Of a stretch of 38,523 bases of DNA, positions 1-38,523 are shown piece by piece. Position numbers and translations under genes: made by a program. Position 1 is the stretch's first letter. Each line of letters starts with the position of its first letter. The stretch lies in contig DATLGO010000106.1 of NCBI GenBank assembly GCA_035540375.1, positions 1 to 38,523 on the forward strand. The letters run 5' to 3'. The notes under the pieces were generated by a model. It saw only the letters and a list, made by a program, of their open reading frames with translations, was not told the origin of the DNA and did no database searches. The stretch comes from Candidatus Thermoplasmatota archaeon. Lineage in GTDB: Archaea; Thermoplasmatota; SW-10-69-26; JACQPN01; JAJPHT01.

Positions 1-327
1 CTCATGGCGACCCTGACGTTCCGCGGCATGCGCCTGCGCGACCGGCTCTCCGAGTTCAACGTCATCGAGGTCTATCCGCGCGGGTCGATGCTCCGCCTCG
101 GGTTCGCGTACCACGGCAAGAAGAAGGGCGCCGACGAGGTCAAGCGCACGCGCGCCTTCCTCGCGGGCCTCATGGAGGGCGTGCCCCCGGAGCTGCGCGA
201 CGACAATGACGCCGACGCGCTCGCGGCCGCGTACACGGCGCGCCTCCACGCGGCGGGTCAGACGGAAGCCTTCGGCGAGGCCGACGAGGGGCTCATCCAC
301 CTCCCCCGCCCCAAGCGCGCGCCTTGA
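1..327 (+). CDS. DUF429-like protein, C-terminal part (5' truncated by window)
   Basis: The reading frame is already open at base 1, so the N-terminus lies outside the window; about 108 residues are visible. The visible end reads like the C-terminal half of the DUF429 family, a predicted RNase H-fold group of unknown function: an E-V-Y-P segment, a Lys-rich stretch, then D-D-N-D-A-D-A-L-A-A-A-Y-T-A-R and a closing E-G-L-I-H-L-P. In that family the D-x-x-D-A-x-x-A-x-x-A helix and the G-x-I-x-x-P end are typical. Family assignment is from remembered pattern, not a search. The ATG at 4 is probably internal. The next gene starts 41 nt downstream from its own TATA-like box, so the two need not be co-transcribed. 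Confidence 0.6.
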   Translation, partial: LMATLTFRGMRLRDRLSEFNVIEVYPRGSMLRLGFAYHGKKKGADEVKRTRAFLAGLMEGVPPELRDDNDADALAAAYTARLHAAGQTEAFGEADEGLIHLPRPKRAP

Positions 328-335
328 GGCGAGGC

Positions 336-345
336 ACCTTTTTCC
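336..345 (+). promoter_or_regulatory. TATA-like box for the alcohol dehydrogenase
   Basis: A T-rich stretch (ACCTTTTTCC) in GC-rich surroundings, centred about 28 nt before the ATG at 369. The spacing implies a leaderless transcript. Confidence 0.4.
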
Positions 346-368
346 GCCCGCGCGTCCTCCCGCGTCCG

Positions 369-1397
369 ATGAAGGCCCTGACCTTCCACGCCCACGGCGG
401 ACCCGAGGTCCTGCGCGTCGAGGATGTCCCCACGCCCGAGCCCGGACCCGGCGAAGTCCGCATCGACGTGAAGGCCGTCGCGCTCAACCACCTCGACATC
501 TTCGTCCGCAAGGGCTGGCCCGGCCTCAAGCTCGACATGCCGCACTGGGGCGGCTGCGACGTGGCGGGCGTCGTCGACAAGGTCGGCTCGGGCGTCGCCG
601 CGTGGAGGCCCGGCGAGCGGGTCGTGATGTACCCGAGCCTCTCGTGCGGCCGCTGCCGCGCCTGCCGCGAAGGCCAGGTCCAGCGCTGCGCGCAGCACCG
701 CCTCATCGGCGAGCACGTCCGCGGCGGGGCGGCGGAGAAGCTCGTCCTGCCCGCCGAGAACCTCTGCAAGGTGCCGGACGGATTCCCGCTCGACGAGGCT
801 GCCGCCGCGTCGCTCGTCTTCCTCACGGCGTGGCGCATGCTCGTGACGCGCGCCCGCGTGCGCGCCGGCGAGACGGTGCTCGTCGTCGGTTCGGGCGGCG
901 GCGTGAACTCCGCCGCGATCCAGATCGCGAAGCTCGCGGGAGCGCGTGTGCTCGCCGTCGCGGGCGGACCGGAGAAGGTCGCCGCCGCGAAGGCCCTCGG
1001 CGCCGACGAGGTCGCCGACTACAAGGAGGTCGACTTCTCCCGATGGGCCTTCGAGCGCACGGGGAAGGAGGGCGCGGACGTCGTCGTCGACAACGTGGGC
1101 GCCGCGACGTGGACGAAGAGCCTCAAGGCCGTCGCGCGCGGAGGCCGCATCGTGACCGTGGGCGGCACGACCGGCTACGAGCCGCCAGCGGGCATCAACT
1201 ACGTCTTCTGGAAGGAGATCGAGATCCTCGGCTCGACGATGGGCACGCGCCGCGAGTTCGAGACGGTCATGGACCTCGTCTACCGCGGCCGGCTGAAATC
1301 CGTCCTCTCCCACCGTTTCCCGCTCGATCAGGCCGTCGAGGCGACGCGCGTGCTCGAAGCGGGCGAGGCGTTCGGGAAGGTCGTCATCGAGCCGTGA
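369..1397 (+). CDS. zinc-type alcohol dehydrogenase / quinone oxidoreductase family (MDR)
   Basis: A 342-residue medium-chain dehydrogenase/reductase, probably a cytosolic NAD(P)H-dependent alcohol or quinone oxidoreductase. The N-terminal GroES-like domain begins M-K-A-L-T-F and contains the structural-zinc cysteines Cys93, 96, 99 and 107 (C-x2-C-x2-C-x7-C). A Rossmann glycine motif (G-S-G-G-G-V) starts near residue 174. The usual catalytic-zinc Cys near residue 40 is His (N-H-L-D), and the G-H-E motif appears as G-C-D-V-A-G, so the catalytic metal site is not standard. The ATG at 369 is chosen because it begins the conserved first strand and lies 28 nt after a TATA-like box; earlier in-frame codons would add an Arg/Pro-rich extension. 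Substrate cannot be told from sequence. Confidence 0.85.
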   Translation: MKALTFHAHGGPEVLRVEDVPTPEPGPGEVRIDVKAVALNHLDIFVRKGWPGLKLDMPHWGGCDVAGVVDKVGSGVAAWRPGERVVMYPSLSCGRCRACREGQVQRCAQHRLIGEHVRGGAAEKLVLPAENLCKVPDGFPLDEAAAASLVFLTAWRMLVTRARVRAGETVLVVGSGGGVNSAAIQIAKLAGARVLAVAGGPEKVAAAKALGADEVADYKEVDFSRWAFERTGKEGADVVVDNVGAATWTKSLKAVARGGRIVTVGGTTGYEPPAGINYVFWKEIEILGSTMGTRREFETVMDLVYRGRLKSVLSHRFPLDQAVEATRVLEAGEAFGKVVIEP

Positions 1398-2021
1398 TCA
1401 CGGCCGGACGACCGCCACGTAGTTGTCCGGCAGGTCGCGCGCGCGAGAGACACTCACCGCGTCGAGCGCGTCCACCCGGAAGCCCGCCGCGCGCAGGTCC
1501 GCGCGCAGCTCGGGACGGGTGTAGAAGTGGTAGTAGCGCTCGACGCCTCCCCAGGGCACCGTCGTGTCGACGCTCCCGAACCCCGCGTCGCGCATGACGC
1601 GGCCGAGCCACGAGTCCTGCGGACGCGCCCACACCGTCACGAGGGCGGAGGCCGACGGCTTGAGCACGCGCCGGAGGTTCGCGAGCGCGTCCAGCCGCGC
1701 CGCGCGCCCCGGGACGACGTGCAGCGCCGCGACGAAGAGGGCGAGATCGAACGACGCCGAGCGGAACGGCAGGTGGCGCGCGTGCCCGAGCACGACGTCC
1801 AGGCCGCGCGCTCTCGCGGCCTTCGCGAGCGGCCGCGAGAAGTCGAGGCCCACGACGCCGTCCGCGCCCCCGCTCTGGCGGCCGTTTCCGCACGCGAGGT
1901 CGAGGACGCGGGCCCCCGGGGCGGCCCGTTCGGCGAGGAAGCGGGCGACCGGCGCCCAGGCGTCGTGGCGCGCGTGGTCGAACGACGCGCCGACGGATTC
2001 CCACTGCGCGCGCGTATCCAC
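1398..2021 (-). CDS. class I SAM-dependent methyltransferase
   Basis: A 207-residue Rossmann-fold methyltransferase. Motif I is V-L-D-L-A-C-G-N-G-R-Q, followed by V-V-G-L-D-F-S (motif II acidic residue) and a D-L-A-L-F-V-A-A-L-H-V-V motif IV region. The layout (F-D-H-A-R near the N-terminus, then W-A-P-V) recalls Trm9/UbiE-like small-molecule or tRNA wobble methyltransferases, but the substrate is unknown. The start is taken as GTG at 2021, 27 nt after a TATA-like box on the same strand. An in-frame ATG at 2117 would overlap the divergent arginase start and add Arg-rich sequence. It ends tail-to-tail with the alcohol dehydrogenase, whose stop codon is directly adjacent. Confidence 0.8.
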   Translation of the reverse strand: MDTRAQWESVGASFDHARHDAWAPVARFLAERAAPGARVLDLACGNGRQSGGADGVVGLDFSRPLAKAARARGLDVVLGHARHLPFRSASFDLALFVAALHVVPGRAARLDALANLRRVLKPSASALVTVWARPQDSWLGRVMRDAGFGSVDTTVPWGGVERYYHFYTRPELRADLRAAGFRVDALDAVSVSRARDLPDNYVAVVRP

Positions 2022-2041
2022 GCCCCGCGAGCCGCCTCGGG

Positions 2042-2050
2042 CGTAAAAAG
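2042..2050 (-). promoter_or_regulatory. TATA-like box for the methyltransferase
   Basis: GCTTTTTAC on the minus strand, centred about 25-27 nt before the GTG at 2021, supporting that start and a leaderless transcript. Confidence 0.4.
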
Positions 2051-2115
2051 CCCGCCGCGAGGGCTTCCGGGGCAACGAGCGTGGTTCAAGTAGGGGTTCG
2101 GCTCTCTCGAAGGCC

Positions 2116-3015
2116 ATGGACGTGAAGATCCTCGGCGCGCCCATGGACCTCGGCGCGAGCCGCCGCGGCACCGACATGGGCCCGTCCGCGCTCCGCGTCG
2201 CGCGCCTCGGGCCGCGGCTCGAGAAGCTCGGCCACACGGTGGAGGATCTCGGCAACGTCTACAGCCCCACCGTCGAGACGAAGACCGCGAAGAACACGTC
2301 GCTCCTCTACCTTGACGAGATCATCGCCGTCTGCGAGACGCTCGGCCGCCGCGTCGAGAAGGTCGTGCAGGGCGGGTCCATTCCGCTCGTCCTCGGCGGC
2401 GACCACTCGATCGCGATGGGCACGATGGCGGGCATTGCGCGCGCGACCGGCGGAGACCGCACCGGAATCCTCTGGATCGACGCGCACACCGACTTCAACA
2501 CGAAGGAGACGAGCGAGACCGGGAACATCCACGGCATGCCGCTGAGCGCGATCTGCGGCATCGGCGACGACCGCCTCACGGGCATCGGCAAGATCAATCC
2601 CAAGGCCCGGCCCGAGAACGTCGTCCTCGTCGGCATCCGCGACGTGGACAAGGAGGAGGCCAACCTTGTCCGCAAGGCCGGCGTCACGGTCTTCACCATG
2701 CGCGAGATCGACGAGCGCGGCCTCCGCAACGTCATGGAGGACGCCCTCGACGCAGCGACGAGCCGCGCCGAGCGGCTGCACGTGAGCTTCGACGTCGACT
2801 CCGTCGACCCGCGCTACGCCCCCGGCGTCGGCACGCCCGTCCCGGGCGGCCTCACCTACCGCGAGGCGCACCTGGTCATGGAGATGATCAGCGAGAACCC
2901 GAAGTTCCGCAGCATGGACATCGTCGAGGTGAACCCGCTCCTCGACGTGCAGAACCAGACCGCGGAGCTCGCCGTCGGACTCGCCGCGAGCGCCTTCGGC
3001 AAGCGCATCCTCTGA
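2116..3015 (+). CDS. rocF: arginase (ureohydrolase family)
   Basis: A 299-residue binuclear-manganese ureohydrolase, hydrolysing L-arginine to ornithine and urea. All metal-binding signatures are present: G-G-D-H-S at 94-98 (His97), D-A-H-T-D at 122-126, and D-V-D at 226-228 followed by S-V-D-P. The opening G-A-P-M-D-L-G-A-S-R-R-G-T-D-M-G-P-S-A and the G-G-L-T-Y-R-E segment are typical of true arginases rather than agmatinases, which leaves agmatinase as the main alternative. Length is normal for the family. The start is an ATG at 2116, divergent from the methyltransferase; a TATA box is not obvious. It ends about 80 nt before the Roadblock protein. Confidence 0.9.
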   Translation: MDVKILGAPMDLGASRRGTDMGPSALRVARLGPRLEKLGHTVEDLGNVYSPTVETKTAKNTSLLYLDEIIAVCETLGRRVEKVVQGGSIPLVLGGDHSIAMGTMAGIARATGGDRTGILWIDAHTDFNTKETSETGNIHGMPLSAICGIGDDRLTGIGKINPKARPENVVLVGIRDVDKEEANLVRKAGVTVFTMREIDERGLRNVMEDALDAATSRAERLHVSFDVDSVDPRYAPGVGTPVPGGLTYREAHLVMEMISENPKFRSMDIVEVNPLLDVQNQTAELAVGLAASAFGKRIL

Positions 3016-3051
3016 CCCCGGGCGCCCGGGGGAGGCGACGCAGATCGAAGG

Positions 3052-3061
3052 GCTGATATAG
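3052..3061 (+). promoter_or_regulatory. TATA-like box for the Roadblock protein
   Basis: An AT-rich patch (TGATATAGG) in GC-rich sequence, about 38 nt before the ATG at 3095, giving a short leader. Confidence 0.35.
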
Positions 3062-3094
3062 GAACGACCGCCACGAGCGGAGCGGGATGCACGC

Positions 3095-3370
3095 ATGGCG
3101 ATCGCAACACTGCAGTCTGCCGTTCTCAAGAGCGAACTAGCCGCCACGTTCCAGGCCACCGTTCCGGGCGCCGCCGGCGCCCTCGTCCTGAGCGGCGGCA
3201 TGCCCGTGAGCGCCCGACTCCCCCACGGGACCGACGCCGACGTCCTCGCCCGCATGGCGATGGGCCTTCGCGCGCGCGCCGTCGCCGAAGCCAAGGCCGT
3301 CGGCGCCGGCGAGCCCGCAAGCGTCTTCGTCGACGCGCCGCAGGGCCGGATCCTCGCGGTGTTCCTTTAG
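3095..3370 (+). CDS. Roadblock/LC7-like protein, short
   Basis: A 91-residue protein with the feel of a minimal Roadblock/LC7 (longin-like) domain: an initial helix, then A-L-V-L-S-G-G-M-P-V-S (the usual 'conscious of self' beta hairpin), a helix L-A-R-M-A-M-G-L-R-A-R-A-V-A-E-A, and two closing strands (S-V-F-V-D, G-R-I-L-A-V-F-L). Family members such as MglB bind Ras-like GTPases; no GTPase gene is seen in this window. The domain is a little short because the final helix is missing. It is transcribed alone, facing a convergent minus-strand gene across a 490-bp gap. A second Roadblock-like domain is fused to the response regulator at 14141. Assignment is by pattern only. Confidence 0.6.
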   Translation: MAIATLQSAVLKSELAATFQATVPGAAGALVLSGGMPVSARLPHGTDADVLARMAMGLRARAVAEAKAVGAGEPASVFVDAPQGRILAVFL

Positions 3371-3490
3371 CGGCGTTCGACCGGGCCCGTCGCACGGACG
3401 ACCCGTGCGATGCGCCCCTTGGGGACTCCACGGCCCGTCCGCCCGTGGCCCCGCTTGCGCGCTGCGCTCGCGGCGGGCGGCCGCGCCGAA

Positions 3491-3549
3491 GGGTTGACAA
3501 GGGTCTCCCGAGGTCGCGGGAATTCATGGGACAGGTGGACTGTCACCTG
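3491..3549. repeat. dispersed ~59-bp repeat, copy 1
   Basis: Aligned by eye without gaps, 42 of 59 positions match the sequence at 16938-16996 in the same orientation. The best-kept core is TCTCCCG(A/G)GGTC followed by CGG. Both copies lie between genes. The last part of this copy overlaps the left arm of the inverted repeat. Confidence 0.5.
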
Positions 3550-3584
3550 CTTTCGCGGCGCCGAAGCAGGTGACAGTCCACGTG
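3532..3584. repeat. inverted repeat, 21-nt arms, 11-nt loop
   Basis: The arm at 3532-3552 is the reverse complement of 3564-3584 at 20 of 21 positions, with loop TCGCGGCGCCG. It could form a long hairpin between convergent genes. There is no T-tract after it on either strand, so a simple terminator is not obvious. The right arm and following bases also resemble the dispersed repeat read in the opposite direction. Confidence 0.75.
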
Positions 3585-3860
3585 GCCCGTCATCTGTCCT
3601 GTCGCGTTCAAGCCAAGAGGCCCGCAGAAAAAGAAGAGGTCGGGCGCCCGGCTTGGCCCCTCCGACTGCGTCACGACGACGACACCGATCGCGTTGCACG
3701 CCCGCGGGCGCAGGGGGCGTGTTCGGGCGGACGGCGTCTCGATCATGCGGTCCACCTACGGGGGGAAGCGGAACGAAACTGGAACGCCTTCCCCACTCCC
3801 CGCCGTGACAGGCCATCTCCCCCGTGCCTCGACGTTCCATCGGCCCTTCGGCGCGCGGAC

Positions 3861-4790
3861 TCAGAAGAGTCCGATGAGGGCGAACACGACGAACGGCAGG
3901 AGCACCGTGGCGAGGCCTCCGTACAGGTTGATCTGGCGGGTGTAGTCGCGGTCCTTCCAGTAGTCCTCGTCGATCGCGATGAGCGTTGTCACGACGAGGC
4001 TCCCCGCGAGGAACGCGTACACGCTGAACATGATCTTGTCGAGGAGCATCAGCCGGCCGCCGCTCGGGAGGTTCACGATCTGGCTGATGTGGTAGAGGAC
4101 GGCGCTGATGAGCATGCTCGTCCCGAGGCCGAGGCGGTTCGCGACCTTGGAGGGATGGAAGAAGAACGAGAGCCCGGACACGATCATGAACGCGATGGGC
4201 GGGAGGAACGTTTTCACGGTGGTGCTCACGGGCTCGCGCGCGACCTCCATGGTGAACACGAGGCGACTGTAGGTCTCGTCGAACCGGTAGGTCTTCCGGG
4301 TTTCCTCCATCCCCCAGCTTTCGATCCGCCAGCCCGCGACGCGCACGTTCTCGTCGAGGCCGCTCGCGTCCCGGTCGGGAACATACCGCAGCTCGCCGAC
4401 CGTGTACACGGGATCCTCGAAGGTGATGGCGAGACGCTGCCGGTCGTAGGGGTAGTCCGCGAACAGGGGGTCCGTGTAGAGGTTCGCCTGCACGCGGAAC
4501 CACAGCTCGCGCATCCCGGTGGTTTCGTTCGTCTGGTCGAAGATGCGCTCCTTGGCGCTTGCGCGGCCGTTCATGAACTCGAAGCGCTCGGGCGTGAAGC
4601 CCTGGGGCGCGGACGAGGCGTTCCAGACGAACCAGACGTAGAAATCCATCACGTAGGTGCCCTTGTTCGCATCGTAGTTCCCGAAGTTGATGAGGAGGAC
4701 GTGGGTCTCCACCTCGACGGGGTCGGCCTGCGCGGTGGCCGCGGGAAGAGCGATCAGGATGAGGGCGAGCGCGGGGAACGCCAGGCGCAT
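3861..4790 (-). CDS. pentameric ligand-gated ion channel homologue (GLIC-like)
   Basis: A 309-residue predicted membrane channel subunit. A signal peptide (about 1-22) precedes an extracellular beta-rich domain carrying the family hallmark Y-P-Y-D-R-Q at 113-118, equivalent to the F/Y-P-F-D-x-Q of the Cys-loop; flanking cysteines are absent, as in bacterial members. Four membrane helices follow at roughly 191-210 (with the conserved Pro), 218-238, 248-270 and 288-308. The pore helix ends in N-L-P, as in GLIC, and the M3-M4 linker is short, as in prokaryotes. I see no Glu at the inner mouth of the pore, so ion selectivity is open. Ligand unknown. A TATA-like box 25-27 nt upstream suggests its own leaderless transcript, although it sits 40 nt after the cupredoxin gene on the same strand. 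Confidence 0.85.
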   Translation of the reverse strand: MRLAFPALALILIALPAATAQADPVEVETHVLLINFGNYDANKGTYVMDFYVWFVWNASSAPQGFTPERFEFMNGRASAKERIFDQTNETTGMRELWFRVQANLYTDPLFADYPYDRQRLAITFEDPVYTVGELRYVPDRDASGLDENVRVAGWRIESWGMEETRKTYRFDETYSRLVFTMEVAREPVSTTVKTFLPPIAFMIVSGLSFFFHPSKVANRLGLGTSMLISAVLYHISQIVNLPSGGRLMLLDKIMFSVYAFLAGSLVVTTLIAIDEDYWKDRDYTRQINLYGGLATVLLPFVVFALIGLF

Positions 4791-4809
4791 GCGCCCGGAA
4801 AATCCCCGC

Positions 4810-4820
4810 GCTCAAAAGGG
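4810..4820 (-). promoter_or_regulatory. TATA-like box for the channel gene
   Basis: CCCTTTTGAGC on the minus strand, centred about 25 nt before the ATG at 4790. It lies in the 40-nt gap after the upstream cupredoxin gene. Confidence 0.4.
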
Positions 4821-4830
4821 TTTGCCCAGG

Positions 4831-5325
4831 TCAGCGCTCGACGATCAGGTACCCGTACACGGTGTCGCGGTGGAAGCGGCACCAGAACGGGAGGACGGCG
4901 CGCCCTTCGTTCGAGCCCGACCGGTCCTGCAGGCAGTCGCGCTCGCCGTCGCGGAAGCTCGAGCGCGCCTGCTGCCCGTCGAACGTCACGGTGAAGGAGT
5001 AGGATTCGTCGAAGTGCAGCGGGCGGCCCGTGTCGTAGAGGGCGCTGAAGCACTGGCCCCAGTCGATCGACGAGTCCGGATAATGCCGGACGGTGTCCAT
5101 GTTCCGGAACGTGAACGTCGAGCCCGACTTCACGACGAAGCACCGGGTCGACTCCGCCGTCTGCCTCGCCCCGGGCGAGTAGAGGAACGTCGATTCCAGC
5201 CGGCAACCCTTCAACGACACGCTCACATGCGGGGGCTCGGGCGCCGACGCCGCCACCGGCCCCAGGGCCAGCGGCAGAGCCAACGCTACGAGCGCGACGA
5301 TGACTCCACGGTCCAAGCAACACAC
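4831..5325 (-). CDS. secreted cupredoxin-like protein
   Basis: A 164-residue exported protein. A hydrophobic signal segment occupies about residues 8-27. The mature part looks like a cupredoxin: F-R-N-M-D-T-V-R-H-Y-P, where the His is a candidate first copper ligand, and near the end P-F-W-C-R-F-H-R-D-T-V-Y-G-Y-L-I-V, with Cys and His in the usual C-terminal ligand loop. The axial Met is not evident. Extra cysteines may form disulfides. The start is GTG at 5325, after a G-rich stretch that could act as a ribosome site; a TATA-like GTTAAC patch lies about 50 nt upstream. Its neighbours on the same strand are the channel gene (40 nt downstream) and the large secreted orphan upstream, all outward-facing proteins. 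Confidence 0.65.
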   Translation of the reverse strand: MCCLDRGVIVALVALALPLALGPVAASAPEPPHVSVSLKGCRLESTFLYSPGARQTAESTRCFVVKSGSTFTFRNMDTVRHYPDSSIDWGQCFSALYDTGRPLHFDESYSFTVTFDGQQARSSFRDGERDCLQDRSGSNEGRAVLPFWCRFHRDTVYGYLIVER

Positions 5326-5405
5326 CCCCTCCCTCGCGGGAGGATCGCTGGAACGTTCGGAGGGCGGGGGTTAACGGTTCTTCACTCACCGCGCTCAGGG
5401 ACAGC

Positions 5406-5447
5406 GACCGACCCGGCTCCGCCGCGCTTCGGGTCGGTCCCGGGACC
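5406..5447. repeat. nested inverted repeats between two secreted-protein genes
   Basis: GACCGACCCG at 5406-5415 pairs perfectly with CGGGTCGGTC at 5430-5439 across a 14-nt loop. A second perfect 12-bp palindrome, GGTCCCGGGACC, follows at 5436-5447. The position just after the stop of the minus-strand orphan gene suits a transcript-end structure, but no T-tract follows. Confidence 0.55.
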
Positions 5448-5454
5448 GGGCGGG

Positions 5455-6837
5455 TCAGGGTCCGTGGCGGATGTCGAACGGGGCCGGGTGGCCCTCGGCG
5501 TCGTGGATGCGCCACACGCGCGCGTCCGGCTCGCGGGGGCGGAAGCTGCTCGAGAAGTAGAGGTCGACGCGCGCGGTGTCGTGCGCGTGGTCCATCGTGC
5601 GCGCGCCGCCGTCGAGCGGGTTGAACGGGTGGCTGTTGCCTTCCGCGTCGTCGTCGCCGTCCGGGCAGTACCATTCTGTCGCCATCGCGCCCGTCCAGTT
5701 CCGCTCGCCGCCGTAGCGCGCGGTCGCGAGCGTGCGCGCGTCCGATTCGCAGCCGTTGGTGTCGTTCGACGCCGCGCCATGGGCCTTCGCGCCCCGGTTC
5801 AGGGCGACGAAGTCGTCCATGTAGAAGACGAGCTCGGCATTGTAGCGGCGATAGTTGTGGTACCGTTCCTGCGCGCCGAGCAGGAACGTTTCGTTGTGGG
5901 CGTAGGCGTCGTACTCGCAGCCCACGCCCGCCGTCTCGCCGTTGAGGGCGGGATTGCCATCGTAGCAGTACGACGCGCCGCCGTTTTGCGTCGGGTCCGT
6001 CGGCTCGAAGAAGGTCGATCCGAAGGTCGGGTAGTCGATGTAGGGGTTGCAGTTGAACACGCCTTCGTCGGGAATGAACACCGGCGAGCCGAGGATGTTC
6101 ACGACCCACACGAAGAAGCGCATCGCATACGGCTCGCCCGCCGCGCCGTCGACCGTTCGCGCAACCGGGTCCGCCGCGTCGAGCGCGCCGGGCGACGCGG
6201 AGACGTCGGGGTGGAAGTAGCGGGTCTGCACGTACTTGTCGACGACGAACGTGTTGTCATTCGGGTCCGTGACGAGGTAGCTCTCGACATACTCGTCGCG
6301 CGTCGACGTGTCGTCGCGGTCCGGGTCGAAGTTGACGAACGTCTCGTCGATCTCACGCTGGGTGCCGTTCAGCCGCTCCGCGAGGCCGGGGTCGCTCGCG
6401 CGGCCCTCGAGCGTGAAGGGCCGGATCGGATCGGGGTTTCCGGATTCGACGGCGAGAACGGCGCCGCCGCAGGGGTACCGGACGCACGAATACGTCGTGC
6501 CGCCCTGGCGGAACGCGCAATCGCCGATGCGCGAAGGAGCGAGCCTCCTGAGCGACGTCGAATTGTAGAGCGGGTCCTGCGTGTTCATCTCGTCGGGGGC
6601 GACGAGATACTGGTCGTTGAACCAGAGCTTGCCCTGCGAGCCGATGACCTCGCGCACGAGCACGGTGACGCCCGTGATGTTGCGGTTCACGACGGCCTGC
6701 ACGACCGCGTAGGCGTTGTGGCCCTCCACGACCTGCTCGGTGTGGGGGCCGAGGTCCGCCATCGCGGCAAACGCGGCGCCCGGGAGCGCCGCGAGCGCGA
6801 CGAGGACGAGAACGAGGATGATGCGTCGAGCGCGCAG
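5455..6837 (-). CDS. large secreted protein of unknown function, possible CTG start
   Basis: I do not recognise a family. The frame encodes about 460 residues from CTG at 6837, or 435 from the first ATG at 6762. The longer form begins with an Arg-rich n-region (R-A-R-R), a hydrophobic run (I-I-L-V-L-V-L-V-A-L-A-A-L) and A-A-F-A before A-M-A-D, a complete signal peptide; starting at the ATG would delete it. No ATG, GTG or TTG lies in frame between the upstream stop (6874-6876) and 6762, while GGAGG sits 8 nt before this CTG. A one-base error placing the ATG at 6877 in frame is the alternative. The mature part is rich in Asp, Asn, Tyr, N-glycosylation-type N-x-T/S sites and at least eight Cys, suggesting a disulfide-stabilised surface protein. 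It lies upstream of the cupredoxin and channel genes. Confidence 0.7.
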   Translation of the reverse strand: MRARRIILVLVLVALAALPGAAFAAMADLGPHTEQVVEGHNAYAVVQAVVNRNITGVTVLVREVIGSQGKLWFNDQYLVAPDEMNTQDPLYNSTSLRRLAPSRIGDCAFRQGGTTYSCVRYPCGGAVLAVESGNPDPIRPFTLEGRASDPGLAERLNGTQREIDETFVNFDPDRDDTSTRDEYVESYLVTDPNDNTFVVDKYVQTRYFHPDVSASPGALDAADPVARTVDGAAGEPYAMRFFVWVVNILGSPVFIPDEGVFNCNPYIDYPTFGSTFFEPTDPTQNGGASYCYDGNPALNGETAGVGCEYDAYAHNETFLLGAQERYHNYRRYNAELVFYMDDFVALNRGAKAHGAASNDTNGCESDARTLATARYGGERNWTGAMATEWYCPDGDDDAEGNSHPFNPLDGGARTMDHAHDTARVDLYFSSSFRPREPDARVWRIHDAEGHPAPFDIRHGP

Positions 6838-6908
6838 CGTCTCCGCCTCCCGCAGCGCGAACCGTCGCCGGGGTCATCACGGACCCGTTGTAACCGGGGG
6901 GTGCGACA

Positions 6909-7883
6909 TCAGGGGCGTCCGGAGCGGAGCCGCTCCTCCCAGGCGCGGTGGGCGGCAAGGCGGTCCGCATCCGCGGGGGAGACTGGCTCCTCCACGACAA
7001 CGCGAGGCGGCTCGGCGCGGGGCGGGGCGCGCGGCTCGCGGACGCCGGGCCGCTCGCGCGGAGGCGGGCGTTCGCGGCTCGGCGCGCGCTCTCGGGAGGG
7101 TCTCTCCGCCCGGGGGCCGCGCGCGGCCTCGCGGCGCAACGCGATCGCCTCGGCGGGCTTGTAGTCGCGGATGACGCGGGACGGCGTCGAGGAGGTGAAG
7201 ACCTCGGGCTCGAAATAGGGAAGCCCGATCGGCTCGCGCTCGCGGCGCCGGCGCTGGAAGAGGGCGAGGTCGAGCGTCACCGCGATGATGCCGGTGAGGA
7301 ACACCATGTCGAAGACCGCGGCGCCGCCGATCGAGGCGACGGCGCCGGTCTCCGGCGGCGCCTGAGCGAGGAACTCGGGGAATCGGAAGACGTCCGCTCC
7401 GATGAGAGCGCCCACCGTGCCGCTCACGTAGGCGAGCGGCGCGGAATAGTCCACCTCGCGCCAGTAGGCGACGAGCGCGATGGCGGCCGCGACGATTCCG
7501 GGGACGAGCCAAAGGGGGAAGGGGCTCACGATGCCCTCGGGCGCCACGCTCGTCGTGAGATAGGTGGCGCCGGAGACGAACACCACCCCGATGAGCGCCT
7601 CGGTGAGCATCTCGGGCTTGCGCCTGAGGAGAACGCCCGACACGACGAGCGGGACGATGGCGCCGCCCACGTTCACGGCGATGAGCCACCCGTTCGAGAA
7701 CCAGATCGGGATGTTCAGGAAGCCGCCGAAGAGCGTCCCGAGGACGATGGCGGTCGCTTCCTGCCGCGTGAAGCCCACGGCCTGGAACGCGCGATGGATC
7801 GCGCCGTAGATGAGATACAGCACGAGCAGCGAAAGCGCGACGGCCGCGAAGGCGAGGACCGCGTCTTCGAATCCGTTCGCCAC
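6909..7883 (-). CDS. DUF1614 family membrane protein with Arg/Pro-rich tail
   Basis: A 324-residue polytopic membrane protein. About seven hydrophobic helices fill residues 1-215, with family-like segments G-G-F-L-N-I-P-I-W, N-V-G-G-A-I-V-P and, near the end, G-G-A-A-V-F-D-M-V-F-L-T-G-I. That pattern matches DUF1614, membrane proteins of unknown function common in archaea and some bacteria. The last ~105 residues are a hydrophilic tail dense in Arg, Pro and Glu, likely disordered and cytoplasmic, unusual for the family as I know it. A TATA-like box (GTTTAAAC, 7906-7916) lies 28 nt before the ATG, so the gene is probably leaderless and divergent from alaS. Confidence 0.7.
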   Translation of the reverse strand: MANGFEDAVLAFAAVALSLLVLYLIYGAIHRAFQAVGFTRQEATAIVLGTLFGGFLNIPIWFSNGWLIAVNVGGAIVPLVVSGVLLRRKPEMLTEALIGVVFVSGATYLTTSVAPEGIVSPFPLWLVPGIVAAAIALVAYWREVDYSAPLAYVSGTVGALIGADVFRFPEFLAQAPPETGAVASIGGAAVFDMVFLTGIIAVTLDLALFQRRRREREPIGLPYFEPEVFTSSTPSRVIRDYKPAEAIALRREAARGPRAERPSRERAPSRERPPPRERPGVREPRAPPRAEPPRVVVEEPVSPADADRLAAHRAWEERLRSGRP

Positions 7884-7905
7884 GCGGCGAGCGAAGGGCG
7901 GGGCA

Positions 7906-7916
7906 CGGTTTAAACG
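7906..7916 (-). promoter_or_regulatory. TATA-like box for the DUF1614 gene
   Basis: CGTTTAAACCG (palindromic core GTTTAAAC) centred 28 nt before the ATG at 7883 in the alaS divergent region. Confidence 0.45.
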
Positions 7917-7953
7917 TCTCCGCCTGCGCCCGCGGCGTTCGGATCGCGCGAAA

Positions 7954-7963
7954 CGCTTAAAGA
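7954..7963 (+). promoter_or_regulatory. TATA-like box for the alaS operon
   Basis: CGCTTAAAGA, centred about 48 nt before the chosen alaS ATG at 8006 and 18 nt before an earlier in-frame ATG at 7976. The spacing predicts a leader of about 20 nt for the ATG at 8006. Confidence 0.4.
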
Positions 7964-8005
7964 CGACCCGTGAGTATGGAGCGCGGCCAGACCCCAGGGG
8001 TTCCC

Positions 8006-10795
8006 ATGTCCCTCGAGAAGGAGTACCAGCTGGAGTTCTTCAAGAAGAACGGATTCCAGCGCAAGATCTGCCCCACGTGCAATTATCCCTTCTGGACGCA
8101 GGACTCCACGCGCGCGATGTGTGGCGACCCGCCGTGCGTCGAATACTCGTTCATCGGCGCGCCCCTCACGAAGCGGGAATACTCGCTCCGCGAGATGCGC
8201 GAGAAGTTCCTCACCTTCCTCGAGGAGCGCGGTCACTCGCGCGTCAAGCGCTATCCCGTCGTCGCGCGCTGGCGGGACGACATTTACCTCACGATCGCGT
8301 CCATCGCGGACTTCCAGCCGCACGTGACGAGCGGCCTCGTCCCGCCGCCCGCGAACCCGCTCTGCATCTCTCAGCCGTGCATCCGCCTGAACGACCTCGA
8401 CTCGGTCGGGAAGTCGGGTCGTCATCTCACGACGTTCGAGATGATGGCGCACCACGTGTTCAACACGCCGCAGAAGACCTATTACTTCAAGGACCGCACG
8501 GTCGAGCTCTGCCACGAGTTCCTCACGAAGGCGCTCGGCATCGACGGCAAGATCGTGACCTACAAGGAGAATCCGTGGAGCGGCGGCGGCAACGCCGGCC
8601 CCGCGGTCGAGGTCCTCGTCGCCGGTCTCGAGGTGGCGACCCTCGTCTTCATGAAGTGGGTCCGCGACGACCAGGGCCCCATCGACGTGAAGGGCGAGAA
8701 GTACCGCGAAATGGAGCTGCAGATCGTCGACACCGGTTACGGTCTCGAGCGTCTCGTCTGGGCCTCGAACGGGCGCGCGACCATCTACGATGCGCTCTTC
8801 CCTGAGGTCGTGAAGTTCATCACGTCCGCGGCCGGGCTCGAGGAGAAGCTCCGCGACCCGCGCCTGAAGGACATCCTCTCCGAGACCGCGCGCCTCGCGG
8901 CCCTCATGAGCGTGGATACCGGCACGAAGGTGCTCGAACTGCGCCGGCGCGTCCACGAGCGCCTCGTGCAGAAGGGCATGAAGATTGAATTCGAGGAGCT
9001 GCTTGCGATCCTCGAGCCGCTCGAGCGCGTGTACGCCATCGCGGACCACTCCCGTTGCATCGCGTTCATGCTCGGGGACGGCATCGTTCCGTCGAACGTC
9101 AAGGCCGGCTACCTCACGCGGCTCGTGATCCGCCGCGCCCTCCGCTTCGCCGACGAGCTGAACCTCACGGTCAGCCTCGAGGACGTCGTCGACAAGCAGC
9201 TCGAGCTCATGGCCGGGGACTTCCCGTCCGTAAAGGCGAACCGCGACGGCATCATGACCATCCTCGGCCTCGAGGTGGACCGCTACCGCGAAACGCTCGA
9301 GAAGGGCCGCCGCCTCGTCGAGCGCGAGATCAAGGGTCAGAAGACGCTCACCGCCGAGCGTCTCATCGACCTCTACGATTCTCACGGCATGGCTCCCGAC
9401 ATCGTGCGCGCCATCGCCGCGGACGCGGGCGTCGCCGTCGACGTGCCGGACGACTTCTACTCTCGCGTCGCGAACAAGCACTCGACCGGCAAGGCCGGCG
9501 AGGAGGCGTACGACTCCGCCGCGCAGGCCGCGGGCAAGATCCGCGACCTCCCGCCGACGCGGCTCCTCTACTACGAGGCCGCCCCGACGAAGGACTTCGA
9601 GGCCGTCGTCCTCCACGCGAAGGACGGCGAAGTGGTCCTCGACCAGACGGCGTTCTACCCCGAGGGCGGCGGCCAGCCCGCCGACGGCGGCGTCATCATC
9701 AGCAACGATCAGAGCCTCAAGGTCGTGGACGTCCAGAAGTACGCCGTCGCGAGCGGCTACGTCGTCGTCCACAAGATCGAAGGTGGCAAGGTCAAGACCG
9801 GCGAGGTCGTGCACGGCCGCGTCGACTGGGGCAAGCGCATGGCGCACACCCGCCACCACACCGCGACGCACATCATCCTCGGCGCGACGCGGCGCGTGCT
9901 CGGGAGCCACGTGTGGCAGGGCGGCGCGCAGAAGGGCTACGAGCGCAGCCGCGTCGACGTCGCGCACTTCCGCCGCATCACGGACGAGGAGCTGCGGGAG
10001 ATCGAGCAGCTCGCCAACATGGTCGTGCTGGAGAACCTCCCGGTCGAGAAGATCTGGATCCCGCGCGACGAGGCCGAGCGCAAGTACGGCATGCAGCTCT
10101 ACCAGGGCGGCATCCCCGAGGGCCGCGACGTCCGCGTCGTGCGCGTCGTCGACTTCGACGTGGAGTGCTGCGGCGGCACGCACGTCTCGACCACCAACCA
10201 GGTGGGCCCCATCAAGATCCTCAAGGCCGAGCGCATCCAGGACGGGCTCGAGCGCATCGAGTTCTCCGCGGGCCTCGCGGCCGTGCGTCAGGTCCAGAAG
10301 AAGGAGGAGCTCCTGCGGGAAGCGGCCGAGAAGCTCTCCGTCACCCCCGAGGAGCTCCCGAAGACCGTCGAGCGGTTCTTCAACGAGTGGAAGGAGCTGC
10401 GCAAGCAGGTCGAGGAGCTGCAGGTGTACGCCGCGCAGGCGCGCAAGGCGAAGCTCCTCGCTGCGGCCGAGACCGTGAAGGGCGTGAAGCTCGTCCTCGA
10501 CAGGAGCGACCTCCCCATGGAGCAGCTCCTGAAGCTCGCGGGCGAGATCACGCGCGAAAGCGGCGTCGTTGCGATCCTGGGCTCGTCGAAGGACGGCGCG
10601 AAGATCGTGGTCGCGCGCTCCCCGGACGTCGCGGCCGTGAAGGCCGGCGACGCGGTTCGCGAGGCCTCGAAGGTCGTGGGCGGCGGGGGCGGCGGGAAAC
10701 CGGACGTCGCCCAGGGCGGAGGCCCCGACGCCACGAAGCTCGACGACGCGCTCAAGGCCGCGCGCGACGTGGTCACGAAGGCCCTCGGCGCGTAG
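8006..10795 (+). CDS. alaS: alanyl-tRNA synthetase (archaeal type)
   Basis: A 929-residue class II synthetase that charges tRNA-Ala. The archaeal N-terminal zinc-binding insertion is visible (Cys22, Cys25, Cys39, Cys44), followed by the aminoacylation core, the editing domain with H-H-T-A-T-H (His618 and His622) and C-C-G-G-T-H (Cys722 and His726) as zinc and editing ligands, a coiled-coil segment near 790-830, and a DHHA1-like C-terminal domain ending in a Gly-rich stretch. Length fits the archaeal family. In-frame GTG 7970 and ATG 7976 exist, but the ATG at 8006 gives the family-like opening M-S-L-E-K-E-Y and follows AGGGG with a short spacing. It leads an operon with two downstream genes (gaps of 5 and 4 nt). 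Confidence 0.97.
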   Translation: MSLEKEYQLEFFKKNGFQRKICPTCNYPFWTQDSTRAMCGDPPCVEYSFIGAPLTKREYSLREMREKFLTFLEERGHSRVKRYPVVARWRDDIYLTIASIADFQPHVTSGLVPPPANPLCISQPCIRLNDLDSVGKSGRHLTTFEMMAHHVFNTPQKTYYFKDRTVELCHEFLTKALGIDGKIVTYKENPWSGGGNAGPAVEVLVAGLEVATLVFMKWVRDDQGPIDVKGEKYREMELQIVDTGYGLERLVWASNGRATIYDALFPEVVKFITSAAGLEEKLRDPRLKDILSETARLAALMSVDTGTKVLELRRRVHERLVQKGMKIEFEELLAILEPLERVYAIADHSRCIAFMLGDGIVPSNVKAGYLTRLVIRRALRFADELNLTVSLEDVVDKQLELMAGDFPSVKANRDGIMTILGLEVDRYRETLEKGRRLVEREIKGQKTLTAERLIDLYDSHGMAPDIVRAIAADAGVAVDVPDDFYSRVANKHSTGKAGEEAYDSAAQAAGKIRDLPPTRLLYYEAAPTKDFEAVVLHAKDGEVVLDQTAFYPEGGGQPADGGVIISNDQSLKVVDVQKYAVASGYVVVHKIEGGKVKTGEVVHGRVDWGKRMAHTRHHTATHIILGATRRVLGSHVWQGGAQKGYERSRVDVAHFRRITDEELREIEQLANMVVLENLPVEKIWIPRDEAERKYGMQLYQGGIPEGRDVRVVRVVDFDVECCGGTHVSTTNQVGPIKILKAERIQDGLERIEFSAGLAAVRQVQKKEELLREAAEKLSVTPEELPKTVERFFNEWKELRKQVEELQVYAAQARKAKLLAAAETVKGVKLVLDRSDLPMEQLLKLAGEITRESGVVAILGSSKDGAKIVVARSPDVAAVKAGDAVREASKVVGGGGGGKPDVAQGGGPDATKLDDALKAARDVVTKALGA

Positions 10796-10800
10796 GCTTC

Positions 10801-11028
10801 ATGGCCGCCGCCGTCGATCCCGGGCCGCGCGGGCGCGACGAGCGCAAGCCGTGCGAGTTCTGCATGACGCCCCTCGTGGATCCGATCGAAGAGCCGTACA
10901 ATCTCGCGTTCATCGCGCACCTCCGCGCGACGCCGCGCTGCATGGAGCTCTTCTCCTACGGCATGACGAACCTGCGCAACGAGATGCGCGCCCGCGTCGG
11001 CAAGAAGCCGACCACCGACGGGCTGTGA
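10801..11028 (+). CDS. small Cys-motif protein in the alaS operon
   Basis: A 75-residue protein that I do not recognise. It contains C-E-F-C near residue 18, then a His and a further Cys (H-L-R-A-T-P-R-C), a possible C-x2-C...H-x6-C zinc site, and a basic C-terminus (R-A-R-V-G-K-K). It lies 5 nt after alaS and 4 nt before the SDR gene, so co-translation is likely, and its coding frame continues cleanly between the two stops. A small zinc protein acting with translation is conceivable, but this rests on context alone. Confidence 0.6.
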   Translation: MAAAVDPGPRGRDERKPCEFCMTPLVDPIEEPYNLAFIAHLRATPRCMELFSYGMTNLRNEMRARVGKKPTTDGL

Positions 11029-11032
11029 CCGC

Positions 11033-11848
11033 ATGGCGAAGACGGTCCTTGTGACGGGCGCCGGTCGAGGCATCGGTCTCGCGGCGGCGGAGGCGTTCGA
11101 GCGAGCGGGATGGAACGTCGTCGCCACCGCGCGCGACCAGGCGGCGCTCGATCGCCTCGCGGCGCGCGGCTGGACGGCGATACCGCTGGACATCGAGCAG
11201 GCGTCCGCCACGGCGGAGGCGGCCCGACGCGCGCTCGAAGCGGGTCCGCCTTCGGTGCTCGTGAACAACGCGGGCTACGCCGAGCTCGGTCCGGTGGAGA
11301 CCGTCGATCGGTCCCGCTGGCGTCGCCAGTTCGAGACCAACGTCTTCGGCCCTTTCGATCTCGCGCGACGTCTCCTCCCCGCGATGCGCGCGATGGGCGG
11401 CGGCCGCGTCATCCAGATGTCGAGCGCGCTCGGTCGGCAGAGCGCGCCATGGGCGGGCGTCTATGCCGCGAGCAAGTTCGCGCTCGAGGCCGCCACGGAC
11501 GCCTTCCGCGTCGAGGTTCGCCCGTGGAACGTCGGCGTGACGCTCGTCGAACCCGGATTCGTGCGGGGCGATTTCGTCGACGCCGCCGTCGCCGGCATGG
11601 ACGCGAGCCTCGAGCCCGGGAATCCCTACGACAGGTCCAGGCGCAACCTCGATCCCTGGCTCGCGCGCGTCCATCGCTTCGCGGTGACGCCTGAGCGCGT
11701 CGCCGCGGTCATCCTCCGCGAGGCCACGCGTCCGCGCCCTCGCGCGCGCGCCGTCGTCGGATTCGCTGCGCGCGCGTCGCTCGTCGCGCGCGCCCTCGCG
11801 CCGGGATCACTCGTCGATCTCGTGATGCACCGGGTCCTTTCGCGCTGA
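11033..11848 (+). CDS. short-chain dehydrogenase/reductase
   Basis: A 271-residue classical SDR using NAD(P)H. The cofactor motif T-G-A-G-R-G-I-G opens the protein, N-N-A-G follows near residue 80, and the catalytic Ser (M-S-S-A) and Y-A-A-S-K are in place. An Arg just after the second beta strand (A-T-A-R-D) suggests NADPH preference by family rule. The C-terminal ~70 residues extend the usual 250-residue fold with a hydrophobic stretch, as in SDRs acting on lipid or steroid-like substrates; the substrate is not known. It is the last gene of the alaS operon and overlaps the convergent flavoenzyme gene by 42 bp at the 3' ends. Confidence 0.9.
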   Translation: MAKTVLVTGAGRGIGLAAAEAFERAGWNVVATARDQAALDRLAARGWTAIPLDIEQASATAEAARRALEAGPPSVLVNNAGYAELGPVETVDRSRWRRQFETNVFGPFDLARRLLPAMRAMGGGRVIQMSSALGRQSAPWAGVYAASKFALEAATDAFRVEVRPWNVGVTLVEPGFVRGDFVDAAVAGMDASLEPGNPYDRSRRNLDPWLARVHRFAVTPERVAAVILREATRPRPRARAVVGFAARASLVARALAPGSLVDLVMHRVLSR

Positions 11849-13156
11849 GTACGCGCCGCGCTTCGCGAGGTCGCCCCGTCGCGCGAGGATCTCCGGCGTG
11901 CGGCATACCCCCGGAAGACCCGCGACCTGCGGAACGGTACAATTGTTGCAGGACTCGCAGAGCGCCGCGGCCCCCGGCTCGTTGAGGAGCCTCGCGGCCG
12001 CGTGCGGCTCCGCGTAGAAGGGACGCGCCATCCCGACCATGTCGGCTCTGCCATCCCGAAGGAGCCGATCCATCTCGGCGCGGGTGCGGATGCCGCCCTC
12101 CGCTAGCACGACGAGGCCATCCACCTCGCGTTTGACCGCCGAGAAGAACGCCTCGTTCCACACGGGCTCGAAGGGGATGAGGCGCGCGGCAAGGCGGTTC
12201 GCGAGCCGCACGACGCGCGCCTTGCGGGGGGAACCGAACGCCCGCGCATACCCTTCCGCGAACCGGGGGTCGTCCCACGCGCGCTTCGGAAATCGGCCGC
12301 GGGCGACGGACTGGTCGCGCGTCACCCCGACCGTGACGGGCGCGACGGCGTCCACGCCCGCCTCGCGGCATGCGCGCGCGATGGCGACGCCGTCCCGGAG
12401 GGTGAGCGCGCCTCGGACGAACCAGGGCGCGACCGTTTCTGCGGGGATCTTCGCGGTCACGGGAAAATCGGGACGCGTCGCCCGGCGGATCTCCCTGACG
12501 ACGAGCCGAAGGAACGCGGAACGGTCCTCGACGGTTTTTCCGCCGAACTCGTCCGATCGCTCATTGAAGACCGGGCTCCACAATTCCTGGAAGATGCTCC
12601 CGTTCGCGCCCGCGAGGTGGATGCCGTCGTAGCCCGCGTCGCGCGCGTGGCGCGCGGCCTCGCCGAAGGCGCGCGCGAGGGCGTGCAGCTCCTCGGTCGT
12701 GAAGACGCGCAGGTTGTCGATGCGCAGGAACCGGGCGCGAAGCATCGCGCGGAACCACCACGGCGGGCGGCTCACGGCATGGGTCGCAAGACCGGGATGG
12801 GCGGCGCGGTATGCCGCGTGCCACGCCTCCATCGACTGGAGGGCCCCGTGGCCGAGCTGCACGAAGAGGCGCGCCCCGTGCTGCTTCACGGCCGCGACGG
12901 CGGGCGCGAGGCCGAGCACGAAGGCGCGATCGTGGAAACGGCTCAAGCCCGGCGCCGTGCGGCCGCCTTCGGCCGTGACGAGCGACGCCCCCTGGAAGAC
13001 GAGGCCCGCGCCGGATTCCGCGGCGGGCGCGAGCTCGCGTTCGAGGATGCGCGCGGCGTCGGGCTTGTTCGCGGCGACCTCGAGGAGCGGGGCGCGGTAG
13101 AGCCGGTTGCGGACCGTCGTCGAACCGATCGCGACGGGATCCTCGAGGCGCGCCAT
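11807..13156 (-). CDS. OYE-family NADH:flavin oxidoreductase with C-terminal Fe-S cysteines
   Basis: A 449-residue Old Yellow Enzyme-like FMN protein. The TIM-barrel starts with P-V-A-I-G-S-T-T-V-R-N-R and shows the substrate/flavin region H-L-A-G-A-N-G-S-I-F-Q-E-L-W-S-P-V-F-N and R-S-D-E-F-G-G. After the barrel comes C-x2-C-x2-C-x11-C (Cys400, 403, 406, 418), the [4Fe-4S] motif of 2,4-dienoyl-CoA reductase and trimethylamine dehydrogenase. The FAD/NAD-binding domains usually fused beyond it are missing, so electrons must come from a separate partner. A TATA-like patch (13181-13190) lies 30 nt before the ATG. Substrate unknown; an enoate or enoyl-CoA reductase is likely. Confidence 0.87.
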   Translation of the reverse strand: MARLEDPVAIGSTTVRNRLYRAPLLEVAANKPDAARILERELAPAAESGAGLVFQGASLVTAEGGRTAPGLSRFHDRAFVLGLAPAVAAVKQHGARLFVQLGHGALQSMEAWHAAYRAAHPGLATHAVSRPPWWFRAMLRARFLRIDNLRVFTTEELHALARAFGEAARHARDAGYDGIHLAGANGSIFQELWSPVFNERSDEFGGKTVEDRSAFLRLVVREIRRATRPDFPVTAKIPAETVAPWFVRGALTLRDGVAIARACREAGVDAVAPVTVGVTRDQSVARGRFPKRAWDDPRFAEGYARAFGSPRKARVVRLANRLAARLIPFEPVWNEAFFSAVKREVDGLVVLAEGGIRTRAEMDRLLRDGRADMVGMARPFYAEPHAAARLLNEPGAAALCESCNNCTVPQVAGLPGVCRTPEILARRGDLAKRGAYSARKDPVHHEIDE

Positions 13157-13193
13157 CGCGGTCGCGAGCGATCCCTCCGGGGTTGAATCTTCC

Positions 13194-14012
13194 TCATCGC
13201 GGCGGCGGGGCCGGGAGCATCGCGCCGCACGCGAGGCAGAAGGTGGATCCCGGGGAGACGGGACGGCGGCATTCGGGGCAGGGCACGCCGGCGGTTCCGG
13301 GGCCTCCTTCGCCGGGTCGCGACGGCAGCGTGATGGAAACGGACGTGCCGCGGGGCTCGTGGTGGTAGACGATGAGGGCGAGGGGGAGAAGCGTGCCGAT
13401 GACCGCGATCACGAGGCCCGCGTGGAGCGCGCCCGTCGGGAGCGAGCCCACGATCTCGCCGCGCACGGCGTCGTCCGGAACGGCTTCAGCGACGCGCCAG
13501 AGATCGGCCTTAACGACCCAACCCGAGGCGTTGCCGAGGGGCGTAAGATCCGCCGTCACGTTCATCGTCCCCGTCGCCTCCCCGGAGGGGGCGTAGGCCG
13601 GCACTTCGAGCGTGACATTGGTGGCGTTCGCGGCGAGGACGCTCTCCCCCGCCCGCACCGTCCACCCGTCGCCGGCGCGTTCGGCGCGGGCGAGGAGGCG
13701 GCCCACGTGACGGGCGCTCTCGAGTCCGAGGAGGCCGCCGGGGGCGTCGCCGTCCCCCCACACGACGACCGTGCCGCGGCCGCCGTGGAACGAGGGGGAC
13801 GAGGGGTCGAGCGCGGGCGCGGCCTTCGCAAGCGGCATCACGAGGACGCTCTCCCCCGGCCGCAGGGAGGCGGGTTCCGTGGGGCGGTACATCGAACCCG
13901 CGGCCTCGTCCGTAAGCGCCGCGGAGGATGCCCAGACGACCCCGACGTAGGAAACCCCGAGGAGGCCCGTGAAGAACCAGGCCCAGAGGGCGAAGCGGAG
14001 GCCGCGGCGCAT
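13194..14012 (-). CDS. membrane protein with C-terminal zinc ribbon
   Basis: A 272-residue protein of unknown function. One membrane helix lies near the N-terminus (W-A-W-F-F-T-G-L-L-G-V-S-Y-V), followed by an extracytoplasmic region of about 160 residues with several N-x-T/S sites, a second helix (L-V-I-A-V-I-G-T-L-L-P-L-A-L), and a cytoplasmic tail ending in a zinc ribbon C-P-E-C...C-L-A-C. The topology resembles archaeal zinc-ribbon membrane proteins. I take the ATG at 14012 because a TATA-like patch on the same strand (14037-14047) is about 30 nt upstream; an in-frame TTG at 14045 is the alternative. It diverges from the response-regulator gene. Confidence 0.7.
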   Translation of the reverse strand: MRRGLRFALWAWFFTGLLGVSYVGVVWASSAALTDEAAGSMYRPTEPASLRPGESVLVMPLAKAAPALDPSSPSFHGGRGTVVVWGDGDAPGGLLGLESARHVGRLLARAERAGDGWTVRAGESVLAANATNVTLEVPAYAPSGEATGTMNVTADLTPLGNASGWVVKADLWRVAEAVPDDAVRGEIVGSLPTGALHAGLVIAVIGTLLPLALIVYHHEPRGTSVSITLPSRPGEGGPGTAGVPCPECRRPVSPGSTFCLACGAMLPAPPPR

Positions 14013-14140
14013 GCGCCCCCATCGGGAGGGGGGGATTTCAATCAAACGGACCGGTCACAGTGGCAGCCTCCGGGCGTCGCGTTCGGAGAAGGAGCCTCTA
14101 AGCATGTCGGGGTCGTGAACGATTGAGGGATCGACGCGGC

Positions 14141-14938
14141 ATGCGTCCACCGGAGGTCAAGAAAGTGAACGAAAGGACCGCTGTGAAGCTCCTCATCGTC
14201 GAGGACAATCCCGCCGACGCCAAGCTGCTCCGCCTCGCCTTCGGGGACCCCCGCTGGACGGTGGACATCGCGGAAACGGGCGCGAACGCCCTCCGCCTCG
14301 TCGACCGGAAGTATGACGCCGTGCTCGTCGACTATCATCTGCCCGACATGAGCGGCCTCGAGGTCCTCGACCGGTTCCGGGCGAAGGACCCCGCCCCGGC
14401 CTTCGTGTTCGTGACCGGCCAGGGCTCGGAGGAGGTCGCCATGCTCGCGCTGTCCCGCGGAGCCTTGGACTACGTCACGAAGGGTCTCGATTACCACGAG
14501 CGCATCGTGGCCGTCGTCGAGGAGGCGATGGACAAGCGCACAGACGCCTTGTCGGTCGGCGAGGACGTGCCGAGCCCCGACGCGCTCAAGAGCGCGCTCG
14601 CGCACGTCCGCCTCACGTCGCCCGTGCGCGGCTACCTCGTGATGAGCGCCGGCGGCCGCGCGCTCGGGGGCCAGCTCCCGGGCGAGGTCGACCCGGCGGC
14701 GCTCGCGACGAGCCTCGCCGGGATGCGCTCGAGCTTTCGCGCGCTCGCGGCCCAGCTCAAGGCCGAGGCGCGGTACGTCCACCTTCGGCTCGACAACCTG
14801 GGCCTCGTCCTGGAGCCCATCGGTCAGGTGGGGCTCCTTGCGACCGTCATCGAGCCGCCGGATGCCGTCCTGTCGGCGCGCGCCCGCACCCGTGACATCA
14901 TCGCCGAGCTGACGCTCGCCTGGGAGAAGAGCGGCTGA
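14141..14938 (+). CDS. response regulator: receiver domain fused to Roadblock/LC7-like domain
   Basis: A 265-residue cytosolic signalling protein. The receiver domain spans about 15-135 with acidic pair Glu21-Asp22, phospho-acceptor Asp64 (V-L-V-D-Y-H-L-P) and conserved Lys114 (V-T-K-G). The C-terminal part (~150-245) is not a DNA-binding, HisKA or PAS domain. It reads like a Roadblock/LC7 fold: R-G-Y-L-V-M-S-A-G-G-R-A-L-G, a long helix, Y-V-H-L-R-L-D-N-L-G-L-V-L-E-P-I-G, and L-L-A-T-V-I-E. Such domains bind small GTPases or dimerise, so this regulator may act by protein contact. Start options are TTG 14123, ATG 14141 and GTG 14165; GTG has GGAGGT 8 nt before it, so it may be the true start. 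No kinase gene is nearby. Confidence 0.8.
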   Translation: MRPPEVKKVNERTAVKLLIVEDNPADAKLLRLAFGDPRWTVDIAETGANALRLVDRKYDAVLVDYHLPDMSGLEVLDRFRAKDPAPAFVFVTGQGSEEVAMLALSRGALDYVTKGLDYHERIVAVVEEAMDKRTDALSVGEDVPSPDALKSALAHVRLTSPVRGYLVMSAGGRALGGQLPGEVDPAALATSLAGMRSSFRALAAQLKAEARYVHLRLDNLGLVLEPIGQVGLLATVIEPPDAVLSARARTRDIIAELTLAWEKSG

Positions 14939-14959
14939 GCGCGCGACAGGGACCCCGGA

Positions 14960-15307
14960 TCAGAGACGCGCCCACGCGTCGTTTCCGGCCTCGTCCGGAT
15001 AAGCGCCCGCCACCAGGACGTCCGCGGCGCGGGCCCGGTCGAACGCGGCCAGGGGCTCCGCCACGACGTCGAGGGGGATCGACCCGAACCTGACGACGCC
15101 GTCGCGACGCCAGGGCGTGAAGTCGAGCTCGGGCGCGGCGCCCTCGTACACCACGATGACGGGCCACGGCGCCGCCATCGCGGGCGACGCGATCCGAGCG
15201 CGGGGGACGACCACCGCGACGATGCGGCTCGTTTCGTCCGAGAAGTGGATCGCGAGCGCGTCCGCGAACGCGCGGATCGGGGCCGGAAGCGCGGGATCGC
15301 CGGCCAT
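14960..15307 (-). CDS. hypothetical protein downstream of the NYN gene
   Basis: A 115-residue soluble protein with no family I can name. It opens with an amphipathic helix (I-R-A-F-A-D-A-L-A-I-H-F), then alternating strands (R-I-V-A-V-V-V-P, P-V-I-V-V-Y-E-G) and ends with acidic and Trp residues. It begins 2 nt after the stop of the NYN-domain gene on the same strand, so the two are almost surely translated from one message and may form a pair. A small nucleotidyltransferase-like fold crossed my mind, but the catalytic G-S motif is missing. Confidence 0.65.
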   Translation of the reverse strand: MAGDPALPAPIRAFADALAIHFSDETSRIVAVVVPRARIASPAMAAPWPVIVVYEGAAPELDFTPWRRDGVVRFGSIPLDVVAEPLAAFDRARAADVLVAGAYPDEAGNDAWARL

Positions 15308-15309
15308 CG

Positions 15310-16197
15310 TCACTCCTTCGGGTCCCGCTCGAGGATGAACTTGAAATCCTCGATGAAGAAGATCGGCTTGTCGGCCACGTAGGCGAGCTCCCGGCTCATC
15401 GAGCTGCGGGAGGAGATGACGTAGATCCGCTTCCCGCGCGAGCGGAGCAGATCCACCGCGCGCTCGAAGTCGGAGTCGCCCGACATGAGGAACGCGACGT
15501 CGTAGAGCGCCGCCGTGTTCACCATGTCGAGCACGATCTCCGTGTCGAGGTTGCCCTTGAACACGCGCTCGCCGGTCTCCTCGTCCGTGATGAGCTTGAC
15601 GGGCTTGCGGCGCACGATGTAGCCCGCGTGCGAGAGGAAATCGAGGAAGCGCTGCTGGAGAGGGTCGGACGCGGTGAAGTCCGCGACGTAATAGAAGGCC
15701 GCGTAGAGGTTGCCGCTTGCGAGGAAGTACTCGAGGGCCTTCCTGTAGTCGACGAAATAGCCCGCGGACCGGCACGCGCCGTCCATGTTGGCGCCGTCCA
15801 CGAAGACGGCGACGCGCTCGCCATTCCGGACGACGTTCTCGGGCTCGACGAGCATGCCCTGCAGCGTGAAGGGAGCGTTGCGCTCCTGCTTCGCCGACGC
15901 CACGGGCGCGGGCTTCGGGGGGGCGGCGACGGCGGCCGACGAGGCCTTCGAGGCGGGCGCCGGCTTCGCGGGCGCCGGCGCAGGGGCGGGCGCCATGAGC
16001 GGGAGCTTTTCGACGGGGTGCGCGATCGCGAACGTCTCGCGGTGCCAAAGGGTCACGCGCCAGCGCTCGCCGTTCTTCACGCGGTCGAGGTTGTCGAGGT
16101 CGACGAGCACGACCTTCCCGCCGGGAAGGCGCGACACCTTGCGGCCGTCGGACTGCTCGTGGAAGATCAGCACCGCCTCGCCGAGGTCGTCGTCCAT
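15310..16197 (-). CDS. NYN-domain (LabA/DUF88-like) ribonuclease-type protein
   Basis: A 295-residue protein with three parts: an N-terminal beta-rich segment (1-70), an Ala/Pro-rich linker (about 70-105), and a PIN-like NYN domain. The NYN acidic motifs are V-D-G-A-N-M-D (Asp134 to Asp139), K-G-N-L-D-T-E-I-V, and S-G-D-S-D-F (Asp241, Asp243), the residues that bind the catalytic metal in this nuclease superfamily. A role in RNA processing or decay is expected but the target is unknown. A TATA-like box (16220-16229) lies 27 nt before the ATG, so the transcript is probably leaderless and continues into the 115-residue gene 2 nt downstream. Confidence 0.85.
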   Translation of the reverse strand: MDDDLGEAVLIFHEQSDGRKVSRLPGGKVVLVDLDNLDRVKNGERWRVTLWHRETFAIAHPVEKLPLMAPAPAPAPAKPAPASKASSAAVAAPPKPAPVASAKQERNAPFTLQGMLVEPENVVRNGERVAVFVDGANMDGACRSAGYFVDYRKALEYFLASGNLYAAFYYVADFTASDPLQQRFLDFLSHAGYIVRRKPVKLITDEETGERVFKGNLDTEIVLDMVNTAALYDVAFLMSGDSDFERAVDLLRSRGKRIYVISSRSSMSRELAYVADKPIFFIEDFKFILERDPKE

Positions 16198-16219
16198 CGG
16201 AACGCCAACGTGCGGGGCA

Positions 16220-16229
16220 GACTAAAGGA
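16220..16229 (-). promoter_or_regulatory. TATA-like box for the NYN gene
   Basis: TCCTTTAGTC on the minus strand, centred 27 nt before the ATG at 16197, between the NYN gene and the atpD stop. Confidence 0.45.
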
Positions 16230-16242
16230 TATTTGCTCGCCG

Positions 16243-16881
16243 TCAGGCGGCCGCGGCTTCCGACTTCGCCTTGATCTTCTTCAGGCGGAAGATGTTCTCG
16301 CGCTCCATCTCCTCGAGGCGCAGGCGGATGAAGTCGCGAGCCTGGGAAAGCTCGGGGATGACCTTGAACTCGAGCGCGTTCACGCGGCGCTTCGTCTTCT
16401 CGATCTCGTCGAGCATCTTCTTCATCGAGGTCTCGACTTCCGCGGCCTGGATGATCGTCTCGACGAGCTCCTCGTAGGAGCGCGCGGCCTGGTCGATGCG
16501 GGGCGACGTGCCGATGATGCCGTAGCCGCGCTCGACGAGCGACTGGCGCACGCCCGAGGACTCGATCTTCGGGACGACGACGCCCATGACGTTCTTGCGC
16601 GCGAGGTCGATCGTGGGCGACTTGCCGAGGGCGAGCGCCGCGCTCTTCACGGGGACGAGGCCCTCGACGGCCTCGGCGACGTGGATCGCCTCCTCCGCGC
16701 GCTCGTGCCGGCCGCCCATCTCCTGGCGGACCTTCTTCGCCTGCTCGAGGAGCTTGAAGAACTCCATGATGAGGCCGTCGCGCTTCATCTTGAGAAGCTT
16801 GTAGCCCTTCTTGGAGAGGTTGATGCGCTTCTTGAGCTCGATGAGCTGGGAGCGCGTGGGCTTGACGTCCTTGAGCGCCAT
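16243..16881 (-). CDS. atpD: A/V-type ATP synthase subunit D
   Basis: A 212-residue central-stalk subunit of the archaeal A-type ATP synthase, linking rotation of the membrane ring to the catalytic head. It starts with the family pattern [13 protein letters not shown] and is helical throughout, with long N- and C-terminal coiled coils ([22 protein letters not shown]) around a short central beta region. Length is normal. No other ATPase subunits are in the window, so the gene is separated from the usual operon here. A TATA-like box (16911-16922) lies about 35 nt upstream. Confidence 0.95.
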
Positions 16882-16910
16882 GGCACGACCGCGGCTTGGA
16901 GCCGGGAGGG

Positions 16911-16922
16911 GCTACATAAGGG
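16911..16922 (-). promoter_or_regulatory. TATA-like box for atpD
   Basis: CCCTTATGTAGC on the minus strand, centred about 35 nt before the ATG at 16881. The dispersed repeat begins 16 nt further upstream and carries a second TATA-like patch (GTTAAAAC). Confidence 0.4.
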
Positions 16923-16937
16923 TTTGCGGGGAATGGG

Positions 16938-16996
16938 GGGTTTTAACGGTTCTCCCGGGGTCTCGGCAAATCACGGTGCACGTGGCCTGTGCCCTT
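16938..16996. repeat. dispersed ~59-bp repeat, copy 2
   Basis: Matches 3491-3549 at 42 of 59 positions, ungapped and in the same orientation. It lies between the stop of the peroxiredoxin gene and the promoter of atpD. A weaker partial match to its core (about 18 of 22 with one gap) lies at 25372-25393. Confidence 0.5.
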
Positions 16997-17466
16997 CAAG
17001 ACCCCCGCCCCGCCGCGACCGCCCGCCACGCGGCCTCCGCGTGCCCGGCCGGATCGAGCGCGCTTTCGTGGACGTGGCGCACGACGCCTTCGGGATCGAT
17101 GACGAACGTCACGCGCTGGGCGACGTTGAGGAGCGGGATGCGGCTCATCGCGCCGTAGCGCTCGATGACCTCGCGCGAGGGGTCGGCGAGGAGCTTGTAC
17201 GGCAGGCGCTCGGCCTCCGCGAACGCCTTGTGGCTCGCGACGTCGTCCGCGCTCACGCCGTACACGACGACGTCCACCCATTCGAATCGCTGCATCACGT
17301 CGCGGAAGGCGCACACCTGGCGTTGGCATCCGGGGGTCTGGTCGCGGGGATAGAAGAAGAGCAGGACCCACCTTCCGCGGTGGTCCGAGAGGGTCCGCGG
17401 AACGCCGTCCTGGTCGGGGAGCGTGAAGTCGGGGGCCTTTTCGCCGACGGCGGGCTTCGCGGCCAT
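16996..17466 (-). CDS. peroxiredoxin, BCP/PrxQ type
   Basis: A 156-residue thioredoxin-fold peroxidase that reduces hydrogen peroxide and organic peroxides. The opening A-P-D-F-T-L-P-D-Q-D-G is typical. The peroxidatic cysteine is Cys47 in T-P-G-C, and Cys52 five residues later is the resolving Cys seen in alpha-type BCP proteins, which use an intramolecular disulfide. Length is normal. The start at ATG 17466 gives the standard N-terminus. It diverges from guaAB on the opposite strand, about 100 nt apart, and is followed by the dispersed repeat and atpD. The electron donor is not encoded nearby. Confidence 0.93.
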   Translation of the reverse strand: MAAKPAVGEKAPDFTLPDQDGVPRTLSDHRGRWVLLFFYPRDQTPGCQRQVCAFRDVMQRFEWVDVVVYGVSADDVASHKAFAEAERLPYKLLADPSREVIERYGAMSRIPLLNVAQRVTFVIDPEGVVRHVHESALDPAGHAEAAWRAVAAGRGS

Positions 17467-17528
17467 GGGGGGTGGAAGGCGGGTCCTCCACGAGAGTCTT
17501 GCGGCCCGTTCCCCCGACGGCATCACGT

Positions 17529-17538
17529 TGAAATACGG
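17529..17538 (+). promoter_or_regulatory. TATA-like box for guaAB
   Basis: TGAAATACGG in GC-rich DNA, centred about 35 nt before the proposed CTG start at 17569. Confidence 0.35.
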
Positions 17539-17568
17539 CCCCGCGTCTGCCCACGCGAGGCGAGTCCC

Positions 17569-18522
17569 CTGTTCGATCCGGCGAAGTTCGTCGAGGAGCA
17601 GATCGCGGAGATCCGGAAGGCCATCCCGGCCCCCGGCAAGGCCATCATCGCGTGCTCCGGCGGCGTCGATTCCACCACCGCGGCCGTCCTGGTCGGCCGC
17701 GCGATCGGCGACCGGCTCACGTCGGTCTTCGTCGACACGGGCTACATGCGCAAGGACGAGCCCGAAATCATCCGCAACACCCTCAAGGGCCTGGACATCA
17801 ACCTCGACTTCGTGGACGCGAAGGCCGAGTTCTACGCGGCCATGAAGGGCATCACGGACCCCGAGACGAAGCGCAAGACGATCGGCGAGAAGTTCATCCG
17901 CGTCTTCGAGCGCGAGTCGAAGAAGACGGGCGCGCAGTACCTCGTGCAGGGCACGATCGCGCCCGACTGGATTGAGTCCGGCGGCGGCGTGCGGGACACG
18001 ATCAAGAGCCACCACAACGTGGGCGGCCTCCCGAAGGACATGCACCTCAAGGTCGTCGAGCCGCTGCGCGACCTCTACAAGGACGAGGTCCGCAAGCTCG
18101 CCCGCCACCTCGAGATCCCGGTCTCCGAGCGCCAGCCGTTCCCCGGCCCGGGCCTCGCGATCCGCGTCCTCGGCGAGGCGACGCCCGAGCGCACGGCCAT
18201 CGTGCGCGAGGCCTGCGCGATCGTCGAGGAGGAGATCGACCGCGCCGCGAAAGAGGGGAAGATGGAACGCCCGTGGCAGTACTTCGCCGCGCTCCTGCCC
18301 GTCCGCAGCGTCGGCGTGCACGGCGACATCCGCCACTACGGCGAAACGATCGTGGTGCGCGCCGTCGAGTCGCTCGACGCGATGACCGCGCAGTCGCTTC
18401 GCATCCCGTACGACGTCCTCGAGTCCATCTCCATCCGCATCACGAACGAGCTGGGGCAGCACGTGACGCGCGTCGTGTACGACCTCAGCCACAAGCCGCC
18501 GGGCACCATCGAGTGGGAGTAG
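17569..18522 (+). CDS. guaAB: GMP synthase subunit B (ATP-pyrophosphatase), probable CTG start
   Basis: A 317-residue synthetase subunit that adenylates XMP and takes ammonia from GuaAA to form GMP. The PP-loop motif S-G-G-V-D-S is at residues 30-35, and G-T-I-A-P-D-W-I-E, R-Q-P-F-P-G-P-G-L and the final K-P-P-G-T-I-E-W-E are family signatures. Archaeal homologues begin M-F-D-P-K-K-F; here the same place reads CTG-encoded L-F-D-P-A-K-F. In frame, no ATG, GTG or TTG occurs from well upstream (within the peroxiredoxin region) until ATG 17746, which lies after the PP-loop. CTG initiation or a local error replacing ATG are the two explanations. It heads a four-gene operon; its partner guaAA is 4 kb away on the other strand. 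Confidence 0.9.
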   Translation: MFDPAKFVEEQIAEIRKAIPAPGKAIIACSGGVDSTTAAVLVGRAIGDRLTSVFVDTGYMRKDEPEIIRNTLKGLDINLDFVDAKAEFYAAMKGITDPETKRKTIGEKFIRVFERESKKTGAQYLVQGTIAPDWIESGGGVRDTIKSHHNVGGLPKDMHLKVVEPLRDLYKDEVRKLARHLEIPVSERQPFPGPGLAIRVLGEATPERTAIVREACAIVEEEIDRAAKEGKMERPWQYFAALLPVRSVGVHGDIRHYGETIVVRAVESLDAMTAQSLRIPYDVLESISIRITNELGQHVTRVVYDLSHKPPGTIEWE

Positions 18523-18526
18523 GCCC

Positions 18527-19699
18527 ATGGCGCGGCGCGTGCTCGTCGTGGGCGCGGGCGCCCTCGGCGCGAGCGCCGCCCTCGCCCTCGCCGAAGCCGG
18601 GGCGGACGTCACGGTCCTGGAGCGCGGCCCCGCGCCCGGCCTCGCGGGCGCAAGCGCGCGCGGCGCGGGCGTCGCGAGCGTCCTCGCCTGGAACGCGCTC
18701 GACATCCGGCTCGTGCGGCGCACCCTCCAGCGCTTCCGCGCGCTCTCCGCGACGGCGGCCGACCGCGGCCACCCCTTCCGTCTCCACGTGACCGGCTCCG
18801 CGACGCTCGTCGACGCCGCCCGGGCGTCGCGCCTCGAGGAGCTCGCGGTCCTCCAGAAGCGCGAAGGCGCGGAGGTGCGTCTTCTCGATCCCGCCGACGC
18901 GGGAACGCTCCCGGGTCTCGGCGCGCTCGATCTTGCGGGCGTGGCCTTGGTCGCCTTCGCGCCGGGCGACGCCTGGGCGAGCCCGCCCGCGTACGCCGAT
19001 CTCGCGCTCGCCCTCGCGCGCGAGCGCGGCGCCACGTTCACGCCGAACGCGGACGTGAAGGGCCTCGCGCTCGACGGGAGCCGCGTCGCGGGCGTCCGTC
19101 TCGGCGACGGCCGCCTGGTCGAGGCCGACCTGACGCTCGTCGCAGGCGGCGCGTGGACGGCGGGCCTCCTCGCTTCGGCGGGCGCGCCGCTCCCGCTCGC
19201 GCCGTACCGCACGCAGGCCGTCGTCGTGGACGGCGTCCGGAACCCGACCGCCATCGTGCACGACACGGTGCAGGGCTGCTACTTCCGCCCCGACGCCCCG
19301 GGCCGCGCGCTCGTGGGCGACGGCACCACGACCACGCCCGAGCATCCCGATCTCTACAAGTCCGAGGCGGACGACGGATTCGTCTCCCGGTCGATCGAGC
19401 GCCTCGTCCGCCGCGTGCCCTCCGCCCGCGGCGCCTTCGCGCTCTCCTCCCGGGCGGGCCTCGACACGGCGACTCCGGACCGGCACCCGCTCGTCGGCCC
19501 GGATCCGCGGTTCGAAGGCCTGCACCTTCTTGTGGGCGGGAACGGCTTCGGGTTCATGCGCTCCGCGGCGCTCGGCGAGGCCTCCGCGGCGACGATGCTC
19601 GGCCGCCGCGCCCCCGTCCCCGTCGGCGCGTTCGCCGCGGCGCGCTTCGAGGGCCTCTGGAAGGAGCCGTTCGAGATCCGGGAGGGTTTTTCGCTGTGA
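18527..19699 (+). CDS. FAD-dependent oxidoreductase (DAO / glycine oxidase-like)
   Basis: A 390-residue flavoprotein of the D-amino acid oxidase superfamily. The dinucleotide motif is V-V-G-A-G-A-L-G-A-S near the N-terminus, followed by an acidic end of strand two (V-L-E-R-G). A mid-protein substrate domain and the C-terminal FAD region (L-V-G-G-N-G-F-G-F-M) complete the fold. Candidates for its substrate include amino acids, sarcosine or glycerol-3-phosphate; nothing in the sequence decides. It starts 4 nt after guaAB and its stop overlaps the start of the phosphatidyltransferase gene, so these are translationally coupled. Confidence 0.85.
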   Translation: MARRVLVVGAGALGASAALALAEAGADVTVLERGPAPGLAGASARGAGVASVLAWNALDIRLVRRTLQRFRALSATAADRGHPFRLHVTGSATLVDAARASRLEELAVLQKREGAEVRLLDPADAGTLPGLGALDLAGVALVAFAPGDAWASPPAYADLALALARERGATFTPNADVKGLALDGSRVAGVRLGDGRLVEADLTLVAGGAWTAGLLASAGAPLPLAPYRTQAVVVDGVRNPTAIVHDTVQGCYFRPDAPGRALVGDGTTTTPEHPDLYKSEADDGFVSRSIERLVRRVPSARGAFALSSRAGLDTATPDRHPLVGPDPRFEGLHLLVGGNGFGFMRSAALGEASAATMLGRRAPVPVGAFAAARFEGLWKEPFEIREGFSL

Positions 19700-20250
19700 C
19701 GCCCGTCTGGAAGCGCCAGCTTCCGAACGCGCTTTCGTACGCGCGGTTCGCGCTCACGGCCGCGACGTTCGCCGTCGTGCTCGCGGGCGACAAGGCGCTC
19801 TACGTCGTCCTCGTCCTCCTCGCGGTCGTGACCGACCTCCTCGACGGCCCCCTCGCGAGGCGATGGGGCGTCGAGGACGCGCGCGGCGCCAACCTGGACA
19901 GCCTCTCGGACTACGCGTTCTACCTCTCGCTCCTCGTCTGGACATTCCTCTGGGCGCCCGAGTACATCCTCGCGCGCTGGCCGCTCGCGGCCGTCTTTGC
20001 CGTCGCCTACACGTCGATCAACCTCGCCTCGATGATCGCGCGCGGGCTCATCGGATACCACAACCGCTACACGCGTCTCGCGGCGACTTACGGGGTCGTG
20101 CTCGCCCTCTGGATCGCGGTCGTCGGCCCCGACGACATCGCGCTTGCCGGGCTCGTCGCCATCCTCGTCCTCGACCTCGCCCAGCGGACGTGGCGACTCC
20201 TCGCGCACGTGCGCGCGAGGCGGATCGCCGGCGCGGGGCGCCAGGCATGA
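19696..20250 (+). CDS. CDP-alcohol phosphatidyltransferase
   Basis: A 184-residue integral membrane enzyme that moves a phosphatidyl (in archaea, archaetidyl) group from a CDP-lipid to an alcohol. The complete motif D-x2-D-G-x2-A-R-x8-G-x3-D-x3-D is present (Asp47, Asp50, Gly51, Ala54, Arg55, Gly64, Asp68, Asp72), and about five or six membrane helices are visible. The acceptor alcohol (glycerol phosphate, serine or inositol phosphate) cannot be told. The GTG start at 19696 overlaps the stop of the FAD oxidoreductase (GTGA) and its own stop overlaps the start of the MBL gene (ATGA), a tight operon. Confidence 0.93.
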   Translation: MTPVWKRQLPNALSYARFALTAATFAVVLAGDKALYVVLVLLAVVTDLLDGPLARRWGVEDARGANLDSLSDYAFYLSLLVWTFLWAPEYILARWPLAAVFAVAYTSINLASMIARGLIGYHNRYTRLAATYGVVLALWIAVVGPDDIALAGLVAILVLDLAQRTWRLLAHVRARRIAGAGRQA

Positions 20251-21041
20251 TCTCGATCGCGTCGCGCGTCGAGCGCATCGGCGACGTGGAGCGTCTCGTC
20301 GTCGCGCGGGCCGTCGCCGGGCGGGCCCTCTATTGGACGTCCGCGTATCTCGTCGACGGCGCGCTCATCGACTCGTGTCATCGCCACGCGCGCGCCGAGG
20401 TCCTCCGGTGGCTCGATGGGCGCGCCCCGGAGGTCGCGCTCGCGACGCACCACCACGAGGACCACGCGGGCAACTTCGCGGCGCTCGCCTGCGACGTCAT
20501 CGCCCCCCGGGGGGACGTGGCGCGCCTCGCCTCCGGCGAGCGCGTGCCGCTCTACCGGGCCATCACGTGGGGCCACCGGGAGCCCGCGCGGGCCCGCGGC
20601 GGCGACGACGCGCGCGCCGGCGCGTCGCGCTTCCGCGCCGTCGCCACCCCCGGGCACACGCCCGACCACGTCGCCTGGTTCGACCCCGACCGCGGCCACG
20701 CCTACGTCGGCGACGCGGTGCTCGGGAAGCGCAAGATGCTCATGCGCGAGGAGGACGTGTGGGGTGTCGTGCGTTCCCTGGAAGCCCTGAGGGCGCTCGA
20801 CCCGGACGCGATCCTGCCCGCGCACGGACCCGTGATCGACCGTCCCAGGGCCACGCTCGAAGGTCATCTTGCGCACTTCGATCGGCTCGCGCGGGAATGC
20901 CGCCGCCTCGCGGACCGCGGCCTCGGAATCGCGCGCATCCGCGCCCGCGTCCTCGGCCCGGAGGGCGGCCTTGCATGGTTCTCCGGGGGAGAGATCAGCA
21001 AGACGAACCTCGTGAGGGGCCTTCTCACCCCCAGGACCTGA
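20247..21041 (+). CDS. MBL-fold metallo-hydrolase
   Basis: A 264-residue metallo-beta-lactamase-fold hydrolase. The metal motif reads T-H-H-H-E-D-H-A-G-N (residues 67-76), a variant of H-x-H-x-D-H with Glu in place of x. T-P-G-H-T-P-D-H and Y-V-G-D-A-V supply further metal ligands, and a C-terminal P-A-H-G-P gives the last His. The C-terminal ~60 residues are helical, as in LACTB2-like members, which hydrolyse RNA or thioesters. Its place as the last gene of the guaAB/phosphatidyltransferase operon does not fix a substrate. Start ATG 20247 overlaps the preceding stop. Confidence 0.88.
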   Translation: MISIASRVERIGDVERLVVARAVAGRALYWTSAYLVDGALIDSCHRHARAEVLRWLDGRAPEVALATHHHEDHAGNFAALACDVIAPRGDVARLASGERVPLYRAITWGHREPARARGGDDARAGASRFRAVATPGHTPDHVAWFDPDRGHAYVGDAVLGKRKMLMREEDVWGVVRSLEALRALDPDAILPAHGPVIDRPRATLEGHLAHFDRLARECRRLADRGLGIARIRARVLGPEGGLAWFSGGEISKTNLVRGLLTPRT

Positions 21042-21103
21042 GGACCTGGTCCCTTCCCCCGGTCGAGATGGGTACTTGAGCCTCCTCGTCGCGAGACCCG
21101 TGC

Positions 21104-21490
21104 ATGGACGAGTCGGGCTTCCGACGCATCGCCATCGGCCTCGCCGTCGCGAACGCGGCGGCCGCTTCCACGCTGGGCCTCGCGGTGCTCAAGCTCAAGG
21201 GCCTCGAGACCGCCATCGCCATCCTCGCGCTCGGAGGGTCGCTTGCGGCCCTCACGCTCGCGGCCGCGGCGCGCTACGCGGACGCTTGGCCCTGCCTCAT
21301 GGGCGGGTCCGCCATCATGATCGCGCTCGCCTTCGCGCTCCTCGGGGGGCTTTGGGGCGGTATCGTGGAAGGCGGCCTGCGCTCGGGCCTCGCGGGCGTC
21401 GCCGTCCTGAGCGTCGCGACCCTCGTCTTCTCGGAGATGTACCTCCTCGAGCGCAAGAAGCGCGAGGGCCCCCGACCCGCGCCGGCGTGA
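21104..21490 (+). CDS. hypothetical four-helix membrane protein
   Basis: A 128-residue Ala/Leu/Gly-rich protein with about four membrane helices, a short N-terminal tail and a basic C-terminus (E-R-K-K-R). No family recognised. A TATA-like patch (GGTACTTGAG, about 21068-21077) lies about 30 nt before the ATG, so it is probably the start of a new transcript after the guaAB operon. The similar four-helix protein encoded 56 nt downstream may be a distant paralogue or partner. Confidence 0.65.
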   Translation: MDESGFRRIAIGLAVANAAAASTLGLAVLKLKGLETAIAILALGGSLAALTLAAAARYADAWPCLMGGSAIMIALAFALLGGLWGGIVEGGLRSGLAGVAVLSVATLVFSEMYLLERKKREGPRPAPA

Positions 21491-21546
21491 GCCCCCAGGG
21501 GCCCGTCCGAAACGACCTTGACCCCCCCGCGACAGAGCGTCGGGGG

Positions 21547-21918
21547 ATGACGCGCTCGGGCTGGGCCATCCTCTCGATCGCGACGGGCGCGGGCGGCGCC
21601 ACCGCCGCGGGCCTCGTCGCGCTCACCGTGGCGGAGACGCACGGCCAGGGCGCCGCGCTTCCGCTCGGCGTGGTCGCGCTCGCGTGCGCGCTCCTCGCCT
21701 CAGCGGGCGCGGCGGGCGAGCGCCTCGCGTGGCCCGGTCTTGTCGGCGCAGCGGCCGTGCTCGCGTCCTTCGCCATCGCCACGCTCGGAGGACTCGGTCT
21801 CGAGAACGTGGGCGGGGGCCTCGCGATGGCGCTCGCGCAACTTCTCGCCGTGGCGTTCGCCCAAGGCTCGTTCGCGTGGATGGCGACGCGCGAGACCCGC
21901 GCGCCCGCGGCGGCCTAG
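21547..21918 (+). CDS. hypothetical membrane protein
   Basis: A 123-residue hydrophobic protein with about four membrane helices and the same size, helix count and composition as the preceding gene product. No family recognised. The gene ends directly against the stop codon of the convergent guaAA with no gap. The ATG at 21547 opens a helix (W-A-I-L-S-I-A-T-G). The stretch 21491-21546 before it holds no other gene. Confidence 0.6.
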   Translation: MTRSGWAILSIATGAGGATAAGLVALTVAETHGQGAALPLGVVALACALLASAGAAGERLAWPGLVGAAAVLASFAIATLGGLGLENVGGGLAMALAQLLAVAFAQGSFAWMATRETRAPAAA

Positions 21919-22488
21919 CTACTTCTTGCAGGCGTCGAGGAAGTTGCGGAAGATCCGCTCGCCGAATTGCGTGTGCTCGACCTCGGGGTGGAACTGGAGG
22001 CCGAAGCGCGGGAGCGTCTCGTGCTCGATGGCCTGCACGGGGCAGTTGACGCTGTGCGCGAGGAGCCTGAAGCCCTTGGGCATTTCGACGACCTCGTCGT
22101 TGTGGCTCTCCCACACGATGCTCCGCTCGGGCAGGCCCGCGAGGATGCGGCCGCCCGTCGGGTCGTCGAGGATCATCTCGGTCTTGCCGAATTCGGGGAT
22201 CCTGCCGGGCGCGACGCGACCGCCATAATGGCTCGCCATGAACTGCTCGCCCGCGCAGATGCCGAGGATCGGGTACGGGGCGTTGTCGAGATACTCGGCG
22301 CAGCGTCCGAGCGTGTCGGCGAGGCCGACGCGCGGCGCGCCGCCCGAGAGGACGAGGCCGTCGAGGTCGCGAAGCTCGTCCCACGGCGTGTCGTTCGCCA
22401 CGATCTTCGCGTCCACGCCGAGGTACTTCAGAACCCGCCATTCGCGGTGGGTCCACTGGCCCCCGTTGTCGACGACGTACACCCGCAT
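21919..22488 (-). CDS. guaAA: GMP synthase subunit A (glutamine amidotransferase)
   Basis: A 189-residue class I glutaminase that supplies ammonia to GuaAB for GMP formation. The catalytic nucleophile is Cys78 in G-I-C-A-G-E-Q, and His167 and Glu169 (F-H-P-E-V-E-H) complete the triad. The opening V-Y-V-V-D-N-G-G-Q-W is the archaeal GuaAA pattern. Length is normal for a split subunit. A TATA-like box at 22510-22520 lies 27 nt before the ATG, predicting a leaderless message. It is 3.4-4 kb from guaAB and on the opposite strand, so the two subunits must be co-regulated in trans. Confidence 0.95.
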   Translation of the reverse strand: MRVYVVDNGGQWTHREWRVLKYLGVDAKIVANDTPWDELRDLDGLVLSGGAPRVGLADTLGRCAEYLDNAPYPILGICAGEQFMASHYGGRVAPGRIPEFGKTEMILDDPTGGRILAGLPERSIVWESHNDEVVEMPKGFRLLAHSVNCPVQAIEHETLPRFGLQFHPEVEHTQFGERIFRNFLDACKK

Positions 22489-22509
22489 GGGCCGCGAGAC
22501 GCCGGAGTT

Positions 22510-22520
22510 GATCAAAAGGC
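22510..22520 (-). promoter_or_regulatory. TATA-like box for guaAA
   Basis: GCCTTTTGATC on the minus strand, centred 27 nt before the ATG at 22488. Confidence 0.5.
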
Positions 22521-22595
22521 TTTGGGCGGCGCCGTTCTCTGGAACGGCTTCGCCCCGCGCTCTGGGGCGCCGCGGCGGCAGCGTCCCTAGCCAAC

Positions 22596-22606
22596 ACCCT
22601 TTTCTC
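22596..22606 (+). promoter_or_regulatory. TATA-like box for the YkgJ-type gene
   Basis: ACCCTTTTCTC centred about 28 nt before the ATG at 22630, in the 141-bp divergent region shared with guaAA. Confidence 0.4.
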
Positions 22607-22629
22607 GGGGGGCGCGCTCGGGAGTCGGC

Positions 22630-23343
22630 ATGACTGCGCCGGGCGACGCCTCCGATCTCTTCGCGCGGCTCGACGGCGTGTACGACCGTCTCCAGGCGCT
22701 CAACGCGGCGCACCAGGGCTCGGGCTTCGGCTGCAGGATGTCCGGAAACTGCTGCAAGGTGGGCCTCGAGCTGCACATCATGGAGACGGAGCGCATCGTG
22801 CGCGGCCTCGAGGAGCAGTTCGCCAAGGACCCGGGCCGGCGCGAGCGCGTCGTCGCGCGGCTCGTCGAGGCCTGCCATGACGCGAACTGGAAGGAGGACA
22901 CGTCTCAGGGCGATCTCATGTGCGCCCTCTTCGACAAGGGCTGCACCGTGTACGGCTTCCGGCCGTTCGTGTGCCGCATGTACGGCGTCATCATCGAGCC
23001 CGACGACGTCTGCCCGCGACGGAAGATGGCCTCGGGCAAGCCGCTCTTCTACATCGGTAAGGACGTCGACGCGCTCGTGCGCGAATACTACCGCGTCATC
23101 GACGCGTTCGGCCGCCGCTATCCGAGGAAGGATTGGACGATGTACATGCCCGCGGCCGCGCTCACATACCTCCTTCCGCCCGCCGAGGTCCGGAAGGTGC
23201 GGCGCACCTCCCCGCCGAAGCTCTGGAAGCGGTCCCGCGGATACCGCACGCAGTTCGCGCCGAGCCACCGTCGATCGCCCGAGCGCGCCGCGCCGTGGCC
23301 GACGCTCCCGTTGGTGCCCCTCAACCTTCGGCCGCAAGGATGA
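22630..23343 (+). CDS. YkgJ-family cysteine-cluster protein
   Basis: A 237-residue soluble protein of the YkgJ/UPF0153 family, which carries a conserved cysteine cluster thought to bind a metal or Fe-S centre; the function is not settled. Visible motifs: Cys35, then G-N-C-C-K-V-G (Cys41-42), M-C-A-L-F-D-K-G-C-T-V-Y, R-P-F-V-C-R-M-Y-G, and V-C-P-R. The C-terminal ~50 residues are Arg/Pro-rich, probably disordered, and overlap the convergent HAD gene by 23 bp. The ATG at 22630 has a TATA-like box 28 nt upstream. Confidence 0.85.
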   Translation: MTAPGDASDLFARLDGVYDRLQALNAAHQGSGFGCRMSGNCCKVGLELHIMETERIVRGLEEQFAKDPGRRERVVARLVEACHDANWKEDTSQGDLMCALFDKGCTVYGFRPFVCRMYGVIIEPDDVCPRRKMASGKPLFYIGKDVDALVREYYRVIDAFGRRYPRKDWTMYMPAAALTYLLPPAEVRKVRRTSPPKLWKRSRGYRTQFAPSHRRSPERAAPWPTLPLVPLNLRPQG

Positions 23344-23857
23344 TGTCCACGGCTTCGGCGAGGTCCGCGGCGCGGGCGTAGGGCCTTTCCTTCCGCGACG
23401 TCCACCGCGCCTTCAGGGTGGGGTTCGCGAGGATGGCGCGCGCGCCGAAGCGCTGCGCGGCCTGCACGTCGCGCGTCTGGTCGCCGACCATCCAGCACTT
23501 CTCGGGGTCGAGGCCGAATTCCGCGGCCCCCGCGAAAAGCATGCCCGCGTTCGGCTTGCGGCAGGGCGATGCGCTCCGCGCGCCGGTGCAATGGTACACG
23601 CGGTCGATGCGTCCGCCCGCATCCTCGACGGCCGCGATCATGCGGCGGTGGATGTCGTCGAGCGTGTCGGGGGCAAGCCACCCGAGGTCGATCCATGGCT
23701 GGTTCGTCGCGACGAGGATGCGGTAATCCGTCTTCGCGAGCCGGACGAGGGCGTCGAGCGCGCGCGGCGGAAACGCGAACGAGGACCAGGTCCGCAGGAA
23801 GGGGTAGCGACGGTCGTTGATGATCCCGTCGCGATCGAGGAAGACGGCCCGGGCCAC
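23321..23857 (-). CDS. HAD-superfamily phosphatase (HisB-N/GmhB-like)
   Basis: A 178-residue HAD subclass III phosphatase. Motif I is F-L-D-R-D-G-I-I-N (nucleophile Asp8, acid/base Asp10), motif II is A-T-N-Q-P, and motif IV is V-G-D-Q-T-R-D. A C-x-K-P-N segment and an H-C-T-G near residue 100 resemble the zinc loop of GmhB-type sugar bisphosphatases and histidinol phosphatases, though the Cys/His set here looks incomplete. The exact substrate is unknown. The GTG at 23857 is the first usable start and lies 27 nt after a TATA-like box (23878-23888) that overlaps the end of the upstream lipoprotein gene. Confidence 0.85.
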   Translation of the reverse strand: MARAVFLDRDGIINDRRYPFLRTWSSFAFPPRALDALVRLAKTDYRILVATNQPWIDLGWLAPDTLDDIHRRMIAAVEDAGGRIDRVYHCTGARSASPCRKPNAGMLFAGAAEFGLDPEKCWMVGDQTRDVQAAQRFGARAILANPTLKARWTSRKERPYARAADLAEAVDIILAAEG

Positions 23858-23877
23858 GCCGCGGGATGCGCGGCCCG

Positions 23878-23888
23878 GTTCAAAAAGG
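23878..23888 (-). promoter_or_regulatory. TATA-like box for the HAD gene
   Basis: CCTTTTTGAAC on the minus strand, centred 27 nt before the GTG at 23857 and ending just after the lipoprotein stop at 23890. Confidence 0.4.
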
Positions 23889-23889
23889 C

Positions 23890-25320
23890 TCAGTGGTGGT
23901 GCCCGCCGCCGCCGTGGTCGTCGTGACCGCCCATCGCGGCCGCGATGTCGGCCGTCGTGGGCACGAGGTCGTAGACCACCGTCAGCTCGAGCGTGTAGCT
24001 CAGGAGGACGCCCTGCTGGCCGACGACCTCGAGTCGGTACGTCTCGCCGTCGACCGGGATCGCGGAGAGGATCTGCAGCGACTTGTCGGCGGTCGCCTCC
24101 GCGACGGCCGTCGCGTTGCCCTGCTTGTAGAGCTTGAGGTGCGCGAGCGCGGGGAGGCCCTCGACGACGCTCTTCACCGTCAGGTTCGCGAAGAGGAGGC
24201 CGTCGCGCGCGAGCGAGAAGGCGTGCTTCATGGGCGCCTGCTCCGCAGGCGTCCCGTCGAGATCCTTCGCGGCGATCGTGATGTTGCCCGCGTACAGGCG
24301 CGCGAAGGTCGGATCGGGCTTGCCGCCGACGAGCACGAACGCGCTCGCGGAGGACGCCGCGAGCTTCGGGTCCTTGACCGTCAGGCGGATCTCGAAGTAG
24401 CCCTCGGTGTCGAACGGGATGGTGACGACGGGCGCGTTCGCGCCGACGGCGGCGAGCGCGGGCGTGAACGTGCTCTGCGTGGCCGTGTGCCACAGCTCCT
24501 TCGTCGGCTCCTCGTTCTTCCAGACGACCGTGGTGCCGGGCTTGACGACGATCTCGGCCGGGTGGAAGGCCATGTCCTTCATGACGACCGTGACCTTGCC
24601 CGAGGCGGCCGTAGCGTCCGTCGAGGACACGATGACCTTGCCGAGCATGTTGGGGTGGGGGTGGCAGTGGTACTCGTACACGCCCTCCTCCGTGAACTTC
24701 TGCGAGCCGCTCTTGCCCGGGTCGATGCGATCCGTGTTGAACCCGCCGGCCGCGTGCGCGTGCGCGCCGCCGTCGCCGTGGCCCGCGTGCTCGCCCGCGT
24801 CTTCCGCGGGGGGCTTCGCGGCGCCAAGGCCCCAGGCGTACGTGAGGGGCTCGCCGTCGGGATCGGAGGAGGCCGAAGCGTCGAAGGTGATGGACTCCCC
24901 GGGGTTGACCCAGAGGGGGGCGGTGGCGAGGGCCGCGGTGGGCACGGCGTTGCGGCCCGATCCGACGACGACGTTCTTCGTCGCCGTCGCGGTGGCGCCG
25001 TCGGCCGTGATGACGAGGCGCGCGACGTACGTGCCGTCGTAGGCGTAGCTGTGCGTCGCCTTGGAACCCGTCGCGGTCTTGCCGTCGCCGAACGACCACG
25101 TATAGGCGACCGACTTGGCGCCCGCGAGCTCCGACGGCGCGGCGTCGAAGGTGAAGACCGTGCCCTTGTCGCCCTTCGCGGGCGTCATCGTGAAGGCGGC
25201 GACGAGGCCGCCGTCCGTCGAGGACTTCTTGAGGGCGTCGGCCTCGGAACCGGGCTGACCGACGCAGCCGGCGAGCGCGGCGCCGACGAACAGGAGGGCT
25301 GCGAGGATGGCGTGCTTCAT
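23890..25320 (-). CDS. exported lipoprotein with PKD domains and a swapped-order cupredoxin
   Basis: A 476-residue surface protein with lipobox L-A-G-C (Cys19). A PKD domain spans about 38-120 (T-W-S-F-G-D-G, S-Y-A-Y-D-G-T-Y). A second PKD-like region starts near 127 (F-D-A-S-A-S-S-D-P-D-G, L-T-Y-A-W) but is broken by a long insert before its closing strands (F-D-T-E-G-Y-F-E-I). The insert begins with a His-rich loop, then Y-E-Y-H-C-H-P-H-P-N-M: the cupredoxin C-terminal half with Cys219, His222, Met225. After it comes the N-terminal half (M-A-F-H-P-A-E-I-V-V-K-P-G-T-T-V-V-W-K-N) with the other His ligand, His278. A C-terminal beta domain (~345-460) ends in a His/Asp/Gly tail. Likely binds copper at the cell surface. 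ATG 25320 follows a TATA-like patch (~25355). Confidence 0.85.
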   Translation of the reverse strand: MKHAILAALLFVGAALAGCVGQPGSEADALKKSSTDGGLVAAFTMTPAKGDKGTVFTFDAAPSELAGAKSVAYTWSFGDGKTATGSKATHSYAYDGTYVARLVITADGATATATKNVVVGSGRNAVPTAALATAPLWVNPGESITFDASASSDPDGEPLTYAWGLGAAKPPAEDAGEHAGHGDGGAHAHAAGGFNTDRIDPGKSGSQKFTEEGVYEYHCHPHPNMLGKVIVSSTDATAASGKVTVVMKDMAFHPAEIVVKPGTTVVWKNEEPTKELWHTATQSTFTPALAAVGANAPVVTIPFDTEGYFEIRLTVKDPKLAASSASAFVLVGGKPDPTFARLYAGNITIAAKDLDGTPAEQAPMKHAFSLARDGLLFANLTVKSVVEGLPALAHLKLYKQGNATAVAEATADKSLQILSAIPVDGETYRLEVVGQQGVLLSYTLELTVVYDLVPTTADIAAAMGGHDDHGGGGHHH

Positions 25321-25445
25321 GATAGGCCCAGCTTTCGAGCACCCTTTGGCGCCCTTTATCCTTTGTGGTGAAACCGTTCCCCGGGAGTCACGGTTTCTCC
25401 GGGAAAACAGGCTTTCCGTGGATCGTCCACGGGGGAGGCAATGGC

Positions 25446-25454
25446 CTTATACCG
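25446..25454 (+). promoter_or_regulatory. TATA-like box for the AN1-rhomboid gene
   Basis: CTTATACCG centred 31 nt before the ATG at 25481. Upstream, 25372-25393 partly resembles the dispersed repeat core. Confidence 0.45.
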
Positions 25455-25480
25455 AGGCCCGCCTACTCGTCGCCGTTCCG

Positions 25481-26380
25481 ATGCCTGCGCAGTGCGAGAC
25501 CTGCCGACGCGACGAATACATGCCGTTCGTCTGCAAGTTCTGCAAGGGTCGCTTCTGCGCCGAGCACCGTCTCCCGGAGAACCACGCCTGCCGCGGCCTC
25601 GACGACTACCGCGAGAAGGTCCGCGCGGAGGGGCGCTTCCTCTCCGCCGACCCGGGAAGCGAGGTGTTGAAGCCGCAGGTCCGGCCGAGCGCGGAGATCT
25701 CGGCGCGCCTCGCCGAGCTGCGGCAGAAGCTCGACGGGCACGCCGCGCACGCGATGCTCGCGATCATGGGCGGCGTGTTCGTCCTCCAGATCCTCGCCGG
25801 CATCGCGGGCCTCGACGGGCTCATGGGCTTCGCGTTCCTCCTCGGTCAGGACTTCCTCTTTCGCCCGTGGACGCTCGTGACGAGCATCTACGCGCACAGC
25901 GGATTCTACCACCTCTTCGGCAACGCGATCGTGCTCTTCTTCTTCGGCCCGGCCCTCGAGGGCCTCATCGGGTCGAAGCGGTTCACGTGGCTCTTCCTCG
26001 GGACGGGCGTCCTCGGCGGCCTCGCGGAGATCCTCTTCATCATGGGGCTCCAGACGCAGGGCCTCATCGCCCCCGGCGGCGTCGCCGTCCTCGGCGCCTC
26101 GGGCGCGATCATGGGGGTCCTCGGCACGCTCACGATCCTCGCCCCGCGCCTGAGCGTCCTCGTGTTCTTCGTGATCCCCGCGCCGCTCTGGGCGATCACG
26201 ACGGTCTACGCATTCCTCGACGTGATCGGCATCTTCTCGCCGGGCCGCGGCGTCGCGAACCTCGCGCACCTCGCGGGCCTCGCGGCCGGCATGCTGTACG
26301 CGAAGTACCTGCACAGCCAGGGGCTGCGCGCCTACGTCCAGCGCCCGCAAGGAGCGTCGTCGTGGCGCCGGTACTTCTGA
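25481..26380 (+). CDS. rhomboid protease with N-terminal AN1 zinc finger
   Basis: A 299-residue intramembrane serine protease. Residues 5-37 form a textbook AN1 zinc finger (C-x2-C-x9-C-x2-C-x4-C-x2-H-x5-H-x-C) on the cytoplasmic side. Six or more membrane helices follow with H-L-F-G-N (His144, Asn148), the catalytic Ser207 in G-A-S-G and the catalytic His263 in L-A-H-L-A-G. This AN1-rhomboid layout is known in archaea. AN1 fingers bind ubiquitin-like or protein partners in eukaryotes; the role here is open. The ATG at 25481 is chosen since the zinc finger starts directly after it and the TATA-like box is 31 nt before. It is flanked by copper-related genes but on the opposite strand. Confidence 0.93.
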   Translation: MPAQCETCRRDEYMPFVCKFCKGRFCAEHRLPENHACRGLDDYREKVRAEGRFLSADPGSEVLKPQVRPSAEISARLAELRQKLDGHAAHAMLAIMGGVFVLQILAGIAGLDGLMGFAFLLGQDFLFRPWTLVTSIYAHSGFYHLFGNAIVLFFFGPALEGLIGSKRFTWLFLGTGVLGGLAEILFIMGLQTQGLIAPGGVAVLGASGAIMGVLGTLTILAPRLSVLVFFVIPAPLWAITTVYAFLDVIGIFSPGRGVANLAHLAGLAAGMLYAKYLHSQGLRAYVQRPQGASSWRRYF

Positions 26381-28018
26381 TCACTCCGAGACCTGGATGC
26401 GCCAGAACAGCGTGACGTCCGGTCGCCCTTCGAGCTCAAGGTAGAGCCCGACGTCCCACGCGCCGGGCGTCGAGAGATGGGCGCCGTGGGCGACCCACGT
26501 TCCCGGGGATCCTCCGCCCGCCGCGGGCGCCACGCCCCGCCCGAGATCCCGCTCGGCGAAGATGAATTCGAACTCGGCCGACAGGACGCCCGCGGGCGGC
26601 TCGCCCGTCGCGAGGTCCACGACGCGCGCCGAGACGCGGTTCACGCCCGCGGCGGCCGGGACGACGACGAGCGTTCCCTCGAAGCCGCCCGCCGTCGTGG
26701 TCGAGGTCGCCGACCCGGGCGCGCCGTAGCCCGGCGGCGGGAGCGCGCCGAGCACGGCCGCGAGAACGACCACCACCATGCCGAGGGAGAGCTCGAGACG
26801 CACCGAGCGCGCGAGCTTCCAGATGACGGACTCCTCGCCGCGACGGATGCGGGGCTCGAGCACGTACCGGTTGTAGGCGCCGAGCGCGAGGAGCGGCAGG
26901 ACGAGCGCGGCCTTGATGGCGACGAGCCGGCCCCATCCGCTCTCGACGTAACCCTCGAGGTTCGGAACGTGGACGTACGAGGAGAGGCCGCCCGCGATGA
27001 CGAGCACGGGCACCGCGACGAAGGCGATCGCGGAGAAGCGCGGCACGAGCGCGCGCGACCACGCGACGCCGCCCTGTCGCGCGAGGAGGGCGCCGAGCGC
27101 CGCGAGGCCGCCGAGCCATATGCTCGCCGCGGTGAAGTGGATCCAGTCGAGGCCGACCCCGAGCCAGCGCGGCGAGACGCCGGCGGCGTGCGACGAGAGC
27201 GACGCCGCGATGAGCGAAACGACCCCCGCGACGAGCGCGATGCGCCAGGCGAACGGCCTGACGTCGCCCGTGCGACCGCGGCCCGCGAGAAGCGCGCCGA
27301 AGGCGACGACGGCAAGAAGCGCGCGCACCGCGAAGAGGTTTCCCTCCCGCGTGAGCGCGGTCGCGACGATCGCCTCGGGGCCGAGGGCGGTGAACGCGAC
27401 GTCGTGGAGCCGCGCGGCGACGGCGAGGAACTGCGCGAGGACGCCCGCGAACGCGACCACGAGGCCGACGATGGCCACGCGGGGGAGGACCCATCCGCCC
27501 GCGCCGGCATGCTCGCCGCGCGCCACGAACAGCGCGAAGAACGGAACGCCGACCGCGAGCGCGGCGCCGATGAACGAGGCGGCCTTGCCCGCAAGCTCGG
27601 GGATCTCGGGCACCGCGACCTCGCTTGCGCCGGCCCCGCCGACGGGGACCGTGCCGTTGCCGACGGCGAACCCGAAGATGCCGCGCGTCGTGTGGCCGTC
27701 GACGGTGCTCACGACCTTCCAGGTGACGGTGTAGCCTCCGTCGGGGAGTGCCGCCTCGAGGGGCATGACGAGCGTGCGCGGATCGTCCGCGACGCGGGGC
27801 GGGCCGCTCACGATCCGGCCGCGGGCGTCCGCGACGGCCGCCTTCGCGAAGGCGGGCTCGAGCGGCTCTGTGAAACGGAGGTGGATCTCGCGCGGCGCCT
27901 CCGGCGCGGCGGAGTTCGCGGGCGGGTCGCTCGCAAGGAGGTTCGCGTGCCCGGCCGCCGCGGGCACGAGCGCGAGGAGCGCGACGAAGGCGAGGACGGG
28001 CGCGACGCGCATCGTCAC
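26381..28018 (-). CDS. CopC-CopD-YtkA membrane protein (copper handling), paralogue 1
   Basis: A 545-residue protein. The signal peptide ends in V-P-A-A-A-G before His24 (H-A-N-L-L-A-S), so cleavage would give an N-terminal His, a CopC copper ligand. The CopC domain (about 24-125) contains the second hallmark V-D-G-H-T-T-R-G. Eight or so membrane helices (about 150-430) form the CopD part, and a periplasm-like YtkA/FixH-type beta domain closes the protein. The order resembles Bacillus YcnJ, a copper importer, so copper transfer across the membrane is the expected role. The start is GTG 28018 overlapping the previous stop (GTGA), or ATG 28012. It is the last gene of a three-gene operon with the two small exported proteins upstream. 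Confidence 0.88.
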   Translation of the reverse strand: MTMRVAPVLAFVALLALVPAAAGHANLLASDPPANSAAPEAPREIHLRFTEPLEPAFAKAAVADARGRIVSGPPRVADDPRTLVMPLEAALPDGGYTVTWKVVSTVDGHTTRGIFGFAVGNGTVPVGGAGASEVAVPEIPELAGKAASFIGAALAVGVPFFALFVARGEHAGAGGWVLPRVAIVGLVVAFAGVLAQFLAVAARLHDVAFTALGPEAIVATALTREGNLFAVRALLAVVAFGALLAGRGRTGDVRPFAWRIALVAGVVSLIAASLSSHAAGVSPRWLGVGLDWIHFTAASIWLGGLAALGALLARQGGVAWSRALVPRFSAIAFVAVPVLVIAGGLSSYVHVPNLEGYVESGWGRLVAIKAALVLPLLALGAYNRYVLEPRIRRGEESVIWKLARSVRLELSLGMVVVVLAAVLGALPPPGYGAPGSATSTTTAGGFEGTLVVVPAAAGVNRVSARVVDLATGEPPAGVLSAEFEFIFAERDLGRGVAPAAGGGSPGTWVAHGAHLSTPGAWDVGLYLELEGRPDVTLFWRIQVSE

Positions 28019-28497
28019 CTCCGGCGCGCGACGACGAGCGCGGCTCCGACGAGAGCAAGCACGACGAGGATGGCTTCGAGGGGAAGGTTCGCCGGGAGGC
28101 CCGTCCCTTCGGAGCGCGCGGGAAGCGGGTCGTGCGCGCGCTCGGGGAGCGCGACGCTCGCGGTCACGCTGCGGCCCGAGACGGCCCCGTCGAGGAGCAC
28201 CACGTAGTGGCCGCTGTGGGGCGGCGCGAACATGGCCTCGAACCTGCCGGGCGAGGACTCGGCGAAGGTCAGGTTTGCGACGAGCGCCCCCTTATAGAGG
28301 ACGCTCCCGGCAAGCGCGCTCGCGTTCGCGGCGTCGTAGCCCGCGCGCACGACGACCTCGATGCCGTTCGGGGCGCGCGCGACGGGCGGCTCCTGCGACC
28401 AGCCCACGTTCAGCGCGAGGTCGGAGGCCGAAACCGTCGCATGGCCCGCCGCCGCGGGGACGAGCATGACGAGCGCGAGGACAACGGCGATGCGCAT
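28015..28497 (-). CDS. small exported protein with N-terminal His after the signal peptide
   Basis: A 160-residue secreted, membrane-anchored protein. The signal peptide ends V-P-A-A-A-G before H-A-T-V-S-A-S, nearly the same junction as the downstream CopC-CopD protein, so a mature N-terminal His is predicted. A beta-rich domain of about 100 residues follows, resembling YtkA/FixH-type carriers (G-R-F-E-A-M-F, H-S-G-H-Y-V-V-L-L), then a C-terminal helix (A-I-L-V-V-L-A-L-V-G-A-A-L-V-V) ending A-R-R-R. It may deliver copper to the CopC-CopD partner. ATG 28497 starts one base past the preceding stop; an in-frame ATG at 28542 would lie inside the upstream gene. Confidence 0.75.
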   Translation of the reverse strand: MRIAVVLALVMLVPAAAGHATVSASDLALNVGWSQEPPVARAPNGIEVVVRAGYDAANASALAGSVLYKGALVANLTFAESSPGRFEAMFAPPHSGHYVVLLDGAVSGRSVTASVALPERAHDPLPARSEGTGLPANLPLEAILVVLALVGAALVVARRR

Positions 28498-28498
28498 G

Positions 28499-28960
28499 TC
28501 ATCGCTCCCGGCCGCGCGCGAGGGCGATGGCCGCGAAGGCAAGGAGCGCCCACGCGACGCCGCCCGCGGGCGTCCGCGCCGGCTCGGGTTCGCCCGCGAC
28601 GACGAGCTCGCCGCGCATCCCGGCCTCGCGTTCGCCGGCCTTGGTCGAACGGTATTCGAACGTGCCCGCCTTGTCGGCGACGAAGGTCAGGGTCGCGGTC
28701 TGGCCGGGGGCGAGGTCGCCCGTCGAGTGGCCGAGCCCCTCGATCGCGAAATCGTGGGTGCGCTTGTTCGTCTCGACGTTCGCCACGACGAGCGTCACCT
28801 CCGACCCGCGCTCGACCTCGATGGACTCGGGCGCGATGTGGAGGGCGTTCGGGAACTCGTGGAGGTAGACGAAGACCTTCCTCGGCTCCGCGGCCTCGGC
28901 GGCGGGCGTCGCGAGGAGCGCCGCGAGGACGAGCGTCGCGAGGATCGCGCGGAAGGTCAT
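28499..28960 (-). CDS. exported cupredoxin-like protein lacking the copper Cys
   Basis: A 153-residue secreted protein. After the signal peptide, a plastocyanin-like beta domain has I-A-P-E-S-I-E-V-E-R-G-S-E-V-T-L and T-H-D-F-A-I (candidate His ligand). In the C-terminal loop the expected Y-x-C-x2-H-x2-M is replaced by F-E-Y-R-S-T-K-A-G-E-R-E-A-G-M-R-G: the Cys and His are gone and only a Met remains, so a type-1 copper site is unlikely. A C-terminal helix ends R-G-R-E-R. It heads the operon of the first CopC-CopD gene. The ATG at 28960 is favoured over 28987 because the TATA-like box (28983-28992) overlaps the latter and lies 29 nt before the former. Confidence 0.75.
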   Translation of the reverse strand: MTFRAILATLVLAALLATPAAEAAEPRKVFVYLHEFPNALHIAPESIEVERGSEVTLVVANVETNKRTHDFAIEGLGHSTGDLAPGQTATLTFVADKAGTFEYRSTKAGEREAGMRGELVVAGEPEPARTPAGGVAWALLAFAAIALARGRER

Positions 28961-28982
28961 GCGCGCGCCATGATCCGCGTTC

Positions 28983-28996
28983 GACATAACTGTTGC
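28983..28996 (-). promoter_or_regulatory. promoter with shared GCAACAGTTAT element, first copper operon
   Basis: GGCAACAGTTATGTC on the minus strand. Its AGTTATG forms a TATA-like box 29 nt before the ATG at 28960. Nearly the same element (GCAACAGTTTAT) precedes the exported-protein gene at 32251-32778. Confidence 0.4.
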
Positions 28997-30664
28997 CTAC
29001 CCGCTCGCGACGACCGGGACCTCGAAAACGAGCTTCCGGTACTCATCGGGCCTCTGCATGAGCACCCACACGCGCCATGTTCCGGGCTCCGTGAAGAAGG
29101 CGTCCTCGGCCACCCATTGGTCGAAGCCGACGCGCTCGGGCGTGAGGAGCGACTCGGGCTCGCGCTCGCCCGGGCCCGCCACCTTGAGCGCCACCTCGGT
29201 CCCTTCGGGAAGCGCCCCGCCTTCGAGCGGGTGGAGCGCGACGGTGATGCGTTGAAGACCCGCCGTGGGCGGATCGGGACGGATCGAAAGGGTCACGTGG
29301 GTCGTATCGGTGGTCGCGTCGCGCTGCCAGGCCGTCGGCCCCTGGGAGCCCGCGAGAACGTCCTGGTCGGGTGGCGGCGACGAGGCGAGGACCCCCGCGG
29401 CGACGAGCGCGAAGGCGAGAAGTCCCGTCTCGACGAGGACGAGGCGGCGCAGGACGCGGGGGCCGCCTTCGCCGCGCGCGAGGCGAGGGCCGATCCAGAG
29501 CCCGTTCGCCGCGCCGAGGAGCGCGAGGACGGCGACGAGCCCGAGCTTCGCGAGGATGGCGAGCCCGTACGTCGTCGACCACAGGTCGGAGATCCGCTGA
29601 ACGTGGAGGAAGGTCGCATAGGCGCCCGTGAGGACCAAAACCGCGACGCTCGGGATGGCGAGCGGCGTGAAGCGTCCGACGAGCCGGCCCGCTTCCCGCG
29701 CGTCGCGGCCGGGAAGCATCGCGACGAGGCCGACGATGCCGCCGAGCCAGAAGGCCGCGACGAGGAGGTGCGCGAGGTCCGCGCCGACGGCCGCGAGGCG
29801 GTTCTCGGAGACGGCGGCCGCGTGGCTTCCGAGCGCCGTCGCGACGAGCGCCGCGAGCGCGGCGGCCCCGCCCGCGACGGCGACGGAGCGCGGCGCGTCG
29901 CGGCGCCACGCGGCGTAGGCGAGCAGGGGCGCGGCGACGAGCGCGGCGCCCGCGCGCGCCGCAAGGAAGCCGCCGGCCTCCGTCTGGATGGCCGCCGCGA
30001 CGGTCATCTCGAGTCGCGCCGCGAAGGCGAGGAGCACGGTCGCGCCGCCCGCGACCGCAAGCAGCGCTCCCGCGGCGGCGGGCGCGAGGACGCGGCGCGG
30101 CCAGCGGGGTTCCCGCAGGACGGCGAGCGCGAAGAGGGGTAGGCCGAAAGCGAGGAACGCGCCCGCGTAGAAGACGCCCCGCGCGGCGCCCTCGCCGAGG
30201 ACCGCTCCGCCCTCATGCGAGCTGTGGTCGTGCGAGACGGGGTCGGCGGTGTAGCGCAGCGTGGCGTTCCCGACGCTGAACACGAACGACCCCTTCGCGG
30301 TGTGCGTATCGACGCTGAGCGTGCGCCACTCGACGACGTAGATGCCGTCGGTGAGCGGCTTCACGGGCACGCGGATGACGTTCGCTGCCGCGTCGTCGAA
30401 CTGGATGGGGCCTGCTTTCATCGCCTCGCGCGCGAGGGAGTGGACTTCCGCGTCCGTGTAGCGGCGCTCCACGTTTTCCGTGAAGCGGATTTCGACCACG
30501 TTCGTGCCGAGGTCGCCGCGGCCGTTCGGGGCCGGCGAGGCGGATTGGAGGACGGCGTGCGCTTCCGCCACGGGGGACAGCGTCAACGCTGCAAGAAGGA
30601 GCAATGGAAGGAGGAGCCGGCGGCGCGCGGCCGCCGGCGGGTCGGGCCGGCGCGTGGCGCTCAC
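28997..30664 (-). CDS. CopC-CopD-YtkA membrane protein (copper handling), paralogue 2
   Basis: A 555-residue protein with the same architecture as the 26381-28018 product. The signal peptide ends V-A-E-A before His36 (H-A-V-L-Q-S-A-S-P-A-P-N), a classic CopC mature start, and S-V-D-T-H-T-A-K-G gives the second CopC His region. A His-rich loop (S-H-D-H-S-S-H) links CopC to about eight CopD membrane helices, and a C-terminal YtkA-like beta domain closes the protein. The start is GTG at 30664 overlapping the stop of the upstream gene. Sequence divergence from the other copy is large, so the duplication is old. Copper uptake or transfer is the likely role. Confidence 0.88.
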   Translation of the reverse strand: MSATRRPDPPAAARRRLLLPLLLLAALTLSPVAEAHAVLQSASPAPNGRGDLGTNVVEIRFTENVERRYTDAEVHSLAREAMKAGPIQFDDAAANVIRVPVKPLTDGIYVVEWRTLSVDTHTAKGSFVFSVGNATLRYTADPVSHDHSSHEGGAVLGEGAARGVFYAGAFLAFGLPLFALAVLREPRWPRRVLAPAAAGALLAVAGGATVLLAFAARLEMTVAAAIQTEAGGFLAARAGAALVAAPLLAYAAWRRDAPRSVAVAGGAAALAALVATALGSHAAAVSENRLAAVGADLAHLLVAAFWLGGIVGLVAMLPGRDAREAGRLVGRFTPLAIPSVAVLVLTGAYATFLHVQRISDLWSTTYGLAILAKLGLVAVLALLGAANGLWIGPRLARGEGGPRVLRRLVLVETGLLAFALVAAGVLASSPPPDQDVLAGSQGPTAWQRDATTDTTHVTLSIRPDPPTAGLQRITVALHPLEGGALPEGTEVALKVAGPGEREPESLLTPERVGFDQWVAEDAFFTEPGTWRVWVLMQRPDEYRKLVFEVPVVASG

Positions 30665-31308
30665 CGGCTGCGGCGGGCCGCGAGGACGGCGACGAGGCCG
30701 AGCGCCCCGACGAGGAGCGCGGCGGACAGGCCGGGCGTCGCGGCGCCGCCCTTCTTCTCGACCGTGCTCGTGTCGGGGTCGCCCTTGGTCGCGAGCTTCA
30801 GGGCCTGGATCTCGGACTTGAGGGCCGCGATCTCGGCTTCGAGCGCCGCGGGGCTCTTCGCCTTCACGGGGAACATCGAGCCCTCGAGCTCGTCGACGTC
30901 GTGCGCGGCGGGGATGACCATGTCGACCGCGGAGCCATTGATCGTTCCGACGAGCTTCAGCTTGTAGAGGCCGGGCGCGGTGAGCGTCACGACGTCCGTG
31001 TAGCTCCCGGGCTTGCCGTGCTGACCCTGGAGGTGGAAGCGCCTTTCCTCGTCGCCGAGGATGAGGGTCGCCTCGAAGTTCTTCTCCTGACCCGTGATCG
31101 GCGCGTTCGTCGCGTTGTCGCGCAGGATGAGGTCGAGCCCGTTCTTCGTCCAGGTCGTCGCGGGCTCGTTGAGGAAGCCCCAGATGATCTTGACCTTGCC
31201 ATCGGGCGTCGTGGTGGTCTTGTGCGCCGTGGCGGAGGGGGCCGCCACGAGGGCGAACAAGGTCAACGCGAAGAGAGCGAGCTGGAAGCCACGCATGGGA
31301 ACACCCAT
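30661..31308 (-). CDS. exported YtkA-like protein with coiled coil and C-terminal anchor
   Basis: A 215-residue secreted protein. The signal peptide ends S-A-T-A before H-K-T-T-T-T, again leaving a mature N-terminal His. A beta domain of about 110 residues resembles YtkA-like copper carriers (F-H-L-Q-G-Q-H-G-K-P-G-S-Y; G-L-Y-K-L-K-L-V-G). A short coiled coil follows (A-L-E-A-E-I-A-A-L-K-S-E-I-Q-A-L-K), then T-P-G-L-S and a membrane helix ending A-A-R-R-S-R, which resembles archaeal PGF-CTERM sorting tails. It leads the operon with the second CopC-CopD gene (stop and start overlap). ATG 31308 is used; ATG 31296 is equally possible, with TATA-like patches near 31317 and 31342. Confidence 0.75.
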   Translation of the reverse strand: MGVPMRGFQLALFALTLFALVAAPSATAHKTTTTPDGKVKIIWGFLNEPATTWTKNGLDLILRDNATNAPITGQEKNFEATLILGDEERRFHLQGQHGKPGSYTDVVTLTAPGLYKLKLVGTINGSAVDMVIPAAHDVDELEGSMFPVKAKSPAALEAEIAALKSEIQALKLATKGDPDTSTVEKKGGAATPGLSAALLVGALGLVAVLAARRSR

Positions 31309-31337
31309 TTAACAAACTTCGAATGGTCATCTCCGAC

Positions 31338-31673
31338 TTAAGCCTTCCGAGGACCCCGCGCAACGTCGCTTCGGGACCCGCCGCGGCCCAGGAAGAACGG
31401 CGCGATGAGCGCCGCGACGATGACCACGTCGAAGACCGCGAGGATGGCCTCGAGCTCCTCGTGCGCGATCGCGCGCGAGAAGACGGCCCACGCGCTGAAG
31501 AACTGCTTCGTCGCGAAGACACCGAAGGCCGCGGAGACGAACTTGAGGCGCGCGTTGCCCGACTTCCGGAACGCGGCGATCGCGAGGACCGCGAGCACCG
31601 TGAGCGCGACGCCCACGAGCAGGATGACCATCGAGGTGATCTCGTGCACGTGGAGGGCCAGGACGGAAGGCAC
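31338..31673 (-). CDS. hypothetical membrane protein, three helices
   Basis: A 111-residue membrane protein with about three helices (V-I-L-L-V-G-V-A-L-T-V-L-A-V-L; F-G-V-F-A-T-K-Q-F-F-S-A-W; D-V-V-I-V-A-A-L-I-A-P-F-F) and a basic C-terminal tail. Small multi-helix membrane proteins of this outline are common beside archaeal exported redox genes, but I cannot name a family. GTG 31673 is preferred over GTG 31649 and ATG 31631 because a TATA-like box (31696-31705) lies 28 nt upstream. It precedes the YtkA-like gene on the same strand. Confidence 0.6.
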   Translation of the reverse strand: MPSVLALHVHEITSMVILLVGVALTVLAVLAIAAFRKSGNARLKFVSAAFGVFATKQFFSAWAVFSRAIAHEELEAILAVFDVVIVAALIAPFFLGRGGSRSDVARGPRKA

Positions 31674-31695
31674 GCTCCCGAGGACGGGGCGGCCC

Positions 31696-31705
31696 CGCTT
31701 AAGCG
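31696..31705 (-). promoter_or_regulatory. TATA-like box for the three-helix membrane protein
   Basis: Palindromic CGCTTAAGCG centred 28 nt before the GTG at 31673. Confidence 0.4.
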
Positions 31706-31736
31706 CTGTGAAGCCGCGCGCCGCGCGCGACCTCGG

Positions 31737-31749
31737 AACGTTTATCACC
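31737..31749 (+). promoter_or_regulatory. TATA-like box for the exported GOLD-like gene
   Basis: AACGTTTATCACC, centred about 30 nt before the ATG at 31773; a clear A/T run in GC-rich DNA. Confidence 0.5.
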
Positions 31750-31772
31750 GCCCCTCCCGCATCCCCGGGGGC

Positions 31773-32249
31773 ATGCGCCTCCTTGCGGTGCTGCTCGCGG
31801 TCCTCCTCGTCGCCCTCGCGCCCGCCGCCGCCGCGACGTACCCCGAGCGGACGTTCGAGCGCACGCTGACCGTGAGCGCCGCCGCGGGCGGCAACGAGGT
31901 GAACCTCGTGCTCCAGTCCCCCGGCGACTTCTTCCGCTACGAGTGGTCGAGCGGCGAGGTCGCGATCAAGTTCGACATCCACACGCACGTCGGGAGCGAG
32001 GTGAAGACGCTCAAGGAGATGCGCGGCACCGGCGACAAGGACGTCTTCACCACGTCCACCGGGGGCATCTATTCCCTCTTCTTCCAGAGCCTCGGCGACG
32101 ACGCGCAGGTGAGCGTGAAGATCCGCGGGCCGTTCAAGCTCCAGGGCGAGCCGGACCCGCCCGCCGCCTCCTCGGGCGTCCCCGGCCCCGGCGTCGCGCT
32201 CGTCGCCCTCGCGGCCGCGGGCGTCGCGGTCGCCGCGCGGCGACGGTGA
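31773..32249 (+). CDS. exported emp24/GOLD-like beta protein with C-terminal anchor
   Basis: A 158-residue secreted protein. After the signal peptide (L-A-P-A-A-A-A) a compact beta domain shows R-Y-E-W-S-S-G-E, K-F-D-I-H-T-H-V-G, and G-G-I-Y-S-L-F-F-Q, then I-R-G-P-F. This set of segments recalls the GOLD/emp24 beta-sandwich pattern seen in archaeal surface proteins; I hold the match as tentative. The C-terminus is V-P-G-P-G-V-A-L followed by a membrane helix and A-A-R-R-R, a PGF-CTERM-like sorting tail. The gene is single, leaderless by its TATA spacing, and faces the convergent gene at 32251 across one base. Confidence 0.7.
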   Translation: MRLLAVLLAVLLVALAPAAAATYPERTFERTLTVSAAAGGNEVNLVLQSPGDFFRYEWSSGEVAIKFDIHTHVGSEVKTLKEMRGTGDKDVFTTSTGGIYSLFFQSLGDDAQVSVKIRGPFKLQGEPDPPAASSGVPGPGVALVALAAAGVAVAARRR

Positions 32250-32250
32250 C

Positions 32251-32778
32251 TCACCCGCGCCGCGCCGCGATCGCAGCCGCCGCGATGGCGGCCACCGCGA
32301 GGAACGCGCCCCACGCGGGGACCGGGCTCTTCGCGGGCGCAGGCGGGTCGTCGATGTTGATCATGCCGGGCCCCACGAACCGGAGGTCCGGGGGATCCGC
32401 GCGGAACGACACGTGGAAGTGCCCCGCCGCGGGGAAGGTGAACGCGGCCGTGTAGGTGCCGTTCGGAAGCTCGGTCGCGTTCAGCACCCAACGCTGCATC
32501 TCGGAACCGTCCGAGGGGAACCACTCGACCGCGATCCGCGGGTTCCCGAGGCCCGTCGCGGATTCGTTCGATGCGTTGAGGTGGATGCGCCACGTGAGCG
32601 GGAACTCCTTCGGCGGGCCCGTCTTGATCCAGAGGCCTTCGCTCGTGAAGTTCGCGGTGTAGTTCCCGTAAGGCGCGAAGCCGCTCCCGAGCACGGGCAT
32701 GTGGCCCCCCTGGGCGGCGGCCTGCGGCGTGAGCGCGGCGAGGACGAGGGCGAGGACGACGACGGACGCGGCGCGCAT
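32251..32778 (-). CDS. exported beta-domain protein with C-terminal anchor
   Basis: A 175-residue secreted protein. The signal peptide ends P-Q-A-A-A-Q before a beta-rich domain containing W-R-I-H-L-N-A-S-N-E, several N-glycosylation-type sites (N-A-T-E, N-G-T-Y), and F-P-A-A-G-H-F-H-V-S-F, which recalls FixH/YtkA-type carriers. A proline-rich linker (D-D-P-P-A-P-A-K-S-P-V-P) leads to a C-terminal helix ending A-A-R-R-G. ATG 32778 is chosen over 32799 and a more distant upstream start because it alone lies about 29 nt after the TATA-like box. Function unknown; copper or other metal carriage is possible from the neighbours. Confidence 0.7.
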   Translation of the reverse strand: MRAASVVVLALVLAALTPQAAAQGGHMPVLGSGFAPYGNYTANFTSEGLWIKTGPPKEFPLTWRIHLNASNESATGLGNPRIAVEWFPSDGSEMQRWVLNATELPNGTYTAAFTFPAAGHFHVSFRADPPDLRFVGPGMINIDDPPAPAKSPVPAWGAFLAVAAIAAAAIAARRG

Positions 32779-32801
32779 GGACCCCGCGAGCCGTCGCATC
32801 G

Positions 32802-32816
32802 GAAATAAACTGTTGC
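32802..32816 (-). promoter_or_regulatory. promoter with shared GCAACAGTTTAT element
   Basis: GCAACAGTTTATTTC on the minus strand, TATA-like box about 29 nt before the ATG at 32778. The GCAACAGTT part is also found before the cupredoxin-like gene at 28960. Confidence 0.4.
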
Positions 32817-32826
32817 GGCCCGGCAA

Positions 32827-32836
32827 CCCTTAAGGC
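32827..32836 (+). promoter_or_regulatory. TATA-like box for transcription factor S
   Basis: CCCTTAAGGC centred 30 nt before the ATG at 32862. A GGGGAGGT stretch just before the ATG could also serve as ribosome-binding site. Confidence 0.45.
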
Positions 32837-32861
32837 GAAGACGGCCTTCGAGGGGAGGTCC

Positions 32862-33173
32862 ATGTTCTGCCCCAACGACAAGGCCCTCCTCAAGCCCGTC
32901 GCCGGCGTGCTCACCTGCCCGAAGTGCAACTGGCAGAAGACGGGCAAGGCCCAGAGCGTCGTCGTGAAAGGCGCCGCCGTCGAGAAGGAGCAGGTCATCG
33001 TCGACGTCGAGAAGGACAAGATCTCGCAGCTCCCCACGGCGAGCTACTTCTGCGAGAAGTGCGGCCACGACACCGCTTACTACTTCTTCCGCCAGACCCG
33101 CAGCGCGGATGAGGCGACGACGCGGTTCCTCGAGTGCACCAAATGTGGCTACAAGTGGCGCGAGTACCGCTGA
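32862..33173 (+). CDS. tfs: transcription factor S (TFIIS/RpoM-like)
   Basis: A 103-residue archaeal transcript-cleavage factor that rescues backtracked RNA polymerase. The C-terminal zinc ribbon has Cys64, 67, 92 and 95, and the active hairpin Q-T-R-S-A-D-E-A-T-T-R-F carries the catalytic Asp83-Glu84 pair. The N-terminal ribbon is altered: Cys19 and Cys22 are kept, but the first knuckle reads C-P-N-D, so only Cys3 remains of the usual first pair and the N-terminal zinc site is probably weak or lost. Some archaea carry several TFS copies that differ at this end, so this may be a variant copy. Six nucleotides separate it from the next small gene. Confidence 0.93.
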   Translation: MFCPNDKALLKPVAGVLTCPKCNWQKTGKAQSVVVKGAAVEKEQVIVDVEKDKISQLPTASYFCEKCGHDTAYYFFRQTRSADEATTRFLECTKCGYKWREYR

Positions 33174-33178
33174 TTCCC

Positions 33179-33490
33179 ATGAAGCTCGCAAACGTCCGCC
33201 TCGCCGCGCGCGCAAGCCTCGCGCTCTCCGCGACGAGCGTGCTCCTCTTCTTCGCCGCATCGCGGCCGAGCCTCGCGCCGCTCCTTGCGGACCTCATGCG
33301 CGGTACGTTCCTCGCGGCCGTGCTGCTCTCGCTCGGCGCGCTCTACGGCTGGACGACGCTTCCGTCGAGCGACCGCCCGAAGGCCCGCGTCGCGCTCTGG
33401 GCGCCCGCCGTGCCCCCCGCGCTCTTCCTCGTGTTCGCGTTCTTCATATTCTTCGCGCTCCGGGCGCTCGACGGGACGGGGCGACCGTGA
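33179..33490 (+). CDS. hypothetical membrane protein after tfs
   Basis: A 103-residue protein with about three membrane helices (A-S-L-A-L-S-A-T-S-V-L-L-F-F; F-L-A-A-V-L-L-S-L-G-A-L-Y; A-L-F-L-V-F-A-F-F-I-F-F-A-L). No family recognised. ATG 33179 lies 5 nt after the tfs stop, so the two are probably co-transcribed; an upstream in-frame ATG at 33134 lies inside tfs. The 37-nt gap after it leads to a tiny Cys-rich frame. Confidence 0.6.
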   Translation: MKLANVRLAARASLALSATSVLLFFAASRPSLAPLLADLMRGTFLAAVLLSLGALYGWTTLPSSDRPKARVALWAPAVPPALFLVFAFFIFFALRALDGTGRP

Positions 33491-33527
33491 CCCTCATGCG
33501 GGCGCGCGTCCTTCGCGCCGCGTGCGG

Positions 33528-33653
33528 ATGAAGTGCGCGGAGTGCGACTGCGTCGTCGAGAAGGACCGTCGCATCGTCGTGTGCGCCGCGGACGGGTGCT
33601 GCTGCGTCGACGTCCCCGTCGCGCCGGATGCCACCCGCGCGAGCGACCGCTGA
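33528..33653 (+). CDS. tiny cysteine-rich protein (41 aa)
   Basis: A 41-residue frame with seven cysteines among the first 26 residues: C-A-E-C-D-C, then C-A-A-D-G-C-C-C. The spacing suggests a single metal-binding knuckle, loosely like bacterial metallothioneins, and a short Asp/Arg/Pro tail follows. In a region full of copper-related genes a small metal buffer is attractive, but the frame is short and no promoter is clear. It lies on the same strand after tfs and the small membrane gene, 37 nt downstream. Confidence 0.45.
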   Translation: MKCAECDCVVEKDRRIVVCAADGCCCVDVPVAPDATRASDR

Positions 33654-33668
33654 GGGGAAACCGTCGCG

Positions 33669-33878
33669 TCAGCGGCGCAGCTTCAGATGGGCGACCGTGC
33701 CCGCGACGAGCGCCACGATGCCGATCAGACCCGGGAGGTAGGCATAGTAGATGAGCTTCGAGAACGCGCTGTCAAAATCGGATCCCGTCTGACCCGAGTT
33801 GACGGCGGCGAAGGCGAGAAGCAGCGCGCCCCCGACGAGGAGCGCGTTGCGGATCCGCATCCATGAGACCTGATCCAT
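33669..33878 (-). CDS. small two-helix membrane protein
   Basis: A 69-residue protein with two membrane helices (A-L-L-V-G-G-A-L-L-L-A-F-A-A-V; L-P-G-L-I-G-I-V-A-L-V-A-G-T-V) separated by a short polar loop, and a basic end (L-K-L-R-R). No family recognised. A TATA-like patch (33898-33910) lies about 26 nt before the ATG at 33878, supporting expression. Confidence 0.6.
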   Translation of the reverse strand: MDQVSWMRIRNALLVGGALLLAFAAVNSGQTGSDFDSAFSKLIYYAYLPGLIGIVALVAGTVAHLKLRR

Positions 33879-33977
33879 GGTCGACTGAATGGATCGCGAA
33901 CTACAAAGCGACTCGCACCGCCCGTGCCGGAGCGGGTTTTACTCTTGAGCGGGCCCGCCGAGGAGACCCTGGCGCGC

Positions 33978-34466
33978 TCACGACCCGAGCGGCGGGGAGC
34001 GGCCCCAGCACTCGCCGTACCGGGCGTCCCCGCTGAAGGCGATGACGCACACGCGGCCCGAGAGGCGGCCGTCGTACAGCTTCACCTTCACGACGCTCGG
34101 CCCCGGCGTCGGGTCGCTGCACCAGAGGCCGCCCGCGGCCTTGCCGCGGCCCCCCGCGCGGTGGGTGTCCGGGCAAGGCCCGCCCGAGACGTGCATCTCG
34201 CGGAGGTCGCCCGTCGTATTGCGGTCGGCGCGCCATAGGAACTCGACGCGGTCCGTTCCATTCGGCACGTCCACGACGAAGCTCACGTCGCCTTCGCCCA
34301 TCCACGAGACGTTCGCGCCGCCGACCTCGCGCCCGAAGGGGCCGTCGCCGAACCCGGTGCCGTTGCCCGCGATCGAAATCTCCACCTTGCGACCGCCGGG
34401 CGCGATGCACCCGGCGGCGAGGAGCGCGGCGAGGACGAGAAGGACCCACGATCGGCGAAGGGGCAC
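33978..34466 (-). CDS. exported lipoprotein of unknown function
   Basis: A 162-residue lipoprotein with lipobox L-A-A-G-C (Cys20) after a hydrophobic signal. The mature part is Gly-rich and beta-like, with several N-x-T/S sites and four to five further cysteines (G-G-P-C-P-D, G-L-W-C-S-D, R-V-C-V-I-A, Y-G-E-C-W-G) that may form disulfides. No family recognised. It starts 27 nt after the nuclease-like gene on the same strand and has no clear promoter of its own, so it is probably the second gene of that operon. Confidence 0.65.
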   Translation of the reverse strand: MPLRRSWVLLVLAALLAAGCIAPGGRKVEISIAGNGTGFGDGPFGREVGGANVSWMGEGDVSFVVDVPNGTDRVEFLWRADRNTTGDLREMHVSGGPCPDTHRAGGRGKAAGGLWCSDPTPGPSVVKVKLYDGRLSGRVCVIAFSGDARYGECWGRSPPLGS

Positions 34467-34493
34467 GGATGTTGAGAGGGCTCCTTCGCGCCT

Positions 34494-34976
34494 TCAGGGC
34501 TTCGATGGCCCGCGCATGGCGGGGACGGCCCTTGCCCCGAGGATGTCGTAGCGGTTCTTGTACGGCGCCGCCTCCTCGAGGGTCGGATGCCAGCGCCAGC
34601 GCGAATACAGCCCGTCATTGTGCGTCCGGAACCAGCGCGTGAGGTCCGGGCTCGGGACGAAGTAGACGTCGGGCAGCGATTCGAACTGCTTGAGGTCCAC
34701 GAAGGCGAAGAGGAGGTCCTCCGCGTCGGCGAGCGCGCTCGTCTCGCCCACGTCCCATTCGAGATGGTGGGGCTTCTTGTCCAGCCCGCGCCCGCGGGAC
34801 CGGATCGCGTCCACGGTCGTCTTCACCTGGACGCCGCGGCCCCGGAAGGACGCGGGGTCCGCGATGAGGAGGTCGACGCCCGGCGCGTTGCGCGACGTCG
34901 CGGCGACGTGGTAGCCGGCGTGCGCGAGCCGCGCCGCGACGTAGTGCACGCCCGCGATGCCCGTGAGGGCGCTCAC
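34494..34976 (-). CDS. PD-(D/E)XK nuclease-like protein
   Basis: A 160-residue cytosolic protein. The first half matches the small PD-(D/E)XK nuclease fold: an opening helix (V-H-Y-V-A-A-R-L-A-H-A-G-Y), N-A-P-G-V-D-L-L-I-A-D with Asp35, and G-V-Q-V-K-T with Gln50 and Lys52, the D...(E/Q)-x-K catalytic set seen in Holliday-junction resolvases and DUF4365-like endonucleases. The second half adds strands found in some of these families. Targets unknown. GTG 34976 lies about 25 nt after a TATA-like box, implying a leaderless transcript with the lipoprotein gene downstream. Confidence 0.75.
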   Translation of the reverse strand: MSALTGIAGVHYVAARLAHAGYHVAATSRNAPGVDLLIADPASFRGRGVQVKTTVDAIRSRGRGLDKKPHHLEWDVGETSALADAEDLLFAFVDLKQFESLPDVYFVPSPDLTRWFRTHNDGLYSRWRWHPTLEEAAPYKNRYDILGARAVPAMRGPSKP

Positions 34977-34994
34977 GAGCGCACCCCGCTGTTG

Positions 34995-35007
34995 CCCGTA
35001 AAAGATG
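34995..35007 (-). promoter_or_regulatory. TATA-like box for the nuclease-like gene
   Basis: CATCTTTTACGGG on the minus strand, centred about 25 nt before the GTG at 34976. Confidence 0.4.
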
Positions 35008-35162
35008 GACGCTCCAAACCGCTCACGGGGCCGAGAGGCGCGCGCGCAGACATCCCCTTTTCCCCGGATCGTTCCACCGTCGCTCGAATGGCGCGCAGAC
35101 CGTTCGGCCCCCGCCCGACGCCCCCGTCACGCTCAAGCGCCGCGCCCGCCTACCGTGAAAGG

Positions 35163-36032
35163 ATGCGCGCCGTCGCGATCGTCGCCCTGCTGCTCGCCCT
35201 CCCGCTCGCCGGCTGCCTGGAAATCGACCCCTCGCCCGCCGCGACGGACGCGGGCGACCCGGTGCCGTTCACGATCCTCGCCGAGGGTCCGCAGTCGGGC
35301 CACCGCGATCGGGTCGTGACGATGATCGACACGCCCGACGCGTGGGAGGCGTTCTGGGCGAAGCACGACACGACGGGCGCCGCGCCGCGGCCGGAGGTCG
35401 ATTTCTCGCGCGTGCACGTCTCCGTCGTGGTGCTCGGCGAGAAGCCGAACGGCTGCCACGCGGTCACGATCACGGCCGTGACGCGCGACGACGAAACGGC
35501 GCGCGACGTGGTGCGCTACACCGAGGCGAAACCGGGCCCGGACGCCTTCTGCACGCAGGCGATCGTGTCGCCCTACAGCTTCGCGGCCTTCGAGCGCAAG
35601 CATCCCGTCGCTTTCCGCGGCGAGACCTCGACCGTGGGCGAACCCCCCGCGGACGAGCCGTCGTTCAGGGTCCTCGACCAGGGGTCGCAATCCGGCTTCC
35701 CCGACTCCACGAAGCGCGTCCTCGACGACGAGGCCGCGTGGGCCCAGTTCTGGGCGATGCACGCGCCGCGCCGAGAGCGCCCCGCGGTCGACTTCTCGAA
35801 GGAGCGCGTGGCGGTCGTCGTCCTCGGCGAACGCTCGAACGCCTGCTACGGCGCGAGCATCGAGGGCGTCGAGACGGACCCCGACACGGGCGCGACGGTC
35901 GTGCGCTACGTCGAGCACCGGCCGCCCGCGGGCCGCGCGTGCGCCGAGGTGATCACGAACCCGTTCGCGATCGTGGCGTTCACGCCGGCGACGGGCGGGG
36001 TGACGTTCGAGGGGCGCGTCGCGACGGGGTGA
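35163..36032 (+). CDS. exported lipoprotein with two tandem PrcB-like domains
   Basis: A 289-residue lipoprotein with lipobox L-A-G-C (Cys19). Two homologous modules follow, about 38-155 and 165-285. Each has W-(E/A)-x-F-W-A-x-H, then a V-D-F-S-(R/K)-x-(R/H)-V segment, V-V-V-L-G-E-(K/R)-x-N-(G/A)-C, and a closing V-x-F-(R/E)-G. This matches the PrcB C-terminal domain, named from a spirochaete protease complex and of unclear biochemical role. Each repeat has its own Cys pair (N-G-C-H / F-C-T-Q and N-A-C-Y / R-A-C-A), so disulfides are likely. It converges on the beta-helix gene three bases away. Confidence 0.8.
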   Translation: MRAVAIVALLLALPLAGCLEIDPSPAATDAGDPVPFTILAEGPQSGHRDRVVTMIDTPDAWEAFWAKHDTTGAAPRPEVDFSRVHVSVVVLGEKPNGCHAVTITAVTRDDETARDVVRYTEAKPGPDAFCTQAIVSPYSFAAFERKHPVAFRGETSTVGEPPADEPSFRVLDQGSQSGFPDSTKRVLDDEAAWAQFWAMHAPRRERPAVDFSKERVAVVVLGERSNACYGASIEGVETDPDTGATVVRYVEHRPPAGRACAEVITNPFAIVAFTPATGGVTFEGRVATG

Positions 36033-36035
36033 TCC

Positions 36036-38523
36036 TCAGAGGCCGTCCACCGGCCCCGTCGTCGTGTGCGCGGCATCCGTGTACCACGGCACGAACCGCG
36101 TCACGAGCGTGACCGAGTTGCCGAACGCGCCGACCTGGTCGAGCACGTTCACGCGCGGGCCCTCCGCGCGGCCCCAGTAGTTGTACGTCGCGTTCACCTC
36201 GACCTCGATCGGGGCGCGGATCGCGTTGCGCGTGTTGCCGACGAAGTCGGTGAGGTGCACGTACACGGGGTCGCTCTGGACGCCCACGAGGGGCGCGCCC
36301 GGCTGCGTGATCGACGGGATCGTGAGGCTCGGGAGCGCGATGGCCGGGAGCACGCGGTCCACGTGGATGCCGTCGAAGTTGAACGAGACCTCGTCCTCCA
36401 GCATGTCGAGGAGGACGCCGCGGAAGCGGATGCCCGCGTCGAGGTTGCCGACGAAGCGGTCCTGGCGCGACGCCATGCTGCCGTAAAGGCGCAAGCCGTC
36501 GCCCGCGTTGCCTTCAAACGTGTTGCCGCGGAGGTTGAACGTGCCCGTGAGGATCGCGCCCGTCGCGCCGTTCTGCGAGACGGTGTTCCGGAGGAGCGTC
36601 GTGTCGCGCGAGAGGAGGAGGCCGTTCGCGCCCGACCGCAGGATGCGGTTGTCGTTGAACGTCACGGTGCCGTTGATCCACACGCCGACGTGCGCGGAAT
36701 CCTCGACGGTGTTGTTGAGGTAGGCGCCGTGCGAGCACGCCTGGTTCATGTTCGCGCACGGGAGCGCGTCGAGGAGGCCGAACGCGTTGCCCGCGAGCGT
36801 GTTGTCGCGCACGATGGGCGCGGCGGCGACGAGGCGCACGCCCGCGCGGTGGTGGTCGTCGATCGCGTTTCCGCGAAGCGTTCCGTGGAAGGCGTTCGCG
36901 TACACGCCGTCCACGTTGTGGTGGATCGTGTTGTCGCGCGCGACGACATCCCAGGGCTTCTGGGTCGGCGCGCCGTCGAGGCGCAGGCCCACGCGGTTCG
37001 TGTGGACGTTGTTCCGCGCGATCTCGCCGATGACCGGCTTCTCGTACCAGATGGCGGTGTCCCAGTTCGAGAAGGTCGAGCCCGTGACGGCCATGTACGT
37101 GTCGCCGGAAACGTGCACGCCGTACGTGAACGAGGGGTCGATGTCCCAGTCGAGCGTCGAGTTCTTGACGCTCGCGACGCTGAGCGGCACAAGGTGCGGC
37201 ACGGTCACCTGCTCGACGCGGACGCCGACGCGGTTGTTCACGAGGTGGCTTCCCTCGACGACGAGGTTGAACGTGTTGACCGCGCGCACGCCGATCACGT
37301 GGCCGCGGAAGGTGCTCGCGAGCACGCGCGCGGTGTCGACCTCGTAGAAGACGATGCCGCCGTCGAGCGTGAGCGAGCCGTAGTAGCCCGCGTTGAAGCC
37401 GGAGTCGCGCACCTGGCTCGCGACCGTGACGTTCGCGGCGCGGAACCAATAGACGCGGTCCGCGGGAACGATCGTGCCATCGACGTTCACGCCGTTCACC
37501 CAATTGCCCGAGAGGAACGGGATGTTCTGCCGCGCGGCGTACGGGATCGAGAGACCCCATGCGTTGTCCGTGAGCTGGTTGTTCGCGAGCGTCACGATGG
37601 TGGTCGTCTGGAGGTCGATGCCGCCCGCGTTCCTGCGGATCGTGTTCGCGTCGACGATGCCGCCGGTCGCGCCCTTGAGGACGACGGCCGTGCGCTCGTG
37701 GTCGTGGAGGTCGTTCGCGACGAGCTTCACGTTGTGGTTCGTGAGGTCGAAGCCCGTGATGCCGGCTTCGAGGAGGTTCGCGCGCGCGTCGAGCACGCCG
37801 TTCGAACCGAGGACGCCGGTGTTCGCGTCGAAGAGTCGCGAGGCGTGGAGCGTGAGCGACCCGCCGATCTGCTGGATGCCGGTTTCGGCCTTCTCCACGA
37901 CGAGGTTGCGCGCGACGACCTGCGCGGGAGCGTCGAGCGTGACGGCGACCTTCGTGACGAGGGAGAAGAAGTCGCCGTCGAGCGTCGCGCGGTCCACGTG
38001 GTCGAGGACGAAGCCGTTCGCGACGGTGTGGACGCCGTTCTCGAAGAAGGCGGGCGAGGCGAGGTAAGCGCGCGCGCCCGTGTCGAGGTTGTAGAGGAGG
38101 TTGCGCTCGAGGCGCGCGTTCGACGCGACGAGCGAGACGCCCGTGCCGGCGGGCGTCGGCTTCGCCGTGCCGACGATGGTGTTCGCGACGAGCTGCGGGT
38201 CCTCGTTCTGGACGGTGATGCCGGTCGCGCGGTGGTAGACGTAGTTGTTGTGCACGAGCCCGCAGCCGCGGTTCTCGACGAGCCGGATGCCGGAACCCGT
38301 GGAGGCCGAGGCGTCGACGAGGTTGCCCTCGATGCGGTACGCGAGCGTCGTCGCGCGGATCTCGATCGCGGTCTGGCCGTTTCCGGGCGCGATGTGCCAG
38401 CCGGAGATGACGAACGGGTCGGCGCACGTGCCGGACCCGGACCTCACGCCGTTCGCGGCCGTGAACATCGCGTTCGAGGTGATCAGGATGGGTCCGCGGA
38501 CCGTGTACGGGCCGGGGCCGGGG
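36036..38523 (-). CDS. parallel beta-helix surface protein (NosD-like), 5' truncated
   Basis: At least 829 residues of an exported protein whose start lies beyond the window; the frame stays open to base 38523 (upstream of the first visible Met: G-P-Y-T-V-R-G-P-I-L-I). The sequence is made of right-handed parallel beta-helix (PbH1) repeats of about 22-25 residues with Asn-rich turns (V-x-x-N-x-I/L, x-x-G-I/V-x-L). The opening S-G-S-G-T-C-A-D-P-F-V-I-S-G-W-H-I is the typical start of archaeal NosD-like helices. Such proteins bind polysaccharides or act as surface scaffolds, and some act in copper-enzyme maturation; which applies is not decidable here. The C-terminus is short and lacks an anchor helix. 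Confidence 0.88.
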   Translation of the reverse strand, partial: PGPGPYTVRGPILITSNAMFTAANGVRSGSGTCADPFVISGWHIAPGNGQTAIEIRATTLAYRIEGNLVDASASTGSGIRLVENRGCGLVHNNYVYHRATGITVQNEDPQLVANTIVGTAKPTPAGTGVSLVASNARLERNLLYNLDTGARAYLASPAFFENGVHTVANGFVLDHVDRATLDGDFFSLVTKVAVTLDAPAQVVARNLVVEKAETGIQQIGGSLTLHASRLFDANTGVLGSNGVLDARANLLEAGITGFDLTNHNVKLVANDLHDHERTAVVLKGATGGIVDANTIRRNAGGIDLQTTTIVTLANNQLTDNAWGLSIPYAARQNIPFLSGNWVNGVNVDGTIVPADRVYWFRAANVTVASQVRDSGFNAGYYGSLTLDGGIVFYEVDTARVLASTFRGHVIGVRAVNTFNLVVEGSHLVNNRVGVRVEQVTVPHLVPLSVASVKNSTLDWDIDPSFTYGVHVSGDTYMAVTGSTFSNWDTAIWYEKPVIGEIARNNVHTNRVGLRLDGAPTQKPWDVVARDNTIHHNVDGVYANAFHGTLRGNAIDDHHRAGVRLVAAAPIVRDNTLAGNAFGLLDALPCANMNQACSHGAYLNNTVEDSAHVGVWINGTVTFNDNRILRSGANGLLLSRDTTLLRNTVSQNGATGAILTGTFNLRGNTFEGNAGDGLRLYGSMASRQDRFVGNLDAGIRFRGVLLDMLEDEVSFNFDGIHVDRVLPAIALPSLTIPSITQPGAPLVGVQSDPVYVHLTDFVGNTRNAIRAPIEVEVNATYNYWGRAEGPRVNVLDQVGAFGNSVTLVTRFVPWYTDAAHTTTGPVDGL

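Follow-up and report, generated by a model that had tools for sequence, protein, structure and literature searches.

The lipoprotein gene at 23890..25320 on the minus strand of the window (the whole 38,523-nucleotide stretch of archaeal DNA that was analyzed) raises the question of whether a cupredoxin can occur with its two halves in swapped order and, in addition, nested within another domain. A first-pass annotation had proposed this arrangement, placing a Cys219-His222-Met225 half ahead of a half carrying His278 and both inside a single PKD-like domain, with two partial cupredoxins as the alternative. The gene was defined by its open reading frame and Pfam matches, has a clear coding signature (GC3 0.96), and specifies 476 amino acids. 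The order of parts is signal peptide/lipobox, PKD1, PKD2 split by the apparently permuted cupredoxin, C-terminal domain and His-rich tail.

Order of the cupredoxin halves

All parts of the gene lie on the minus strand. The signal peptide and lipobox (residues 1-19; 25264..25320; ...GAALAGC) end in the lipid-anchor Cys19 and are followed by an intact PKD1 at residues 46-117 (24970..25185), matched over positions 10-81 of the 85 in the PKD_4 profile. The opening part of PKD2 occupies residues 125-166 (24823..24948; FDASASSDPDG...TYAWGLG) and was recognized by PKD_4 and by Foldseek across the insert. A His-rich linker, residues 175-193 (24742..24798), was assigned as disordered from its sequence and low pLDDT; it is one of two His-rich stretches, standing directly ahead of the cupredoxin, the other being the C-terminal tail GGHDDHGGGGHHH. 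The C-terminal cupredoxin half comes first in the chain (residues 194-231; 24628..24741; Copper-bind 62-98 of 99, amicyanin 79-104) and holds the copper loop CHPHPNM with Cys219, His222 and Met225 (residues 219-225; 24646..24666), placed by sequence and by the alignment of 11 permuted domains. The joint linker SSTDATAASG (residues 232-241; 24598..24627) bridges the native C- and N-termini. The N-terminal half is second in the chain (residues 242-282; 24475..24597; Cupredoxin_1 14-60 of 104) and contains the predicted ligand His278 in LWHTATQ (24487-24489), a His invariant in all 11 aligned domains. The closing part of PKD2 (residues 297-332; 24325..24432) was located by a PKD match and by the strands of the model. 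The C-terminal domain (residues 334-476; 23893..24321), delimited from the sequence, ends in the His-rich tail; this region of about 130 residues matched no family in the Pfam scan.

In the Pfam scan, residues 197-231 matched Copper-bind profile positions 62-98 of 99 and residues 234-278 matched Cupredoxin_1 positions 14-60 of 104. Since the end of the one profile is matched upstream of the start of the other, the C-terminal half precedes the N-terminal half, and both the ligand residues and their order were as first annotated. Left in place, the halves gave E-values of 2.4e-7 and 1.4e-3; excised and rejoined in standard order, they matched Copper-bind at 1.7e-13 over 4-98 of 99. Then 11 domains suspected of permutation were scored in all their rotations against a profile built from 16 archaeal cupredoxins of ordinary order. 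The window domain scored 42.7 bits in native order and 78.7 bits when rotated at the joint, covering model positions 2-80 of 81. All 11 domains behaved alike: the native order matched half of the model at 27-44 bits, and rotation raised this to 48-85 bits with most or all of the model covered. In each, the best rotation point lay at or near the joint, where the copper-loop strand is followed by the first strand. Shuffled controls (n=327, all rotations) did not exceed 12.7 bits.

A profile search of the complete reading frames revealed no convincing third half, only one C-terminal half followed by one N-terminal half, which excludes tandem ordinary domains. In a PDB sequence search amicyanin was matched by the native sequence as two swapped stretches and by the re-ordered sequence as one, full-length; a profile of the permuted domains matched the best-scoring PDB chains as separate halves only. 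Both cupredoxin profile halves are present, as in any member of the superfamily, and neither the window protein nor its relatives have the N-terminal half before the C-terminal half. Once rotated, the sequence matches the ordinary family over its full length, as expected of a circular permutant, and the type-1 ligand pattern His...Cys-x2-His-x2-Met falls in conserved columns. Judged by sequence, the cupredoxin of the lipoprotein is almost certainly circularly permuted. Its Cys219, His222, Met225 and His278 would bind one copper, by analogy with amicyanin.

The interrupted PKD domain and predicted structures

PKD_4 was matched on both sides of the cupredoxin pair. The opening part alone gave 9.1e-8 over PKD_4 positions 4-42 of 85, and the closing part alone matched PKD positions 36-74 of 80 (E 0.002); with the insert removed, PKD2 matched PKD_4 at 6.9e-11 over 4-76 of 85, in agreement with the proposal that the pair interrupts one PKD-like domain. 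The AlphaFold model of the PKD2-plus-cupredoxin unit had a pLDDT of 85.5 overall and 88-98 over the cupredoxin blocks, falling under 50 in the His-rich linker (model residues 54-70, window residues 174-190). Foldseek aligned this nested model to solved PKD domains, with 86-residue targets spread over about 210 columns at TMt 0.79-0.82; the long gap made the E-values weak (0.003-0.03). Profile and fold thus both identify a PKD domain, and computation shows the two PKD parts modeled as one PKD fold. The cupredoxin is very probably nested within it.

The stand-alone relative from genome G003 was modeled from an 11-sequence alignment with a pLDDT of 94.5 and pTM of 0.85, and is shown by computation to be predicted as one compact domain. 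A Foldseek comparison of this model with the PDB and with BFVD (viral models) returned no match, as expected from an order-dependent aligner; the result is consistent with, and not proof of, absence of the permuted connectivity from the PDB. Together, profile re-ordering, homologues of the same order, AlphaFold confidence and Foldseek uphold the original proposal of a permuted cupredoxin nested in a PKD domain.

Relatives and gene neighborhoods

The suggested search for orthologues of the same order yielded 12 further proteins, each with the halves swapped and none with a third. PKD-type lipoproteins from three other sampled genomes account for four (G006:C220, G001:C15, G001:C35 and G213:C78), and eight are stand-alone. 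Seven of the latter are archaeal (G003:C54, G213:C131, G202:C4, G126:C12, G389:C64 and two in G076:C34) and have a signal peptide; most also have a membrane anchor at the C-terminus. The eighth is lipoprotein WP_049694956.1, annotated as plastocyanin/azurin family, encoded on plasmid pPS15-1 in Planococcus versutus, a cultured bacterium (L123:3743-4255, equal to NZ_CP016541.2:19216-19728); its chain terminates in WTNQDQVQHNVAFE, just past the His ligand. Its gene adjoins one annotated as copper amine oxidase. Pfam supports a split PKD in the window protein only: in G213:C78 the first half alone was supported and the closing half went unrecognized by Pfam, and both G001 proteins, like G006:C220, were classed as PKD-type by alignment, with no Pfam PKD match over the corresponding region.

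A profile scan of genome contigs with the permuted-domain alignment returned three loci, and a scan of viral contigs with the Planococcus protein as query found nothing. Several candidates were rejected. G001:C30, G004:C48, G002:C12 and G004:C137 had matched through the joint and proved to be full N-C-N-C units or separate genes; the Streptomyces and Shinella plasmid matches each held one full-length domain of ordinary order; and the Cenarchaeum locus L083 was an ordinary single cupredoxin. One record, L082 (JAJPHT010000016.1), is titled Proteobacteria bacterium Centralia_MAG_189; a genome search assigned it to the family of the archaeal genome that holds the window, and the title looks wrong.

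In the aligned archaeal permuted domains both His ligands are present in 11/11 and the Cys in 10/11; the window protein and three of the four PKD-type relatives retain all four ligands. In G006:C220 (L080:4277-5692, minus strand) the loop reads YSSDPHPGM, with Ser for the copper Cys and with His and Met kept, and long His-Asp repeats lie ahead of the domain and at the C-terminus. The G126 (L118:2658-3215, minus strand) and G389 (L051) proteins have a longer copper loop, CTPHPPHEGFPDFTG and CKPHSPEDGFTDFTG respectively, without Met at the axial position. Given these substitutions, some members may not be blue-copper proteins. His- or Met-rich tails occur in the window protein, G006:C220, G001:C15 and G001:C35.

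Two CopC-CopD fusions are encoded less than 6 kb from the lipoprotein gene on the same strand, at 26384..28018 (CopC 6.4e-19, CopD 9.1e-22) and at 29000..30640 (start approximate; CopC 1e-13, CopD 1.4e-19). Separating them from the lipoprotein gene is an opposite-strand gene (25307-26377, plus strand) for a rhomboid protease preceded by an AN1-type zinc finger (Rhomboid 1.6e-27, zf-AN1 9.8e-12); the starts of the rhomboid and lipoprotein genes overlap by 14 bases. Between the two fusions lies a gene (28502-28987, minus strand) for a cupredoxin-like protein of ordinary order (Cupredoxin_1 5.3e-9) without the copper Cys. The window also contains a TFS-like gene. Along with the archaeal relatives and a match to the archaeal small-subunit rRNA model over its full length, a family that responds to bacterial controls as well, this gene points to an archaeal host, probably of the phylum Thermoplasmatota.

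The other PKD-nested loci differ in their neighbors, with an aquaporin gene at G001:C35 and a peptidase-like gene at G006:C220. Among stand-alone genes, that of G126 (L118) adjoins a COX2-like gene and COX1, those of G076 (L119) adjoin Rieske, cytochrome b and glutaredoxin-like genes, that of G213 (L121) is near COX3-COX2-COX1 and CopC-CopD, and that of G003 (L077) is directly downstream of CopC-CopD. The two G076 genes stand in tandem after the Rieske/cytochrome b cluster (L119:6415-7518, plus strand), the second being very divergent (YACTYHPDEM). A COX2-like fragment, GEYMFLCTVFCGESQDASRGHGQTMHGQLVV, is found at the edge of the G003 stretch (L077:17677-17973, minus strand) and has no Pfam COX2 match.

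Function, origin and comparison with known systems

Computation shows that the halves are complete, single and swapped, and that other genera and families of archaea, as well as one bacterium, conserve this order. The window protein is, with good probability, an extracellular lipoprotein with a permuted type-1 (blue) copper cupredoxin of conserved swapped order inserted in a PKD surface loop, serving as an anchored electron carrier and/or copper holder. A fold built from two partial cupredoxins, lying apart or pairing with the halves of another molecule as a domain-swapped dimer, would leave each half recognizable alone, as observed, and tandem ordinary cupredoxins do occur in the same genomes (G001:C30); this reading is nevertheless very improbable, since there is one of each half per frame, the stand-alone proteins are built from these two halves only, the monomer is confidently modeled (pLDDT and pTM as above) and all 11 rotations rejoin the halves into one full-length profile. 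The alternative raised at first annotation is accordingly disfavored. Most genomes used here are draft assemblies, and mis-assembly or a frameshift might in principle have produced the swapped order; the chance of this is negligible given a single uninterrupted frame of high GC3 and independent relatives across several genera and families that keep the order at about 25-45% identity, together with the complete Planococcus plasmid.

For the permuted domain a blue-copper function is likely from its predicted ligands. Ligands and gene neighborhood slightly favor electron transfer as its role and make the handling of copper a lesser possibility. For the stand-alone members, respiratory or CopC-CopD neighbors in combination with conserved type-1 ligands suggest an anchored electron carrier of the blue-copper type. 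In the case of the window protein, with CopC-CopD within 6 kb and the opposite-strand rhomboid gene between, both electron transfer and copper holding are possible; holding copper along with the neighboring CopC-CopD is almost as likely as carrying electrons. A pure acquisition or chaperone role, in which the permuted site and the His-rich linker and tail pass copper to CopC-CopD (or, in the stand-alone case, to an oxidase CuA site) without any electron-carrier function, would suit the two fusions near the window gene, the CopC-CopD genes beside the stand-alone genes of G003 and G213, the His- or Met-rich tails, and the nearby oxidase genes, which also need a copper supply. It seems rather unlikely: the full Cys-His-His-Met set is the type-1 site typical of electron carriers, the PKD-nested loci of G001 and G006 showed no CopC-CopD, and the G076 pair belongs to a Rieske/cytochrome b cluster with no CopC-CopD noticed among the genes scanned in 16 kb. 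The Ser in place of the copper Cys in G006:C220 would also fit a PKD-nested branch that kept the permuted fold as a metal-free structural or binding module, an improbable reading in view of the intact ligands in the window protein and three of the four PKD-type relatives.

The permutation may have arisen by tandem duplication and subsequent trimming; the tandem ordinary cupredoxins of G001:C30, from the window's own family, show that the usual intermediate exists. The chain ends would thereby have shifted to the loop that follows the first His ligand, making the domain fit for plugging into a loop of another domain. Stand-alone members would then act as anchored carriers feeding an aerobic respiratory chain, and the His-rich PKD-nested forms would work with CopC-CopD at the cell surface, holding copper and/or passing electrons. 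A tree of re-ordered and ordinary domains did not reject a single origin (p-AU 0.41), with weak supports and an unsettled bootstrap. There is an even chance that the proteins represent an ancient, previously undescribed permuted blue-copper lineage of an archaeal phylum and Bacillota, serving as an anchored respiratory carrier and further inserted in PKD domains in some archaea, its termini brought together by the permutation on one face suited to plugging in.

Full-text literature yielded no natural circularly permuted cupredoxin, plastocyanin, azurin, blue copper or type 1 copper protein, most subscription papers being outside the scope of the search. The permuted stand-alone and nested proteins appear to be a real protein family of which no description was found. 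Profile searches annotate members as partial domains or plain plastocyanins, so their permutation readily escapes notice. Textbooks use cupredoxins to illustrate how a fold tunes a metal site and as a model in folding studies. The natural series of ordinary, permuted stand-alone, and permuted and nested forms would allow the role of connectivity in the rigid type-1 site to be tested, and the permuted cupredoxins offer ready-made insertable copper modules. Several of their genes lie in respiratory clusters of uncultured archaea and bear on the electron carrier used there.

Plastocyanin-like carriers have been posited beside complex III in Thermoplasmatota (PMC9038741); those proteins, encoded beside Rieske/cytochrome b genes, probably belong to the same phylum, and the passages retrieved from that source do not mention a swapped order. 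Circularly permuted imelysins (PMC3143127) set a precedent for natural permutation in a metal-related extracytoplasmic family, of unrelated, helical fold. By sequence the best solved relative is amicyanin (TIGR02657; PDB 1aac, 2qdv), which shares the C-x2-H-x2-M loop; amicyanin is free-standing and of ordinary strand order, unlike the permuted nested domain of the window protein, which scored 39.6 bits against the TIGR02657 equivalog cut-off of 110.2. The plastocyanin/halocyanin carriers (PF00127; TIGR02656; TIGR03102) have the same halves and ligands as the permuted family and resemble its stand-alone members in anchored extracytoplasmic location and respiratory context, whereas the permuted family differs in its swapped halves and PKD-nested variants. 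With known PKD domains (PF18911/PF00801; PDB 4tn9, 4aqo) PKD2 of the window protein agrees both by excision and by fold comparison, and it differs from them in the insertion of about 130 residues between its two parts.
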